From positions 310,001 to 374,000 of the forward strand of contig NZ_CP096032.1 of assembly GCF_023115425.1 (NCBI RefSeq): 64,000 bases of DNA. Reading direction: 5' to 3'. Below the pieces are notes generated by a model that searched no databases, was not told the DNA's origin, and saw nothing but the letters and a program-made list of their open reading frames with translations. This document shows, in pieces, positions 1-64,000 of the stretch; within the stretch, counting starts at the first letter, position 1; each line of letters begins with the position of its first letter. Source of the stretch: Synechococcus sp. A10-1-5-1 (lineage in GTDB: Bacteria; Cyanobacteriota; Cyanobacteriia; PCC-6307; Cyanobiaceae). Made by a program: the position numbers and the translations under genes.

Positions 1-631
1 GATAGTCACACGGTTGGCCCAAGAGGCGAATGGAGCTGTCCGAGGGGAGGGCTTGCATGACGACAAGGCCCTGCCGATCTGCTCCTTCAAGGCATTCGCT
101 GACCCCTGTGAGCGTCTCGAGAACGATGTCGTTGCTGAGAAGCACGACGCGATACCCCAGAGTCGATCCCCAATAGCCGATGGGTTCGCCACCCAAGACA
201 TCGGTTAGATAGCTCGGATAATCGAGTCCAACCAGCGGCTCACTGGGCAGGACGAGTGAAGCTGCCCCCTCCGTCTCTGGCTCCACTCGAATCGTTAAGC
301 CGCCACTTCGAGAGGCCAGCACCAGATCCTCTCCGCTTCTTATCGCTCCCCAACGCTGCAAGGCCAACGTTGAAGCCAAGGTGGCGTGGCCACACAGAGG
401 CACCTCGCAGGTCGGTGTGAACCAGCGCAGACACCACTGTCCCTCTGCGTTCGACCAAAGAAAGGCGGTCTCCGACTGCTTCAAACTGCCAGCCAAATCT
501 TGCATCCACTTGGCGCCCGCCGCCTGGTGGAGTTCAACCACCGCCGCACCATTCCCGCGCAGCGGCCCCTCGGCGAAGGCCTCAATCAGCACAGCGCGCT
601 GCACCGCTTTCTCTGACTGAACCAGAACCAT
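1..631 (-). CDS. PhzF family isomerase/epimerase, 3' end cut by window edge
   Basis: I translated this by hand from the ATG at 631; the reading frame stays open to base 1, so the C-terminus lies outside the window. The 210 visible residues show the PhzF-fold N-terminal pattern: an RGNGAAVV stretch near residue 28, the SETAFL motif (its Glu is the family's catalytic acid), and RWFTPTCEVPLCGHATLAS, the conserved proline/GHA segment. PhzF-like proteins such as E. coli YddE are about 260-300 residues long and mostly of unknown substrate; a role in phenazine synthesis should not be assumed here. The start lies 6 nt after the gpsA stop on the same strand, so it is probably co-transcribed with gpsA and the DUF2237 gene. 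Confidence 0.85.
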   Translation of the reverse strand, partial: MVLVQSEKAVQRAVLIEAFAEGPLRGNGAAVVELHQAAGAKWMQDLAGSLKQSETAFLWSNAEGQWCLRWFTPTCEVPLCGHATLASTLALQRWGAIRSGEDLVLASRSGGLTIRVEPETEGAASLVLPSEPLVGLDYPSYLTDVLGGEPIGYWGSTLGYRVVLLSNDIVLETLTGVSECLEGADRQGLVVMQALPSDSSIRLLGQPCDY

Positions 632-637
632 TCAGCG

Positions 638-1555
638 TTATCCCTGTTCGCCGCGAAGACTCCGCTGCATTAAGGCATGGACGGCCTCCTTCGGGCTACA
701 GCGCCCCTCTGCCAGGGCCACGACCTGCTGGCAAATCGGAAGTGCCCATCCGTGTCTCTGCCCCATGCCTGCGACCGCTTGGGCGGTCTTGTAGCCCTCC
801 ACAGTGGCACCGACACCCATCAGGGCCTCAGGGGCGGTTTGCCCACCTGCCAAGGCCAAGCCAAAGCGGTAGTTCCGGCTTAGAGGGCTGTTGGCCGTTG
901 CCAAGAGATCACCCAGCCCTGCCAAGCCATAGAGGCTGGCCTGGTCACCCCCCAGCTGCTGAATCACCAGACTCATTTCCGCCATGCCCCTGCAAAGCAA
1001 GGAGGCCTTGGCGTTGGCGCCAAGCTGCAGGCCATCACAGATCCCCCCTGCGATAGCCATCACATTTTTGAGTGCTCCAGCCAGCTCCACCCCAAGTGGA
1101 TCGTCGCTTCCATAGAGACGCAATTGGTCACTGCTGAGCTGTCTCTGCAGCTGTTCCACCAGCGGTTGGTCTTGACTTGCCAGGACGCTGGCTGCTGGAC
1201 AACCCTGGGCCAATTCACTGGCCAGGTTGGGACCGCTCAGCACCAGCAGACGCAGCTCCGGGTTCGCAACGTTCCACATCTGGCTGGCGGTGCGTTGGCA
1301 TTCAGGATCGAGTCCCTTGCTGCAGCTCACCAGGGGCACCTGCTGGTCCCACCGCGGGCCCAGCTCTGGTGCGAGCTGCTTGACCCCATCAAGGGCAAGA
1401 GCAACAAGCACCAGATCAGACCCCTGGATGACCGCCACAGGATCTCCCCCACTGCGACGACTCCAACTCCGAACTCTGTGCCCTTGCCGCTCAAAGAGGC
1501 CTGCCAGGGTGTGACCCCAGGCTCCAAGGCCCAGGACGCCAATGGCCAGAGACAT
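638..1555 (-). CDS. gpsA: NAD(P)H-dependent glycerol-3-phosphate dehydrogenase
   Basis: This cytosolic enzyme reduces dihydroxyacetone phosphate to sn-glycerol 3-phosphate for phospholipids and, in GG-making cyanobacteria, potentially for osmolyte synthesis. At 305 residues it is slightly short for the family. The dinucleotide-binding loop GLGAWG is at residues 9-14. The catalytic Lys lies in ALKNVMAI (K163), and the conserved LAGLGDLLATANSPLSRNYR block is at 211-230. Its start overlaps the end of the upstream DUF2237 gene by one base and phzF follows 6 nt after its stop, indicating an operon. It is the canonical GpsA of this window and a useful reference for the divergent relative at 56931-58472. 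Confidence 0.95.
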   Translation of the reverse strand: MSLAIGVLGLGAWGHTLAGLFERQGHRVRSWSRRSGGDPVAVIQGSDLVLVALALDGVKQLAPELGPRWDQQVPLVSCSKGLDPECQRTASQMWNVANPELRLLVLSGPNLASELAQGCPAASVLASQDQPLVEQLQRQLSSDQLRLYGSDDPLGVELAGALKNVMAIAGGICDGLQLGANAKASLLCRGMAEMSLVIQQLGGDQASLYGLAGLGDLLATANSPLSRNYRFGLALAGGQTAPEALMGVGATVEGYKTAQAVAGMGQRHGWALPICQQVVALAEGRCSPKEAVHALMQRSLRGEQG

Positions 1556-2046
1556 CAGGCGGCCGCGGCGTGGCCCTGGAGGAGCTCCAGAGGAATGATG
1601 GCAAGGGCGGAGTCCTCACAGGCCTCCAGCCGTACCGGCGGGGCCATGCCGTCTTGGTAAGCCTCCAACCAGCGGGCTGCACAAACGCACCAGTGATCAC
1701 CTGGCTTGAGCCCTGGAAAGTCGTAGGCCGGCATCGGCGTCGTCAAATCATTGCCCTGGGCCTTCGAGTAGCTGAGAAATTGCTCATTGACGACGCAACA
1801 AACGCTGTGACGCCCTAAATCGGCCGCATCCGTCCGGCAGCTTCCATCGCGAAACCAGCCTGTCATCGGGTCACATCCACACTCCTGCAGGGGGTTTCCC
1901 AAAACATTGAGGGGCATGGTCTCGGCTGCGTTCATCGTTGGTTGGGGTCCGATCAGACCGGGATCTAGAGCCCAATTCTGACGAAGGAGTGGCACAAAAC
2001 CGTCTGGGAGGTTGACGGAATCGGGGGGGGAGGCGTTAAAGGTCAT
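1555..2046 (-). CDS. DUF2237 family protein
   Basis: The 163-residue product carries the DUF2237 signature: NVLGNPLQECGCDPMTGWFRDG, then HSVCCVVNEQFLSYSKAQGNDL, and GLKPGDHWCVCAARW with conserved Cys and Trp. The biochemical function of the family is unknown. The first ATG (2046) lies only 17 nt from the divergent start at 2064. The conserved domain begins near residue 44, so internal ATGs at residues 38 and 44 (38 = position 1935) are alternative starts that would leave normal room for promoters. It shares one base with gpsA, which follows. I am sure of the family, less sure of the start. Confidence 0.8.
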   Translation of the reverse strand: MTFNASPPDSVNLPDGFVPLLRQNWALDPGLIGPQPTMNAAETMPLNVLGNPLQECGCDPMTGWFRDGSCRTDAADLGRHSVCCVVNEQFLSYSKAQGNDLTTPMPAYDFPGLKPGDHWCVCAARWLEAYQDGMAPPVRLEACEDSALAIIPLELLQGHAAAA

Positions 2047-2063
2047 TCAGCCAACCCCCCTAC

Positions 2064-2291
2064 ATGAGCTGGGACTTCACCGAAGACGGAGCCTTCCTGG
2101 CCCTCTGCGATGCCTTCAAGGAGAGCGGCGAGAGCTCTGCCATTGAGTTCTTGGCCAACGGCGAAGGCGCATTCCACTTTCAGGAATTAGCGCAGAACGC
2201 AGCTGGAGAAGGTGTCGACCTCTCGGACTCCACTGACTTGGAAGCCTTTCAGCAGGAAGTGATCGACACCATGGAAAACCTCTGCGGCTGA
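2064..2291 (+). CDS. small acidic hypothetical protein
   Basis: This 75-residue ORF sits between the divergent DUF2237 gene and the convergent DUF4090-like gene, one base from the latter's stop. It is acidic (many Asp/Glu) and appears helical throughout, with no signal peptide, membrane segment or metal motif; it contains single Cys residues near positions 15 and 74. I do not recognise a family. It is placed in a slot otherwise left empty and reads through without rare-looking codons, so I consider it a real gene, probably conserved among picocyanobacteria. Confidence 0.6.
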   Translation: MSWDFTEDGAFLALCDAFKESGESSAIEFLANGEGAFHFQELAQNAAGEGVDLSDSTDLEAFQQEVIDTMENLCG

Positions 2292-2292
2292 G

Positions 2293-2568
2293 TCAGCTGC
2301 CGTAGAAGAAGGCCACCTCTTTCTCCTTTAGACCATCCCAACCGGCAGCCTTGAGGCGAGCATCGAGGGTCTGCTGGTCGAAGTGTTTCGAACCGGTCTT
2401 GACCACTCGATTCCGCATCGATTTCTTGACGCCACTACGAGCGCGCTGGCTCTCCAGGTCCATTACCTCGTTGTAGAGGGCCAACATGTCCTGGGGAATT
2501 GGACTGCCATCAAGGTCAATGCCCGAGGCGATTGCAGCATCAACGCCGCCAGGTCCAGCAATGGCCAT
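2293..2568 (-). CDS. DUF4090-like small cyanobacterial protein
   Basis: The 91-residue product has a pattern I associate with DUF4090: an N-terminal VDAAIASGIDLDGSPIP segment, LALYNEVMDLE, a basic middle (SGVKKSMRNRVVK), and the ending LKEKEVAFFYG. Function is unknown; the family is restricted to cyanobacteria and has no obvious catalytic residues. It ends 1 nt from the convergent upstream gene and starts 26 nt after the metH stop on the same strand, so it could be the last gene of the ilvE-metH transcript. Confidence 0.65.
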   Translation of the reverse strand: MAIAGPGGVDAAIASGIDLDGSPIPQDMLALYNEVMDLESQRARSGVKKSMRNRVVKTGSKHFDQQTLDARLKAAGWDGLKEKEVAFFYGS

Positions 2569-2594
2569 TGCTCAATTGTGAGAGGCCCTCGACC

Positions 2595-5500
2595 CTAAGC
2601 GGAGAAATAACGGGCCTGACTATGCAATGCGACGAGGGCTGTGGTGCTCTGCTCCGGCTCCAACTGGTCGCTTTCATCCATGCTCAGCCCAATACGCTCA
2701 CTGCCCAGCCAGCTCAGTTGCTGACGGGAATCAGGCACATTGGGGCAGGCCGGATAGCCAAAGGAATAGCGGCTGCCGCGATAGCGCTGGGCCAGAACAT
2801 CCCGCAGGGGCATCTCCGCAGGGTCGGGGTAACCCAATTCACTGCGAATGCGGGCATGGACCCACTCAGCCAGGGCTTCAGCCATTTGCACACCAAGCCC
2901 ATGGAAGTAGAGGTAATCGCTGTATTGATCTCCTTTAAAGAGCTCTTGGGCGAACTCCGTGGCTCGCTCACCCATGGTCACGGCCTGCATGGGCAGGACG
3001 TCAGAGGCTCCGGGGGCTAGATCGCGGTAGAAATCGGCAATGCAGTAGCGGTTGCCGGAGCGTTGGCGAGGCAGCTCAAAGCGCCCCAGTTCGATCTGGC
3101 GCTCCTCGGGATCGAACACCACAAGAGCGTTTCCATCCCTGCCGCAGGGGAAATAGCCATAGGCCACTCGAGGGGTGAGTAACACCTCGTCAATGCAGCG
3201 TTGTTTCCAGTGCTGGAGGACCGGCTCGGCCTTCTCCGCCAACATCGCTTCGTAGTCCTCTCGGGACTGGCCCTGGGCCTTACGCAGCTGCCACTGACCA
3301 GCGAAGAGGGCATTGCGATCCAGGAAGCCAAAGACCTCCTCGATATCGATGGTGTACTCGAGGAGGACCTGGCTTCCCCAGAACGGAGGGGTCAGCGCCT
3401 GTTCCTCCGGGACGGTGTCTGAGCGCTCCGTCGTGACGGTTAGAGCCGCAGCTCCGGCGCTTTCCGCTGCGGGTGCATCAGCGGAGGAATCGGAGCGGTC
3501 GACCTCGTTGACGTTTTCGAGACCCAGTCCATCGGGGATCGACCCAAGGAAACCTTGGACGTTGTCCCACTGCTCGTCCGCCTTGGCCGAGACAAGGGCG
3601 TCCATAAACCGAAGATCTGCGAAGGCATCCCGCCCGTAGATCACCTGCCCGCCGTAGACCTCGCGGCAGTCCTTGTTGACAAAGCGAGGGGTCAGGGCCG
3701 CTCCGCCAAGGATGACAGGAACATTGATCCCCGCATCGTTGAAGGCCGCGAGATTGTCCTTCATGAAGGCTGTTGATTTGACCAACAGTCCGCTCATGGC
3801 AATGCAATCGGCGTTGTGTTCTTGCTGGGCTTCAATGATCGCCTCAACAGGCTGTTTGATCCCCAGGTTGATCACTTCATAACCGTTGTTCGTCAGAATG
3901 ATGTCGACAAGGTTCTTGCCGATGTCATGGACATCACCCTTGACCGTGGCGATTAAAAACTTGGCCTTAGCTGAACTCTCGCCTTCCACCTTGTCCATCA
4001 AGGGTTCGAGGAAGGCGACGGCTGACTTCATCGTCTCGGCACTTTGCAGGACGAAGGGCAACTGCATTTGGCCTGAACCAAAGAGCTCACCAACCACCTT
4101 CATGCCATCCAGCAAATAGGTATTGATGATCTGGAGTGGTTGATAGGTTTCAAGTGCGATTTTCAGCGCATCTTCCAAACCAATGCGCTCGCCGTCGATG
4201 ATGTGTTGCTTCAGACGCTCCTCGATGGGCAGATCGGTCAAGGACGGACCGGAAGCTCTCGCCTCCTTTGTTGAGACCCCTTCGAACAGGGTGGTCAGTT
4301 CGGTGAGGGGGTCATAGACGCAGACTCCATTCTCAAAGCGCCTGCTGTCGTTGATCAGGTCTCGGCAGACCTGTTGGTGCTCCTCACTGATCTTGATCAG
4401 GGGGAGGATCTTGGCGGGGCTGACAATCGCCGCATCCATGCCCGCCTCACAGCAGTCATGCAAAAAGACGGAGTTCAGGACAATCCGAGCCGCTGGTGAG
4501 AGACCAAAGCTGACATTGCTGACTCCAAGGACGACATGCACGCCCGGGAGGTTTTCGCGAATCATGCGAATCGCCTGAACCGTGGCGAGTCCGTTTTCGC
4601 GGTCCTCTTCGATGCCCGTTGAGATCGGTAGCGCTAGAGGGTCGTAGAAAATCTCGTGGGCGGGAATGCCGAATTCCACGGCATCGCGATAAGCCCGTTG
4701 GGCGATCGCAAACTTACGCTCCGCAGTCCGGGCCATCCCCTCTTCGTCGATGGTTCCGACCACCACGGCGGCGCCGTAGTTGCGTGCCAGTTCGAGCACC
4801 TTGAAAAAGCGCTCGTCGCCGTCTTCGTAGTTGGTGGAGTTGAGGATGCACTTACCACCGGCCACCTTGAGGCCGGCTTCCATCTTTTGCCACTCCGTGG
4901 AGTCCAGCATCAGTGGAAGGTTGACGTTGGTCACCAAACGGCTCACCAACGCATGCATGTCGGCCTCACCATCGCGACCGACGTAGTCGACGTTGACGTC
5001 GAGAACGTGGGCATTCTCCTTGACCTGGCCCCTGGCCACCGACACCAGGCCATCCCAGTCCTCTTCAGCGAGCAACTCCCGAACTTTCTTGGAGCCGCTG
5101 GCGTTGAGACGCTCACCAATGATCAGGAAGGAGTTGTCCTGCTGGTACGGGGTGACGCCGTAAATCGAGCTCGCCGACGGCTCATACTGCAGGGCTGGCC
5201 GGGGTGCCTCGGGATCGGGCTCAACACTGCCACGCACGGAGCGTTCAGCCGGCTTCAACTCTGAAGCGAGCTCAGCAAGAGCTGCGATATGGGCCGGTGT
5301 GGTGCCGCAGCATCCACCGATGACCTGAACACCCAGGTCTTCAACGAAGTGCATCAGTTGCATCTTCATCTCAGTAGGGGTGAGCCGGTAGTGCGCCACA
5401 CCCCCAATGTTTTCGGGTAATCCCGCGTTCGGGATACAACTCACCACGAAGGGACTGTGGGCCGAGAGGTAGCGGACGTGCTCCTTCATCTGCTCGGGGC

Positions 5501-6203
5501 CCGTCGCGCAGTTCAGACCGAGGACATCGATCGGAAATGGCTCAAGAATGGAGACCACAGCTGCGATGTCCGAGCCCACCAGCATCGTGCCGGTGGTCTC
5601 CATCGTCACGCTGACCATCAAGGGCCGCCGCTGTCCCGTTTTTGCAAAGGCCTGTTCAATCCCTTGGAGCGCTGCCTTGATTTGCAGAACGTCCTGGCAG
5701 GTTTCAACGATGAAAAGATCAACATCGCCTGCGATCAAGCCTTCTGCTTGTTCGGCAAAAGAGTCGCGCATCTCATCGAAGCCGATGTGCCCCAGGGTTG
5801 GCAGCTTTGTCGTCGGGCCCATGGAGCCCGCCACAAACCTTGGTTTATCGGGCGTCGAGTACGCCGCAGCCATTTCCCGAGCGAGTTCCGCCGCTCGCTG
5901 ATTCAGCTCAAAAGCCCGGTCTTCGATGTCGTATTCGGCCAACACCGTGGAGGTCGCTCCGAAGGTGTCGGTCTCGATCACATCGCAGCCCGCCTCAAGG
6001 AACTGTCGATGGACGGCCTGGACGGCATCCGGTCGGGTGAAGACGAGGTTTTCATTGCAGCCCTCGAGGGCCAGACCACCGAAATCATCGGCAGTCAGAT
6101 CCATCTGCTGCAAGGACGTTCCGGTTGCGCCATCAAAAACCAACACGGGCCGCTCTGGGCTGTGCAGTCGCTCGAGAAAACCGATTCGTTGGGTCGCCAG
6201 CAT
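2595..6203 (-). CDS. metH: B12-dependent methionine synthase
   Basis: The enzyme transfers a methyl group from methyltetrahydrofolate to homocysteine through cobalamin. All four modules are visible: the homocysteine domain with zinc ligands in GLNCATGP and GGCCGTT, the pterin-binding domain starting near [15 protein letters not shown], the B12 cap and B12 domain with DVHDIGKN (its His is the lower cobalt ligand), and the C-terminal S-adenosylmethionine activation domain ending in [13 protein letters not shown]. The frame is open back to an ATG at 6260, but that would overlap ilvE by 50 nt. The ATG at 6203 lies 7 nt after the ilvE stop, gives 1,202 residues, and is preferred. It is probably co-transcribed with ilvE and lies close to cobN. 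Confidence 0.96.
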
Positions 6204-6210
6204 CGATCGA

Positions 6211-7128
6211 TCAGCCGTCGAGGCGAATGCGGGTGACCCAGTGGTCGAAGGCTGGATCACGCCCTTCCGTAATGGCCGTCAGGCGCTCACGGATGGCGTT
6301 CATCACCGGACGCTCTGCACTGAGTTCTGTCGTTTCTACCCGGCGGATGGGGGTGACCTTCGCAGCCGTGCCGCTTAGGAAAACCTCATCGGCGATGAAC
6401 AACTCACTTTTATCGACGGGCCGCTCGAGGGTGGGTATGCCCATGGTCTTGGCCAGTTCAAGAACACTGGAGCGGGTGATGCCCTCAAGGATGTCCTGAT
6501 CGACCCCAGGTGTAATCAGGACACCGTCGCGAACCAGGAACAAATTCATGCCGCTGGCCTCGCTGACCTTGCCGCGGCTATTGAGCAGCAGGGCCTCATC
6601 AAAACCGCTTTTGACCGCCTCGGTCTTCGCTAACGAACTGGTGATGTAAGCACCACTGATTTTGCCGCGTAGGGGGAGAGAACGGTCCTCCTGGCGGGTC
6701 CAGGAACTAATCCTGCAACTGACACCCTCGGGGGACAGATAATCACCCAGCTCGAGCCCGTAAATCAGGAAGTCCGTCTCGATGTTGTGTAAGCGGGGTG
6801 CAATACCGAGATCGCTCGTATAGACGAATGGCCGCAGATAGACAGGAGACGTCGGTTTATTGGCGCGCAGAAATTGGTGGATCGCAGCATGGATCGTGTC
6901 TTCGCTGAGTTCGGTCAGCAGAAGACGGGCGCTTTGGCTCAGACGTCTGGCATGGCGATCCGCTCGGAACAGCAGGATTTCGTTGGCATCGGCGGGGTTC
7001 GGAATGGCCCGCATCCCACCAAACGCACCGGTGCCGTAATGCAGGGCGTGGGTCGCTACCGAGAGGGTGGCCTCAGCAAAAGGCACACACTTGCCACCGA
7101 ACCAGGCGTAGGGCAGGAACTGATGCAT
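6211..7128 (-). CDS. ilvE: branched-chain amino acid aminotransferase
   Basis: This fold-type IV PLP aminotransferase performs the last step of leucine, isoleucine and valine synthesis. The N-terminus shows [17 protein letters not shown]. The PLP lysine is expected in RGKISGAY, followed by the substrate loop region [17 protein letters not shown] and the phosphate-binding [11 protein letters not shown]. The ATG at 7128 gives 305 residues starting MHQFLPYAW, which matches where family members usually start; a GTG at 7170 in the same frame would add 14 unconserved residues. Divergent from cobN; metH follows 7 nt after the stop. Confidence 0.93.
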
Positions 7129-7214
7129 GGGGTCGGTGGGGGCGGCCACAGCTGCAGACGATCTTCTCACTGCCTGGTGCCCAAGCGCGAGCCCTGAACC
7201 AGCAAGATGGATTG

Positions 7215-10200
7215 ATGCACCGTCTCGCGGCTGTCCCCGGTAGCCAGAGCCCTGATGACGGGGTCACTTACGTGGAGCAGCCGGGGGCGGACTTGGTTTT
7301 CCTCTCGAGCGCCGATACGGACCTGGCCGCGCTCTCATCCACGCTCGATCAAAATCGCTTTCCGGCTGGCGAAGGACGTCAAATCCAGGGCTTGAATCTG
7401 GCGAGCCTCCAGCACCCGGCGGTTCTGGACCACTACATCCGCACCAGCTTGAGTGGCACGCGGATCGTCTTGATCCGTCTGCTGGGCGGTCGGGGCCATT
7501 GGAGTTATGGCCTCGAACAGTTCAGGCAGTGGGCGCAGTCGGCCCCGGATCGCAATCTTGTGGTTTTGGCGGGAACCGAGGATGAAGACCAGGCCTTGGC
7601 TGCCTTGAGCAGTGTTCCTGCTGCGCTGGCGGTGGCTAGCAGTCAGTGCCTACGGGAAGGCGGTTCTGGGAATCTTCTGTCTGTCCTGCAGAGCTTGGGT
7701 TCCTTTCTCGAGCAAGGCCAGGTCACGCTGCCCCAGGCGCAAGCCGTTGAGGATCCCAAGGCCCATGACTGGCGAAACGAGCCCGGACCGCGGGTTGGGG
7801 TGATTCTCTACAGAGCGCTCCTGCAATCCGGTGATCTGGCGCTATCGGAGGCTCTCCTGGATGCCCTCAGGCAGCGGGGGATGAGTCCGCGCGCTCTCTG
7901 GGTCAGCAGTTTGCGGGACCCGGGTGTTCAAAGGGGTGCCCTTGATCTGCTCCAACGGGAACAGGTTGATGCAGTTCTCTGCACCACATCCTTTGCTTCT
8001 GTTCAGTTCGCCGAGGCGGGTCTTGGTGCCCCGCTCTGGGAGGAGCTCGGTGTCCCGATCTTTCAGGTGCTCTGCAGCACCCAGTCACGGGAGGGTTGGC
8101 AGGCCAGTCCCGTGGGCTTGGCTTCGCTGGATCTGACCCTTCAGGTGGCGATGCCAGAACTTGATGGCCGCATCACCACACGGGTCGGAGCCTTCAAGGA
8201 GCTTGCCAATGCCGACGACCGCCTGGCCACCGCCCTGCATCACTACGTACCAGACCCCGAACGGCTCGATTGGATAGCCCAGCTGGTTCAGCGCTGGTGT
8301 GACCTGCGTGCCACACCGGCGCCCAGGCGCCGACTTGCGCTTGTTTTGGCGAACTATCCGACGCGCAACGCCCGTCTGGCCAATGGGGTTGGTCTCGATA
8401 CCCCAGCCAGCGCTGCAGCGATGCTCCATTGGTTAGGGGCGTCTGGCTATGAGGTCGGCTCTGATCTCCCCTGCGATGGCGATGCCTTAATCACGGCCCT
8501 GTTGGCCGGCCGTACCAATGATCCGGAGAGCACCCACCTCAAGCCGGTAGCCCATCTCTCCCTTCAGAACTACCTCGCTTGGTATGGGGCCTTGCCCAGC
8601 GCTGTCCGAAGCAGCCTGGAGACCCAGTGGGGGCCACCCGAGCAAGACCCCTGCCTTGAACGGGATGGGTTCCCGATCCATGGTCTGCGTTTCGGTCACG
8701 TGGTGGTCATGATCCAGCCATCCCGTGGTTACGACAGGGATCCGAGCCTGAGTTACCACTCTCCGGATCTGGCTCCGACCCATCACTATCTCGCCCACTA
8801 CCTCTGGCTGAACCAATGCGCTCAGGTGCAGCTGGTCTGCCATGTCGGCAAGCACGGGAATCTCGAATGGCTTCCCGGAAAAGGTCTGGGACTTTCGAGC
8901 AGCTGCTTCCCGGAACTGGCTCTCGGGCCGATGCCCCACCTCTATCCCTTCATCGTCAATGACCCTGGTGAAGGGTCCCAGGCCAAACGCCGCGCCCAGG
9001 CCGTGATCCTTGATCACCTGACGCCTCCTTTAGGGCGCGCCGGACTCCACGGAGATCTGCGCGAGCTCGAGGCGCTGATTGATGAGTACTGGGAAGCTGT
9101 GCAACTTGGGAGCGCCCGCAGTGAAGCGCTGCGCTCCGAGATCTTGGAGCAGCTGAGCGTTTCGGAACTGGGCGATGTCTTGGCGAGCGCAGAAGGGGAT
9201 GACCCCCTTGATGCTGCCGATGGGTATTTGTGTGAGCTCAAGGAAGCGCAGATCCGCACAGGACTACACCGCTTTGGTTCACTCCCCGCGGACGAGGCCC
9301 TGGCCGAATTGCTGGCCTGTCTGGCCCGCCCCCCCCAGGACCAAGGGCTTGGCCTCACCCAGGCCTTGGCCCGCGATGCCGCCCTTCTTGTCGATCCTTG
9401 GAGCGACCTCGAAGAGACACCCCTCGATGCCGCTGATCAAGGGCGTCTGATGGAGTTCGGTCTCCAGCAGCCGCGTCGCTGCGGTGACGCGATCGAGTGG
9501 CTGGAGCAACAGGCATTGCAGCTCTGCCGCGATCTTCTGGGCCAATCCAGCATCAGCTCGAGCATTGGTCCACAGACCGAGATCGTGCTGACCCGGTTGA
9601 AGAAGCGTTTGGTTCCAAACCTGTTGCACTGCGGCGAGGCCGAGCAGTCCGCGTTCCTACGCGGGGTCGCTGGCCAGAGGATTGCTGCCGGCCCCTCCGG
9701 TGCTCCGACCCGTGGACGTCCGGACCTTTTGCCCACAGGCCGCAATTTCTACAGCGTTGATCTGCGCGGTCTACCGACAGAAGCGGCCTGGGACCTTGGC
9801 CGCCGCAGCGCCGAATTGCTGATTGATCAACACCTCATGGAGGAGGGCGAACCGCTGCACCATCTCGCCCTCTCGGTCTGGGGGACCAGCACGATGCGCA
9901 ATGGTGGCGAAGACATTGCCCAGGCCCTCGCCCTCATGGGTGTCCGGCCAGTCTGGGATGGGCCGAGTCGGCGGCTGGTGGATCTCGAATTGATCCCGCT
10001 CTCGGCCTTAGGCCGGCCCAGGGTGGATGTGACCTTGCGGATCTCGGGTCTGTTCCGGGATGCCTTTCCACAATTGGTGGGCTGGGTGAACCGTGCCACC
10101 GCATTGGTGGCCTTCGCCGATGAGTCAACCAGCGAAAACCCCCTCGCGGCCGCCGCCAAACAGGATGGTCATGCCTGGCGGGTCTACGGCTCTGCCCCTG

Positions 10201-10904
10201 GCGCCTATGGCGCTGGCCTTCAAGGGCTTATTGACAGTGGCGAGTGGGAGGAGCGGGCTGATCTGGCCCAGGCCTACCTGAATTGGGGAAGCTGGCGCTA
10301 CGAGGGGGATGGCACCGGTGCCCTGCGGATCGCGTCCGACCGCGGCGGCTTCAAGCAGCGGCTTGAGTCTGTTCAAGTTGTCTTGCAGAACCAGGACAAC
10401 CGTGAACACGACTGCCTGGATTCTGACGATTACTACCAGTTCCAGGGCGGTCTGAGTGCAGCGGTGGAGTCCGTGCGCGGAGTCGCTCCCGCTGTCTGGT
10501 TTGGAGACCATTCACGGCATCAGCGGCCGCGAATCCATCGGGTTGAGAAGGAATTCGACAAAGTGCTGCGCTCCCGCGTTTTGAATCCTCGCTGGATTGA
10601 AGGGATGCTGCAGCACGGCTACAAGGGTGGCTTCGAAATGGCCGCAAGCCTCGATTACCTCTTCGCCTATGACGCCAGCACCGGCCGCGTTCCGGATTGG
10701 AGTTATGGCTCGATCTGTCAGCAGTGGCTTGAGTCCCCTGCGGTCTTGGACTTTCTTAAAACCCACAATCCCTGGGCCCTACGGGACATGGGCGAGCGGC
10801 TCTTGGAGGCTCACCACCGGGGGCTCTGGAGCGGGGCACAAAAAAACCAGCTCGCGCATTTGCGGGAGCTGGTCTTAAGCGCTGAGGCTTTGATTGAGGG
10901 TTAG
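7215..10904 (+). CDS. cobN: cobaltochelatase large subunit CobN
   Basis: CobN is the ATP-dependent large subunit that inserts cobalt into hydrogenobyrinate a,c-diamide in the aerobic-type cobalamin route; it is related to the magnesium chelatase subunit ChlH. The 1,229-residue length fits CobN. Family segments seen include HVGKHGNLEWLPGKGLGLS, LPTGRNFYSVDLRGLP, SVWGTSTMRNGGEDIAQAL and, near the C-terminus, GYKGGFEMAASLDYLFAYD. A TTG at 7212 precedes the ATG at 7215 in frame. ChlH itself is longer and differs in these blocks, so I favour CobN. Its stop overlaps the convergent gene's stop in the tetranucleotide TTAG. Being next to metH is sensible, since MetH needs a cobalamin. Confidence 0.92.
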   Translation: MHRLAAVPGSQSPDDGVTYVEQPGADLVFLSSADTDLAALSSTLDQNRFPAGEGRQIQGLNLASLQHPAVLDHYIRTSLSGTRIVLIRLLGGRGHWSYGLEQFRQWAQSAPDRNLVVLAGTEDEDQALAALSSVPAALAVASSQCLREGGSGNLLSVLQSLGSFLEQGQVTLPQAQAVEDPKAHDWRNEPGPRVGVILYRALLQSGDLALSEALLDALRQRGMSPRALWVSSLRDPGVQRGALDLLQREQVDAVLCTTSFASVQFAEAGLGAPLWEELGVPIFQVLCSTQSREGWQASPVGLASLDLTLQVAMPELDGRITTRVGAFKELANADDRLATALHHYVPDPERLDWIAQLVQRWCDLRATPAPRRRLALVLANYPTRNARLANGVGLDTPASAAAMLHWLGASGYEVGSDLPCDGDALITALLAGRTNDPESTHLKPVAHLSLQNYLAWYGALPSAVRSSLETQWGPPEQDPCLERDGFPIHGLRFGHVVVMIQPSRGYDRDPSLSYHSPDLAPTHHYLAHYLWLNQCAQVQLVCHVGKHGNLEWLPGKGLGLSSSCFPELALGPMPHLYPFIVNDPGEGSQAKRRAQAVILDHLTPPLGRAGLHGDLRELEALIDEYWEAVQLGSARSEALRSEILEQLSVSELGDVLASAEGDDPLDAADGYLCELKEAQIRTGLHRFGSLPADEALAELLACLARPPQDQGLGLTQALARDAALLVDPWSDLEETPLDAADQGRLMEFGLQQPRRCGDAIEWLEQQALQLCRDLLGQSSISSSIGPQTEIVLTRLKKRLVPNLLHCGEAEQSAFLRGVAGQRIAAGPSGAPTRGRPDLLPTGRNFYSVDLRGLPTEAAWDLGRRSAELLIDQHLMEEGEPLHHLALSVWGTSTMRNGGEDIAQALALMGVRPVWDGPSRRLVDLELIPLSALGRPRVDVTLRISGLFRDAFPQLVGWVNRATALVAFADESTSENPLAAAAKQDGHAWRVYGSAPGAYGAGLQGLIDSGEWEERADLAQAYLNWGSWRYEGDGTGALRIASDRGGFKQRLESVQVVLQNQDNREHDCLDSDDYYQFQGGLSAAVESVRGVAPAVWFGDHSRHQRPRIHRVEKEFDKVLRSRVLNPRWIEGMLQHGYKGGFEMAASLDYLFAYDASTGRVPDWSYGSICQQWLESPAVLDFLKTHNPWALRDMGERLLEAHHRGLWSGAQKNQLAHLRELVLSAEALIEG

Positions 10905-11437
10905 AGGTCCTTCACCCAGCCTTTGAAGGCACCGATGTCACCGGCCTTGGACTGGGATGTGGACGTAGATGCAGGCTTTTGCTCCTGTGCCGCGACCTCT
11001 GCCTGTTGTTCCTGCTCAGCTTTGATCGCCGCGGGACCACCAGGAACGTTCACACCGAAGGAGGAACCGCGCTTGCGTTCATCCAGTTCAGCCATGGTCA
11101 TTGGCTCACAGAACGTCTTCTTCACCTGTTTGGGAATCCCACCGGTGAGATCCGCCTGAGCTTCTGCAGGCTTCGGGTCGCCCAATCCAGCGGACTCCTT
11201 CACTCGACGTGCAGTCAACGAAGCCACTTCGTCGACGATCTCCTTGTTCCCAGGGTTGTCGACTGTACCTGGGAAGGTTCGCCGGATCGTGTTGGACTGC
11301 CGCATGAAGTCGACATTTCCCATGCTGCTGGACGTATCAGCATCAAGGAAGAACGCCTCTTCTTTTTTCGCAGGTTCCCGCTTTGTGGCGGGTGCCTGCG
11401 GCTTGTCACTCCCTAGGAGACGGTCAAACAGGCCCAT
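10901..11437 (-). CDS. conserved hypothetical protein, charged and disordered
   Basis: The 178-residue product begins MGLFDRLLGSDKP, then has a long charged, Ala/Gln/Glu-rich and probably disordered sequence, and ends in a short hydrophobic patch (GAFKGWVKDL). There is no signal peptide, membrane span or catalytic motif. The middle (NTIRRTFPGTVDNPGNKEIVDEVASL) looks like a short conserved segment. I recall similar proteins in marine picocyanobacteria but cannot name a family. It lies 27 nt downstream of the PHP gene on the same strand and its stop is shared with cobN in TTAG. Confidence 0.7.
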   Translation of the reverse strand: MGLFDRLLGSDKPQAPATKREPAKKEEAFFLDADTSSSMGNVDFMRQSNTIRRTFPGTVDNPGNKEIVDEVASLTARRVKESAGLGDPKPAEAQADLTGGIPKQVKKTFCEPMTMAELDERKRGSSFGVNVPGGPAAIKAEQEQQAEVAAQEQKPASTSTSQSKAGDIGAFKGWVKDL

Positions 11438-11464
11438 CGCAAGATTTCACGATCTTGGGAGACC

Positions 11465-12127
11465 CTAGCGGCCGCAAAGCTCCAAGCCATGGGTATCAGT
11501 GCCGCAACTTCGCAGAAGGCCGTGTTTGTCGAGCAATTGGGTCACTGATTCACAGACCAACGGTGTTGGACGCCAACGCGCTTGCATCTCGTAGTCGTAG
11601 AAGGCCTCGGCCCCATCGAAACCCAGGTCCGCTGCCGCAGGAATCAGCCTGTGAAACGGCAATCGATAGCGCCCCGGATGCGCCAGAACGGCCAATCCAC
11701 CTGCCGCATGAATCCTGCGGCGGACTTCAACTGCTTTTAAGGGCTCTCCGACGGGCGCCTGCCCCTGGCGGTAGGGCTCCAGCGCTGAATGGTCCAGCTC
11801 AAAGCCCAAGGCCAGCACATGAACCAAACAGCCTTCGAGTAAGCAACTGATCTCCATCCCGCTCCAGAGATGAGGGGTGGTGGCACCGGTCTCTGATTGC
11901 TGCTCAAACCACTGTTGAATCGGCCTGAAGGAATCGGTGCTGTGGTGATCGGTGACCGCCAGGTGCTCTAAACCGATGGAGAGCGCCTGAGCAGCCAAGG
12001 CCTCCGCGTGAAGACTGCCGTCACTGTTGGTGGTGTGGCAATGGAAATTCAGCCGACCAGGGCAGCAGGAAGCGGTGACCGTTTCCAGCACCGGGACCAG
12101 GGGGTGGTGGCGAGCGTCGCTGGGCAC
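11465..12127 (-). CDS. PHP domain metal-dependent phosphoesterase
   Basis: The 220-residue product shows the ordered PHP motifs: HCHTTNSDGSL (the HxH pair), AVTDHHS, GMEISC, LAHPGRYR and GTDTH near the C-terminus. These supply metal ligands to a TIM-like barrel. Relatives include E. coli YciV/TrpH (RNase AM, a 5'-3' exonuclease acting on short RNA and 3',5'-phosphates). At 220 residues it is shorter than YciV, so I do not claim the same substrate. The GTG start lies 5 nt after the hemJ stop, suggesting co-transcription. Confidence 0.88.
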   Translation of the reverse strand: MPSDARHHPLVPVLETVTASCCPGRLNFHCHTTNSDGSLHAEALAAQALSIGLEHLAVTDHHSTDSFRPIQQWFEQQSETGATTPHLWSGMEISCLLEGCLVHVLALGFELDHSALEPYRQGQAPVGEPLKAVEVRRRIHAAGGLAVLAHPGRYRLPFHRLIPAAADLGFDGAEAFYDYEMQARWRPTPLVCESVTQLLDKHGLLRSCGTDTHGLELCGR

Positions 12128-12132
12128 AGGGA

Positions 12133-12720
12133 TCAGGCGGCAGCGGCTTCTTTCTCAGCCCGTAGGCGCCTCCAGCGCGCATAGAACTGAATCGACGCGG
12201 CCATGAACACCACCAGCGCCACGAGGAACCAGGTGGCAGCACCCGTTGGGAACTGGTTTTTGAACACCACCAACATCACCACGATCACCAACAGCAGAGT
12301 CGGCAGTTCATTGAGGGCTCGCAGCTGTTTGGGGCTCCAGCCGCAACTTCCCTGCTGCAGCTGCCCCATCAGGCGATAGCAGAAAAAGTGATAGGCCAGC
12401 AGGGCCAAGACAAAGCCCAACTTGGCGTGCATCCAACCCTGTTGCAGCCAGGCGGGATTGGCCACAAGCAGCCCAATCGCCATGGAGACTGCGACCACCA
12501 TGCCCGGGGTGGTGATGATGTTCGCCAGTCGCTTCTCCATCAAGCCGTACTGGGCCTGGAAGGCGTCTTTGAGAGCAGGCTCGAGCTCTTCGGCCTCTCG
12601 GTGATAGATGAACAGCCGTACGAGGTAGAAGAGGCCGGCAAACCAAACCACGACCCCAACGATGTGCAGGGTCTTGAACCAGAGGTAGGCCTCAGGAGGA
12701 AGGGCCGCCAGGGTCATCAC
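12133..12720 (-). CDS. hemJ: protoporphyrinogen IX oxidase, HemJ type
   Basis: HemJ is the membrane-bound, haem-containing protoporphyrinogen oxidase used by most cyanobacteria for haem and chlorophyll synthesis. The 195-residue product has four hydrophobic helices. The conserved haem-ligand His lies in the first helix (WFKTLHIVGVVVWFAGLFY), with further family residues in RLFIYHREAE and GWMHAKLGFVLALLAYHFF. The length fits the family. It lies 26 nt after the photolyase stop on the same strand and 5 nt before the PHP gene. Confidence 0.92.
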   Translation of the reverse strand: MMTLAALPPEAYLWFKTLHIVGVVVWFAGLFYLVRLFIYHREAEELEPALKDAFQAQYGLMEKRLANIITTPGMVVAVSMAIGLLVANPAWLQQGWMHAKLGFVLALLAYHFFCYRLMGQLQQGSCGWSPKQLRALNELPTLLLVIVVMLVVFKNQFPTGAATWFLVALVVFMAASIQFYARWRRLRAEKEAAAA

Positions 12721-12746
12721 AGGCCGGAGCCGAACTGGGCAACAAG

Positions 12747-14270
12747 TTAGGTGGCACCAGAGGCGGCCATGGCGCGATGGTTCGCTGCGCTGGACCGAAT
12801 CGCGGCGATTTCCTCCTCCGGCAGCTTGCTCAACTGTTTCATCACCAAGCCCATGCGGTGGTTTCGCTTGAGTTCTGGCTCATGGCGGGCGAGAAAGTCC
12901 CAATACAGGCTGTTGAAGGGGCAGGCCTGCGGACCAGTGCGTTGTTTGACGTCAAACGCGCAGCCTTTGCAGTAGTTACTCATCCGTTTGATGTAGTTCC
13001 CGCTGGCGGCATAGGGCTTGCTGGCTAGGCGCCCCCCATCGGCAAACACGCCCATTCCCAGGACGTTGGTGAGCATGACCCAATCGAAGCCATCGATGAA
13101 CATCCGATGGAACCAAGCGGTCAGTGCCTGGGGATCCAGTCCAGCGAGCAGCCCGTAGTTCGCCAGCAGCATCAAGCGTTGGATGTGGTGGGCGTAAGCA
13201 CTGGTCTTAATCTCACCCAAGACGGTGTCCAGGCAACGCATGCCGCTGCCGCCCAACTCCTCAAACCAGTGCGGTAGTGGCGCTGTGGCCTTGAAGTGAT
13301 TGACCACTGCGTAGTCCTCACCAAACCAGTGGTACAGACCGTGTGTGTATTCACGCCAGCCCAGGACCTGGCGAATCACACCCTCCAGACCAGCTAGGGG
13401 GACCTGTCGAGCGAGGCCCTCTGCCTCAAGACGCTGGATGACTTCCAGCGGATGGAGCAAACCCAGATTCAGGTAAGGAGAGAGCAGGGCATGCCAGAGG
13501 GTCGGTTCACCGCTGACCATCGCGTCTTGGTAGGGACCAAACCCGGAAAGGCGGGTCGCGATGAAGTGCTCCAGGACCTCCAGGGCCTGCTTGCGACTGA
13601 CCGCCCAGCGGAAGGGGTGGGCACGACCTGGCAGGGCAAAGCGCTCTCGCAGCCCCTCGACCTTCTCGATGACGGCTTCCGTGATGGCGTCGGGCTCAAA
13701 CCAGAGGGGCGCTGGGCCTGAGAGACCCTTGGTGGGCGGCTTGCGGTTGTCCTGGTCGTAGTTCCACTGCCCGCCCATCGGTTCAGCGTCATCGTCCATG
13801 AGCACGCCAAAGCGTTTGCGCCCTTCGCGATAGAAGAGCTCCATCCGCAGTTGCTTGTACCGGGCCGCCCAATCGGCAAAGTCGTCGCGGCTCCAAAGGA
13901 ACGCGTTGCTCGGAATCCACTGCAGAGGGATCGGGAGTGAAAGCCGCTCGATTGCGTTGCGGAAGCCTCGGTCGACCGGCTCCATCAGACGCAGCTCCTC
14001 GATGCCGTGGCGTTCGATCCAGGCCAACAATCCCGTGCTGAACTGCTCGGTTTCAAGGCAGTCCACCGTCCAGCCTTGATCGCGGAGATCGCCGGCGAAG
14101 TGCCGCATGGCACTCCAGACCAGAACCATCTTTTGGGCGTGATAAGCCCGCCGCTCCAGGACGGAGCAGCTCTCCAGCAGCAACACGCGGGAACGCTCAG
14201 GTCTCGAGCTGGCCAGGGCAGCTTGCTCAAGGTTGAGTTGATCGCCTAGGACCCAAATCCCGATGGTCAT
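12747..14270 (-). CDS. Fe-S cluster (6-4) photolyase/bacterial cryptochrome (FeS-BCP)
   Basis: The 507-residue product belongs to the photolyase-related (PF04244) branch, whose studied member Agrobacterium PhrB repairs (6-4) photoproducts using FAD, a lumazine antenna and a [4Fe-4S] cluster. The N-terminal WVLGDQLNLEQAAL and RAYHAQKMVLVWSAMRHFA are typical. Four Cys at residues 346, 434, 437 and 450 have the spacing I recall for PhrB cluster ligands (350, 438, 441, 454). The flavin-binding region GWREYTHGLYHW and the block MFIDGFDWVMLTNVLGM are present. Its start overlaps the upstream exported-protein gene as ATGA, and uvrC and a flavin-reductase-like gene lie further upstream on the same strand. 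Confidence 0.9.
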   Translation of the reverse strand: MTIGIWVLGDQLNLEQAALASSRPERSRVLLLESCSVLERRAYHAQKMVLVWSAMRHFAGDLRDQGWTVDCLETEQFSTGLLAWIERHGIEELRLMEPVDRGFRNAIERLSLPIPLQWIPSNAFLWSRDDFADWAARYKQLRMELFYREGRKRFGVLMDDDAEPMGGQWNYDQDNRKPPTKGLSGPAPLWFEPDAITEAVIEKVEGLRERFALPGRAHPFRWAVSRKQALEVLEHFIATRLSGFGPYQDAMVSGEPTLWHALLSPYLNLGLLHPLEVIQRLEAEGLARQVPLAGLEGVIRQVLGWREYTHGLYHWFGEDYAVVNHFKATAPLPHWFEELGGSGMRCLDTVLGEIKTSAYAHHIQRLMLLANYGLLAGLDPQALTAWFHRMFIDGFDWVMLTNVLGMGVFADGGRLASKPYAASGNYIKRMSNYCKGCAFDVKQRTGPQACPFNSLYWDFLARHEPELKRNHRMGLVMKQLSKLPEEEIAAIRSSAANHRAMAASGAT

Positions 14271-14563
14271 GCCGGCTCACCCGCCAGACGGCAGGCCTTG
14301 CTGGCTACTGCCTTGGCATAACCACGCTCAACAAGCCCCGCGGCCGGTGAGAGTTGCCCGTTGCGGCAATCAATCACGATCCGCTCGCGATGGCCCCGTT
14401 GGTCACTGATTCGCATGCGGAGCTGAAAATGATGTTTCGCGCTGCGGCTGATTTCATCGGCGCAGATGGGTCCAATGCACAGGCCTGGGGCCGCCCAGAC
14501 CGTGGGGGGACACGCCAGCAACAGAACGCTGATGGAAGCCAAGATCCAACGCAACGGCTTCAA
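14267..14563 (-). CDS. small exported hypothetical protein
   Basis: The 98-residue product starts at a TTG and has a clear signal peptide: a basic start (MKPLRW), a hydrophobic core ([12 protein letters not shown]) and a probable cleavage after VWAA. The mature part has Cys near residues 29, 34, 66 and 91, which could form disulfides, and ends in a basic segment. No family recognised. It is joined by 4-nt overlaps to uvrC upstream (TTGA) and the photolyase downstream (ATGA), so it is translationally embedded in a DNA-repair operon although it should act in the periplasm. Confidence 0.7.
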
Positions 14564-16608
14564 CCAGCGAGCTCCAAAGAACGACCATTCTCGATGTCGG
14601 ACGTTCCATCCTGCGGATCGGCCGAGACGACCTCGTCTGCGCCCGGGTGAAAGTGATCCCAGATCACCTTGGCCAGACCTGGCCCCATGCCTGGGGCGGC
14701 AGCGAGCGTCTCAGGACTCGCCAGCTGAATCGCATCGATCGAGCGGAAGTGGGCCAACAGCTCCTTGATGCGCTTGGGTCCAAGACCTGGGATGTCGGAC
14801 AAGCGTGAGCGTTTCATCCGCTCGCCCCGCTGCTGACGGTGGAAACTCACGGCAAAACGGTGGGCTTCATCCCGCAGCCGGCGCAGGAGCTGAACGCCCA
14901 ACTGCTCAGGCTCGCTATCCAACGGGTCCTTCACCCCTGGGATAAAGACCTCTTCCCGTTGCTTGGCCAAGGAGCAGACGACCAGATCCTCATCCAGGTT
15001 CAGTTCACGCAGGGCCTCCATGACTGCCGAAAGCTGGCCCTTTCCTCCATCGATCATCACCACATCGGGCCAGTCGTTGAGCCCACCGGTGTGGAGTGCT
15101 GAGCCTGCAGATCGCCGTAGGTCCCTGAGGTCCGCTCCGGCTGCCTTGGCCTGCGCCCAGCGGCGAAAACGACGGCGCATGATCTCGGCCATCGCCATGA
15201 AGTCATCGGAGTGTCCGGAGCGGATCGAGCTGCTCTGAATCTTGTATTTGCGGTAGTGCTGCTTGGCCGGTAAGCCATCGATAAAGACCACCTGGGAGGC
15301 CACCGCGTCACTCCCTTGGATGTGACTGATGTCGTATCCCTCAATGCGGCGTGGAGGCGTATTCAGTTCGAGCAGTTGAGCCAGGTCCTCCGTGGCAAGC
15401 AGGTTCTGTTCACTGGCCCGTCGGGCGCGCTCCAATTCGTAGTTGGCGTTGCGCTCGACCAACTCGATCAAATCCGCCTTTTGGGCACGCTGCGGCACCG
15501 CCAAGCGGACTTTGCGTCCGCGCAGTTCAGAGAGCCAGTCCTCGATGAGCTGCTGTTGAGGCAACGGGGCTTGAAGCAAGAGCTCAGGGGGTATTTCCAC
15601 CCCCTCGACCTGGCTGTAGTGCTCTTCAATCACCGTCTGCAGGACCCGCCCCATGGCGTCTCGACGCTCCGGCGATGGGGGAAGGTCTTCGCCAGCGCCC
15701 TCCGCCGCCGGGGGCATGCCAATCGCATCGGCAGTGAAGCCCAAGCGACCCACCAGCTTTCCTGCCCGCATTTGAAAGAGCTGTACTGCTGCCACGCGTT
15801 CGTCGGCCGCCAAGGCCAGTACGTCCCGAGAGACCGAGCTATCGCCCAGGCTCATCTTTTGGTCGGCCGTCAAGGTGTCGATGCCTTGGAGCTGATCACG
15901 AACGCGAGCAGCGCTTTCGAAATCCAGCCGCTCGGCGTAGCGCTGCATCTGCTCGTGGAGCAGTTCGAGTAGCTCCTCATTGCGCCCCTGAAAGACCATG
16001 GCCACCTGCCGAAGGGTGCGGTGGTAGTCCTCAGAGCTGATCTTTTCCTGGCAGACCCCTGGGCAGCGGCCGATATCGAAGTTCAGGCAGGTCCGATCGC
16101 GATGAAGCGGTTGCGGACGCTGGCGCAGGGGGAAAACCCGTTTCACCAAGCCCAGGGTGCGGCGTAACAGCCCGACGTCGACATAGGGCCCGTAGAACCG
16201 ATCTAAGGGGGAACGAAAACGACGCCGACGGGTGATGAAGATCCGCGGATAAGCCTCGCTCCAGGTAATGCAGAGGTAGGGGTATTTCTTGTCGTCCTTG
16301 AGCAGCACGTTGAAGTGCGGCTGGTGGTTCTTGATCAAGTTGGCCTCGAGGGCCAACGCCTCCGCCTCGCTGTCGGTGACGATGAACTCAATCTCGCAAA
16401 CCTGCCTCACCATCAGGGCAATCCGCGGGGAGTGGCCATGGCCGCTCCCGCTCTGGAAGTAGCTGCGGACCCGGTTGCGCAGAACCTTGGCCTTGCCGAT
16501 GTAGAGGATCCGGTCCTCCGCGTCGCGCATCAGGTAGCAGCCCGGCTCAGTGGGGACCTCCTTCAGACGAGCCTTCAGCCGAGCAGGGTCCTGCAGCAGG
16601 GACTTCAC
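14560..16608 (-). CDS. uvrC: excinuclease ABC subunit C
   Basis: UvrC makes the two incisions flanking bulky DNA lesions in nucleotide excision repair. In the 682-residue product the GIY-YIG nuclease domain is at the N-terminus ([19 protein letters not shown], near 18-36). The UVR motif lies near 215-250 ([20 protein letters not shown]), the RNase H-like second nuclease domain contains [19 protein letters not shown], and paired helix-hairpin-helix motifs end the protein ([17 protein letters not shown] and [14 protein letters not shown]). The GTG start overlaps the flavin-reductase stop as GTGA. Length is slightly above the usual 610-650. Confidence 0.96.
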
Positions 16609-17087
16609 CCGCCGTACTGCCAGCCAGTGCTGCTCAGTTCGAGGGCGGCACCATCACGGTTGAGAACGGCGCTCTTGACCTCACCGACAAAGACGGTGTG
16701 GTCTCCGTGGGCGACCTGCCCGATCAGCTCACACTCGACACTGCCCAGGGCGTCATTCAGGATCGGGAGTCCGAGTTCACCCAGGCTGAAGGGGGCAGCA
16801 TCAAAACGACCACCAACGCCTTTTTGCGGTTTGAAGAACACCGCAGCCAGGTCCTTCTGATCGGCCGCCAGGACATTCAACGAGAAGCGCTTGGTGCGCT
16901 GAATCATCCCGTTGCTGGTGCTATCAGCGCGCACAGCCATCACCACCAGGGGTGGTTCAAAGGAGCCCTGGGTCACCCAGCTCGCGGTGAAGCCGTTCAC
17001 CTCATCGCCTTCCGCCACGCCGCAGATAAAGACACCGTGGGGAATCTTGCGAAGCAAGGTCTTTTTGGCGTCTGCATTCAGTGCCAT
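16605..17087 (-). CDS. flavin reductase-like (FMN-binding) domain protein
   Basis: The 160-residue product is a single flavin-reductase-like split-barrel domain. Typical segments are [38 protein letters not shown] near the N-terminus, [12 protein letters not shown] in the middle, and [24 protein letters not shown] near the C-terminus. Such domains bind FMN or FAD and pass electrons from NAD(P)H; in cyanobacteria they also form the C-terminus of flavodiiron proteins, but the Fe-Fe and flavodoxin domains are absent here. It is the first gene of the uvrC-photolyase transcript and diverges from coaD with 83 nt between starts. Confidence 0.85.
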
Positions 17088-17170
17088 GGATCGGTCTCAC
17101 AGTGCCCAAACTCTAGGAACAGCAGTCCGTCTGCGGGTCTCCCATAGCCGGGATTTTCTAGGATCAGAGG

Positions 17171-17647
17171 ATGAAAGCCCTCTATCCCGGCAGCTTTGAT
17201 CCCCTGACCCTGGGGCATCTGGATGTGATTGAACGGGGGTCCCATCTCTTCGACGGTCTGGTGGTGGCCGTGCTCCGCAATCCGAGCAAAAATCCGTGCT
17301 TCAGCGTTGACCAGCGGATCGAACAAATCCGTGGTGCGACGAGCCATCTCAGCCAGGTCGAAGTCGCGGCGTTTGACGGATTGACCGTGGAATTTGCCCA
17401 TCGGAGTGGGGCAGGGGTGATCCTGCGCGGCCTCAGAGCCTTGAGCGATTTTGAGTACGAGCTCCAGATCGCACACACCAACAAAAGCCTCGCTCCAGAA
17501 CTCGAAACGCTGTTCCTCGCCACGGCAACGGCCCACAGCTTTCTGAGCAGTTCAGTCGTCAAAGAGGTGGCCCGTTTCGGCGGACCGGTTGGTCACATGG
17601 TCCCCACAGGAGTGGCAGAAGATCTATCGAGGCTTTTTAATCAGTAA
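17171..17647 (+). CDS. coaD: phosphopantetheine adenylyltransferase
   Basis: This enzyme catalyses the penultimate step of coenzyme A synthesis. The 158-residue length is standard. The nucleotidyltransferase motif is at the N-terminus ([19 protein letters not shown], with the T/HxGH-type GH), [18 protein letters not shown] is in the middle, and the ISSS-like nucleotide motif appears as [13 protein letters not shown]. The following gene starts 20 nt downstream on the same strand and resembles SepIVA, a neighbourhood also known from mycobacteria. Confidence 0.96.
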
Positions 17648-17667
17648 TCCCTCCATGCACCCCGCTG

Positions 17668-18603
17668 ATGTCTGAGACGCAGCTGACCTCCGTGCTCGAC
17701 CAGCTGGATCAACTGGAGGAAGTCGTCCTCGACGGCACCCGCGTCCCGTTCAGCGGCGGTCGCCTGGTGAACGAGCAGGACGCCATCGAGTTGATGGATG
17801 CCGTTCGTGATGCGCTGCCAGCTCAGCTGGTGAAGGCCGACGAGCTGGTGGCGAAAAAGGACGAGTTCATCCAGCAGGCCCGTCAAAAGGCCGACGACAT
17901 CGTTGCCCAGGCCAAACAGCAGCGCGACCAGCTGATCAACAGCCAGTCCATCCGCAGCGAGGCGGAGCGTCAGGTGGCCGAGCTGCGCGAGCAGGCCCGC
18001 CAGCAGTGCGAGCAGATGATCGCCCAAGCGCGCCAGCAGGTCGCCAAAACAGAACAGGAACACCAAACCAGGCTGGCCCAGCTGGAGCAACAGTTCAGCC
18101 AGCGTCGTCAGCAGCTGGAACAAGAAGGACTGCAGCGCCGACAACAGCTGGACCAGGAAGCCATTGAACTCAAGCGCCAGCTGAGCGAACAACACGAACA
18201 AGCGCGCAAGCAAAGCATTGCGGAACTGGAAAAAGTCCGTGTTGAGGCCCTTCGGCTTCAACAGAGCAGCCAGGCCGAAGCCGAGCGCGTTCAGGGCGAT
18301 GCTCTGCAATTCCGCCAGCAGACCCAGCAACAATGCGAGGGACTCATCGCCCGCAGCCGGCAGGAAGCCAGCTCCATTCAAGAGGGTGCTAACCGCTACG
18401 CCGAGCAGGTTCTGGGTGAACTGGAGGACCGTCTGCGGGAGATGGGCCAGGTGGTCGTTGCCGGCAAGCGAGAGCTGGTGAAGCTCCAAGGCGTTAACCC
18501 CGCCTCCCTTGTGCCCAATCCAACCTCAGGTCAGCAAGCCGTGCCGATCACCCGCGCCCGCCGCGCAGCTGATCGCATCCGCAGGGCAGCTGGAAATCGC
18601 TAG
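17668..18603 (+). CDS. coiled-coil DivIVA/SepIVA-like protein
   Basis: The 311-residue product has a short structured N-terminus (about residues 1-80), a Gln/Glu-rich coiled coil from about 75 to 265, and a basic tail (RARRAADRIRRAAGNR). The N-terminal pattern (LDQLDQLEEVV, then PFSGGRLV, then a LMDAVRDALPAQL helix leading into VAKKDEFIQQARQKADDIV) closely resembles, from memory, mycobacterial SepIVA, which also follows coaD and acts in septation and cell elongation. A cyanobacterial counterpart may be the division protein Cdv3. Function here is inferred. The stop overlaps the convergent dacB stop in CTAG. Confidence 0.75.
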   Translation: MSETQLTSVLDQLDQLEEVVLDGTRVPFSGGRLVNEQDAIELMDAVRDALPAQLVKADELVAKKDEFIQQARQKADDIVAQAKQQRDQLINSQSIRSEAERQVAELREQARQQCEQMIAQARQQVAKTEQEHQTRLAQLEQQFSQRRQQLEQEGLQRRQQLDQEAIELKRQLSEQHEQARKQSIAELEKVRVEALRLQQSSQAEAERVQGDALQFRQQTQQQCEGLIARSRQEASSIQEGANRYAEQVLGELEDRLREMGQVVVAGKRELVKLQGVNPASLVPNPTSGQQAVPITRARRAADRIRRAAGNR

Positions 18604-19880
18604 GGGCAGAGCGCCCCATTGCGGGTTTGACGCAAGAGTTGCCCCATGACCGAATTGGGGGCTGCAGATCCGTTGGAGATCATGCTGATGTAGCGGGGGC
18701 CCGAGCTGGTGTCCAACAACCCGCTGACGGAACGAACCCCACGGATCGTTCCGGTCTTGCCGAAAAACTGACCCTGCAGCTCGGTGTCATACCAGTAGTT
18801 ACGCAAGGTCCCACGCTCGCCAGCGATCGCCATCGAAGCGAAGTAGTGATCCGCCATCGGATGTTGAGCCATCCGCAGCATCAGAGCCACCAGCAGGCGA
18901 CTGGTGAGCCGATTCCCGCGGTCAAGGCCACTGCCGTCGACGACCTTGACCCCTGCCATCGGTAACCCCTGGGCGGCGAGCCATCGGCTGGCCAACGCCT
19001 GACTGGTGGCCTGGTCCCAACTCCCTGTGCCCTGACGCAGGAGCACCTCAGCGGTGAAATTGTGGCTTTCGGTGTTGGCCAGGCTGAGCAGGCCGTGCAT
19101 GCCAATGGAGCGCTCCTCATGGAGCAAAACAGCGCCTGAGGAGGGATTTCCCGATCGGGCTGGACTCACGGTGGTGATCACCGCCTGACCGCCCTGACGC
19201 TGGATCTCCGCGCCCAAGAGTTGCTGCAGGCGACTGGGGGGATCGCTCACGGCCATCGCTTTGGCATTGCTCGTCACCGCCAAACGGGTGATCGGAGCGC
19301 CGTAGGCCTCGACGCGATCCTCGCCGGGCCATCCCGCTGGCCACCAACGCTGGGGAGGCTCCTCCTGGAGTTGGATTCGGACCGCGGACGGTGCCGGCGA
19401 TCCACTACCGCCTTGACCCAGCGCCAACTTGGCGAAGCGCTGCAGTTGAGGGGTATTGAAATCGGGGTCCCCCTCGCCGGTAATCAGCAGGCTTCCGTCG
19501 GATTGGCGCCAAAGTCGCGTCGTGAGGCTGTAATCCGGTCCGAGACGATCCAGGGCAATCGCAGTCGCCACCAATTTCTGATTGGAGGCGGGGATGCGAG
19601 GCGTCAGACCATTGAGATCTGCCAGGAGACGACCGGATTCATCGGCCACGCTCACACTCCAGACACTGGCCTCACTGCCGAGCACCTGGCGCAGGCGGTT
19701 CTGAAGGGCCGGGCAACTGACCCGGGCCTGCAGCTGGGGCAGCCCCAACGGCGGAGGCGCCGGGGGCAGGGCAATGGCCCTGGCTGCCTGGGTGGTTTCT
19801 GGAATCGCCGCTTGCAGGGCAACGCAGGGAAATAAAGCCAGGCCTAGCCCGAGACCCACTCCAGCGCGGAGCCCCGCCAT
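18600..19880 (-). CDS. dacB: D-alanyl-D-alanine carboxypeptidase/endopeptidase, PBP4 family (S13)
   Basis: The 426-residue periplasmic enzyme trims D-Ala from peptidoglycan peptides and cleaves cross-links. A signal sequence is visible at the N-terminus (GVGLGLGLALFPCVALQA). The serine nucleophile tetrad is in PASNQKLVATA (SxxK). The second motif appears as DGSGLDRGNRLT, the usual S13 form, and the KTG box as GKTGTIRGVRSVSGLL. The start lies 2 nt downstream of the DUF4330 stop on the same strand, so both are in one transcript reaching back toward dapF. Confidence 0.92.
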   Translation of the reverse strand: MAGLRAGVGLGLGLALFPCVALQAAIPETTQAARAIALPPAPPPLGLPQLQARVSCPALQNRLRQVLGSEASVWSVSVADESGRLLADLNGLTPRIPASNQKLVATAIALDRLGPDYSLTTRLWRQSDGSLLITGEGDPDFNTPQLQRFAKLALGQGGSGSPAPSAVRIQLQEEPPQRWWPAGWPGEDRVEAYGAPITRLAVTSNAKAMAVSDPPSRLQQLLGAEIQRQGGQAVITTVSPARSGNPSSGAVLLHEERSIGMHGLLSLANTESHNFTAEVLLRQGTGSWDQATSQALASRWLAAQGLPMAGVKVVDGSGLDRGNRLTSRLLVALMLRMAQHPMADHYFASMAIAGERGTLRNYWYDTELQGQFFGKTGTIRGVRSVSGLLDTSSGPRYISMISNGSAAPNSVMGQLLRQTRNGALCP

Positions 19881-19882
19881 GG

Positions 19883-20398
19883 TCAGGACTGACCGAGCTG
19901 GAGACCAGAGACTGAACCGTTCAGCCGGAACGCACGGCCCTCTAGTTCAATCGGTGCTCCAATCTTCAGGGTCTGGTTGCCGAAGACGACGCCGCCTGCA
20001 CCCTTACGCCCTTCTCCTTTGAGAACAAAGCGGGCGTCCAAGTTGCCGAGCTGGTTCTGGTTGGGATCTGGCGCGGTGACCACCTTGCCGTCAGCGAAGA
20101 CCGCAGCCAATTGCCGTTGCAGCGGAATGACGTCATCCACGGTCACCGAACCATGGGGTTGGTTGCGGATCACGATCGCGACCTTGCCCTGCTCCTTTGC
20201 ACCAGCGATCAAGGCCGACGGGTTGGCCACCGGTACGTTGCGGACATCCACAAACACCGTGACGGGTTGGAGACCACCGGTGGCACGGGCGACGGCACCA
20301 CTCAGCTTGGGACTCCAGAGCACACCGCCAATAGCCAGGACCACAGCCGCCGCAGCCCCCGCATCCACCAGCGAGAAACGACGCGACAACACAGGCAT
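19883..20398 (-). CDS. DUF4330 family protein
   Basis: The 171-residue product starts with the DUF4330 hallmark: RRFSLVDAGAAAAVVLAIGG, a single N-terminal membrane anchor, then an extracytoplasmic beta-rich region with VTVFVDVRNVPVANPSALI and a C-terminal GNQTLKIGAPIELEG segment. Function unknown; the family is cyanobacterial. It is 2 nt from dacB and 62 nt after the DUF1995 gene, which suggests a cell-envelope role but does not prove one. Confidence 0.8.
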   Translation of the reverse strand: MPVLSRRFSLVDAGAAAAVVLAIGGVLWSPKLSGAVARATGGLQPVTVFVDVRNVPVANPSALIAGAKEQGKVAIVIRNQPHGSVTVDDVIPLQRQLAAVFADGKVVTAPDPNQNQLGNLDARFVLKGEGRKGAGGVVFGNQTLKIGAPIELEGRAFRLNGSVSGLQLGQS

Positions 20399-20460
20399 GG
20401 CAGAGAAACAGAGTTCAAACTGTACGGAGGCTGGGCCGCCGAAACAAGCATTCCCCTGGC

Positions 20461-21159
20461 CTAGTTCTGCAGACCCTCAATCAGGCGGTCGACGGCTTTG
20501 AGGCCACGGACCACTCCGCCGCCTTCACCCTCGAGGGCATCGGTCATCTGCTCGGCATCCGGCTTCGCCTCAAACTCCCGAACGAAGCGGTAGCCATCGG
20601 GATCCTGGCGGTAGAGCTGCCAATCCTGGGGAAAGGCGCGTCGCAGTGCCCCATCGCCTGTCGGGATCAGGGCATAGGCGGATTGCCAACCAGACAGGAA
20701 GCCCTTGCGGCGCTCTCGGGCAACAGTGCCAATGCCGACTGCGGCATCTTCCAATTTGCCGTTCAGCAGCACAACACTGCCGCGGTGCAGGGCACAGACC
20801 GCCTCCACATCCTCATAGTCCGCTGGGGTTGGTGCCACAAGGACCAGAAGGCCATCACTGCCGCCATCGGCTTGCTGGAGGCGCTTGATTCCACTGAGTT
20901 CGGTGATGCCAGCCGCCTGCTCCGCCGCATCACGCTTCGCCAAGGCAGCAGCCCCCGCATCGGGGAAGACCAGGCGTGCATCGGAATGGGCGTGGGTCAG
21001 GGCGCTCAACAAACGAAGGGCCACCGGGAGGATGCGCAGTCCCTCAAAGCGAAATTCAGCGGTCCAGAAGCCCTTGGTCTGGCTAGCCAAGGCAGCCAGA
21101 ATCGCTTCGACGGCTTCGGCTTCAGCACGTCGCAGATCGGCGGGGAGCATCCAGACCAT
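20461..21159 (-). CDS. DUF1995 family protein
   Basis: The 232-residue product has the DUF1995 pattern shared by cyanobacteria and chloroplasts: LPADLRRAEAEAVEAILAAL at the start, FEFEGLRILPVALRLLSAL-type sequence around 40-60, and a middle section with VLVAPTPADYEDVEAV. The plant relatives include LPA3-type proteins involved in photosystem II assembly; whether this protein does the same is inference. It begins 15 nt after the cysteine desulfurase stop on the same strand. Confidence 0.78.
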   Translation of the reverse strand: MVWMLPADLRRAEAEAVEAILAALASQTKGFWTAEFRFEGLRILPVALRLLSALTHAHSDARLVFPDAGAAALAKRDAAEQAAGITELSGIKRLQQADGGSDGLLVLVAPTPADYEDVEAVCALHRGSVVLLNGKLEDAAVGIGTVARERRKGFLSGWQSAYALIPTGDGALRRAFPQDWQLYRQDPDGYRFVREFEAKPDAEQMTDALEGEGGGVVRGLKAVDRLIEGLQN

Positions 21160-21174
21160 GTCGTTCGGCTGACC

Positions 21175-22362
21175 CTAATCAGCCGCCACCGACGCGATGG
21201 CCAAGCGCAACGCTTCCGGAATGTCCTGAAGATCGGACTCGGTGTGCCAGTAACCAAGGGAGAGACGAATCCCACTGGCCGACCAGTGCGAATCAATGCC
21301 CATCGCCTCAAGAACAGGGCTACCAGCAGCCCTGGAGCTACTACAAGCTGAACCACTACTGATGGCATAGCCGGACCGCGAGAGTTCCCGGACGACAGCG
21401 CGCCCAGACAGGGGCCGGCCATCTGCCGCCCGCACGAGCAGGCTGAGGTGATTCGCCAGGCGCAATTTTGGATGGGCGCGTGGGTCAGGGCCTGTGAGTT
21501 GCAGGCCAGGGACCTGCAGCACTGCGGACAACAAGCGATCGCGCAGGGAGGGCATCGGATCCTGCCCGTCCTTGAAGCGCCGGACCTGGAGCAGCTCGAG
21601 GGCTTTGGCAAAGCCAGCGATCAAGGCCACCGGTTCAGTGCCGGAGCGCAGGCCCCGCTCCTGGCCACCACCGGACTGAATCGGGCGGAGCTTGATCCCC
21701 TCACGAACTAACAAAGCGCCGACCCCACGGGGACCGTTGAGCTTGTGGCTGGCCACACTCATCAGATCGATCGGGAGAGCGTCGAAATCAATGGGGCGTT
21801 GAGCCGCCACCTGAACGGCGTCGACGTGAAGGAGCACGCCCGCCTCGCGGCAGAGGTCTCCGATCTCCTGGAGCGGCTGTAACGCACCGACCTCGCTCTG
21901 ACCCCAGATGAGCGAAACCAATTGGGTCGGCCGCGCCAGGTGGTGGCGCAAGGCGTCCAGATCGATCAGACCTTGAGGGCTCACAGGGATTCGCTCTACG
22001 GTCCAGCCCTGTCGCTGGAGCTGCTGCGCCGCCGCTTCGGTGGCGGGATGCTCAACGGCTGAGAGCAAGAGCCGTGGCGGGTTGCTTTGCTGATCCCAGA
22101 GCTCCGCAGCAGAACCCTGGAGCGCGAGATGAATCGACTCTGAGCCACCTGAGCTGAAAATCAGCTGACCGCTGCAACCGAGCAGGCCGGCGATCTGCTC
22201 ACGGCTGCGCTCGAGCTGCTCAGCAGCCGCTAGGCCGAAGCCGTGGAGGCTTGAGGGATTCGCCCAGGCTTCGCGATCAACGCGCTGGATCTCCGCCTGT
22301 ACCTCTGGCAGTACCGGGGTTGTAGCTGCGCAGTCGAGGTATCGGCGCAGATCCAAGGTCAT
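21175..22362 (-). CDS. cysteine desulfurase (NifS/IscS type, class V aminotransferase)
   Basis: The 395-residue PLP enzyme would convert cysteine to alanine and a protein-bound persulfide for Fe-S cluster and thiolation pathways. Visible motifs are YLDCAATTPVLPEV at the start, FSSGGSESIHLAL, the EHPAT region with the PLP-stacking His (H105), the PLP lysine in SVASHKLNGPRGVGALL, and the active-site Cys in SGSACSSSRA. The loop is long, as in group I enzymes (IscS/NifS) rather than SufS. Its start overlaps the dapF stop as ATGA, so the two are translationally coupled. Confidence 0.93.
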   Translation of the reverse strand: MTLDLRRYLDCAATTPVLPEVQAEIQRVDREAWANPSSLHGFGLAAAEQLERSREQIAGLLGCSGQLIFSSGGSESIHLALQGSAAELWDQQSNPPRLLLSAVEHPATEAAAQQLQRQGWTVERIPVSPQGLIDLDALRHHLARPTQLVSLIWGQSEVGALQPLQEIGDLCREAGVLLHVDAVQVAAQRPIDFDALPIDLMSVASHKLNGPRGVGALLVREGIKLRPIQSGGGQERGLRSGTEPVALIAGFAKALELLQVRRFKDGQDPMPSLRDRLLSAVLQVPGLQLTGPDPRAHPKLRLANHLSLLVRAADGRPLSGRAVVRELSRSGYAISSGSACSSSRAAGSPVLEAMGIDSHWSASGIRLSLGYWHTESDLQDIPEALRLAIASVAAD

Positions 22363-23501
22363 GTCTCCCGCTCAAAACGGGCCCGCGTGCGCGATTCGAG
22401 GGAGTTGGTGGCAATCGTCACCAGGTCATCCAACGAGGTGTTGTTCAGCAGTTCAGCGACCTTGGCCCGTGCAGCCTCGCTTGGGCAATTCTCTGGGCGA
22501 ATGCAGCCATTGGCGCAGACCGTGGAGCAATCAATCCCTTTCTCGCTCCTCCCTGAGCCTTGCGGCTGTTCGACTGCTGGCAGATCCGCCTCGGAATGAT
22601 CCGAGCGAAGCCCTCCAGCGGCCTGCTGGCGCGCAGCGGCAACAGCCGCCGGGTCAGGGATCGAACCGTCAAAAACGTGCTCGGCCGGCCCGTCCATAAA
22701 GACCTTGCCGTTGATGGCATCCCAATGGATCTGAAGTGGTCCACCCGGGAGATCCAGGCGAGCCGTGCGCTCGGAGAGACCCAGGAGGTGACAGGCCACC
22801 AACGTGGCGCACGCGCCGGTGCCACAGGCCAGCGTTGGACCAGCTCCGCGCTCCCAGACCCGCATCACCAGGTGCGAAGGCGAGAGCACCTCAACGAAGT
22901 GAACATTGGTCTTGGCGGGGAAGGCAGGGTGCACCTCCAGCTGACTGCCAAAGCGATCGAGATCGATCTCAGCGACGGCATCCACGGGAACGACCACGTG
23001 GGGGTTCCCCATGCCAGCGGCCGCCACGGCAAACCGCTCCCCATCAATCTCCAGCTCACCCATGGGAAGTCGGGCCTCCCCGACTTCCAGGGTTGTAGGG
23101 ATGTCGCTGGGGTTGAGAAAAGGAGCCCCCATGTCCACACGGATCGTCCCGTCGGGGAGCAGTTCCGGGACGATGCGCCCAGCCAGAGTGTCGATCTGCC
23201 AGGTGCGCCCAGGGCCGTCCCCATCGCAATCCGCCAGGAAGCGCGCCAGGCAGCGGATGCCATTGCCGCACATTTCGGGTTCGGTGCCATCGGCGTTGAA
23301 GATGCGCATCCGCAGTTCCCCCCCGGCGTTTGGCGGCAGCGCCAAGATCACGCCGTCCCCTCCGACACCAAAACGCCGGTCACAGAGCTGAACCACCAGA
23401 TCTGGGGTCAAGCCAAAGAGAAATTCGGTATCGCCGGATTGACGCCCGTCGAGCATCAAGAAGTCGTTACCAAGCCCTTGGTACTTGCTGAATTGGAACA
23501 C
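22359..23501 (-). CDS. dapF: diaminopimelate epimerase with a Cys-rich C-terminal extension
   Basis: DapF interconverts LL- and meso-diaminopimelate for lysine and peptidoglycan synthesis. Residues 1-285 are a full DapF: KYQGLGNDF at the start and the two catalytic Cys, C78 in EPEMCGNGIRC and C226 in LACGTGACATL. The enzyme normally ends at about 275-285 residues, but this ORF continues to 380. The extra part is a disordered linker followed by C325-x3-C329-x3-C333-x5-C339 and a helical tail. The extension is in frame without any visible frameshift scar. The gene is coupled to a cysteine desulfurase downstream and diverges from hfq. Confidence 0.93.
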   Translation of the reverse strand: MFQFSKYQGLGNDFLMLDGRQSGDTEFLFGLTPDLVVQLCDRRFGVGGDGVILALPPNAGGELRMRIFNADGTEPEMCGNGIRCLARFLADCDGDGPGRTWQIDTLAGRIVPELLPDGTIRVDMGAPFLNPSDIPTTLEVGEARLPMGELEIDGERFAVAAAGMGNPHVVVPVDAVAEIDLDRFGSQLEVHPAFPAKTNVHFVEVLSPSHLVMRVWERGAGPTLACGTGACATLVACHLLGLSERTARLDLPGGPLQIHWDAINGKVFMDGPAEHVFDGSIPDPAAVAAARQQAAGGLRSDHSEADLPAVEQPQGSGRSEKGIDCSTVCANGCIRPENCPSEAARAKVAELLNNTSLDDLVTIATNSLESRTRARFERET

Positions 23502-23545
23502 GCGCGACAGCCTGTTGATGCAGGCTCACCAGTTCGATCGATCCT

Positions 23546-23785
23546 ATGGGGAGCAGTCGAGAAGGGCGGTCCGGAGACCTCGACACCTCTCAACCGGGAG
23601 TGCGTCAAATCCAGGCATGGATTCGTTCAGAGAGTCCGCTCTCCCTTCAACTCAGCAATGGCAGCAGCCTGAGCGGTCGTCCGCTGTGGATCGATGCCTG
23701 CTTTCTGGCTCTGGAGCCTGAGACAGGAGCAGCCGCTGTTCTGATCAATCGGGACGCCATCGTGCTGCTGCGGCCGCTGACTTAA
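23546..23785 (+). CDS. hfq: cyanobacterial Hfq-like Sm protein
   Basis: The 79-residue product matches the Sm-fold layout of cyanobacterial Hfq: PGVRQIQAWIRSESPLSLQL as the helix plus strand 1, LSGRPLWIDACFLAL as the Sm1 strands, and VLINRDAIVLLRPLT as Sm2. Cyanobacterial Hfq lacks the canonical RNA-binding residues; in Synechocystis it acts through the type IV pilus ATPase PilB1 and is needed for motility and transformation. Here the Sm2 motif is INRDAI rather than the enterobacterial YKHAIS. It diverges from dapF with 44 nt between starts and precedes leuS. Confidence 0.8.
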   Translation: MGSSREGRSGDLDTSQPGVRQIQAWIRSESPLSLQLSNGSSLSGRPLWIDACFLALEPETGAAAVLINRDAIVLLRPLT

Positions 23786-23796
23786 CAGCAGCTATG

Positions 23797-23812
23797 GGAG
23801 CATCACTGCTCC
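23797..23812 (+). terminator. weak hairpin between hfq and leuS
   Basis: A 6-bp stem GGAGCA/TGCTCC encloses the loop TCAC, 15 nt before the leuS start. There is no T tract after it, so it may be a weak terminator for hfq or a 5'-leader hairpin of leuS rather than a strong intrinsic terminator. Confidence 0.3.
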
Positions 23813-23827
23813 ACTCCCGATCCGCCC

Positions 23828-26476
23828 GTGAGCGAGTCCAGCCGCTACCAACCCCAGGCCACAGAGGCCGGCTGGCAACGGGCCTGGAAGGCAAACGGGC
23901 TGCACAGCACCCCAGAGGTCAAGGCCGGCGATGAGGCGTTTTACGCCCTTTCGATGTTCCCTTACCCCTCAGGGAACCTGCACATGGGTCACGTCCGTAA
24001 CTACGTGATCACCGATGTGGTCGCCAGGATTCAACGCTTACGCGGAAAAAAGGTCTTGCATCCGATGGGATGGGACGCCTTTGGCCTGCCCGCCGAGAAC
24101 GCCGCCATTGAACGGGGCGTGGATCCCGGTGCCTGGACCGATCAGAACATCGCTTCCATGCGGGAGCAGCTTGATCAGCTCGGGCTCTCCATCGATTGGG
24201 ATCGGGAGGTGGCCACCTGCCACGCCGATTACTACCGCTGGACCCAATGGCTCTTCCTGCAATTCCTTGAGGCAGGACTGGCCTATCAAAAAGATGCCAC
24301 GGTCAATTGGGATCCGATTGACCAGACCGTGCTCGCCAACGAGCAGGTGGATAGCGAGGGGCGCTCCTGGCGCTCCGGTGCGCTGGTGGAGAAGCGCAAA
24401 CTGCGCCAGTGGTTCCTGAAAATCACCGACTACGCGCAGCAGCTGCTCGACGACCTCTCCCAGTTGGACGGCTGGCCTGAGCGGGTGCGCACAATGCAGG
24501 CCAACTGGATTGGTCGGAGCACAGGGGCTGAACTGCACTTCACCGTTGTCGATGCCGGCGGTCAGGACACTGAGGAGCGTGTCACCGTTTTCACCACCCG
24601 GCCGGACACCTTATTTGGTGCGAGCTATGTGGTCTTGGCACCCGAGCATCCCTTGGTCCCGGCCCTAACGACCGTTGCTCACCAAACGGAGGTGGAGGCC
24701 TTCTGTGACCTGGTCTCACGCCAAAGCGAGCAGGATCGCACCGCAGAGGACAAGCCCAAGCGCGGTGTTCCGATCGGTTCACAGGTGCGGAACCCCGCCA
24801 ATGGCGAACTGATCCCGATCTGGATTGCTGACTACGTCCTGGCCGAATACGGGACGGGGGCCGTGATGGGCGTACCAGCCCATGACCAACGCGATTTCCT
24901 TTTCGCCCGCCAGTACGAACTTCCCGTCAAGCAGGTGATCATTCCCGAAGGCAGTGATGAACATGCCTTTGAAGGGGGTGCATGGACCGAGTCCGGAGTG
25001 CTGATCCACTCGGCGGGCTTCGATGGTTTGACCAACACAGCCGCCAAAACCGCCATCACGAAGGCCGGAGAGGAGGGCGGCTGGGCGAAGGGGAAAGTCC
25101 AGTTCCGCCTTAGGGATTGGTTGATTTCAAGGCAGCGCTACTGGGGGTGCCCAATCCCGGTGATTCACTGCGAGAGCTGCGGTGTTGTTCCTGTCCCCTG
25201 CGAGCAACTTCCAGTCGAACTCCCTAGGGATATTGCCTTCAGTGGCAAGGGCGGCTCGCCACTCGCCCAGCTGGAGCGTTGGGTCAACGTCGATTGCCCC
25301 TGTTGCGGCAAACCTGCCCGGCGGGAGACCGACACGATGGACACCTTCATGTGCTCCAGCTGGTACTTCCTCCGTTACAGCGACGCCAAGAACAGCCAGC
25401 TGCCGTTCGCAAAGAACGCTGTTGATCAGTGGTTACCTGTCGATCAATACGTTGGCGGCATCGAGCACGCCATTCTTCATCTCCTCTACTCCCGCTTTTT
25501 CACGAAGGTGCTGAGGGATCGAGGCCTCCTGGGTTTCGACGAGCCTTTCCAACGCCTCCTCACCCAAGGGATGGTCCAGGGCATCACCTACAAAAACCCA
25601 AAAACGGGCAAGTACATCCCCCCCTCCGAGGTGGCGGATGCCACTGATCCTCGTGATCCACTCACAGGAGATCCCCTCGACACCTTCTTCGAGAAGATGT
25701 CGAAGTCCAAGTACAACGGCGTCGATCCTGCTGTCGTGGTCGACAAGTACGGCGCCGACACGGCGCGGATGTTCATCCTGTTCAAAGCACCCCCAGAGAA
25801 GGATCTCGAGTGGGATGACGCCGATGTGGAAGGCCAGTTCCGCTTCCTGCAGCGCATCTGGCGCCTGGCGGAAACCGCCCGAGAGCGGGGTCTGAGCTTG
25901 GCTCATGGAGCAGGTTCGGCTGAGGCCGTGGCCGAGGCCATGGCCTCAGCCACACCCCTTTCTACGGCCGAGCAGGAGCTTCGCCGCGCCGTGCACACCG
26001 CCATCCAAGAGGTCACCGACGACCTCGATGGAGACGTTCAGTTCAATACGGCGGTCTCGGAGCTGATGAAACTGAGCAACGCCATGGGGACCCACCTGGC
26101 GGACAGCTCCGACGTCTTCGCCTGTGAAGCCCTTCGCACGCTGTTGATCCTGCTCGCACCCTTTGCACCGCACTTGGCGGAAGAGCTTTGGCTGAAGCTC
26201 GGCGGCCGCAACGGTGATGACACTCTCGCTGACACCAGCATCCACACGCAGCGTTGGCCCGAAAGCGACGTCTCAGCCCTTGTCCGGGACACAGTCCCCC
26301 TGGTGATTCAGATCAAGGGCAAGGTTCGAGGCAACCTTGAGGTCCCAGCGGATGCTGACAAGGCGACCCTGGAGCGGCTGGCCCTAGAAAGCGACATTGC
26401 GGCGAAATGGCTCGAGGGCAAAGCCCCCAGCCGAGTCATCGTCGTCCCTGGGAAACTGGTGAACCTGGTGCCTTAA
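23828..26476 (+). CDS. leuS: leucyl-tRNA synthetase
   Basis: This class I synthetase charges tRNA-Leu. In the 882-residue product the HIGH box is in [14 protein letters not shown] and the KMSKS loop in [15 protein letters not shown]. The CP1 editing domain is present, with [22 protein letters not shown] and a [16 protein letters not shown] block. The anticodon-binding and C-terminal domains end in [14 protein letters not shown]. The start codon is GTG. It ends 7 nt from the convergent pgi stop. Confidence 0.97.
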
Positions 26477-26483
26477 CCCCACC

Positions 26484-28085
26484 TCAGTCGTGGATAAAGA
26501 CGAGGGACTCGGGCTGACCCCAGTCCCCGTTGGCTGAGATGTGACGGCGGTTGGCACAGAGGTGGCGGAGGATCCAGTAGAGCGGCTCTGCGGTCTCTAG
26601 ATCCAGTTTCGTCTGCAGTTCCGCCAGGGTGTGCTCCCTTTGGTCAGCCATGACCATCTCCAACCTGGATTGCAGGTCAAGGAGTGCAGCTGCGGCCTTC
26701 TTGCCGGCCTCAACGCCGGGCTGGTGGTAGGCGTTCACATTCACCAACTCGCCGTACAAACCAACGGCACGCTCAAACAGCGCAATCAGGGCACCCAAGC
26801 TGTGGGCATTCAGTCGCTGCATCGTGATGCTCAGGTTGAAGCGACCCTCTTCAGTGAGGGCTGAGCGAGTCCCCTGCAGGAAACCATCAAGGAAATCTCC
26901 GGGGTTCTCACCCTCGAGTGGCGGAATATCGCCTGGATCCTCAAGGACCTCGACAAAGGTGACAAAGAAATTGTCGACACCGTCACGGAGTTGCTGCACG
27001 TAGGCGTGTTGGTCCGTTGAACCCTTATTGCCGTAGACAGCAATGCCTTGGTGCACGACCTGACCGTTGCGGTCCAGCTTTTTACCCAGGCTCTCCATCA
27101 CAAGCTGTTGGAGATAGCGACTGAAGACCTCCAGACGATCGCGGTAAGGGAGGACCACCATGTCGCGCAGCCCTTTGCCACCACACGCCGAGTACCAAGC
27201 GGCGGCCAGAAGCGCCGCGGGGTTTTGATCGAAGTCAGCAACGCGGGTGACCGCATCCATCTCAGCGGCACCAGCAAGAAACTCGCGAATGTCCGAGCCA
27301 ATCAGGACGCCCGGAAGCAAGCCAACCGCACTGGTGATGCTGGTGCGTCCACCGACCCAATCGAACATGTCGAAGCGGGCCAGCCAACCGGCATCCTTGG
27401 CCTCACGGTCGAGTTTGCTGTCCACCATCGTCACAGCAACCGCCTGCTGAGACCAGCTGCCACCAGCGGTCTCCACCGCCCGGCGAGCCTGGAGCATGCC
27501 GATATGGGGTTCCGGGGTGCCGCCGGACTTGCTGACGACGATCACCAGGGTGGTTTTCAGGCGCCCACCAAGGGAAGCCAGGGTCCGGCGCATGCCGTCG
27601 GGATCCACGTTGTCAAAGAAGTGGAACGGCAGTCCGGCCCCGGGGTCCTGAAGGGCCCGAATCATCAGCAGGGGGCCGAGGCCAGAACCACCGATCCCAA
27701 TCCAGAGCACATCGGTAAAGGTCTGCCCTGAACCATTGCCAATGGCACCGCTGAGGACATCACGACCAAAGGACTCGATCCGATCGACCTCAGCCTGGAT
27801 GTGTTGACCACTGGCAGCGTCGGGCGCAAGGTCAGGATTGCGGAGCCAGTAGTGACCGACCTGGCGCTGCTCATCGGCGTTGGCGATCGAGCCCGATTCC
27901 AGAGCCGCCATGGCCTCAAAGGCCTGACTAAACCGGGGTCTTAAGGACGCCAGGGTGGGCTCGTCGAGGCCCATGCGACTGACGTCCAACCAGAATCCAA
28001 GCGTCTGGTTGTGCCAGAGCTGGCTGCAAAACCTCTGCCACTGGCTTGCGGGATCCAGAGCGGGAGCAGAGGGGGAGGAAGACAT
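26484..28085 (-). CDS. pgi: glucose-6-phosphate isomerase
   Basis: The enzyme interconverts glucose 6-phosphate and fructose 6-phosphate at the branch between glycolysis/Calvin cycle and glycogen/osmolyte synthesis. The open frame extends back to 28232, but the first 49 codons there do not look like protein. The ATG at 28085 gives 533 residues starting MSSSPSAPALDP and fits cyanobacterial Pgi. Motifs are WIGIGGSGLGPLLM, VVSKSGGTPEPHIG (SIS domain), YGNKGSTDQHAYVQQLRDG and the C-terminal VNAYHQPGVEAGKK. Convergent with leuS. Confidence 0.95.
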   Translation of the reverse strand: MSSSPSAPALDPASQWQRFCSQLWHNQTLGFWLDVSRMGLDEPTLASLRPRFSQAFEAMAALESGSIANADEQRQVGHYWLRNPDLAPDAASGQHIQAEVDRIESFGRDVLSGAIGNGSGQTFTDVLWIGIGGSGLGPLLMIRALQDPGAGLPFHFFDNVDPDGMRRTLASLGGRLKTTLVIVVSKSGGTPEPHIGMLQARRAVETAGGSWSQQAVAVTMVDSKLDREAKDAGWLARFDMFDWVGGRTSITSAVGLLPGVLIGSDIREFLAGAAEMDAVTRVADFDQNPAALLAAAWYSACGGKGLRDMVVLPYRDRLEVFSRYLQQLVMESLGKKLDRNGQVVHQGIAVYGNKGSTDQHAYVQQLRDGVDNFFVTFVEVLEDPGDIPPLEGENPGDFLDGFLQGTRSALTEEGRFNLSITMQRLNAHSLGALIALFERAVGLYGELVNVNAYHQPGVEAGKKAAAALLDLQSRLEMVMADQREHTLAELQTKLDLETAEPLYWILRHLCANRRHISANGDWGQPESLVFIHD

Positions 28086-28334
28086 CAGGCCGAAATGGAG
28101 GGCACCGCAGGTCGAACCTATCCGTGAAATCCAATCAGGGATACCTTTTTTGGCTATTTCTGCGCATTGAAGCGAGTCCAGATCGCGATCTTGTGGACGC
28201 AAGCATCCAAGGCCTGATTGAGCTGTCATCACTGAAACAGCGCATTAGGCTGAAAAGACAGTGTTCAGCGGGTTCTGGCTCACATCAAGCGCCACAGCCA
28301 GCGGCTTCGGCCCCATCGCACCAGGCGCAATCTC

Positions 28335-29099
28335 TTGGCGTGGTTTGGGGCGGCAACCACCGCCCTGGCCAGCTTGGCTGCCTACCCGTTTGTTCAATCC
28401 AGTTTGCGTTCCGGCAACGGCGTTGCCGTTGATCGGATCGACAGCAGTAGCCACTCGGATCCGACAAGCTTTAGTCCAGAGGAACTCCAGGAACTCCAGC
28501 GCCGTTTTGGCGTTCATGGTCCTCAACCACCGTTGGCACGCCTGTTCACCAAAGGGGTCGACCAGTTCACCCCCTTGCGGAACCACACGGTCTCGCGGCT
28601 GCAGTCACTGCAGCCCGTCATTCAGCAGCAAAGCCGCCGTACTGGGCTGAATCCAATGCTCCTGGCGGCCATTTTGTTTGATGAAATGCAGCACGCCAAG
28701 CCCGGAGAGGACCACCCGTTAGCAGCCCATTCGGGACTGTTCAGCACCCATGGACCGGCCCAGTTGGGGCTGAGCGAGATGGAGAAACAAGGGCTGTTGC
28801 GCCCCAATGCCAGTCCCACTGAAATCCAGGATGCCCGCAATCAGCTCCTCCATCCAGAGCGAAATGTTGAGCTCTTGGCCGGAAAGATGATGCGCCTCTT
28901 GAAGTTGCTGGAGCGCGAAGCCAGAGAAACCAACAACGTCAGTCGCTCCCATCGCCACGCCAAAACCGTAGCGACCTTGGCCTATCTCCATAACGGCAAG
29001 CTGGACTATCCGGCTCGGATCCTGCGCTACATGCAAGATCCAGAACTCCACGGAATCGTCTACGGGAGAACGAAAAAGCCGATGCCCCCACTGATCTGA
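28335..29099 (+). CDS. exported lytic-transglycosylase-like protein (DUF1402-like)
   Basis: The 254-residue product starts with a hydrophobic segment (AWFGAATTALASLAAYPF), then has a helical domain with IQQQSRRTGLNPMLLAAILFDEMQHAKPGE. That arrangement, a Glu after a helix followed by a GPAQLGLSEME segment, resembles lytic transglycosylases, where Glu is catalytic. C-terminal helices follow. The called start is a TTG. The frame stays open upstream to 28254 with a basic stretch (RPHRTRRN) that would suit a signal peptide but lacks a standard start codon. It faces an amidase gene 9 nt away, which supports a peptidoglycan role. Confidence 0.68.
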   Translation: MAWFGAATTALASLAAYPFVQSSLRSGNGVAVDRIDSSSHSDPTSFSPEELQELQRRFGVHGPQPPLARLFTKGVDQFTPLRNHTVSRLQSLQPVIQQQSRRTGLNPMLLAAILFDEMQHAKPGEDHPLAAHSGLFSTHGPAQLGLSEMEKQGLLRPNASPTEIQDARNQLLHPERNVELLAGKMMRLLKLLEREARETNNVSRSHRHAKTVATLAYLHNGKLDYPARILRYMQDPELHGIVYGRTKKPMPPLI

Positions 29100-29108
29100 G
29101 CAGAGCGG

Positions 29109-29951
29109 TCAGCAGAGCATCCCCAGGGCGGCTAAGCGTTGCTGCAAGGCCGTCCAGTTGAAACTGCGTGGATCGGCACGTTCCGCGCCGAGGTCCACAT
29201 GCCGGTGCGTTGTAATCCGCTCCGCCGGGATGGAATAACGCTTCATCCAGTCGGCTAGGGCGACAGCGAGAGCGTCGTACTGCGCAGAGCTGTAACCACT
29301 GTGGGCTTGAGCATTGTTCTCCCCGTCCAGGGGTGTTTCCAGGCTGAGGTGTAAAGCGAAATTGTTCGTGGAGCCGGGCAAATCTGGGTTCAGCACTGCC
29401 CATTCACCATCAAAGGCTGAAAAGCCAGCTCCATAGGCACGAAAGCGGGGATGCAAGGCTTCAACGGCGTCGCCGTTCTCACCGATCAAGAGGTGATAGC
29501 TGACCTGGTCTTCATCCCTGGGGTTGTGCTTAATGAAAGTGTTCAGCGCTGATTGGAGACCGAACACCGTTTCGTGCAGAACCACAAGTGACGGCGTTGT
29601 TTCCAGTGGATTGCCGAAGGCGTCGTAAGGAACACGCTGGGAATAGTTAGACGGATCGATCCTCACGCGTTTGAGCGCGGAGCGATAGCCCTGTTGTTGC
29701 GTCTTGAGTCGAGCCACAAGGGCACGATCATTGACCTCACACTGCTTCTGCAGCGGACTGATCCAGGCGGCCTGCGCTGGGGGGACCGGAGCGGGGCGGG
29801 CATTGGGCAGCCCGGGTAGCAGGCGTTTTGTTGGCTGAGAGTCGCGCTGCCAAAGGGGAATTGAGGCCAGGGCTGCCAGCGCAATCAAAGCGAGGCCCAT
29901 CGCCCGTCGATAGGGGACTCGAAGGTGCTGCTGCGGAACGAGTCGGACCAT
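29109..29951 (-). CDS. N-acetylmuramoyl-L-alanine amidase (Amidase_2)
   Basis: The 280-residue product has an N-terminal membrane or signal segment (GLALIALAALASIPLW) and an Amidase_2/PGRP-type zinc domain from about residue 110. Candidate zinc ligands are the His in LVVLHETVFG, the His in TTHRHVDLG and the Asp/His group before DPRSFNW; VSYHLLIGENGDAVE and NNFALHLSLE are also typical. It would cut the bond between muramic acid and the stem peptide in the periplasm. Its start is 2 nt from the M61 peptidase stop upstream on the same strand. Confidence 0.88.
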   Translation of the reverse strand: MVRLVPQQHLRVPYRRAMGLALIALAALASIPLWQRDSQPTKRLLPGLPNARPAPVPPAQAAWISPLQKQCEVNDRALVARLKTQQQGYRSALKRVRIDPSNYSQRVPYDAFGNPLETTPSLVVLHETVFGLQSALNTFIKHNPRDEDQVSYHLLIGENGDAVEALHPRFRAYGAGFSAFDGEWAVLNPDLPGSTNNFALHLSLETPLDGENNAQAHSGYSSAQYDALAVALADWMKRYSIPAERITTHRHVDLGAERADPRSFNWTALQQRLAALGMLC

Positions 29952-29953
29952 GG

Positions 29954-31684
29954 CTAGCCCGCGCGCTGTTGCAACCAGGCGTCCTGGCCAGCCTGTTGGG
30001 AAGCCGTCGGATTAGACACAGGGACCAGCTTGTAGCGCTTGGGCTTCGGCGGGTCGCTCCGGAGCGCTAGCTCCCGTAGGGCTGAACGCCGTGCCATCAA
30101 AAGCGGTTGGCTCTCTTCGGCGCGAAGCAGCGGTGAAATCTGATCTGGCTGGGCAACCCGTTGTCCCGCCACGCCAATGAGCTCATCGCCCACCATCAGG
30201 CCGGCGCGCTCCGCTGGGCTATGGCGCTGGACGCGCTGCACTAGGACCCGGCCGCCATCGAGCCGCGTTGTCATCCCTGTCCATGGATGGGTGGACATCT
30301 CCGGCTCCAGCGCCAGGCCTACATCCAACAGGTAGCCAGAACAATCTGGATCGTCGACCTCCGTCAGCCATTGCTGCAGACGCGCACCAAGACCCGGTGC
30401 AGCCGCCTCAAAAGCGCTGAATAGATCTGATTCCTGATAACCGCGCCGGTGCCGTCCATGGCTGTGCCAAAGCTGTTGAACAACGGCGGCTAAACAGCTC
30501 TGATGGGACCTCAGGTGCAGATCCAGGCAGAGAGCCACGACCGCCCCCTTGAGGTAGTAACTGATTTGGTTACTGGCGGAATAAGCGTCCGCTTTGTAGA
30601 GCTTGACCCAGGCCTCCTCACTGCTCTGCCTGAGGGTCTGCACCTGCCGACCGGGGCTCAGCATGTAGCGACTGAGGTCCTCCTCGAGGTCGTTGAGGTA
30701 GTCCTTGGCTGAGCACAACCCGGCATGCAGTGGGAGCAGCTGATCGAAGTAGCTCGTGACGCCTTCGGCAAACCAAAGGGTGGGGACCACCGTGGCGTGC
30801 TGGTAGTCGATCGGTCTCAACTCCGCAGGAGTCAGGCGCCGGACGTTCCATTGGTGGAAGTATTCATGGGCAATGAGCTGCAGCAGCTTGCGGTAGCCAT
30901 GACTTGCTTCAAGGTTGCGGCGGCCATAGACAAGAACCGTGCTGTCGTCGTGCTCTAGACCGCCATAGCCCTCGTCCAGTAGATGAAGGACAAAGAGGTA
31001 GTCGGCACAGGCCGGTGCGCTTTGGCCCATCAATCGGCAACAGGCCAGACAGACCTGCTCCACATCCTCAAAAAATCGAGGAAAACGATCGAAGAACCAG
31101 GCCTCATCGGCGGGATCCGAGAACCAGGTCACCCAGCGATGGGGAAGACCGAAGACCGAAAAACGGTGCGCCTGATGGGGGCCGGCTTCGATCGGACTGT
31201 CAATCAGTTGATCCAAATCCGCCGCCAGCCAACAACCAGTGCTGTCCTCTGGCAACGGAACAAAAGCGTTCCACCCCTCAGGTAAGACGCAGGTCAGGCG
31301 GTGGGGCTGCCAGCGGTGTCCATCGACCTCCAGGACGACAGCCGCCAGGGCTAAGAAACCGTGATCCTGATCAAGGTGGCAGGTGCGGACCGTGAGCTCC
31401 GTGGCCATCACCGAGTAGGTCAGGGTCAAGGGTCCCCTATCCGGATCGGCATCGATCAGCCAAGTACTGGGAGCAGAGCGGTTGAATGGCCGCTCAAGCC
31501 CCTGCTGGCAGGCCTTGAAGCCTTCGAGTTGTTTGACGTAGTCGCGGATCAGGTACGACCCAGGCGTCCAGCCGGGCAGCGAGACCTTCTGGTGCTGATG
31601 GGGCGACTCAATCTGAACGCGTACATCGACCAGATGGGTCTGAGGGTTGCTCAGATCAAGATGGACCTGAACCATTCCCGACAT
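29954..31684 (-). CDS. M61 family metallopeptidase with PDZ domain
   Basis: The 576-residue product resembles the glycyl aminopeptidase (M61) family. The zinc motif HEYFHQWNVRRL is followed by a downstream Glu in LWFAEGVTSYFDQL, the usual gluzincin arrangement. A C-terminal PDZ domain covers about residues 455-545 (SPAERAGLMVGDELIGVAG). No signal peptide is visible, so it is probably cytoplasmic. It lies 10 nt downstream of the Ycf35-like gene and directly before the amidase gene. Confidence 0.9.
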   Translation of the reverse strand: MSGMVQVHLDLSNPQTHLVDVRVQIESPHQHQKVSLPGWTPGSYLIRDYVKQLEGFKACQQGLERPFNRSAPSTWLIDADPDRGPLTLTYSVMATELTVRTCHLDQDHGFLALAAVVLEVDGHRWQPHRLTCVLPEGWNAFVPLPEDSTGCWLAADLDQLIDSPIEAGPHQAHRFSVFGLPHRWVTWFSDPADEAWFFDRFPRFFEDVEQVCLACCRLMGQSAPACADYLFVLHLLDEGYGGLEHDDSTVLVYGRRNLEASHGYRKLLQLIAHEYFHQWNVRRLTPAELRPIDYQHATVVPTLWFAEGVTSYFDQLLPLHAGLCSAKDYLNDLEEDLSRYMLSPGRQVQTLRQSSEEAWVKLYKADAYSASNQISYYLKGAVVALCLDLHLRSHQSCLAAVVQQLWHSHGRHRRGYQESDLFSAFEAAAPGLGARLQQWLTEVDDPDCSGYLLDVGLALEPEMSTHPWTGMTTRLDGGRVLVQRVQRHSPAERAGLMVGDELIGVAGQRVAQPDQISPLLRAEESQPLLMARRSALRELALRSDPPKPKRYKLVPVSNPTASQQAGQDAWLQQRAG

Positions 31685-31694
31685 CCTTTTGCAG

Positions 31695-32039
31695 TCAGCT
31701 GATCAATTCAACTGAAGCGTGGCCCAGCTCTTCTGAGGCCGTCTTCAGGGCATGCAGTGCGGCGTAGCTGCGCGTGATCTGACCGACCAGTTGCTGAACA
31801 GAGTGGGAGCGGCCAAGGCGTTGAAGGTCGCCAACAAGCGCCAAGCGGCCGTTGGGCTGACGGGCCCACCCCAACTGCTGCTCAGGGTTCACCTGCACCC
31901 AGAGCGCAACCGACTCGCGTTGGTCCGCAAAACCGTTGAGCTGGCCGCCCCAGTGGACCGCATAACCCAGCTCCTGAAGAGCCTGGGCCAGGAGCCTCTC
32001 GTCGTCGAGGACCGTTGGCAGGATGGAGAGATGGGACAT
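31695..32039 (-). CDS. DUF1257 (Ycf35-like) protein
   Basis: The 114-residue product starts MSHLSILPTVLDDERLLAQAL and continues with LGYAVHWGGQLNGF and a C-terminal ITRSYAALHALKTA helix, the pattern of DUF1257/Ycf35, a family also encoded in some red-algal plastids. Function is unknown. The start overlaps, on the opposite strand, the likely purN start, so the two promoters must lie inside each other's coding ends. Confidence 0.78.
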   Translation of the reverse strand: MSHLSILPTVLDDERLLAQALQELGYAVHWGGQLNGFADQRESVALWVQVNPEQQLGWARQPNGRLALVGDLQRLGRSHSVQQLVGQITRSYAALHALKTASEELGHASVELIS

Positions 32040-32711
32040 GGCCAGGACTCCACTTTTTCAGACCCTAGCGGGGGTGGACTCGCAGTCCAGTGGCCGTTGC
32101 CACCAGAGCAAGCCATCGTCACCAAACATCCCCTGCGCTTGGGCGTGATGGCCTCCGGCTCAGGCACCAACTTCGAGGCCTTAGTGCAGGCCTGCCAAGC
32201 GGGTCGACTTGGTGCAGAGGTGAGCCTCCTGATCGTCAACAACTCCGAAGCTGGGGCCCTCGAACGCGCCAAGCGACTGGGCATCAGCGCACAAGTGCTG
32301 GACCATCGCCTCTACGACTCCAGGGAGGCCTTGGATCACGCTTTGATCTCCTGCTTTCAGGCCGCCCAGGTGGACCTCGTGGTTATGGCCGGTTGGATGC
32401 GGATCGTGACCGAAGAACTGATCAGGGCCTATCCCGAGCGGCTCATCAACATCCACCCTTCACTCTTGCCGAGCTTTCGTGGAGCGCAAGCGATCCGCCA
32501 AGCACTGGAGGCTGGTGTCCAGCTAACCGGCTGCACGGCCCATCTCGTGGAAGTGGAGGTAGACAAAGGGCCGATCCTTGTGCAGGCCGCTGTTCCCGTT
32601 CTTGAGGGGGATAGCGAAGCAACCCTGTCGGAGCGCATCCATCGCCAGGAACACAAAATCCTGCCCTTCGCCGTGGCACTGGCAGCCAAGCGATTAGGGC
32701 TAATGGCTTAG
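32031..32711 (+). CDS. purN: phosphoribosylglycinamide formyltransferase
   Basis: PurN adds a formyl group from 10-formyltetrahydrofolate in purine synthesis. The conserved region begins RLGVMASGSGTNFEAL and has VVMAGWMRIVTEELI, the catalytic block NIHPSLLPSFRGAQAI (Asn-His), and HLVEVEVDKGPILVQAAVPV. The frame opens far upstream (31752), but that part is antisense to the Ycf35-like gene. The ATG at 32031 leaves about 35 residues before the core and gives 226 residues; a TTG at 32097 is a shorter option. Its stop overlaps argC's stop in TTAG. Confidence 0.93.
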   Translation: MGHGQDSTFSDPSGGGLAVQWPLPPEQAIVTKHPLRLGVMASGSGTNFEALVQACQAGRLGAEVSLLIVNNSEAGALERAKRLGISAQVLDHRLYDSREALDHALISCFQAAQVDLVVMAGWMRIVTEELIRAYPERLINIHPSLLPSFRGAQAIRQALEAGVQLTGCTAHLVEVEVDKGPILVQAAVPVLEGDSEATLSERIHRQEHKILPFAVALAAKRLGLMA

Positions 32712-33772
32712 GGGTAGAAGGGCAGCAGCGGAAGCCCGGTTTCCGCAGGTAACCCGGCCATCAGGTTCAGGCACTGCACGCCCTGGCCCGCCTGACCTTT
32801 GACCATGTTGTCGATCGCGCTCATCACGATGAGCTGACCGGTGCGCTGGTCCACCTGGACCGACAGCAGCGCCTTATTGGTCTGGCGAACCCACTTGGTC
32901 GAAGGGTAAGTCCCCGCCGGCAACACCTGAACGCAGGGCGCATGTCGGTAGGCAGCCTCCAGCAGGGTGGTGCAGTCCTCAGCGGTCAGTCCGGGGTCGC
33001 GCAGGCGTCCATAGACCGTGGCCAGCAGACCACGCACCATCGGGGTCAGGTGAGGGGTGAATTGGAGCTGGATGCTGGTGCCCGCAGCGCGGCTGCAGAG
33101 CTGTTCGATCTCACTGGTATGGCGATGCCCGACAACGCCGTAGGGGGAAATGCCCTCAGAGGCCTCCGCGAGCAAGAGATGCTCCTTCGCCGCACGTCCG
33201 CCGCCACTGGTACCGGTCTTGGCGTCAATGATGATTCCGCTGGTTTCGATCAGGCCTTGCTTCAGGAAGGGAGTGAGAGCCAGAAGGCTTGCGGTGGGGA
33301 AACAACCCGGTGCTGCTACCAGCCGCGCTTGGGCAATCTTCTCGTGCTCCCACTCCACCAAGCCGTAAACAGCTTCCCGGCAGAGAGCCGTGTCATCGCG
33401 CGGAAACTCCTGTGCTTCAGCGCTGTAGACCTCCTTCCACTGATCCAGAGAGCCGTAGCGGTAATCGGCGGAGAGGTCGACAACCTTGACTCCACGCTCG
33501 AGCAGTTCGGGTGCGAGGCGTGAGGCCAGACCATTTGGAAGACTCAAGACCGCAAAGTCCGCGGCCTCGGCAATGGCATCCACCTCCGGGCTTTGCACCA
33601 CCGGGTCACCGGGGAGCGGCAAAAACGGGGTGAGTTGACTCCACCGCTTGCCACTACTGCGCTCACCCCCAAGAAAGCTGACGATGAATTCGGGATGCCC
33701 CTGAAGCAATCGCAGCGTCTGCAAACCGCCATAGCCCGAGGCCCCGATCACGGCGACGCGCTGACTTGCCAT
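32708..33772 (-). CDS. argC: N-acetyl-gamma-glutamyl-phosphate reductase
   Basis: The NADPH-dependent enzyme forms N-acetylglutamate semialdehyde in arginine synthesis. The product of 354 residues begins MASQRVAVIGASGYGG, which holds the Rossmann loop. The catalytic Cys is in LVAAPGCFPTASLLAL, and the substrate region IIDAKTGTSGGGRAA plus VGHRHTSEIEQ are present. An ATG three codons upstream (33781) is possible. Convergent with purN, and divergent from ribBA. Confidence 0.95.
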   Translation of the reverse strand: MASQRVAVIGASGYGGLQTLRLLQGHPEFIVSFLGGERSSGKRWSQLTPFLPLPGDPVVQSPEVDAIAEAADFAVLSLPNGLASRLAPELLERGVKVVDLSADYRYGSLDQWKEVYSAEAQEFPRDDTALCREAVYGLVEWEHEKIAQARLVAAPGCFPTASLLALTPFLKQGLIETSGIIIDAKTGTSGGGRAAKEHLLLAEASEGISPYGVVGHRHTSEIEQLCSRAAGTSIQLQFTPHLTPMVRGLLATVYGRLRDPGLTAEDCTTLLEAAYRHAPCVQVLPAGTYPSTKWVRQTNKALLSVQVDQRTGQLIVMSAIDNMVKGQAGQGVQCLNLMAGLPAETGLPLLPFYP

Positions 33773-33849
33773 GGCATGCACAGGGGGACGTCAGATCGTA
33801 CCGGGCTTTATAAAAGTGTCAGTCCACCTGGCCGTAGGGCCCGCCTTCC

Positions 33850-35481
33850 CTGAACCAGCCCCTGACTCAGGACTCGTTTCGCTTTGATTCCATCGCCGAC
33901 GGTCTGGCCGCAATCCGCAACGGCGAGATGGTCGTGGTGGTGGACGATGAAAACCGGGAAAACGAAGGCGATCTGATCTGCGCCGCTCAATTCGCAACCC
34001 CTGAGCAGATCAACTTCATGGCCACCGAAGCGCGGGGCCTGATCTGTCTGGCCATGGAAGGGGAACGCCTGGATGCGCTCGATCTCCCATTGATGGTGGA
34101 TCGAAACACCGACAGCAACCAGACCGCCTTCACAGTCAGTGTGGACGCCGGCCCCGAAAACGGTGTGTCGACCGGCATCTCCGCTGAAGACCGTGCTCGC
34201 ACGATCCAGGTGGCGATTCACCCTGGGACGCGTCCCAGTGATCTTCGACGTCCAGGCCACATCTTCCCGCTACGGGCCAAGCAAGGCGGCGTCCTCAAAC
34301 GTGCCGGTCACACCGAGGCCGCTGTGGATCTGGCCCGCATGTCAGGCCTCTACCCAGCTGGCGTGATCTGTGAAATTCAGAACATTGATGGGTCGATGGC
34401 CCGGCTACCTCAACTGGCGGAGTACGCCAAACGCCATGGCCTGCGGTTGATCAACATTGCCGATCTGATCGGCTACAGGCTGGATACAGAGCGCTTTGTT
34501 CGGCGACAGGCCGAAGCAATGCTGCCCAGCGCCTTTGGCCAGTTCCGAGCGATCGGCTATCGCAATGAACTGGATGGTTCCGACCATGTGGCCATCGTCA
34601 AGGGAAACCCTGAACAATCGTCCGGACCCGTCTTGGTTCGGGTGCACAGCGAATGTCTAACTGGAGATGCCTTCGGCTCCCTGCGCTGTGATTGCCGGCC
34701 CCAACTGGAATCGGCGCTGCGGATGATCGAGGACGCGGGGGAGGGTGTCGTGGTCTACCTCCGTCAGGAAGGTCGGGGCATCGGCCTGATCAACAAGCTG
34801 AAGGCCTACTCCCTCCAAGACGGTGGGTTGGACACCGTGGAGGCCAACGAACGCTTGGGCTTCCCGGCCGACCTCCGCAACTATGGAGTGGGGGCCCAGA
34901 TCCTCAGTGATCTGGGGATTCACCGCCTGAAGCTCATCACCAACAACCCGCGCAAGATCGCCGGCCTTGGGGGCTATGGCCTCGAAGTGGTGGACCGAGT
35001 TCCGCTGGTCATGGATCCAGGCCAGCACAACGTCAATTACCTGCAAACCAAGCAGGCGAAGTTGGGACACCTGATGGATCCCACTGGGGTACGGGGGCCG
35101 GCGGCAGTCCTGGCGTGGAATCCGAGCTCCGGCCACGACGAAGCGGGCAGCGCCAAGCTGTTCCAGGCGCTCTCCGGCTGGGCAGAACAGAAGGGGCTGG
35201 AACTGGAGCGCGAGGAGCACTCACGGGTGTTGGCCCTGATGGATCAACCGGAACTGGCCGTTCTGGTCAATGGGGGCACCGCTGAATGTCTTCGCCAAAT
35301 CCTGCAAACCATGGCGGACTGGCCGCAGACCCAAAGCGTCAGCCTGCTGCTTGCACCCGATGCCCAGCGCAGCTCACACCCAAGCAACACCCTGGAGGCC
35401 CAACGACGGCCGTTGCAGGAACTGCAGTCGGGTCAGGCGGGTGTTGCGTTCGAAAGCGGAGCCCTGCTGCGCTGGTGTTAA
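33850..35481 (+). CDS. ribBA: bifunctional riboflavin protein RibBA (DHBP synthase/GTP cyclohydrolase II)
   Basis: This fusion makes both precursors of riboflavin. The RibB part has [15 protein letters not shown] and [12 protein letters not shown]. The RibA part has the zinc-site [17 protein letters not shown] and [12 protein letters not shown]-terminal extension of about 115 residues follows RibA. The first ATG, at 33928, would start at MVVVVDD and drop the first RibB helix. The frame is open upstream and encodes [17 protein letters not shown], which is typical RibB sequence. No ATG, GTG or TTG exists in that part; the only candidate is a CTG at 33850, giving 543 residues. I therefore place the start there, with reservation. 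A TTTATAAAAGT element near 33808 could be the -10 region. Confidence 0.92.
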
Positions 35482-35523
35482 GCGCAACAGGGCTCTAAGG
35501 GGAACGAAAGGAGACTGATCGGA

Positions 35524-35543
35524 AGGGGCTGCGGCCAGCCCCT
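35524..35543. terminator. terminator-like hairpin between ribBA and the cyclophilin gene
   Basis: An 8-bp perfect stem AGGGGCTG/CAGCCCCT with loop CGGC lies between two convergent stops. Neither side has a strong T tract, but the position and strength suggest a two-way terminator. Confidence 0.6.
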
Positions 35544-35549
35544 AAGCAA

Positions 35550-35990
35550 TCAACCTTGGATCGTGACCTTGCTGATCTTGCTCCCGTTCTTCAGGGCCAA
35601 GACCACGTCCATGTTCCCGGTGTGGCCGAAGACGGTGTGAACTCCGTCGAGGTGGGGTTGTGCTTCGTGGCAGATGTAGAACTGCGAGCCGCCGGTGTTC
35701 TTGCCTGCATGGGCCATGGCCAGCGTTCCGGCCTGGTGCTTCTGGGCGTTGATTTCGCAATCGATCTGGTAGCCAGGGCCGCCGGTGCCGGCCATGCCAC
35801 GGGCACCCTCACGGCTGTTGGGGCAGCCGCCCTGGGCCATGAAACCTGGAATTACACGGTGGAAGGCCAGGCCGTCATAGAAGCCGTCCTTGGCCAATTT
35901 CACAAAGTTGGCCACGGTGTTGGGCGCGTCGGCTTCGAACAGCTCCAGTTCGATCGTGCCGGCGTCGGTCTCCATCACGGCTTTGGTCAC
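35550..35990 (-). CDS. peptidyl-prolyl cis-trans isomerase, cyclophilin type
   Basis: The 146-residue cytosolic cyclophilin is slightly shorter than E. coli PpiB. It has the catalytic [13 protein letters not shown] block (Arg and Phe), [19 protein letters not shown], and the closing [16 protein letters not shown]. No signal peptide. The start codon is GTG. It is transcribed away from mtnP with 69 nt between starts, and convergently with ribBA. Confidence 0.93.
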
Positions 35991-36059
35991 GGGGAAATCG
36001 TCAGCAAACCGCCTCAGTATGGGCGCTCCGGTAGAAGTGATGGGACCTGATCAGTGGTG

Positions 36060-36971
36060 ATGTCCGTCCCCCATTCCGTTGACCTCAGCCAAGCCCGCCT
36101 TGGAGTGCTGGGCGGCAGCGGGCTCTACGCGATGGAGGGATTGGAAGAGATCCAAGAACTCACGATCGAGACTCCCTTTGGTTCCCCTTCGGACCAATTG
36201 CGCTTAGGCCGATTGGGGGGCATGGAGGTGGTCTTCCTGGCACGCCACGGGCGCCATCACACCTTCCTGCCGACGGAAGTCCCCTACCGAGCCAACATCT
36301 GGGCGATGCGCTCCCTGGGCGTGCGCTGGATCCTCTCCCCGTCTGCCGTGGGATCTCTCCAGCAGGAGATTGCCCCCTTGGACATGGTCGTCCCCGATCA
36401 GTTCATTGATCGGACGCGGGACCGCCCCAAAAGCTTTTTTGGCGAAGGTGCCGTGGCCCATGTCGCCCTGGGCGATCCCTTCTGCCCAAGTCTTAGCCGC
36501 GTGCTGGCGGACGTGGCCGACAGCCTGATGCCAGAGGGACGGACCCTGCACCGCGGCGGGACCTACCTCTGCATGGAAGGCCCCGCCTTCTCAACACGCG
36601 CTGAATCGAACCTCTATCGCAGCTGGGGTTGTTCAGTGATCGGAATGACCAACCACACCGAAGCCAGGCTCGCCCGGGAAGCCGAAATCGCCTACGCAAC
36701 CCTGGCCATGGCCACCGATTACGACTGCTGGTATGCCGACCACGACAGCGTGACCGTGGAGATGGTCATCGGCAATCTCAAAGCCAATGCAGCCCTCGCA
36801 ACCGAGATTGTCAAAACCACGGCCGAGCGGATCGCAGCGCTGAGACCAGCCAGCGCGGCCCACCACGCCCTGCAGTATGCACTGATGACTCCCGCTGATC
36901 AGGTCCCGGCAGCGACTCGGCGCAAGCTGAACTTGTTCACCAAGTCCTACTGGGGGACCTTCAAGGGCTAG
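36060..36971 (+). CDS. mtnP: S-methyl-5'-thioadenosine phosphorylase
   Basis: This PNP/MTAP-family enzyme splits methylthioadenosine, the by-product of polyamine synthesis, into adenine and methylthioribose 1-phosphate. Motifs are [10 protein letters not shown] (phosphate site), [36 protein letters not shown] (substrate Met/Glu) and [17 protein letters not shown]; the NHTE and DYDCW segments are typical of MtnP rather than purine nucleoside phosphorylase. Two in-frame GTGs at 36054 and 36057 precede the ATG. Convergent with murQ, 6 nt apart. Confidence 0.92.
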
Positions 36972-36977
36972 AGCTCC

Positions 36978-37895
36978 TCAGGAGCGCAAAGCTTTCCTGA
37001 GGTTGCCGCCGCAACTCTCGAGAAGCTCCCGAGCTGCGGAGATCTCGAGGGAGTGGCAGGCCATGACCAAAGCCAGCTTGACGGAACCCTTGCTGGCCTC
37101 AAGCAACGCTCGCCCCTGGACGCGGCTGAGGCCGGCCAAATCGGACATGATCCGCAGGGCTCGATCCTCCAACTTGCTGTTGGTGACCGCGACGTCCACC
37201 ATCCGATTCCCATAGACCTTCCCCAAGCGGACCATCACGCCGGTACTCAGGATGTTGAGCGCCATCTTGGTGGCCGTTCCGGCCTTGAGGCGGGTGGATC
37301 CCGTCAAGACCTCCGCGCCGGTGATCAAGCGGATGTCGATCGCGCAGGGCATCGGCACCTGCTCCGCCGGAACACAGGCCAGGGCAATGGCCAGGGCACC
37401 GATGGAGCTGGCGTAGGTCAGACCGCCGTGGACATAGGGGGTGGTCCCCCCTGCAGCAATACCCACCAGGGCATCCTTCGCACTAAACCCCCTTGCTTCG
37501 AGATCGGCTCGGCCGGCTTCAGAAAGGTCCTCGAGTCCCTCGGAACTGCGCAGTAAGGCGGGCGCACCACCGGCCAGGACACCCTGAACCAAATCCGGAG
37601 GACTGCAGAAGGTTGGTGGGCATTCCGCTGCATCGAGGACCCCAAGGCGTCCTGATGTGCCAGCGCCTAAATAAAACAGGCGCCCACCGGCCTGAAGACG
37701 CTCGGCGATGGCATCAATGGCCTGGGCCAGCGCGGCTGAGGCAGCCGCAACAGCTTCCTGGGGCTTGCGATCCTCGGCAACGAAGACCTGAACCAGGTCT
37801 TCCGTGCTCAATGCATCCAATTCGGCGCTCGCCGGATTGACCTGTTCGGTCAGGAGATGTCCCCGCTGCACATCCTCAAAAGAGGACGGACTCAC
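36978..37895 (-). CDS. murQ: N-acetylmuramic acid 6-phosphate etherase
   Basis: MurQ cleaves the lactyl ether of MurNAc 6-phosphate, releasing GlcNAc 6-phosphate during peptidoglycan recycling. The 305-residue product carries a SIS domain with GRLFYLGAGTSGRLGVLDAAECPPTF, then SAKDALVGIAAGGTTPYV and VLTGSTRLKAGTATKMALN, all diagnostic. The start overlaps the DUF3110 stop by 4 nt, so murQ is the last gene of the dnaK-dnaJ-DUF3110 run. Two other peptidoglycan-active genes lie about 7 kb away. Confidence 0.94.
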   Translation of the reverse strand: MSPSSFEDVQRGHLLTEQVNPASAELDALSTEDLVQVFVAEDRKPQEAVAAASAALAQAIDAIAERLQAGGRLFYLGAGTSGRLGVLDAAECPPTFCSPPDLVQGVLAGGAPALLRSSEGLEDLSEAGRADLEARGFSAKDALVGIAAGGTTPYVHGGLTYASSIGALAIALACVPAEQVPMPCAIDIRLITGAEVLTGSTRLKAGTATKMALNILSTGVMVRLGKVYGNRMVDVAVTNSKLEDRALRIMSDLAGLSRVQGRALLEASKGSVKLALVMACHSLEISAARELLESCGGNLRKALRS

Positions 37896-38332
37896 AGCAA
37901 TCCCTCGAGACGCCGGCGGAAATCTTCCAGTTCGTTATTACCGGTGCTGATGGGCTCCTCCGTTGGAGCGACTGGGGCTTCGGCTGTTTGTGTGGCTTCC
38001 TGACCCGGTTCCGGTTGATCGCGCCAGGTGGTCACATCCATGTTCTTTTCAGGAGGGGCGATCAGCAGGCGCTCCTCAGCGGTTTGGGGCAAAAAGCCGC
38101 TAGGAACAAAACGGGCTTCATAGCCAGCACTGGAGCAAAACTCCTCCATCTCACGCCGCTCGATCGCTTCAACACTCGGCATCGGGAAGTCCTGCGCTTC
38201 CAGCAAGCCGGCATAACGTTCCGCGTCGTCACGGTCCTCAAAGAGAAGGACCACGGTGGAGCCGTTTAACTCCAGGGAGTGAATGCCCTCGTTCTCGCTG
38301 CCAGCGTCAAAGAGCAGAACGTGAACCGACAT
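37892..38332 (-). CDS. DUF3110 family protein
   Basis: The 146-residue product begins MSVHVLLFDAGSENEGIHSL, followed by VVLLFEDRDDAERYAGLLEAQDFP and VEAIERREMEEFC, the DUF3110 pattern in which a short alpha/beta domain precedes a disordered tail. The tail here is Pro/Glu/Thr-rich. An in-frame TTG at 38350 is possible, but the ATG at 38332 fits the family. It sits 29 nt after dnaJ and overlaps murQ. Function unknown; chaperone-linked by position only. Confidence 0.8.
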   Translation of the reverse strand: MSVHVLLFDAGSENEGIHSLELNGSTVVLLFEDRDDAERYAGLLEAQDFPMPSVEAIERREMEEFCSSAGYEARFVPSGFLPQTAEERLLIAPPEKNMDVTTWRDQPEPGQEATQTAEAPVAPTEEPISTGNNELEDFRRRLEGLL

Positions 38333-38361
38333 CCAGCACGCACGGGTCAATCACCAGTCTC

Positions 38362-39324
38362 TCACTGATTGATCACGCCATCACGCCCGCCGTCAATTTC
38401 CTCAGCGAGCTGTTGCAGCCGGCGGTACAGCGCTTCTTCCGCTTCGCTGAGCCCTTGGGGAACGACGAGACGGATCTCAACCAACTGGTCACCCCGCTGC
38501 TCGCGATGGCTCAAGCCTCGGGAGCGAAGACGCAAGAGGCGGCCGCTCGAGGAGCCAGGCGGAATACGCAATTGCACCGGACCATCCAGCGTCGGCACAA
38601 CGGCGGTGCAACCCAGCGCCCCCTCAGCGGGGGACAACTCCAGTTGGTAGTGAACCCGCAGACCATCAATGCGCAATCCAGCATCGGTGCGAACCCGAAG
38701 CTGAAGGAAATGGTCGCGCCCGCCTGGGGCGACCCCAGCAAGGCGGAGACGCCAGCCATCTCCTGCCATGGCTGGCGTCCAGACCTCAATGGCTGTTCCA
38801 TCGGGCAGTTCCAATTCCACACGGACGCCCTCGAGTGCCTGCTCAGGGGTGAGCTCCACCAACGATTCCAGCTCTTCACTGGCCACCACCGGGGGGGGCG
38901 GGGGCGGTACAGGTGGGGTCACCCCGCCGGCGGGGGAGGAGTCCTCCTCGAACGGCTCTGGTTCCTGAGGGATGAAGCCGTCATCGGAGACGTGTCGAGG
39001 GGAACGCCTCCGCTCCCGGTGAAAGACCACGTCCAGGTAGTCCTCAAAGTCGGGGAAACCAGTGGCGAAGGGATCCAACCCGGCCGCTGCGGCGACTGAT
39101 TCATCGAGACTGGCCTCCCACTGCTGCCTCCGCTGGGGGTCACTGAGGACGGCGTAGGCCTCGTTGACCGCTTTGAACTGCTCCTCTGCGTGGGGGTCAT
39201 CCCCGTTCAAGTCGGGATGCCAGCGGCGAGCCTGTTGCCGGAACGCTCGCTTCAGGGACGAAGCATCCGCGCCGGGATCAAGGCCGAGGACGGCCCAATG
39301 GTTGATGCTGCCCGTCTCGGACAT
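38362..39324 (-). CDS. DnaJ-type cochaperone (DnaJ3-like)
   Basis: The 320-residue product has a J domain at the N-terminus (HWAVLGLDPGADASSLKRAF, then ARRWHPDLNGDD with the HPD motif), an acidic, Pro-rich linker, and two C-terminal substrate-binding domains (IRIPPGSSSGRLLRLRSRGL). There is no zinc finger, so it is a type II protein. A GTG at 39336 is part of the Shine-Dalgarno-like GGAGGTGAG, so the ATG at 39324 is chosen. It lies 17 nt after a DnaK gene with a long tail, the same arrangement as Synechocystis dnaK3-dnaJ3. Confidence 0.9.
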   Translation of the reverse strand: MSETGSINHWAVLGLDPGADASSLKRAFRQQARRWHPDLNGDDPHAEEQFKAVNEAYAVLSDPQRRQQWEASLDESVAAAAGLDPFATGFPDFEDYLDVVFHRERRRSPRHVSDDGFIPQEPEPFEEDSSPAGGVTPPVPPPPPPVVASEELESLVELTPEQALEGVRVELELPDGTAIEVWTPAMAGDGWRLRLAGVAPGGRDHFLQLRVRTDAGLRIDGLRVHYQLELSPAEGALGCTAVVPTLDGPVQLRIPPGSSSGRLLRLRSRGLSHREQRGDQLVEIRLVVPQGLSEAEEALYRRLQQLAEEIDGGRDGVINQ

Positions 39325-39341
39325 CACAGGACTCACCTCCG

Positions 39342-41669
39342 TCAGTCCTCAGCCCAGGGATCTCCTTCATAGGAGCCGTGATCGGGTGTGGCCGGTGTCG
39401 CCGTTCTGGGACGGGGGGCATTGCCCCGCTCGACAACGCGGGCTTCGCGGAGCTGATCCACCCCTTCCTCATAGCGATCGTCGTAGCGGGCGTCATCGCG
39501 ATCGGGGTAGCGATCGAACTCCCCGTAGCGGGGGGCCGGCTCGAATTCCCGTTCGCTTCGGCCGTAGCGATCAGCGGGCTCGTCCCAGGGCTGGTTGCGG
39601 GGTTGAGGCGATTGATCCCAGCGGGGTGGGGCCTCAATCGACCGATCCCAACTCGGACGCGGGGCATCAAATCGGTCCAGGCTCGGGCGATCCCAGCGGT
39701 CCTCCTGCCAGCCACCACCGAGACGCGGTTCACTCCAGGGGTCGCGGGAGCGGCCCGGGCGATCCCAGTCATCCCAATCGTCTTCAGCAAAGAGTTCATC
39801 CTTGAGCGAGCCCAAGGTGTTTTTGATTCCCTGGATCGGATTGGAGTCCTGCTTGCGCTCGCTGGCCAGACGCCGGTTCAAGCCATAGATGGCCTCTTGC
39901 AGCTGACTGACGCTGATGTCGAGTTCGCTGAGATCTCCATCGGCCAACATCTCCTGCACATCGCGCATGGCGATCTCAACGGCTCGTTGCTGGCGCTCGG
40001 CGCCGTAGGGACCCAATTCCAGGGCCGCATCCCGCAGCCGACGCTCGGCTTGACCCACCAAGGTTTGGGCGCGGTTGCGTCGATCGATCTCCGCCCGCTT
40101 GCGACGGTCCTCGCTGGCCTTTTCTTCGGCCTCCGCAATCAGGGTCTTGATCTCCTCTTCACTGAGGTTGGATCCGCCCTGGATGCTGACGCTCTGCTGC
40201 CGACCCGTCGTGCGGTCTGTGGCCGACACCTGGAGGAGTCCGTTGGCGTCAATGTCAAAGGAAACCTGGACTTGGGGGACGCCCCGGGGTGCAGGGGGGA
40301 TGCCCGAGAGCTTGAAGCGGCCAAGGCTCTTGTTGCCATCGGCCATCTGACGCTCCCCTTGGAGCACGTGAATTTCAACAGAACTTTGGTTGGCTTCAGA
40401 CGTGCTGAAGAGATCGCTCTTCCGCACCGGTATCGAGGTGTTGCGAGGGATCAGAACCTTCATCACCCCGCCGATGGTCTCCAATCCCAAGGAGAGCGGG
40501 GTCACGTCATTGAGCATCAGATCCCGCAGTTCGCCGGTCAGGATTCCGGCTTGGACAGCGGCGCCAATCGAAACGACCTCATCGGGATTGACGGACTGGC
40601 AGGGTTCCAGAGGAATCAAGGTGCGAACCATCTGCTGGACCATCGGCATCCGGGTCGAGCCACCCACCAGGACCACATCGTCGATGTCCTCAGCGGCAAA
40701 TCCGGAGTCGCGCAGAGCCCGTTGCACCGGGCGAAGCAGACGATCGAGCAGGTCCGGACAGAGCCCTTCAAAGGTGCTGCGCTCCAGAGTCGTCTCGATA
40801 TGGAGCGGTCCGTCCTTGCCCGTGGCGATGAAGGGCAAGGAAATAGGAGTGCTCTGAACACCACTGAGTTCGATCTTGGCCTTCTCGGCCGCCTCAGTCA
40901 GGCGCTGCAGGGCCTGACGATCCCGCCGCAGGTCGATCTCATGCTCTTTTTGGAAGGCATCAGCCAACCAATCCACGATTCTGCGATCCCAGTCGTTGCC
41001 ACCCAGTTGGGTATCACCGCTGGTGGCTTTGACATCAAAAACCCCCTGGGCGATCCGAAGGATCGAGACATCGAACGTGCCACCGCCAAGGTCAAAGACC
41101 AGCACGCGCTTCACGGTGCTTCGGTCGAATCCGTAGGCCAGGGCTGCTGCAGTGGGTTCGTTCAGGATCCGTTCCACCGCAATCCCGGCCAGGCGGCCGG
41201 CATCACGGGTGGCCTGACGCTGGGCGTCATTGAAGTAAGCCGGAACCGTGATGACCGCGGCCTCCACGGGCTCACCGAGGTAGGTACTGGCGTCATCCAC
41301 CAGCTTGCGCAACACGCTCGCTACCAGTTCCTCAGGGGCGTACTCCCGCTCCGTAGCTGGACAGACCACGCGCACATTGCCCTGGTCGTTGGCGCGCACG
41401 GTGTAGGGAACGGCCAGACTGCCGTCATCGAGCTCATCCCACTGGCGGCCAACAAAACGTTTGAGATTCGCGAAGGTATTCCGCGGGTTCAGGACCAGCT
41501 GGCGACGGGCCAGCTGACCGACAAGGAGTTCCTGGTCTTTGCTGAAGCCGACCACTGAAGGGGTCGTGCGACCGCCCTCCGCGCTCGCAATAACCTGCGG
41601 CCGACCACCCTCCAGCACCGCAACCACGGAGTTGGTGGTTCCCAGGTCGATTCCAACGATCCGTGCCAA
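39342..41669 (-). CDS. dnaK3: DnaK-type Hsp70 chaperone, DnaK3-like with long C-terminal tail
   Basis: The 775-residue Hsp70 is about 135 residues longer than E. coli DnaK. The nucleotide-binding domain shows GIDLGTTNSVVAV, ILNEPTAAALAYG, VFDLGGGTFDVSIL and VVLVGGSTRMPMV. The substrate-binding domain and lid follow to about residue 630. The tail is rich in Trp, Asp, Arg and Pro, with many WDR/WDQ/WDE units and RYxxR segments. Cyanobacterial DnaK3 is known for such an extension and for thylakoid-membrane association together with its adjacent DnaJ; the pairing here supports this assignment over DnaK1 or DnaK2. Confidence 0.9.
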   Translation of the reverse strand: MARIVGIDLGTTNSVVAVLEGGRPQVIASAEGGRTTPSVVGFSKDQELLVGQLARRQLVLNPRNTFANLKRFVGRQWDELDDGSLAVPYTVRANDQGNVRVVCPATEREYAPEELVASVLRKLVDDASTYLGEPVEAAVITVPAYFNDAQRQATRDAGRLAGIAVERILNEPTAAALAYGFDRSTVKRVLVFDLGGGTFDVSILRIAQGVFDVKATSGDTQLGGNDWDRRIVDWLADAFQKEHEIDLRRDRQALQRLTEAAEKAKIELSGVQSTPISLPFIATGKDGPLHIETTLERSTFEGLCPDLLDRLLRPVQRALRDSGFAAEDIDDVVLVGGSTRMPMVQQMVRTLIPLEPCQSVNPDEVVSIGAAVQAGILTGELRDLMLNDVTPLSLGLETIGGVMKVLIPRNTSIPVRKSDLFSTSEANQSSVEIHVLQGERQMADGNKSLGRFKLSGIPPAPRGVPQVQVSFDIDANGLLQVSATDRTTGRQQSVSIQGGSNLSEEEIKTLIAEAEEKASEDRRKRAEIDRRNRAQTLVGQAERRLRDAALELGPYGAERQQRAVEIAMRDVQEMLADGDLSELDISVSQLQEAIYGLNRRLASERKQDSNPIQGIKNTLGSLKDELFAEDDWDDWDRPGRSRDPWSEPRLGGGWQEDRWDRPSLDRFDAPRPSWDRSIEAPPRWDQSPQPRNQPWDEPADRYGRSEREFEPAPRYGEFDRYPDRDDARYDDRYEEGVDQLREARVVERGNAPRPRTATPATPDHGSYEGDPWAED

Positions 41670-41761
41670 CTGCGTTCCTGCGCCCTGGGGCCATCCACGT
41701 CGTGCCCCAAAGCTAACGGCAATGGGGCAGAGGGATAGATTCCTAGGAGGTTAAGAACCCC

Positions 41762-42715
41762 ATGGCCAGGAGTCCGCGCCTTGAGCTCTTCGCCTTGCGG
41801 CGTCGGTCGGCCACCGAACGGGCTGCTGACCGTGGTTTTCAGCAACTTGCCGTTGCCCTGGCAGGGGCCGTTGGCCTGTTGGTCTTCGCCATCCTGCTGA
41901 CGGTCTTCACCGGTGCTTGGGAGGCAATCCAGACCTTCGGTCTGTCCTTCATCACCACGTCGGACTGGGATCCGATCAGCGAGCACTACGGCGCCTTCAC
42001 CGCGATTTACGGCACGTTGGTGAGCTCAGGGGTGGCTCTTCTGATCGCTGTGCCCCTTGGCGTTGGCACGGCAATCTTTCTGACCGAGAACATCATCCCC
42101 AAGGGCATCAGGGAAGTGTTGGGCGTGATGGTGGAGCTGCTCGCAGCCATTCCCTCCGTGGTTCTGGGACTGTGGGCCATCGTTGTGATGGAGCCATTTC
42201 TGCGCCCCTTCCTGTCGGACCTCCATCGCTATCTGGGCTGGATTCCGCTGTTCTCGACAGAACCTCAGGGCCCCGGGATGGCCCCGGCCTCCTTGATCTT
42301 GGTTGTGATGATTTTGCCGATCATCACGGCGATCTCTCGGGACGCTTTGAGACAAGTGCCTGATGGGCTGAGGCAGGCGGCCTATGGGATTGGAACCACC
42401 CGCTGGGGGGCCATCCTTCAGGTCATGCTTCCCGCCGCAATCTCTGGAATCACCGGCGGGGTGATGTTGGCGCTGGGTCGTGCCATGGGCGAGACCATGG
42501 CCGTCACCATGATCATCGGCAACTCCAACAATTTCAGCTTCAGCCTGCTGGCTCCAGCGAACACGATTTCGTCAATGTTGGCCAACCAATTCGGTGAAGC
42601 CGATGGCATCCAGGTCTCAGCACTCATGTACGCGGCACTGGTGCTGATGCTGATGACCCTGCTGGTGAACCTTTTGGCCCAGCAGGTCGTGAAGCGACTG
42701 AGCCTGAAGTACTGA
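41762..42715 (+). CDS. pstC: phosphate ABC transporter permease
   Basis: One of the two membrane subunits of the high-affinity phosphate importer. The 317-residue product has about six membrane helices; ISEHYGAFTAIYGTLVSSG and the permease EAA-type loop (RQVPDGLRQAAYGIGTTRW) are typical, as is GRAMGETMAVTMIIGN. A strong AGGAGG Shine-Dalgarno precedes the start at 41745-41750, overlapping AGGTTAAG (41748-41755), the reverse complement of a CTTAACCT Pho-box half-site. pstA follows 3 nt later. The pstS binding-protein gene is not in the window. Confidence 0.95.
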   Translation: MARSPRLELFALRRRSATERAADRGFQQLAVALAGAVGLLVFAILLTVFTGAWEAIQTFGLSFITTSDWDPISEHYGAFTAIYGTLVSSGVALLIAVPLGVGTAIFLTENIIPKGIREVLGVMVELLAAIPSVVLGLWAIVVMEPFLRPFLSDLHRYLGWIPLFSTEPQGPGMAPASLILVVMILPIITAISRDALRQVPDGLRQAAYGIGTTRWGAILQVMLPAAISGITGGVMLALGRAMGETMAVTMIIGNSNNFSFSLLAPANTISSMLANQFGEADGIQVSALMYAALVLMLMTLLVNLLAQQVVKRLSLKY

Positions 42716-42718
42716 GCC

Positions 42719-43600
42719 ATGACCCTTTCGAAGCGCGGCTCCCTCCGCTACCGCAGCAGCCTCTCGAGGAACATCTGGAACCGGGTCTTCACCTCGATCG
42801 CTGCCCTGTTCACAGGACTTGCCGTGCTGCCGCTGGTGTTGGTCCTGGTCTATGTGCTGATTAAGGGCGGAGCACTGATCAACTGGCAGCTCCTCACTGA
42901 GTTGCCGCCACCGCCTGGCCTCGATGGTGGCGGCATTGGTAACGCCATCGTTGGGACCTTGTTGATCACTGTTCTCGCCAGCTCAATTGCCATTCCTATC
43001 GGTGTGGGCGGTGGCATCTATCTGGCGGAGTACTCCCGCTCGGGTGGCTTTGCTCAGTTCGTGCGCTTCGGCACCAACGTGCTCTCGGGTGTGCCGTCGA
43101 TTATCTGTGGTGTCTTTATTTATGGCCTGATCGTCAGCACCCGAGCGATTGCTGGTCACAGCTACAGCGCGATTGCCGGTGGCATGGCCCTTGCTGTTCT
43201 GATGATCCCCACGGTCATCAAGACCACGGATGAAGGCCTCAAGCTGGTGCCCCAGGAGCTGCGTTGGGGGGCCATGGGTGTCGGGGCTTCCAAGGTGGTC
43301 ACCATTACGTGCGTGACCCTGCCAGCCGCCTTCGCACCGATCGCCACCGGTGTGGTTTTGGGGATTGCTCGGGCGGCGGGTGAGACCGCACCGCTGATCT
43401 TTACCGCACTGTTTTCACCGTTCTGGGCTGATGGGGTTCTCAACCCCATCGCCTCAATGTCAGTGCTGATCTACAACTACGCGATCATGCCCTACGAGGC
43501 CCAGATCTCCCTGGCCTGGGCGGCGTCCTTTGTCTTGGTGATGATGATCCTGCTGGCCAATCTCTTGGCCCGATGGATCGGCCGCCTCTCCCGCGCCTGA
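42719..43600 (+). CDS. pstA: phosphate ABC transporter permease
   Basis: Second membrane subunit of the Pst phosphate importer, 293 residues with about six helices. It shows [35 protein letters not shown], the coupling loop [19 protein letters not shown] and [17 protein letters not shown]. It starts 3 nt after pstC. The pstB frame opens inside its 3' end, but the likely pstB start lies beyond its stop. Confidence 0.95.
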
Positions 43601-43647
43601 TCTCCTCCCTGCGCCCGCTTTCTCAACCAAGCCCGAACGACTCGATC

Positions 43648-44466
43648 GTGATCTCCTCTCCCCAGGCCAGCTCCTCTTCCAGCAGCAACGGGGTTTGCCT
43701 GTCCCTTCAGGACGTCTCGATTAGCTACGGCAGCAAGGAAGCAGTACGGGGCGTCTACATGGATATTCCTCGCGGTCAAGTCACGGCCTTCATCGGCCCC
43801 TCGGGTTGCGGCAAGAGCACCGTGCTTCGGGCCTTGAATCGCATGAACGATCTGATCGACGGCTGTTCGATTAAGGGTCGGGTGATCTTTGATGAACAGG
43901 ATCTGTACGCCCGGCACGTCGACCCGGTCGAAGTCCGCCGACGCATTGGAATGGTGTTTCAGAAACCCAACCCGTTCCCCAAAAGTATTTACGAGAACAT
44001 TGCCTTTGGCGCTCGGGTCAATGGCTACAAAGGCGACATGGATGAGCTCGTGGAGCGCTCCCTGCGGAAAGCAGCCCTTTGGGATGAAACCAAGGACAAG
44101 CTTAAAGAGAGCGGCTATGCCCTCTCCGGCGGTCAACAGCAGCGGCTCTGCATTGCCCGGACCATTGCGATCGAGCCTGAAGTGATCTTGATGGATGAGC
44201 CTTGCTCTGCGCTCGATCCAATCTCGACATTAAAAATCGAGGAGATGATGCATGAGCTCAAGAAGAATTACACAATTGTGATCGTCACGCACAACATGCA
44301 GCAGGCCGTCCGGGTGAGCGATTACACCGGTTTCTTCAACGTCAGTCAACGCAGCGACCGCGAGAGCAAGGTTGGAACGCTGGTTGAATTTGCTGAAACG
44401 GAACAGATTTTCAACGCCCCCAAAGAGCAGGCCACCCAGGACTATGTGACGGGTCGCTTCGGTTAA
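43648..44466 (+). CDS. pstB: phosphate ABC transporter ATPase
   Basis: The ATP-hydrolysing subunit of the Pst importer. Walker A is GPSGCGKST, the Q loop is in [17 protein letters not shown], the signature is [13 protein letters not shown] and Walker B is VILMDEP, with the switch His in [20 protein letters not shown]. The frame opens at 43573 inside pstA, but the GTG at 43648 follows the pstA stop and gives 272 residues, close to the usual length. The terminator at 44497-44516 ends the operon. Confidence 0.95.
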
Positions 44467-44496
44467 TTCGTCCGGCCAAAAGTTCCCACAAAAAAA

Positions 44497-44516
44497 CCGC
44501 TCAAAGAGCGGCTTTT
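44497..44516. terminator. bidirectional intrinsic terminator for pstB and tRNA-Ser
   Basis: The 6-bp stem CCGCTC/GAGCGG with loop AAA is flanked by an A tract on its left and CTTTT on its right. Read leftward it is a stem followed by seven T, a strong terminator for tRNA-Ser; read rightward it is followed by CTTTTC and can end the pst operon. Confidence 0.85.
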
Positions 44517-44520
44517 CAAA

Positions 44521-44607
44521 CGGAGAGGGAGGGATTCGAACCCTCGATAGAGTTGCCCCTATACAGCATTTCCAGTGCTGCGCCTTCGACCACTCGGCCA
44601 CCTCTCC
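44521..44607 (-). tRNA. tRNA-Ser (anticodon GGA)
   Basis: The minus strand folds as a class II tRNA. The acceptor stem pairs GGAGAGG with CCTCTCC, with discriminator G. The D arm contains GCCGAGTGGTCGAAGGC. The anticodon stem CAGCA/TGCTG holds the loop CTGGAAA, giving anticodon GGA. A long variable arm (TAGGGGCAACTCTA) is the serine identity feature, and the T arm has GAGGGTTCGAATCCCTC. The CCA end is not encoded. Confidence 0.95.
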
Positions 44608-44725
44608 GTGAGGGGCTTTTCGCAGCTCCGCCTCCGAACCTTGAAGGGATCAGTGGGCGTCGCGGCTGCGCGGGGGCAACGACGAGAATGTAGCAGTCAC
44701 TGCTCCCCCATTGGATTGCTGCTCC

Positions 44726-45091
44726 ATGCACAGTCACCCGATCACGGTTCATTGGCGCCAAGAGAACCGCACGATCCAGTTGAACGTGCCCGAAGGCGAG
44801 TACATCCTCAAGAGCTTTGAACAACAGGGGGAGCCCCTGCCCTTCAGCTGCCGCAATGGCTGCTGCACCGCCTGCGCCGTTCGCGTCCTCGATGGAGAGA
44901 TCGACCAGCGCGAAGCCCTTGGCCTCTCCAAGGAGATCCGAAGCCGCGGCTATGGGCTGCTCTGCGTCGCTCGGGCCACCGGTCCTCTGGAAGTAGAGAC
45001 CCAGGACGAGGACGAGGTGTATGAGCTGCAGTTCGGCCGCCACTTCGGTCGTGGCAAGGTGCGCGCAGGCCTGCCGTTGGATGAGGAGTAA
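44726..45091 (+). CDS. 2Fe-2S ferredoxin, plant type
   Basis: The 121-residue product has the plant-type ferredoxin fold. ILKSFEQQGEPLPFSCRNGC precedes the Cys pattern C-x4-C-x2-C (SCRNGCCTACAV; an additional Cys is adjacent) and the fourth ligand in YGLLCVARA. It has a longer C-terminal tail (about 30 residues) than photosynthetic PetF, so I expect a specialised electron carrier. An in-frame TTG at 44711 is possible; the ATG at 44726 is preferred. An inositol-phosphatase family gene follows 8 nt later. Confidence 0.9.
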   Translation: MHSHPITVHWRQENRTIQLNVPEGEYILKSFEQQGEPLPFSCRNGCCTACAVRVLDGEIDQREALGLSKEIRSRGYGLLCVARATGPLEVETQDEDEVYELQFGRHFGRGKVRAGLPLDEE

Positions 45092-45099
45092 GCACCGGA

Positions 45100-45990
45100 A
45101 TGAACCCACGTCTCACCGACCAGGCCGCCCAGCACTCCGGCTTAAGCCACGCTGATCTGGAGCGGCTCAGTGGCATCGCCCGTCAAGCCGCGACGGCTGG
45201 TGCCAGTCAACTCAAGGCCCTGTTCGGGCGACTGGAGCGCATCCGCGAAAAGGGCCGCGCCGGTGACCTCGTCACCGAGGCCGATGTGGCCGCTGAACAG
45301 GCCGTCCTGCAGGTCCTGAGCGAGGAGACACCTGAGTTAGGGGTCCTCGCAGAGGAGAGCGGCCGCAAGGAAGGCCAAGGGAGCGACTTGCAGTGGTGTG
45401 TCGATCCCCTCGATGGGACGACGAACTATGCGCATGGCTATCCGTTTTTTGGAACCTCCATTGGCTTGACCTGGCGCGGGCAGCCCCTCCTGGGTGCCCT
45501 GGCCGTTCCAGCACTCGATCGGCTCTATTGGGCCGCGCCAGGGCTGGGTGCTTGGTGCAACGATGCCGCCATCACTGTCAGCGGCTGCAACAACCTCGGA
45601 GATTCCCTCCTGGTGACTGGGTTTGCCTACGACCGGCACAACCGCTTGGACAACAACTACGCCGAATTCGCGTATTTCACCCATCGCACGCGGGGCGTGC
45701 GTCGCGGCGGCGCTGCTGCTGTGGACCTTGCATTCGTAGCCCAGGGACTCCTGGACGGCTATTGGGAGCGGGGGCTCTCGCCTTGGGATCTGGCCGCTGG
45801 CATGGCCCTGGTGGAGCAGGCCGGTGGCGTGGTCTGTTCCTACGACGGATCCCCGGCGCAGCTCGCGACTGGTCGGTTAATCGCTTGCACACCTGGGCTG
45901 GAGCAGGCCTTGATCGAGGGCCTGGGGAACTGCAGGCCGCTGACGGGGGCAAGTTTCGGCGCCCCGGAGCTGGATCAGCCCAGTCCATAG
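45100..45990 (+). CDS. inositol monophosphatase family protein
   Basis: The 296-residue product has the metal-binding motifs of the IMPase family: GDLVTEADVAAE, LAEESG, WCVDPLDGTTNYAHGYPFF and SPWDLAAGMALVEQAGG. Members act on inositol phosphate, other sugar phosphates, or histidinol phosphate; the last is of interest because hisZ begins 28 nt downstream, but the sequence alone does not decide. Soluble; preceded by the 2Fe-2S ferredoxin. Confidence 0.92.
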   Translation: MNPRLTDQAAQHSGLSHADLERLSGIARQAATAGASQLKALFGRLERIREKGRAGDLVTEADVAAEQAVLQVLSEETPELGVLAEESGRKEGQGSDLQWCVDPLDGTTNYAHGYPFFGTSIGLTWRGQPLLGALAVPALDRLYWAAPGLGAWCNDAAITVSGCNNLGDSLLVTGFAYDRHNRLDNNYAEFAYFTHRTRGVRRGGAAAVDLAFVAQGLLDGYWERGLSPWDLAAGMALVEQAGGVVCSYDGSPAQLATGRLIACTPGLEQALIEGLGNCRPLTGASFGAPELDQPSP

Positions 45991-46018
45991 GATCGCCCCA
46001 CTTCGACCTGGCCTTGCG

Positions 46019-47194
46019 ATGGCTCTTCAACCGGCGGCCGGAACCAGGGATCTGAATCCTCGCGAGGTGGATGGCAACCGTTGGCTGTCGGAGCAACTCG
46101 GCCAGGTCTATCGCCTCTGGGGCTACGTCGAAGTCAGTCCTCCCAGCGTCGAACGCCTAGAAACCCTGGAGGCCGGCGGACGGATCAACGACCGCGAATT
46201 GGTTCGTCTCGCCAGTGATGACCCCCTGGGTCTGCGCCCAGAGATGACGGCCTCCATTGCCCGGGCCGCCTGCACACGGATGGCGCAACTTCCCCGGCCA
46301 CTGCGTCTTTGGAGTTGCGGCAGGGTCTTCCGCAGCGTCCAGAGTGATACCGGTCAGCAACGCCTCGAAGAGCAACTGCAGAGCGGTGTCGAACTCTTCG
46401 CTCTAGCCAACGGCAGCGCGAGCGTCGCCGATGCCGAGCTCCTGCGCCTGTTGCTGGCCTGCATCGAGAAGGTCGGCATCGGCGCCCAACAGCGCCCGAA
46501 GTTGCTGCTGGGCCATCACGGTGTGCTCTCGGCCCTGCTCGACCAAGTCCCAGCTGCGCAGCGCACTGCCGTGCGCAAAGCCCTCGTTAGCTTTGATCCC
46601 CTGGCCCTGGCCAGCCTTGAGCTCCCGAACGAGCAACGCCAGTCACTCGAGCAATTGATGCGGTTGCGTGGGGCACCCCAGATGGTGCTGGCGCAACTGC
46701 AGACGTTGCTTGGCCCGTCTCGCCTTCTCGACGAACTCGCGGACTGCCTCAAAGTCGTGGCACCGGAAGCAGCTCAGGGGCATGTGGAACTGCAGCTCGA
46801 CCCCACCTTCCAGCCGCACTTTGATCTCTACGACGGCCTTGTTTTGAAGTTGGTCTGCCAGGGCGTGGACGCACCAGTGGAAATCGCCAGTGGCGGTCGC
46901 TACGACGCCCTGGTGGAACGCTTTGGCGGCGAAGCCTCAGGGCTGGGCTTCAGCTTCGATCTAGAAGCCATCCAAACGTTGCTCGGCACCGAGAAGACAG
47001 CCCCCCAACGTCCCAACGTGACGTTGGTCAGTTTTAAGGACGCCACTCATCTGCCGGCCGCCCTGGCGGCCCAGTCCGCACAGCACCAACAGGGGCAACC
47101 CTGTTTGCTGTTGCATCAGCCCTGCCCCTCAGAGGCGGATGCGAGAACGCAAGCAGAAGCCCGCGGCTGTCGAGAGGTGATCTGGATCGGCTAG
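46019..47194 (+). CDS. hisZ: ATP phosphoribosyltransferase regulatory subunit
   Basis: HisZ is a catalytically inactive histidyl-tRNA-synthetase-like subunit that activates short-form HisG in histidine synthesis. The 391-residue product has class II motif 2-like GLRPEMTASIARAAC and LRLWSCGRVFRSVQSDTG, and a motif 3-like GGRYDALVERFGGEASGLGF. It lacks a C-terminal anticodon-binding domain of full length, which separates it from HisS. HisG is not in the window. Confidence 0.9.
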   Translation: MALQPAAGTRDLNPREVDGNRWLSEQLGQVYRLWGYVEVSPPSVERLETLEAGGRINDRELVRLASDDPLGLRPEMTASIARAACTRMAQLPRPLRLWSCGRVFRSVQSDTGQQRLEEQLQSGVELFALANGSASVADAELLRLLLACIEKVGIGAQQRPKLLLGHHGVLSALLDQVPAAQRTAVRKALVSFDPLALASLELPNEQRQSLEQLMRLRGAPQMVLAQLQTLLGPSRLLDELADCLKVVAPEAAQGHVELQLDPTFQPHFDLYDGLVLKLVCQGVDAPVEIASGGRYDALVERFGGEASGLGFSFDLEAIQTLLGTEKTAPQRPNVTLVSFKDATHLPAALAAQSAQHQQGQPCLLLHQPCPSEADARTQAEARGCREVIWIG

Positions 47195-47249
47195 AGCAGC
47201 GCCTGGACCATGGGGTCCTTAGGATCCCAGCTCCGTTAAGGCACTGCTG

Positions 47250-47474
47250 ATGGCCCACACAATCGTCACCGACGTCTGCGAAGGCGTGGCCGATTGCGTT
47301 GATGCCTGCCCCGTGGCCTGCATCAACCCCGGGAGCGGGGCCAATGCCAAAGGAACGGAGTTTTATTGGATCGATTTCGACACCTGCATTGACTGCGGGA
47401 TCTGCCTGCAGGTTTGCCCAGTGGCAGGAGCGATCATTCCCGAAGAAAAGCCTGAACTCCAGCGGGCCAGCTGA
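47250..47474 (+). CDS. eight-Cys bacterial-type ferredoxin (two clusters)
   Basis: The 74-residue product has eight Cys, at 10, 16, 20, 24, 46, 49, 52 and 56. The second set is a standard CxxCxxCxxxCP motif (CIDCGICLQVCP). The first set, C-x5-C-x3-CP-x2-C, lacks the tight CxxC and resembles seven-iron ferredoxins in which one cluster is [3Fe-4S]. It is not PsaC, whose motifs and length differ. It follows hisZ by 55 nt on the same strand. Confidence 0.88.
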   Translation: MAHTIVTDVCEGVADCVDACPVACINPGSGANAKGTEFYWIDFDTCIDCGICLQVCPVAGAIIPEEKPELQRAS

Positions 47475-47556
47475 ACCCATTGGTCAGGGCTTAAGAATTT
47501 CTTTGGTATTGCGCCCGTCGTTGCGCTTGAGTGGAGAAATCTGCGGTGGTTCAGCC

Positions 47557-47739
47557 GTGTCTTTTCAACCAGGCGCTCTGGTCACACTCAGTCAGAACCC
47601 AGACTGTGTCTTGCAGCTGGTCAATTTGGATGAGGCGAGCGGCTCCGCCTGGGTGCGGCCTTGGCCCCTTGTTCAAGCCCATACCTCAACATTCACGGTC
47701 AACCTCAGCGACCTGGATCAAGCCAGTTCCGTTGGTTAA
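47557..47739 (+). CDS. small conserved-type hypothetical protein
   Basis: A 60-residue ORF starting at GTG, with the sequence beginning MSFQPGALVTLSQNPDCVL and continuing LVNLDEASGSAWVRPWPLV. The PG...NP.C and WVRxWPL pattern resembles a short beta-rich cyanobacterial protein that I recall from picocyanobacteria but cannot name. The frame is open upstream, so the start is uncertain. It is supported by filling the 83-nt-plus gap between two other small genes in the same direction. Confidence 0.5.
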   Translation: MSFQPGALVTLSQNPDCVLQLVNLDEASGSAWVRPWPLVQAHTSTFTVNLSDLDQASSVG

Positions 47740-47808
47740 GACAGTGTGAGGAGTTGATCCACTCCCTCAAACCCTCCTCAAAGTGGAATTTCCTTCGGGG
47801 AGAGAAAT

Positions 47809-48081
47809 ATGAATTGGCGAAATTTGAACCAACCCCAGGTCCTGAAGCAGAAGCTCTACCGCCTGATCGATGGACTCTGCGAACCCCATCGCCAACTAGA
47901 CGCCCTATACCCCAGCTTGGAATCAGCCCTCGACGATGCCATCGGCTGGTTGCAGAACAGCAGCATCAATCCCGTTGAACACCCCGTCGGCGTTGAAGTG
48001 GCAACGGCATCCGGGGACTGGCGCACGCTGCGGTCGCCGGAACCCCTGTTTTGCACTTGGAGAAGCCAAGCCGCGCGTTAG
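47809..48081 (+). CDS. small hypothetical protein
   Basis: The 90-residue ORF is preceded by a GGGGAGAG Shine-Dalgarno-like stretch 4-5 nt before the ATG. The product is helical (VLKQKLYRLIDGLCEPHRQL, then SALDDAIGWLQNS) and ends in GDWRTLRSPEPLFCTWRSQ. No signal peptide or known family. Its neighbour on the same strand 30 nt later is a zinc-ribbon membrane protein. Confidence 0.55.
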   Translation: MNWRNLNQPQVLKQKLYRLIDGLCEPHRQLDALYPSLESALDDAIGWLQNSSINPVEHPVGVEVATASGDWRTLRSPEPLFCTWRSQAAR

Positions 48082-48111
48082 GGGACGAGCAGCGTCAGCA
48101 ATGGGAACACG

Positions 48112-48420
48112 GTGGCGAAAAGGGTGAGCAGGACAAAGCCAGGGGAGTACCACTGCCCCTACTGCGCTCCTCGGCCGACCCGGGCCATCCAAGGTTCCAG
48201 CGGAGCTCCCCACTGCGGTTACTGCGGTGATCCTCTGATTCAGCAGCCCTATGTCAGGGGCAGTCAGCTCGCGGCGGTTCTAGTGATCAGTGGCTTCGTC
48301 GTACCACTGATCACCTTGCTCTGGATCGCAGTGCAGCCCAGCCCTCCGCGGCGTCCTCAGCCCTCTGAGCGGGTGGCCAGGATTTGGGTCGCTGACACCC
48401 AAGCTCCAGAAGCGTCGTAG
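48112..48420 (+). CDS. zinc-ribbon membrane protein, hypothetical
   Basis: The 102-residue product has two Cys pairs, CPYC and CGYC, 16 residues apart, forming a probable zinc ribbon near the N-terminus. One membrane helix follows (LAAVLVISGFVVPLITLLWI), then a Pro-rich tail. The start is GTG. The last 64 nt overlap the convergent DUF3598 gene. I recall similar short zinc-ribbon/one-helix proteins in cyanobacteria; no function is known. Confidence 0.6.
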   Translation: MAKRVSRTKPGEYHCPYCAPRPTRAIQGSSGAPHCGYCGDPLIQQPYVRGSQLAAVLVISGFVVPLITLLWIAVQPSPPRRPQPSERVARIWVADTQAPEAS

Positions 48421-49193
48421 CGACGAATCAAGCGCTGCATCCTGCCTGGAGACGGCATCCAGCCCGCCTCCATCTGGAAGGCAGCACGGTGGTTGACCCG
48501 CACAGGCCGCAGGTTGAAACCTCCATCCGGCAAAAGCTGAAGACATTGCTCTTGGGCACCGATAGTGCGGCCAAAGCACGTGCTCTCTAGTGCTCCCCTG
48601 AGCTCAGAAACCTGGTTGCCGATCTGCGTCAACCAGGAAAACCCCTGTTCGCCGTCCCTACAGATCTGAAAGGAGGCCTGCTCAATGGTGGGTTCAAGCC
48701 ATTCCGCATTAATGGTGGAGGCCTCACCGCTCCATTGACCGCTCAGCCGATCGAGGCTGGCGGGAGGTTGCTCTTCTCCAGCTCCCCCATTGCGGAATTC
48801 GCGGATCAAGACCAGCTTGCTAAAGGTCCCGTCCGTGCCGTGCAGTTGCACCATGCGGTGGCGCCGGTCCTGATCAACAAAGCCGAATTCGCCACCGAAC
48901 TCAGCGCAAGGAGAAACCTGCATTGACCCCTTGCAGAAGGTCCCATTGGCAAAAAACACAACTTGCTTACCGAGGTTGCGGTAGTCCTGCGCCATCTCAT
49001 GGATGGGCTCACCGTCGAGACCTTCTGGCCCGTAACGACGCAGCCTGAAGTGGACCAGACGCTCGCTGTCCCCGGCCTCCAGGCTCAAGATCGAGGGGGT
49101 GGTGTCGGCGATGGAGCCATCGGGGGCGAAGCCACAAAAGCTGCCGCGCCACTCACCAAGGTTGAGCAGAAAGTTGGCCCACTGGCTGGCCAT
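48357..49193 (-). CDS. DUF3598 family protein
   Basis: The 278-residue product starts MASQWANFLLNLGEWRGSF, the recognisable opening of cyanobacterial DUF3598 proteins, and has a repeated beta-rich (lipocalin-like) layout: FGGEFGFVDQDRRHRMVQL in the first half and CLQLLPDGGFNLRPVRVNH in the second. Lipocalin-type chromophore lyases are distantly similar in fold, but that role is not claimed. It is divergent from htpG and overlaps the zinc-ribbon gene at its 3' end. Confidence 0.78.
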   Translation of the reverse strand: MASQWANFLLNLGEWRGSFCGFAPDGSIADTTPSILSLEAGDSERLVHFRLRRYGPEGLDGEPIHEMAQDYRNLGKQVVFFANGTFCKGSMQVSPCAEFGGEFGFVDQDRRHRMVQLHGTDGTFSKLVLIREFRNGGAGEEQPPASLDRLSGQWSGEASTINAEWLEPTIEQASFQICRDGEQGFSWLTQIGNQVSELRGALESTCFGRTIGAQEQCLQLLPDGGFNLRPVRVNHRAAFQMEAGWMPSPGRMQRLIRRYDASGAWVSATQILATRSEG

Positions 49194-49348
49194 GGAATCG
49201 CCTGAGGTTGGGCTGCGGAAACTAAGGCTTGTGCTCTGGCGCTGCGAGGGGTGGAGCTTCTGGGGGTCGGTTTCCTGCCCACCGTTCCCCCTTGGCGTGA
49301 GCCCCTGGCTAGAGGGATTCTGGACAACACGTTGTGATCAGAGCCGTG

Positions 49349-51250
49349 GTGCTTCAGGCGGAACAGGGTCAAATTCAGATCCACACCGAGAACATCTTTC
49401 CGATCATCAAAAAGGCCGTCTACAGCGGCCACGAAGTGTTCCTCCGGGAGCTTGTGAGCAATGGCGTCGATGCCATCAGCAAGCGCCGTATGGCCTCGAT
49501 GGCTGGTGATTGCAGTGAAGGGCCCGAGGGGACGATCAGCATCCGGATCGACCGCGAAGCCAAGACGCTCACCATTTCCGATAACGGGATCGGCATGACC
49601 GCCGATGAGGTGAAGCGCTACATCAACCAAGTCGCCTTCTCCAGCGCCGAGGACTTCCTCGAGAAATACAAGCAAGAGTCCGACGCCATCATTGGCCACT
49701 TCGGCCTGGGCTTTTACTCCAGCTTCATGGTCGCCAAACAGGTGGAGCTGGTGACACGCTCCGCTCGCGGCGATGCCGAGGCCGTTCGTTGGAGCTGTGA
49801 TGGCTCCCCCAACTTCAGCCTGGAGGCCGCCGAACGCTCGGAGCCCGGCACCGACGTCATCCTCCATCTGATGGAGGAAGAGGAGGAATACATCGAGCCG
49901 GCACGAATCCGGACCCTGATCACCACCTACTGCGACTTCATGCCGGTGGAGGTCCAGCTGGAAGGCGAGACCGTCAACAAACGGGAAGCCCCCTGGCGCA
50001 AGAGCCCCCGCGAGCTCAGCGATGAGGACTACATCGAGCTTTACCGCTACCTCTATCCATTCCAGGGTGACCCACTGCTCTGGGTTCACCTCAACACCGA
50101 CTACCCCTACAACCTGCAGGGAATCCTCTATTTCCCGAAATCCACGGGCCGTGCGGACTGGGAGAAGGGTGAAATCAAGCTCTATTGCAACCAGGTGTTC
50201 GTCAGCGACTCGATCAAGGAGGTTGTGCCCCGCTACCTGCTGCCCCTGCGGGGCGTGATCGACTCACCCGATATTCCGCTGAACGTCAGCCGCTCAGCCC
50301 TGCAGACGGATCGACGGGTCCGCTCCATAGGCAACTTCGTCGCCAAGAAGGTTGGTGACCGGCTGAAGGAACTTCACAGAGACGAACCCAAGCGCTACGC
50401 CGAGATCTGGGAATCGCTGGCTCCCTTCATCAAGATCGGCGCCATGGAAGACGAGAAGTTCGCCGACCAGGTGGCCGAGCTGGTGCTGTTTGGCACCACA
50501 GCTGCAGCGGCCGAGGGAGACAACGCTGATCCGGTCGCTGCTGAAGCAGGCAAGGCTTTCACCACCCTGGGCGGCTATCGCTCACGCCTTGGCAGCGACA
50601 ACGACAAGCGAATCCTCTACTGCACCGACGAGGCAGGCCAGGCCGGGGCTCTCGCCCTGTGGAAAAGCCAGGGTGCAGAGGTGCTCTTGGCTGACACCTT
50701 TATTGATACCCAATTCATTCCCTGGCTGGAGTACCGCCATGAGGAGCTGAAGTTCCAACGGGTCGATAGCGAACTGGACGATTCGCTCCAGGAGAAAGAA
50801 AGCGAAATCAGCGACGCGGAGGGCAAAGACAGCTCAGAGAAGCTGCGGGATCTCTTTAAGGCAGCCCTCTCTAACGACAAGGTCACCATCCAGGTTCAAG
50901 CCCTCAAAGGCGACAACGCTCCGGCCGCATTGATTCTGCTTCCAGAGCAAATGCGCCGAATGAACGATATGGGGGCCTTGATGGAACAGCGGCTACCCGG
51001 TCTGCCTGATCACCACGTGTTGCTGGTCAATCGCAAGCACCGTTTGGTCGAAGGGTTGATCAAGCTCTCGGCAGGATCGGTGATCACAGGCGCAGGTTCC
51101 AGCCCGAGCCAAGAGCTGGCGGACAACCTCAGCCGCCATCTCTATGAGATGGCTCGCTTGGCCGTGGGTGGTCTGGAGCCCAACGAATTGGCAGGTTTCC
51201 AGCAACGCAGTTGTGACCTGATGGGCCAGCTGATGGAACGCGGTCTCTAA
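49349..51250 (+). CDS. htpG: Hsp90-family chaperone HtpG
   Basis: The product has the HtpG layout: an ATPase domain with FLRELVSNGVDAISK, DNGIGMTADEVKRYI and GHFGLGFYSSFMVAK, a middle domain with the catalytic Arg region VVPRYLLPLRGVIDSPDIPLNVSRS, and a C-terminal dimer domain. In-frame GTGs at 49334, 49346 and 49349 are all possible starts; the last gives 633 residues beginning MLQAEQGQIQIHTENIF and fits the family best. The SNG in the ATP-lid helix replaces the usual SNA. In cyanobacteria HtpG supports stress tolerance and phycobilisome linker and haem-pathway proteins. Confidence 0.95.
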   Translation: MLQAEQGQIQIHTENIFPIIKKAVYSGHEVFLRELVSNGVDAISKRRMASMAGDCSEGPEGTISIRIDREAKTLTISDNGIGMTADEVKRYINQVAFSSAEDFLEKYKQESDAIIGHFGLGFYSSFMVAKQVELVTRSARGDAEAVRWSCDGSPNFSLEAAERSEPGTDVILHLMEEEEEYIEPARIRTLITTYCDFMPVEVQLEGETVNKREAPWRKSPRELSDEDYIELYRYLYPFQGDPLLWVHLNTDYPYNLQGILYFPKSTGRADWEKGEIKLYCNQVFVSDSIKEVVPRYLLPLRGVIDSPDIPLNVSRSALQTDRRVRSIGNFVAKKVGDRLKELHRDEPKRYAEIWESLAPFIKIGAMEDEKFADQVAELVLFGTTAAAAEGDNADPVAAEAGKAFTTLGGYRSRLGSDNDKRILYCTDEAGQAGALALWKSQGAEVLLADTFIDTQFIPWLEYRHEELKFQRVDSELDDSLQEKESEISDAEGKDSSEKLRDLFKAALSNDKVTIQVQALKGDNAPAALILLPEQMRRMNDMGALMEQRLPGLPDHHVLLVNRKHRLVEGLIKLSAGSVITGAGSSPSQELADNLSRHLYEMARLAVGGLEPNELAGFQQRSCDLMGQLMERGL

Positions 51251-51265
51251 AGCCACGGTTCAGGG

Positions 51266-51290
51266 GCCCTGGGTTTGACATCCCCAGGGC
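51266..51290 (+). terminator. terminator-like hairpin after htpG
   Basis: An 8-bp stem GCCCTGGG/CCCAGGGC with a 9-nt loop lies 16 nt after the htpG stop. There is no T tract behind it, so termination efficiency is uncertain; it separates htpG from the GG operon. Confidence 0.5.
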
Positions 51291-51337
51291 TCTGGGGGAT
51301 GGTGGAGATTGCCTGTCTGGGTTGGCTAATCCCATCC

Positions 51338-51355
51338 CGAGGGAGACCTCCCTCG
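51338..51355. promoter_or_regulatory. perfect inverted repeat upstream of ggpS
   Basis: The 8-nt arms CGAGGGAG and CTCCCTCG are separated by only AC, 77 nt before the ggpS start. The symmetry suits a dimeric protein operator or a small leader hairpin. Regulation of ggpS by salt is known in cyanobacteria, but which factor would bind here is unknown. Confidence 0.35.
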
Positions 51356-51431
51356 CGCAGCCCAGGGCCGATCTTGCTGGCCTTCACCGGTATGCACGGC
51401 CTTAGGGACAGGCGTTCCCTGCCGATTCCGT

Positions 51432-52901
51432 GTGCCTAGCTCTTTCGTCCTGGTCTATCACCGCTCTCCATTTGACGAGGTCATCGGCGAGGACGGCACC
51501 AGGCAGTGGCAAGACCAGAAGAGCCCAAACGGCATCATTCCGACGCTGCGAAACCTGTTTCGCTCCCATCCATCCGGCACCTGGATTGCCTGGCGTGAGA
51601 ACGAGGATCCCGCTGCTGAAGACGAAACCTTGACAATTGATGAGCCGATCCAAATCCGTTTGAGACGGATTCCGCTTCGCCAGGAGCAGATCGGCAGTTT
51701 CTATCACGTCACTTCAAAGGAATCGATCTGGCCAATCCTTCACAGCTTCCCTAGTTTTTTTGAGGTCAATAACGCCGACTGGCAGACCTTCAGTGAAGTC
51801 AACCAGCGGTTCGCCGAAGCGGCCTGCAACGAAGCGGCTCCAGGGGCGTCCATCTGGATTCACGACTACAACCTCTGGTTGGCACCGGGCTTTATTCGGG
51901 CCCTACGACCGGATGTCAAGATCAGCTTTTTTCACCACACCCCTTTCCCAAGCAGCGATGTCTTCAGCATCCTGCCGTGGAGGGAAGAGATCATCGAGAG
52001 TCTTCTTTGCTGCGATGCGGTGGGTTTTCACATTCCCCGCTACGCCGAGAATTTCGCCCGGGCGGCCTCCAGCTTGTTGCCGGTCAAGAAGGGCCCCAAA
52101 TCGGAGATTGCCGATCACTTCATGCCCTGTGGCAGCGCCTTGGCCCAGCCCGACGCCACGCCATGGCTTGAGCACAACGGCCATCGCGTCAAGCTCGTCT
52201 CGACGCCGGTCGGCACCAGTCCAGATGTGATTCGCGAGCTCAGGGATTCCAAGCCCGTCCAGGAGCTAATCCAAGAGATTGAGACCAACACCAAGCGCGG
52301 CCGGACCTTGATCCTCTCCGCTAGCCGAGTGGATTACACCAAAGGCAACGAAGAACTGCTTCGAGCCTATGAGCGACTGCTGGAGCGCAATGAGGCGATC
52401 CACGGCCAGGTGGTGTTGGTCCTGGCCTGTGTAGCCGCCAACACCGGAATGAAGGTCTACGAAGACACGCAGCGCGGGATTGAGGAAACCGTTGGCCGGA
52501 TCAATGGCCGCTTCAGCAAGATCGATTGGGTCCCCATTCGTCTCACAACGCAACGTATTCCCTACGAGGAGATGGTGGCCTGGTTTGCTGCTTCGGACAT
52601 CTGTTGGATCACGCCGTTGCGGGATGGCCTGAACCTGGTAGCCAAGGAATATGCGGCGGCCCGCAAGGGAAGAGGCGGAACGTTGGTGCTCTCGGAATTC
52701 ACCGGTGCCTCCGTAGTGATGAAGGGAGCCGTTCTCACCAATCCCTACTCCCACAGGCGCATGGATGAGGCGATCGACAAGGCCCTAGGCCTCTCGCTTC
52801 AGGATCAGGAGCAACGAATGGCATCGATGGCGGCTTCGGTGGATCAACTCAGCGTTGATCATTGGGTCAAAGAACAACTGGAGGCGATTGAATCGCAGTG
52901 A
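51432..52901 (+). CDS. ggpS: glucosylglycerol-phosphate synthase
   Basis: GgpS (glycosyltransferase family 20) joins ADP-glucose to sn-glycerol 3-phosphate to make glucosylglycerol phosphate, the first step of the main salt osmolyte in moderately halotolerant cyanobacteria. The 489-residue length fits. WIHDYNLWLAPGFI, FFHHTPFPSSDVFSILPWR, SRVDYTKGNEELLRAYERL and WITPLRDGLNLVAKEY parallel trehalose-phosphate synthase motifs, while the DYTKG and N-terminal VLVYHRSPFDE are GgpS-like. The start is GTG. The ggtB ATG overlaps the stop as TGATG. Confidence 0.95.
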   Translation: MPSSFVLVYHRSPFDEVIGEDGTRQWQDQKSPNGIIPTLRNLFRSHPSGTWIAWRENEDPAAEDETLTIDEPIQIRLRRIPLRQEQIGSFYHVTSKESIWPILHSFPSFFEVNNADWQTFSEVNQRFAEAACNEAAPGASIWIHDYNLWLAPGFIRALRPDVKISFFHHTPFPSSDVFSILPWREEIIESLLCCDAVGFHIPRYAENFARAASSLLPVKKGPKSEIADHFMPCGSALAQPDATPWLEHNGHRVKLVSTPVGTSPDVIRELRDSKPVQELIQEIETNTKRGRTLILSASRVDYTKGNEELLRAYERLLERNEAIHGQVVLVLACVAANTGMKVYEDTQRGIEETVGRINGRFSKIDWVPIRLTTQRIPYEEMVAWFAASDICWITPLRDGLNLVAKEYAAARKGRGGTLVLSEFTGASVVMKGAVLTNPYSHRRMDEAIDKALGLSLQDQEQRMASMAASVDQLSVDHWVKEQLEAIESQ

Positions 52902-54157
52902 TGAACCAGCGCCGTTGGCTGCTGGGTTTGGCCTGCGTGCTGGGCAGCCTGGTGCTGGTGCTGGGGCTTTGGGCCAAACCAGCACGGGAGCCCGTTTCGA
53001 TCCTGATGCCGGCTCCATTTGCCGATGCCACGGCTGAACTCGTTGAGGAGTTCAATCGCGAGCACCCAGAGATTGCCCTCACGGTGACCCGTGGACCTCT
53101 AGAGACAGAAGCAGTCTCAGACCTGGCGATCAGCAGCCTCTTGCTGGGCAACAGTCCCTACGACGTCCTGCTGATGGACGTCACCTGGACACCGAAATAT
53201 GCCAGGGCTGGCTGGCTTGAGCCCTTGGAAGCCTGGCTCGGAGCCGACGCCCTGGTCGATCTCGCCCCTGGAGCCGAACTGGGCAACAGCTTTGACGGCC
53301 ACCTCTGGCGCTTCCCCCTCGTGGCCGACATGGGCCTGCTGTTCTGGCGCACCGACCTGATGGACAGCCCCCCCAGGACACCCGCCGAACTCGAAGCCAT
53401 CAGCCGGTCTCTTCAAGAAAAGGGGCAAGTCCGCTGGGGCTACGTCTGGCAAGGCCGTCAATACGAGGGGTTGAGCTGCACCTATCTGGAGGTTCTACGG
53501 GGCTTCGGCGGTCGCTGGCTCCGCGATGGCTCACCGGACCTCAACAGTGAAGCCGCGATTAAGGCCAGCCAATGGCTACGCCAACTCGTCGATCAGGGCA
53601 TTACGCCTCCTTCCGTAGCCAACATGGCCGAACCGCAAGCGCTTCAGGTCTTTGAAAGTGGTGATGCCGCTTTGATGCGGAACTGGCCCTACGCCTGGGC
53701 CGAACTCAACAAGGAGGGTTCTGCGCTGGCTGGGAAAGTCGGAATCACAACCATGGTCAGCCTCCCGAATGAACCCCATGTCGCAACCCAGGGCAGCTGG
53801 GGGTTCTCCGTCCTTTCAAGCTCCAAACACAAGCAAGCCGCCATCGAGGCACTGCAGTTTTTGACCAGCACCGCCGCCCAAAAACAACTCAACTTGAACT
53901 GGGGCTACACACCAACGCGCCTGAGTGTCTTCAACGACCCAGAACTGGTCCGCGCCAATCCGATCCTGCCGGAATTGCAATCAGCACTGGCCGATGCCGT
54001 ACTCAGACCGCTGACACCGATCTATGCCCAACTCAGTGACCTGCTCTACCGCGAGGTGAACACCGTGATCACCGGTGAGATCGCAGCGGCGCCGGCCATG
54101 GACAACCTTCAGCGCAACAGCCTTCAGCTGGAACGTTCCACACGAGGAGTGCAGTAA
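52901..54157 (+). CDS. ggtB: glucosylglycerol ABC transporter substrate-binding protein
   Basis: The 418-residue product is a family 1 extracellular sugar-binding protein with an N-terminal signal or anchor segment (LLGLACVLGSLVLVLGLWA). Typical blocks are AELVEEFNREHPEIALTV, YDVLLMDVTWTPKYARAGWL, LFWRTDLMDSPPRTPAELE and GSWGFSVLSSSKHKQAAIEA. GgtB delivers GG (and sucrose or trehalose) to the permeases, recovering osmolyte that leaks across the membrane. Assigned through position directly after ggpS and before two permease genes. A GTG one codon upstream is also possible. Confidence 0.92.
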   Translation: MNQRRWLLGLACVLGSLVLVLGLWAKPAREPVSILMPAPFADATAELVEEFNREHPEIALTVTRGPLETEAVSDLAISSLLLGNSPYDVLLMDVTWTPKYARAGWLEPLEAWLGADALVDLAPGAELGNSFDGHLWRFPLVADMGLLFWRTDLMDSPPRTPAELEAISRSLQEKGQVRWGYVWQGRQYEGLSCTYLEVLRGFGGRWLRDGSPDLNSEAAIKASQWLRQLVDQGITPPSVANMAEPQALQVFESGDAALMRNWPYAWAELNKEGSALAGKVGITTMVSLPNEPHVATQGSWGFSVLSSSKHKQAAIEALQFLTSTAAQKQLNLNWGYTPTRLSVFNDPELVRANPILPELQSALADAVLRPLTPIYAQLSDLLYREVNTVITGEIAAAPAMDNLQRNSLQLERSTRGVQ

Positions 54158-55048
54158 ATGATCCGCTGGCGCCAACAGTTCTGGCTCCTGCTGCCGGCCC
54201 TGGGATTGCTCAGCCTGATCTTCCTGGTGCCCATTGGTCACTACCTCTGGTTAAGCACCCAGACCCAGACGGTGCTGACAGAACTTCAACCCATTCCTGC
54301 GGGGACCGCCCAATGGGTCCGGCTCTGGAACGACAGCCGCTTCTGGCAGGACGCCTGGCAAACCCTTCGCTTTGCTGGTCTCTCGGTGAGCACAGAAATG
54401 GTCCTAGGGCTGGCGATCGCCTTGCTCCTGAACCAGCCGTTGCGAGGCAAGAGCAGCTTGCGAATGATCAGCCTCTTGCCCTGGGCTCTGCCAACAACGG
54501 TGATGGCCTTGGGCTGGCGCTGGATCTTCAATGATCCATACGGCCCGATTAATCAAGCTCTGCACTGGGTAGGAATGGAACCCGTGGCCTTTCTGGCCAA
54601 CCCATCAATCACCTGGATCGCCACGGTTTGGGCCGATACCTGGAAAACGACCCCGTTTGTGGCCTTACTTCTGCTGGCGGGCCTGCAGAACATTCCCCGC
54701 GATCTCTACGAGGCTGCGCAGTTGGAGGGGGCATCGGCCTGGCAATCCCTCTGGAGGATCACGGTGCCTCTGCTGACGCCCTATCTACTCATTGCACTCG
54801 TTTTTCGCCTCGCCCAAGCGCTGGGAGTGTTCGACTTGGTGCAAGTGCTGACGGGAGGAGGTCCAGCGGGCAGCACGGAAAGTCTGGCGCTCTACGCCTA
54901 CCTGAATGCGATGCGTTTCTTGGACTTTGGCTACAGCGCCACCGTCATGCTCGGCGCCTTCGCCGGACTCTTGGTGCTCTGCGCAGGACTCGCGGGGCTC
55001 TGGTGGTTCAGCAGCGGGCGCGAGGCCATGACAGGAGGTGACCTTTAG
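54158..55048 (+). CDS. ggtC: glucosylglycerol ABC transporter permease
   Basis: MalF-type sugar permease of 296 residues with about six membrane helices. The coupling loop is LYEAAQLEGASAWQSLWRITVPLL, and the family ending contains QVLTGGGPAGSTESLALYAY. The ATG immediately follows the ggtB stop, and the stop overlaps the ggtD start (TAGTG). Together with GgtD it forms the channel of the osmolyte importer. Confidence 0.93.
   Translation: MIRWRQQFWLLLPALGLLSLIFLVPIGHYLWLSTQTQTVLTELQPIPAGTAQWVRLWNDSRFWQDAWQTLRFAGLSVSTEMVLGLAIALLLNQPLRGKSSLRMISLLPWALPTTVMALGWRWIFNDPYGPINQALHWVGMEPVAFLANPSITWIATVWADTWKTTPFVALLLLAGLQNIPRDLYEAAQLEGASAWQSLWRITVPLLTPYLLIALVFRLAQALGVFDLVQVLTGGGPAGSTESLALYAYLNAMRFLDFGYSATVMLGAFAGLLVLCAGLAGLWWFSSGREAMTGGDL
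55033..55039 (+). promoter_or_regulatory. strong ribosome binding site for ggtD
   Basis: AGGAGGT lies 8 nt before the GTG at 55048, inside the end of ggtC. It decides the ggtD start, which shares one base with the ggtC stop. Confidence 0.8.
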
Positions 55049-55839
55049 TGGCACGCCTGGCCCTCTTGATCTGGAGCCTGGGCCCGATGCTCTGGCAGCT
55101 CTACACCTCCTTTCGGCCGACCGCGGCCCTGACTGGCTCAGGCAGTGGAGGCTGGACCCTCGATCACTACAGGCAGCTCCTCAACGGTGAACCACCGTTT
55201 TTGACCTATCTCCTCAACAGTGGGATCGTCGGGTTGAGCAGCACACTCTTGACGCTCCTTCTGGCGATCCCCTGCGCTTACGCCCTCAGCCGTATGCAGG
55301 CCCATCGTGCTCGCAACATCAGCGTCCTGGTGGCTGCTGCAGCGGCATTCCCAGCCGTGTTGCTGTTCTTGGCGCTTCTGGAGGTGGCCCGCGACTTCCA
55401 TCTGTCGAACAATCTCCTGGCCCTCAGCCTTCCCTATGCCGGGCTGTGCTTGCCCTTGGCGATCCTGCTGCTGCAGGCAGCCTTCCGCGATATCCCCGTA
55501 GATCTGGAAGAGGCCGCCCTGATTGAGGGCATGAACCTCTGGCAACGCCTGCGCTGGGTGCTCCTTCCACTAATGGCCCCAGCCATCTCCAGTGCAGCAC
55601 TGCTGATCTTCATCTTCTGCTGGAACGAATATCCGATCGCTCTGACCTGGTTGAGTCGGGCCGACCTACTCACCCTGGCCCCAGCCATTGCCCGCATTGC
55701 CGGCTCCTCGATCTTCTCTGTTCCCTATGGAGCCTTTGCCGCCGCCACCGTGCTGGGCAGTGTGCCGTTGGTGCTGATCATGTTGCTATTTCAACGTCAG
55801 ATCATCAGCGGCCTCACCCAAGGGGCCATTAAGGGATAG
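55048..55839 (+). CDS. ggtD: glucosylglycerol ABC transporter permease
   Basis: MalG-type sugar permease of 263 residues, with LWSLGPMLWQLYTSFRP at the start, about six membrane helices, the coupling loop LEEAALIEGMNLWQRLRWVLLPLM and the closing VLIMLLFQRQIISGLTQGAIKG typical of MalG-like proteins. Start is GTG after a strong Shine-Dalgarno. ggtA follows 39 nt later. Confidence 0.93.
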   Translation: MARLALLIWSLGPMLWQLYTSFRPTAALTGSGSGGWTLDHYRQLLNGEPPFLTYLLNSGIVGLSSTLLTLLLAIPCAYALSRMQAHRARNISVLVAAAAAFPAVLLFLALLEVARDFHLSNNLLALSLPYAGLCLPLAILLLQAAFRDIPVDLEEAALIEGMNLWQRLRWVLLPLMAPAISSAALLIFIFCWNEYPIALTWLSRADLLTLAPAIARIAGSSIFSVPYGAFAAATVLGSVPLVLIMLLFQRQIISGLTQGAIKG

Positions 55840-55878
55840 CCCTGAACCAAAGCTCGACCACGTTCTCTTCGCCCATTG

Positions 55879-56922
55879 ATGACCTCCTCCAGCCCTGCTC
55901 GCTCTGGTCTTGTTCTGAGCCAGCTTTGCCGCCGGGTGGGGCAGCAGACCCTGCTGCAGAACCTCAGCCTCGAGGTCGCCCCCGGCGAAGTTCTGGCATT
56001 GCTGGGGCCGAGTGGTTGTGGCAAGAGCACCACCCTGCGCTTAATCGCAGGCCTGGATCCCGTGAGTGGCGGAGACATTGAACTGGCTGGAGTGACCATC
56101 ACACCGCTACCGCCTGCCCAAAGGAATGTGGCGATGGTCTTCCAGAGCTACGCCCTCTACCCCCATCTGAGCGTCGCCAAGAACCTCAGCCTGGGGCTCG
56201 AACTCAGGCGAGTCCCCAGACCAGAGATCGAGGGAGAATTACAACGGGTCCTGGCCCTACTTCAGCTTGAAAGCTGCAGGGACCGCAAGCCCGCAGAGCT
56301 CTCGGGGGGGCAACGGCAGCGGGTCGCCTTGGCTCGAGCACTCTTGCGTAAACCCGCCTTGTTTTTGCTCGATGAGCCCATGAGCAACCTAGATGCTCAG
56401 CTCAGAGAGGACCTCCGAGGCGAATTGCGCGGTCTTCTGCGCAGCACCGGTGCACCGGTGGTCTACGTGACCCATGACCAACACGAGGCCATGGGGCTAG
56501 CGGACCGTATCGCCGTCTTGAAGGCAGGGGAGCTGCAACAGGTCGGCAGCCCCGCAGAGCTCTACCGAAACCCACAGAACCAATTCGTCGCTAGTTTCCT
56601 TGGAAGTCCTTCGATCAACCTTTTACCGCTCAATCCTGGTGAATTGGTTGGCCTGAGGCCTGAGCATCTTGAGGTCGCCGATGCTTCAACCCCCCTCAGC
56701 AGCACGTACGCAGCAGTGGATGCCCATCGCGAGCACTTGGAGTGGCTTGGGGATCGCGTCATCAGCCACTGGAGAGTGCGGGATACCAGGGTGAAGGTTC
56801 TCTCCGATGCCCAAAGCAGCAGCGCAGAACTGGCACAAGAAAGCAACCGCCGGCTCCAATTGCGCTGGAGACGGGAGGATGAGCTCCATTTCGAGCAATC
56901 CAGCGGTCGGCGACTCCGCTAA
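55879..56922 (+). CDS. ggtA: glucosylglycerol ABC transporter ATPase
   Basis: MalK/MsmX-type ATPase of 347 residues. Walker A is GPSGCGKST, the Q loop is in AMVFQSYALYPHLSVAKNL, the signature is LSGGQRQRVALAR, Walker B is FLLDEPMSNLDAQLRED, and the switch His is in YVTHDQHEAMGLAD. A C-terminal regulatory (TOBE-like) domain begins near residue 240 (VGLRPEHLEVADA). In Synechocystis ggtA is separate from ggtBCD; here all four are contiguous. A TTG one codon upstream (55876) is possible. Its stop and that of the next, convergent gene lie in a small palindrome. Confidence 0.92.
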   Translation: MTSSSPARSGLVLSQLCRRVGQQTLLQNLSLEVAPGEVLALLGPSGCGKSTTLRLIAGLDPVSGGDIELAGVTITPLPPAQRNVAMVFQSYALYPHLSVAKNLSLGLELRRVPRPEIEGELQRVLALLQLESCRDRKPAELSGGQRQRVALARALLRKPALFLLDEPMSNLDAQLREDLRGELRGLLRSTGAPVVYVTHDQHEAMGLADRIAVLKAGELQQVGSPAELYRNPQNQFVASFLGSPSINLLPLNPGELVGLRPEHLEVADASTPLSSTYAAVDAHREHLEWLGDRVISHWRVRDTRVKVLSDAQSSSAELAQESNRRLQLRWRREDELHFEQSSGRRLR

Positions 56923-56930
56923 GGAGCGCC

Positions 56931-58472
56931 TTAATCCCAGACCGTTTCGATCACGTTCATCGCCTGTAGGTAGGCCGGAATGTCATCGCTCGTCGCGGAC
57001 TCGTCGTCGACAAAGCTGTCACCACTACCCGATCGACGCGCCAGGTCAGCAACGACCGCACTCACCACCAGATCAACCGCTGCGGGATTGTCGAGGTTTT
57101 GCAGCGCTTCGGCATAGCGCCGGCTGTGGGTCGGGCGGACAGACTCCTGGCAGTAGTTGCTGAGCTCACGGCTCTCCGTCATCACAGAGAAGGCGGATTG
57201 CTTGGAGTTTTGACGGCCAAAGATGGCCATATAGAGCAAGTTGATCAGTGAGGCGTCATGCAGGGGAATGCCGTACTGACGAACGATCTGAGGCCAGTAG
57301 CGCAAAGAACGCAGGCCCTCGAGGCCCCCCTTCGATAAACCTGCCTCATCGCACCAGGCCTCGAACTCTTCGACATTCGCCGGACAGCGGCCGCACTCGC
57401 GCATGCGAGTGGCCAGCACAGCACCCGCTTGGAAATTCCGGGTCGGACTGCCGGCGGTTGGCAGCATCATGCTGCCGCGCACATCGGCAACCATGGCCGT
57501 CAATTGCGAAAAGGTGTGGTCACGGACCTTCTCCATGTCGCCATCCCTGACCAGGGCAGCCTCGATTCGCTGGACCCCATAGCCCAGTTCAGTCAATGCA
57601 ATCGGCTGACGGTGATAGAGGCGTTGGCGATCGGTGCGAGCCATTGACACGGTTGCCGCCTGGTCCAGGCACTGCTCGAGCAGCAGGGTCAACAATGTGG
57701 GCAGAACCCCAGGGTTATCCCTGTGAAAGGTGTAGCCAAATCCCGCAAAAATCGAGGCCATGTTTTTGGCGGCCTTGATGTATTGCCCTTCAATGTTGTG
57801 CACCCCAGCGGAGACCTGGAGGTTGGGGGAGAGGCGATCCAGCAGACGCGCACCCAGGAGTGCCGTCAGGGCATTGGGATGACAGAAATTCGCCGTGAAA
57901 CTATCAAGCGGATTGCGCAGGGCTCCATGCCGGTGAAACCCCGTGAAAAAGCCCAAGTTCGGGGCTTTTTGGCACAACACATAGGCCTCATTCGAGATCG
58001 GATCGTGGGTGAAAGAACCGGCCAGACAAGCCAAGACGACGTGCTCACGACCCAGCTCCTCCCGCAGTCGCAGAGCCTCTTGAAGGTCTTCCTCGATGTG
58101 GTTGCTGTTGGCGCTGAGCACCACCAACTCGCAGTGCTGAATCAAATGACCAAGGTCATTTGGAATCTGGTGACCCGCCTGGGCATGGGTACCCATGCGC
58201 TCCATGGTGGCGCGATGCTCCGGGTCCATCCCTGAGAGCTCCTCGGCCTTGAACGCCCCAAGGATCTGACGACCAGCACGAGGAGCCAAGAGCAACCGAG
58301 ACCCATCGGTTTGCATCGCGCAGTTGTACGCCAACGAGGCTGGATACAGCCCAACGCTGTAGAAGCCCACCTTTCCCTCTTCCAGCGCGATCAGGCGCCT
58401 TCGGATCCGTTCAGGGTCAAGGTTGGATTCGAAAAAACCGTTCTGCAAGATCACAACTTGGCCTCCACCCAT
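56931..58472 (-). CDS. uncharacterised GpsA-like dehydrogenase-fold protein in the GG cluster
   Basis: The 513-residue product has no family I can name. Against the gpsA of this window, it shows an N-terminal strand-loop-helix KVGFYSVGLYPASLAYNCAM (residues 34-53), where GpsA has the GxGxxG loop. Next comes DLGHLIQHCELVVLSANS (106-123), like the GpsA strand that reads LVLVAL. GQYIKAAKNMASIFAGFG (229-246) resembles ALKNVMAIAGGI around the GpsA catalytic Lys, with K236 in that place. The C-terminal ~210 residues have no counterpart. The frame opens at 58640, but the ATG at 58472 is more plausible. It sits antiparallel between ggtA and stpA. A dehydrogenase role on glycerol-3-phosphate-type substrates is inference only. 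Confidence 0.75.
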   Translation of the reverse strand: MGGGQVVILQNGFFESNLDPERIRRRLIALEEGKVGFYSVGLYPASLAYNCAMQTDGSRLLLAPRAGRQILGAFKAEELSGMDPEHRATMERMGTHAQAGHQIPNDLGHLIQHCELVVLSANSNHIEEDLQEALRLREELGREHVVLACLAGSFTHDPISNEAYVLCQKAPNLGFFTGFHRHGALRNPLDSFTANFCHPNALTALLGARLLDRLSPNLQVSAGVHNIEGQYIKAAKNMASIFAGFGYTFHRDNPGVLPTLLTLLLEQCLDQAATVSMARTDRQRLYHRQPIALTELGYGVQRIEAALVRDGDMEKVRDHTFSQLTAMVADVRGSMMLPTAGSPTRNFQAGAVLATRMRECGRCPANVEEFEAWCDEAGLSKGGLEGLRSLRYWPQIVRQYGIPLHDASLINLLYMAIFGRQNSKQSAFSVMTESRELSNYCQESVRPTHSRRYAEALQNLDNPAAVDLVVSAVVADLARRSGSGDSFVDDESATSDDIPAYLQAMNVIETVWD

Positions 58473-58527
58473 CCTGACGGCCCAGGCGGACCCATGGGAG
58501 GGTGTAGGGCAGCTCGACGGCGAATCC

Positions 58528-59733
58528 ATGGCGCGTCTCTCCCTGAACGAACTACAGGAGGAGATCAGCGCCGACCGCGACATCCTGCTCATCCAAGACC
58601 TCGATGGCGTTTGCATGCCGCTGGTGCGCGACCCGCTCACTCGGGTCCTTCCGCCTCAGTACATCGAAGCCGTAGCGAGATTAGGCGACCGATTTCGCGT
58701 CCTGACCAATGGCGAACACAGTGGTGCCCGCGGGGTGAACCGGCTGGTGGAGCAGGCCCTCGGACCGAGGCGAGATCCCGCCACCGAGGGGCTCTATCTA
58801 CCGGGGTTAGCGGCGGGGGGGGTCCAATCGCAAACAGGCCACGGCCAGATCAGCCATCCAGGGGTGAGTCAGGCGGAACTGCAGTTTCTGCAGACCGTCA
58901 CTGCCCAGCTTGGCAACGGGGTGCGTCAAATCATTGAACAGATCAGCCCCAGCTGCGCAGCAGAGGAGCTCGAGCAGCTGAGCCAAGCAGCTGTTCTCGA
59001 CAACGAACTCTCACCAACCCTCAACCTGAACGTTCTCTTTGCTGGCCTGTGCCCAGAGCCCGATCAGCAGCGTCAACTGCAAGAGCTGAGCCTGCAGCTG
59101 CTTGAGACCATCGAGAGGCAAGCGCAGCAGCAGGGTCTCGGCGACTCCTTTTTCCTACACCTCGCCCCCAATCTCGGCAGCCAAGACGGCAAGGAATTGC
59201 TCAAATGGGCGAGCCGTGAGCATCGCGGCACCAGTGACTTCCAATTCATGCTCCGCGGAGCCGTGAAGGAAGCCGGACTTTTGGTGCTGCTGAACCAACA
59301 CATCGCTAGGCAAAGCGGCCGCGCCCCCCTGGGGGCTGACTTCAATGTCAGAACGGCCCCCAGATCGGCCGAGGCCCTGCTCGCCTTGGCACAAGAGAGC
59401 ATTGCGCCAGAGGAGATGCCGACCTTGGTCGGCATTGCCGACACCATCACCTCCGAGAGGCTGATGGATGGGAATCAACAGTGTTGGAGACGAGGCGGAA
59501 GCGATCGAGGCTTCTTGACTCTGTTGCAAGAAATCGGCCGGGCGTTCGGAAGAACCAACCGGGTGGTCCTGGTGGACAGCAGTGGGGGCGAATTGGATCG
59601 CCCCAGCCTTCAGGATCCAGAGCTCAGAGGTCTGAGCGATCCAGAGGATCCCCTACAGCTGGATGTCCTGGTGCCAGGGGGACCGCGGGCCTATGTCCAG
59701 TGGTTCAACGGACTGGCAAGCAACGTCTTCTAA
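58528..59733 (+). CDS. stpA: glucosylglycerol-phosphate phosphatase
   Basis: StpA removes the phosphate from glucosylglycerol phosphate, completing osmolyte synthesis. The 401-residue product has LLIQDLDGVCMPLV (D24 and D26 as the DxD nucleophile pair), RVLTNGEHSGARGVNRLVEQ, LYLPGLAAGGVQSQTG, HPGVSQAELQFL and DFQFMLRGAVKEAGLLVLLN, all strongly matching the Synechocystis protein as I remember it. The frame is open from 58423, but the ATG at 58528 fits. Divergent from the GpsA-like gene with 55 nt between starts. Confidence 0.93.
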   Translation: MARLSLNELQEEISADRDILLIQDLDGVCMPLVRDPLTRVLPPQYIEAVARLGDRFRVLTNGEHSGARGVNRLVEQALGPRRDPATEGLYLPGLAAGGVQSQTGHGQISHPGVSQAELQFLQTVTAQLGNGVRQIIEQISPSCAAEELEQLSQAAVLDNELSPTLNLNVLFAGLCPEPDQQRQLQELSLQLLETIERQAQQQGLGDSFFLHLAPNLGSQDGKELLKWASREHRGTSDFQFMLRGAVKEAGLLVLLNQHIARQSGRAPLGADFNVRTAPRSAEALLALAQESIAPEEMPTLVGIADTITSERLMDGNQQCWRRGGSDRGFLTLLQEIGRAFGRTNRVVLVDSSGGELDRPSLQDPELRGLSDPEDPLQLDVLVPGGPRAYVQWFNGLASNVF

Positions 59734-59794
59734 AGACGTGGGCTGACAGCAGCTCCAGAACGGCCTATCCCAGGGGTAGTCACCGTTCGTTCTG

Positions 59795-61543
59795 ATGCCA
59801 GAGGGGGCCAGCAGGACACAAACCTGGCCCCCAGCACCGGGGCAACATCCCTGGTGGGATGGGGCGGTTATCTATGAACTGATCCCCCGGTGTTACAGCG
59901 ATTCCGATGGGGATGGGATCGGGGATTTCGGCGGTCTCACCAAACGTCTGGGCTACCTGCGCTGGCTCGGGGTCGATGCGATCTGGATGACCCCGATCTA
60001 CCCGTCTCCCCTGCGGGATGGGGGGTACGACATCACCGACTTCACCGATATCCATCCGGAGCTTGGGGACCTCGACGCGTTTCATCGCTTTATCGAAGCC
60101 GCCCATGCCCATGGGATCCGGGTGGTCATTGACCTGGTGTTGAACCACACCAGTCAGCTTCACCCCTGGTTTCAACGGGCACGTTTTGCTGAACGGGGCA
60201 GCGCCGATCGCGACTTCTATGTCTGGCGAGACGATCCCGACGGCTACAAGGATGCGCCTGTCCTCTTTCGCCACTTCGAGGACTCCAATTGGTCCTGGGA
60301 TCCGATTGCACAGCAGTACTACCTGCATCGTTTCCTGCATCACCAACCGGACCTCAACTACGACAACCCCGCCGTCCAGGAAGCGGTGCTTCAGGTCGTG
60401 GACTTCTGGTTAGCCCGTGGGATCGATGGCTTTCGGCTGGATGCCATTCCCTTTCTCTTTGAGCGAGAAGGAACCCGTTGTGAGGGTCTACCGGAAACCC
60501 ATGCCTTTTTAAAAACCCTGCGCCAAAGGGTAGATGCCTACAGCGGGGCGAACCCTGGGCGCGACATTCTTCTGTTGGCTGAAGCGATTCAGCCGGTCGA
60601 TGAAGCGATGCCGTACCTCGAAGACGGGGAACTGCATGCGGCGTTTAATTTCGCCCTCACCGCCCATCTCTTCGCCTCTGTAGCCCATGGCGAAACCAAG
60701 GGACTGAACCGATTTCTCAAGGAAATCAGCAACCTGGACTGCGGCCGGGGCTGGGCCCTTCCGCTCCGGAACCACGATGAACTGTGGCTTGGTGATGGCC
60801 ATCTCGTACCTGAGGAGGTCATTCACTGGGTGCGCCATGGGCTGCCCGCCGCCCATGGCCATTGGCTGAACTGGGGAATCAATCGCAGGCTGGCACCACT
60901 CTTGAACGGAGATACCAGGCCCAACATGGCGCTCCATGCCCTGCTCTACAGCCTGCCGGGTATGCCATGCGTCTACTACGGCGATGAGCTCGGAATGGGG
61001 GACTGGCCAGGACTGCGAGACCGGGACCCCAATCGCACTCCCATGGCCTGGAGTCCGGATCGCAACGGTGGCTTTTCCATAGCCCCTGATCCACTTCTGG
61101 TGCTGCCGCCGATTACCGCGCCTGGTTACGACTACCGCGTGATCAACGTTGAGGTTCAGAAGTCGCTTAAGGGGTCGCTCCTCAATTGGCATCGGCACAT
61201 GCTGGTGAGCCGCAAGCTGCTGCCGGCCCTGAAGCATGGCGATTTTGAACTGCTGCCCAGCCATCACCCGAGCGTGGTCAGCTTCATTCGCCGCTGTGAG
61301 GCCATGACTGTGCTCGTCGCCGTCAATCTGAGTGGCACTGGTGCCTCAACCGAGATCGACCTCAGTCGTTGGGAAGGGGAGCGAATCCGCGAACTGCTCT
61401 GGGGGTGTGAATTCCCAGAAGCCTCGAGTGATTGGTTCGTCTACCTGCAGGCCTACGGCTTTGGCTGGTGGTTGATCGGGGATATGGAACTCGCCAGCAA
61501 CAGTGACTCTGCAGCCGGCGTGAGCCGTTCCGCTTCGGCCTGA
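59795..61543 (+). CDS. trehalose synthase-like GH13 enzyme
   Basis: The 582-residue product is a GH13 protein closest in pattern to trehalose synthase (maltose alpha-D-glucosyltransferase). It has YELIPRCYSDSDGDGIGDFGGL, the nucleophile D216 in DGFRLDAIPFLFE, the acid/base E263 in LLLAEAIQP and D328 in LRNHDELWL. The EREGTRCEGLPETHAFLK stretch is typical of TreS. There is no attached maltokinase domain, and no other trehalose or glycogen genes are near. Its place beside stpA makes an activity on glucosylglycerol or sucrose possible; the substrate is not shown by sequence. The last 91 nt overlap glpD. Confidence 0.88.
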   Translation: MPEGASRTQTWPPAPGQHPWWDGAVIYELIPRCYSDSDGDGIGDFGGLTKRLGYLRWLGVDAIWMTPIYPSPLRDGGYDITDFTDIHPELGDLDAFHRFIEAAHAHGIRVVIDLVLNHTSQLHPWFQRARFAERGSADRDFYVWRDDPDGYKDAPVLFRHFEDSNWSWDPIAQQYYLHRFLHHQPDLNYDNPAVQEAVLQVVDFWLARGIDGFRLDAIPFLFEREGTRCEGLPETHAFLKTLRQRVDAYSGANPGRDILLLAEAIQPVDEAMPYLEDGELHAAFNFALTAHLFASVAHGETKGLNRFLKEISNLDCGRGWALPLRNHDELWLGDGHLVPEEVIHWVRHGLPAAHGHWLNWGINRRLAPLLNGDTRPNMALHALLYSLPGMPCVYYGDELGMGDWPGLRDRDPNRTPMAWSPDRNGGFSIAPDPLLVLPPITAPGYDYRVINVEVQKSLKGSLLNWHRHMLVSRKLLPALKHGDFELLPSHHPSVVSFIRRCEAMTVLVAVNLSGTGASTEIDLSRWEGERIRELLWGCEFPEASSDWFVYLQAYGFGWWLIGDMELASNSDSAAGVSRSASA

Positions 61544-63015
61544 TCGAGAAAGCCAATCCGGCTTCTCCGATTGAGCAGATCAGCTGCTGTCTTCGCCCAT
61601 TCAAACTGGATGTTGTAGCGCCACTCCGCCACACAAATGGGCACCACGGGGCTGAGGGGTGTCGTTTCAGAGGCATCCAGTCCCTGCTGGAGCACCTGCT
61701 CGGCTTGCAGGCCGTAATTGGCGATCAGATGGTCGATTTGCTGATGTTGGAGCGCACCACGCGGCACCACACACTCGAGCCGCGCGCGCAGGTCTGAAAG
61801 ATCAGCCGTGGTTTGCTCTGGGGATTGGGCAGCTCCCAGGAGCGGCATGGGGTCGGGAGCAGAAAGCGTCTGCCCCAGCTGGCCAGCGATGGCTTTCAGG
61901 GCATCAACGGCCAAAACTCTGCAGGTGGTCCACTTGCCACCAAGAAGGCTGATCAGACCGCAATCAAGCTGCTCAACTTCATGTTCACGAACCACCTTGC
62001 TGCTGCCGCGCTCGGAGTCCGGCTGGATTAAGGGCCGACCACCGGCCCACCGGCTGGTCACTGTCAAGTTGGTTTGGCCCGGGAACCAGCGCCGGAGGTG
62101 ATCCAGCAGGAACGCCTCCTCGGCATCGGAGACCGTGGTCGCTTCCGCAACCCTGCAGGGGGTATCGGTGGTACCCACCAGTGTTCTGCCTTGGAAGGGC
62201 AGCACAAACATCACACGACCATCACTGGTCTTGGGAATCAGCAGGCCGACACCGCTTGGACAGAACTGCTCTTCGAGAACCAAATGGACACCACGACTCA
62301 CCAGCAGCCGCGGCTGGCAGTTGGGCTCCGCCAGGGCACGGAGGCTGTCGGCCTGGATACCCGTGGCATTGACCACACAGCGAGCCAACCAGTGGCTCGT
62401 GGAGCCATCGGGCTGACGGGCCGTGACGCCAACCACCTTGCCCTGCTCCAGCTCAAAACCAACGACCGCGCAGTCCCGTTGGACCACTGCACCGGCTGCC
62501 TGGGCCGTCAGCAGCAACAGCAGATTCAGTCGTGCATCGTCGAATTGACCATCGCTGTAAAGCACAGCACTATGGCGATCAGAATTCAGGCCAGGCAGGA
62601 CCTGTTGCAGCTGCTGGCGGTCCACACCACTGCTGGGCTCAAGACCAGCTGAGCCAGCCAATAGGTCATACATCCCCAACCCCACTCGGAAGTAGGCCTG
62701 CTCCAAGGGCCCCTGAGTGGGCAGGGCTATGCGCAGGGACTGGGCCAAAAAGGGAGCTTGATCGATCCAGTACTGCCGCTCAGCCAAGGCCTCCCGCACC
62801 AACTTCAACTGGGCTGCGTCGAGTTGCTTAAAGGCCAGCTCGAGATAACGAACACCCCCATGCAGAAGCTTGGTGCTGCGGGAACTCGTGCCCTGGCCCG
62901 GATCGCCAGCCTCGAGCAACGCCACGCGCAAGCCACGACGCACGGCCTCATAGGCCAGGGCGGCGCCACTACTGCCGCCGCCAATGATCAAGAGATCAAA
63001 CCGTTCCATCGCCAT
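61453..63015 (-). CDS. glpD: FAD-dependent glycerol-3-phosphate dehydrogenase
   Basis: GlpD oxidises sn-glycerol 3-phosphate to dihydroxyacetone phosphate at the membrane, passing electrons to quinone. The product of 520 residues has the FAD loop LLIIGGGSSGAALAYEAVRRG, EAGDPGQGTSSRSTKLLHGG, a YFRVGLGMYDLLAGSAG block, LISLLGGKWTTCRVLA and C-terminal RRSRIGFLDQAEAE. ATGs at 63036, 63015 and 63009 are possible; 63015 is preferred because GGAG lies 5 nt before it. It overlaps the glpK stop, and its 3' end is antisense to the TreS-like gene for 91 nt. Confidence 0.94.
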   Translation of the reverse strand: MAMERFDLLIIGGGSSGAALAYEAVRRGLRVALLEAGDPGQGTSSRSTKLLHGGVRYLELAFKQLDAAQLKLVREALAERQYWIDQAPFLAQSLRIALPTQGPLEQAYFRVGLGMYDLLAGSAGLEPSSGVDRQQLQQVLPGLNSDRHSAVLYSDGQFDDARLNLLLLLTAQAAGAVVQRDCAVVGFELEQGKVVGVTARQPDGSTSHWLARCVVNATGIQADSLRALAEPNCQPRLLVSRGVHLVLEEQFCPSGVGLLIPKTSDGRVMFVLPFQGRTLVGTTDTPCRVAEATTVSDAEEAFLLDHLRRWFPGQTNLTVTSRWAGGRPLIQPDSERGSSKVVREHEVEQLDCGLISLLGGKWTTCRVLAVDALKAIAGQLGQTLSAPDPMPLLGAAQSPEQTTADLSDLRARLECVVPRGALQHQQIDHLIANYGLQAEQVLQQGLDASETTPLSPVVPICVAEWRYNIQFEWAKTAADLLNRRSRIGFLDQAEAERLTPAAESLLLASSISPINHQPKP

Positions 63016-64000
63016 GCCACTCCAAACAACGCTCAACCGCCTGATCCCAACGGCGTCGCCAGCGCTCCCGCTCGGCCTCGGTTCTCTGCGGGTTCACTTG
63101 GGTTGAGGACTTGCGGATGGTCGCGGCGATGGACTCGAGATCACTCACGACATCGACGCACTCACCGGCCATCAGCGCCACCCCAAGGGCCGTGGATTCC
63201 AGGTTGGCCGGTCTCACCACCTGAACAGCTGCACTGTCGGCCTGGGCTTGGAGCAAAACCGCAGAAGCGGCGGCTCCCCCATCAACGGCAATCGTTTGCA
63301 GTGGAGCTCCCAGGGCCTCCGCGGCCCCCCGCAACAAACCGGTCACAGCCAAGGCGATCCCCTCCAGGGCGGCCCTGGCAATCTGCGGAGCACCGGTGTC
63401 GCGCGTCATCCCAATCAGCAACCCCCGGGCATTGGGATCCCAGTGGGGTGATCCCCAGCCGGTGAAGGCCGGCACGAGCATCAGCTCACCAGCACTTGCA
63501 ACCTGCGAAGCCAGGGCATCAACCTCCGCGGACTCGCTGATGATCCCGAGACCATCACGGAGCCACTGGATCACCGTCCCGGCATTAAAGAGGCTGCCCT
63601 CAATGCAGTAGGTGGTGCTGCCATCGCGATTGCTCCAACCGACGGTGCTCAGGAGACCTCCTGAGGCCCGTTGCGGTTGTTGCCCGCAATTGACTACAAG
63701 AAAAGCACCGGTGCCGTAGGTGCATTTGGCCTGACCCGGTTGGTGGCAGAACTGGCCGTAACTGGCGGCCTGCTGATCACCGAGCATCGCCGTAATCGGA
63801 ACACCGCCAAAGGGCAGCCCATCGGCAATCACCCCGAAGGCGCTGCGGGTCGGCAACAGATCAGGAAGTGCAGCGGTGGTCAGGCCAACACGCTGGACTG
63901 CCTCAGGCAGCCAACTCAACTGCTCCAGATCCAGCAAAAGGGTGCGACTGGCATTGCTGATGTCCGTGGCATGACGCGTTCCTCCGGTTAGGTGCCACAG
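62996..64000 (-). CDS. glpK: glycerol kinase, 5' end beyond window
   Basis: The 334 visible residues are the C-terminal two-thirds of GlpK, which phosphorylates glycerol. The frame runs through base 64000 with LTGGTRHATDISNASRTLLL, so the start lies outside. Family motifs are GLPFGGVPITAMLGDQQAA, KCTYGTGAFLVVNCG, LMLVPAFTGWGSPHWDPNARG and the ATP-site IAVDGGAAASAVLLQAQAD. The stop lies inside the beginning of glpD on the same strand, so the pair forms an operon. Glycerol released by GG breakdown could be recovered this way. Confidence 0.95.
   Translation of the reverse strand: MWHLTGGTRHATDISNASRTLLLDLEQLSWLPEAVQRVGLTTAALPDLLPTRSAFGVIADGLPFGGVPITAMLGDQQAASYGQFCHQPGQAKCTYGTGAFLVVNCGQQPQRASGGLLSTVGWSNRDGSTTYCIEGSLFNAGTVIQWLRDGLGIISESAEVDALASQVASAGELMLVPAFTGWGSPHWDPNARGLLIGMTRDTGAPQIARAALEGIALAVTGLLRGAAEALGAPLQTIAVDGGAAASAVLLQAQADSAAVQVVRPANLESTALGVALMAGECVDVVSDLESIAATIRKSSTQVNPQRTEAERERWRRRWDQAVERCLEWHGDGTV

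Follow-up and report, generated by a model that had tools for sequence, protein, structure and literature searches.

Gene X and the glucosylglycerol cluster

The window analyzed here, a stretch of 64,000 nucleotides from Synechococcus sp. A10-1-5-1, contains a gene cluster in the order ggpS, ggtB, ggtC, ggtD, ggtA, X, stpA, GH13, glpD, glpK. The glucosylglycerol-phosphate synthase gene of the GT20 family, ggpS (51432..52901, plus strand), matches PF00982 and is named from its position and from the initial annotation. The genes ggtB, ggtC, ggtD, and ggtA (52898..56922, plus strand) encode an osmolyte ABC transporter, and ggtA (55876-56922, plus strand) is the neighbor of X on the side of lower window coordinates. 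X is an open reading frame of 513 codons plus stop at 56931-58472 on the minus strand, convergent with ggtA and divergent from stpA. The latter gene (also ggpP; 58528..59733, plus strand), encoding glucosylglycerol-phosphate phosphatase, matches PF09506 (Salt_tol_Pase) with an E-value of 6.7e-155 and is linked to X by co-occurrence and divergent adjacency; its start at 58528 is a choice made in the present analysis. A scan of the intergenic region between the two divergent genes (58449..58527) found no sigma-70-like promoter. Beyond stpA lie a GH13-type glycosidase gene (59795..61543, plus strand, PF00128), a gene for a glpD/glpA-type FAD-dependent glycerol-3-phosphate dehydrogenase (61453..63036, minus strand, PF01266 and PF16901), and a glycerol kinase gene, glpK (62996..64000, minus strand), which runs past the end of the window and is an open reading frame named by reading its sequence. 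A classical gpsA is located at 638..1555 on the minus strand, and the same genome thus carries both GpsA and X.

The open reading frame between ggtA and stpA is present as initially annotated, as are the motifs SVGLYPAS, LVVLSANS, and AKNMASI quoted for X and the motifs GLGAWG and LKNVMAI quoted for the GpsA at 638-1555. The length of 513 residues is less likely to hold. The open reading frame itself extends to an ATG at 58472, and its codon 9 is a TTG at the position where most relatives have their start codon; the start-aligned codon at 76 X loci is ATG in 54, TTG in 5, GTG in 1, and another codon in 15, and is off the contig in 1. X therefore likely begins at 58448, and the probable coding sequence (56931..58448, minus strand) has a TTG start and encodes a protein of probably 505 rather than 513 amino acids. 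Residue numbers below refer to the 513-residue reading frame.

Conservation of X and its association with stpA

X is a real, conserved gene. It occurs in 99 of 201 sampled genomes of its own family, Cyanobiaceae, in 50 of 386 genomes of a phylum sample (one of the 50 outside the family), and at 76 loci in a genome-contig collection, and its bearers include marine Synechococcus, Cyanobium, Prochlorococcus, Leptolyngbya, Acaryochloris, Xenococcus, and other cyanobacteria. The window X and a diverse selection of 44 of these loci align with a mean column identity of 72%. The description of X as a protein of no recognized family stands: neither Pfam nor NCBIfam gives a match at E<=10, PDB sequences give none at E<=10 with either a single sequence or a profile as query, and no mention of X was found in the open-licence literature searched. 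An unrecognized family is accordingly defined here as one lacking a Pfam or NCBIfam match and a mention in that literature.

Four X loci are labelled as Gammaproteobacteria MAGs, and their neighbors match those of picocyanobacterial loci. Among viral contigs no phage-borne X was confirmed, the 46 pattern matches containing no relative, and phage records contained no match. The reading frame is broken by a stop or in pieces at G050:C4:30469-31974, at G069:C3:16045-16937, and at loci L103 and L104, reflecting either decay or assembly error.

X tracks stpA more closely than ggpS. In the family sample stpA is found in 104 of 201 genomes, or 103 when the weak match in G051 (E 7.5e-4) is not counted as present, while ggpS matches occur in 81; 76 of these count as full length, with the fragments in G069 and the weak matches in G096, G118, G143, and G200 left out. 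X and stpA occur together in 97 genomes, X alone in 2, and stpA alone in 6. Full-length ggpS accompanies X in 61 of the 99 genomes and is missing in 38, 27 of them near-complete; conversely, ggpS occurs without X in 15 genomes, 3 of them near-complete. The rationale that X supplies the substrate of GgpS would thus be only part of the explanation: X is not mainly a gene of genomes without ggpS, and the co-occurrence survey ties it to stpA (97 of 99). Placement of the two genes in 96 genomes is divergent within 1 kb in 68, divergent within 12 kb in 14, far apart in 6, and on different contigs in 8. Where both could be placed in genomes lacking ggpS, 173-326 bp separate the ends of the two matches in 37 of 37.

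Of 25 X genomes provisionally placed outside the family, 23 have stpA, against 26 of the 328 non-family genomes in the phylum sample, a comparison that ignores phylogeny, leaves the weak match in G525 uncounted, includes locus L047 of uncertain membership, and counts one genome (G270 and G557) in both groups. The 26 background genomes with stpA indicate that most stpA genomes outside the family do without X. At 21 loci viewed outside the picocyanobacteria the neighbors vary by lineage and are shared only among close relatives, so the adjacency of X and stpA is seen only in picocyanobacteria. The complete genome of SynAce01 (L067, sampled as G083 and G562) contains X, GpsA, and ggpS and gives no stpA match; G102 and G180 carry stpA without X, and GpsA is present in both.

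Selection on the pair was estimated in 22 genomes lacking ggpS, keeping sequence pairs with dS between 0.1 and 2. The median dN/dS is 0.22 for X (98 pairs) and 0.25 for stpA (96 pairs, same genomes), so both genes are maintained in the absence of ggpS, under purifying selection.

The StpA proteins themselves fall into two types. In an alignment of 94 sequences, chosen by hand and with L101 and other picocyanobacterial genome-contig loci placed as ggpS-bearing by assumption, 19 have C61, C97, E100, and C157 in the numbering of the window StpA, namely 18 of the 22 from ggpS-less genomes plus L101. The other 75 have N61, G97, and L or I157, with Q100 in 71 and E100 in 4. The carriers of the altered form (L136-L141, L218, L220-L224, L226-L230, L233, and L101) are mostly ggpS-less genomes of Prochlorococcus type and look like one clade, perhaps reflecting one event; the exceptions among ggpS-less StpA are L219 and L225 (genus g29) and L231 and L232 (incomplete genomes). 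The three cysteines and the glutamate suggest metal binding or a new substrate. Among other neighbors, members of one protein cluster of the APH-family kinase type (PF01636, from a scan of three of the proteins) were found close to X at 35 of 76 loci, at several of these immediately downstream (e.g., L101:9587-10738, L046:4920-6038, L139:8691-9848). On the far side of stpA from X, a radical SAM protein with DUF3641 is encoded at 27 of the 76 loci (e.g., L101:5147-6540; one scanned) and a Fur-family regulator at 25 (one protein scanned).

Predicted fold and active-site motifs

A model of the window X was generated with AlphaFold2 from an alignment of 45 sequences (the window X plus 44 loci out of the 76), with pLDDT 82.8 and pTM 0.84. 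The first 21 chains retrieved with Foldseek are all glycerol-3-phosphate dehydrogenases (GPDHs), and on VIA re-alignment the top 16 entries are GPDHs with Z-scores of 21.0-27.4. The best match, Coxiella GpsA (3k96), aligns 308 residues with an rmsd of 3.3 and covers model residues 30-443. A second model, for a Prochlorococcus X that is 56% identical to the window X, was built from 30 sequences overlapping those of the first alignment (pLDDT 77.4, pTM 0.76) and places the same 16 GPDH entries on top with Z-scores of 22.0-25.9. Ketopantoate reductase and other 6PGDH-like dehydrogenases share the combination of a Rossmann and a helical domain, but ketopantoate reductase, the next family for the window model, reaches only 14.5, and the next match for the Prochlorococcus model 14.2, below all listed GPDHs. 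Both a Rossmann domain and the C-terminal helical domain of GPDHs are present in the predicted models, and X is thus predicted to adopt the GPDH fold, in keeping with the Rossmann-type fold initially proposed; these structural statements are predictions from a shallow alignment. Opine dehydrogenases of the metallophore type were considered and rejected, since the pseudopaline and yersinopine dehydrogenases match in Foldseek only with E about 1e-4 and TMt 0.33; a search for opine dehydrogenases in connection with Prochlorococcus found no relevant literature.

Structural alignments of X with GPDHs have 11-17% identity over about 310 residues. The surplus length of X, previously described as a single block of about 210 extra C-terminal residues, is instead divided between insertions inside the catalytic part, with an inserted segment around residues 280-345 that GpsA/GPD1 enzymes lack, and a C-terminal extension of about 70 residues. 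At the level of sequence, X has no significant similarity to the GpsA/GPD1 family (PF01210 plus PF07479). The profile comparison of X with cyanobacterial GpsA by hhalign yields a probability of 0.6%, which is not significant; among shuffled controls, 16 of 200 by column and 10 of 200 by block reach the alignment score, and the global mode returns a nonsense result. The fold claim therefore rests on the predicted structures. No other named family was found by profile.

The predicted fold and the order of the Lys-Asn, Asp, Arg-Asn, and Glu-Gly motifs are nevertheless shared with GpsA/GPD1. Invariance of these motifs was scored over 50 sequences, including 22 from genomes without a detected ggpS. 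K236-N237 (57762..57767, minus strand), the putative counterpart of the catalytic K163-N164 of GpsA, is invariant in 50 of 50, and its placement comes from a low-threshold alignment of the 50-sequence profile and from alignment by hand, while the 45-sequence profile does not reproduce it. D330, S334, R345, and N346 (57435..57485, minus strand), likewise invariant in 50 of 50, would correspond to D216, T220, R227, and N228 of the substrate and phosphate site; R345-N346 falls on R227-N228 in local low-threshold alignments with both X profiles, and D330 and S334 were placed on D216 and T220 by manual alignment, the GpsA threonine being a serine in X. E385-G386 (57315..57320, minus strand), the apparent counterpart of E253-G254, is invariant in 50 of 50 in a register obtained with both profiles.

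Other features set X apart. The dinucleotide loop GFYSVGLYP (residues 36-44; 58341..58367, minus strand), located from the alignment and the model, is flanked in the window model by a strand (35-38) and a helix (42-54), and the GxGxxG motif of GpsA is absent, its place being taken by SxGxxP, in which S39, G41, L42, and Y43 are invariant and P44 is present in 90% or more. In the manual alignment the lysine of the GpsA SKG motif, K80 (presumably equivalent to human K120), corresponds to A151, so that the second active-site lysine is missing. Further invariant residues are H180, R181, H182, and K233, and K233, three residues before K236, may compensate for the missing lysine. R65 and R68, which follow strand 2 and are also invariant, would suit NADPH as a cofactor. 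On present evidence X would work like a GPDH, yet it is not to be filed in the GPDH sequence family.

Complementarity with GpsA and the proposed role of X

A survey with a GpsA profile of 12 sequences (A2) found GpsA in 91 of the 201 family genomes, full length and with E <= 5e-115; short weak extra matches are confined to genomes that also have the full-length protein. Among the 131 near-complete genomes, 54 contain only X, 55 only GpsA, 20 both, and 2 neither. In this last pair (G013 and G073) stpA is at the very end of contigs of 3324 and 3231 bases, extending to 3230 in one and cut at 3228 in the other, and the usual place of X lies beyond the assembly. Neither gene was found in 33 of the 201 genomes, 31 of them outside the near-complete set. 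No GpsA match was found in 26 of 26 near-complete X genomes lacking ggpS that were searched; the 27th, G069, does have GpsA, and its X, stpA, and ggpS are each fragmentary. Of the 25 X genomes provisionally placed outside the family, 21 have GpsA and the other 4, which are drafts, do not. X and GpsA both follow the marine/freshwater split, and their complementarity may reflect few events; loss of GpsA may have been a single event in a marine ancestor, in which case the 54 genomes with X only are not independent.

Published annotations are consistent with this distribution. EC 1.1.1.94 is reported as not annotated for Prochlorococcus and WH7803 (PMC3369817), and WH7803 carries X (locus L043). 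In SC5.2 strains gpsA is described from freshwater and brackish members and the FAD-dependent glpA from marine ones (PMC9361551). The distribution of X and GpsA fits this published gap in gpsA and EC 1.1.1.94 in marine strains. In genus g98 (G342, G372, and G441), near-complete genomes contain no X and no intact GpsA match, two of the three having only short GpsA-like pieces with stops and the third no match, so another route to glycerol 3-phosphate (G3P) exists somewhere; inspection by eye around stpA in two of these genomes recognized no other G3P enzyme.

Taken with the predicted fold, these findings point to a role for X that we consider probable: a highly diverged NAD(P)H-dependent dihydroxyacetone phosphate (DHAP) reductase that is part of marine glucosylglycerol metabolism and has supplanted GpsA in marine lineages. 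Its reaction would convert DHAP into sn-glycerol 3-phosphate at the expense of NAD(P)H, with NADPH the probable cofactor. X would originally have been part of marine glucosylglycerol metabolism and have stayed with stpA, working beside GpsA in the window genome, in brackish strains of Cyanobium type, and in the majority of the cyanobacteria beyond the family that carry X. In marine Synechococcus and Prochlorococcus the classical GpsA would have been lost, leaving X as the best remaining candidate for de novo G3P synthesis, and X would have been kept after loss of ggpS because G3P is still needed for membrane lipids. In most marine lineages X thus looks like the general, and by implication essential, G3P dehydrogenase rather than an accessory enzyme. 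The dehydrogenase function proposed in the initial annotation gains support here indirectly, from complementarity with GpsA rather than from biochemical demonstration. Against a DHAP reductase, X keeps to genomes with stpA, an association not required of a general lipid enzyme, and the loop is altered, the lysine is missing, and the profile comparison with GpsA is insignificant; glycerol kinase and the glpA of marine isolates are possible other sources of G3P. A universal role is also opposed by the retention of GpsA in most X genomes outside the family and by genus g98, where neither X nor an intact GpsA was detected.

That X is only the dedicated G3P supplier of GgpS, an accessory beside an independent general supply by, for instance, glycerol kinase, is unlikely in view of the 38 of 99 X genomes without full-length ggpS (27 near-complete), where X is still under purifying selection, and of the 54 near-complete X genomes without a detected GpsA. 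The location of X inside the ggpS-ggt-stpA cluster of the window does speak for it, as do the X-bearing genomes reached through genome-contig loci, of which 29 of 32 have stpA and 29 of 32 ggpS, and the coexistence of X with GpsA in 22 of the 99 family X genomes. It is also favored by reports that ggpSP is present in two freshwater strains, CH-040 and ATX 6A2, and glycerol kinase in all brackish and marine isolates of that study (PMC9361551); the two freshwater strains bear X (loci L069 and L068).

A different substrate is improbable as well. X could reduce another phosphorylated ketone, larger than DHAP, with StpA dephosphorylating the product to a polyol or glycoside solute and with glycerol kinase or another enzyme providing G3P in genomes that have X only. 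Such a pathway would account for the tight pairing of X and stpA even without ggpS, for the four altered conserved sites of StpA in most ggpS-less genomes, for the loss of the K80 counterpart alongside invariant H180, R181, H182, and K233, and perhaps for the kinase-type cluster near 35 of 76 loci. It leaves the complementarity with GpsA to be explained, and the differences in X that parallel the split in StpA are five weak ones, the only sites that separate the altered-StpA lineages and none of them in a predicted active-site motif.

The pairing of a GPDH-type protein with a phosphatase in an osmolyte setting recalls the algal bidomain enzymes, one of which joins phosphatase and GPDH in Chlamydomonas (PMC7468427) and another of which, Dunaliella DsGPDH (6iuy), matches the predicted fold of X with a Z-score of 25.6. 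The algal enzyme shows that a phosphatase and a GPDH can act together, and the parallel with X and StpA is drawn by analogy. X and stpA differ from it in being two divergent genes, and in the phosphatase family (Salt_tol_Pase), and glycerol as their product would be hypothetical. It is quite doubtful that X both provides all de novo G3P in Prochlorococcus and in most marine Synechococcus and, where Prochlorococcus lacks ggpS, joins the altered StpA (Cys, Cys, Glu, Cys) as a prokaryotic version, split over two genes, of the algal GPDH-phosphatase, producing glycerol or a related solute from DHAP.

That X is a non-catalytic protein of GPDH fold, sensing G3P or NAD(P)H and regulating or scaffolding StpA, is very unlikely, because although the divergent X-stpA pair is kept over long distances, the dinucleotide loop is altered, and the lysine is missing, the remaining active-site motifs do not vary, the loop in its altered form is conserved and shows no decay, and X is retained where GpsA was lost.

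G3P is the backbone of bacterial phospholipids, and Prochlorococcus and marine Synechococcus are among the most abundant phototrophs on Earth. If X is a DHAP reductase that replaced GpsA, a conserved protein without a family would fill the G3P gap and let these abundant ocean cyanobacteria build their membrane lipids. X would then be a marker of the marine/freshwater divide and an example of an osmolyte gene taking over a core step of lipid synthesis.
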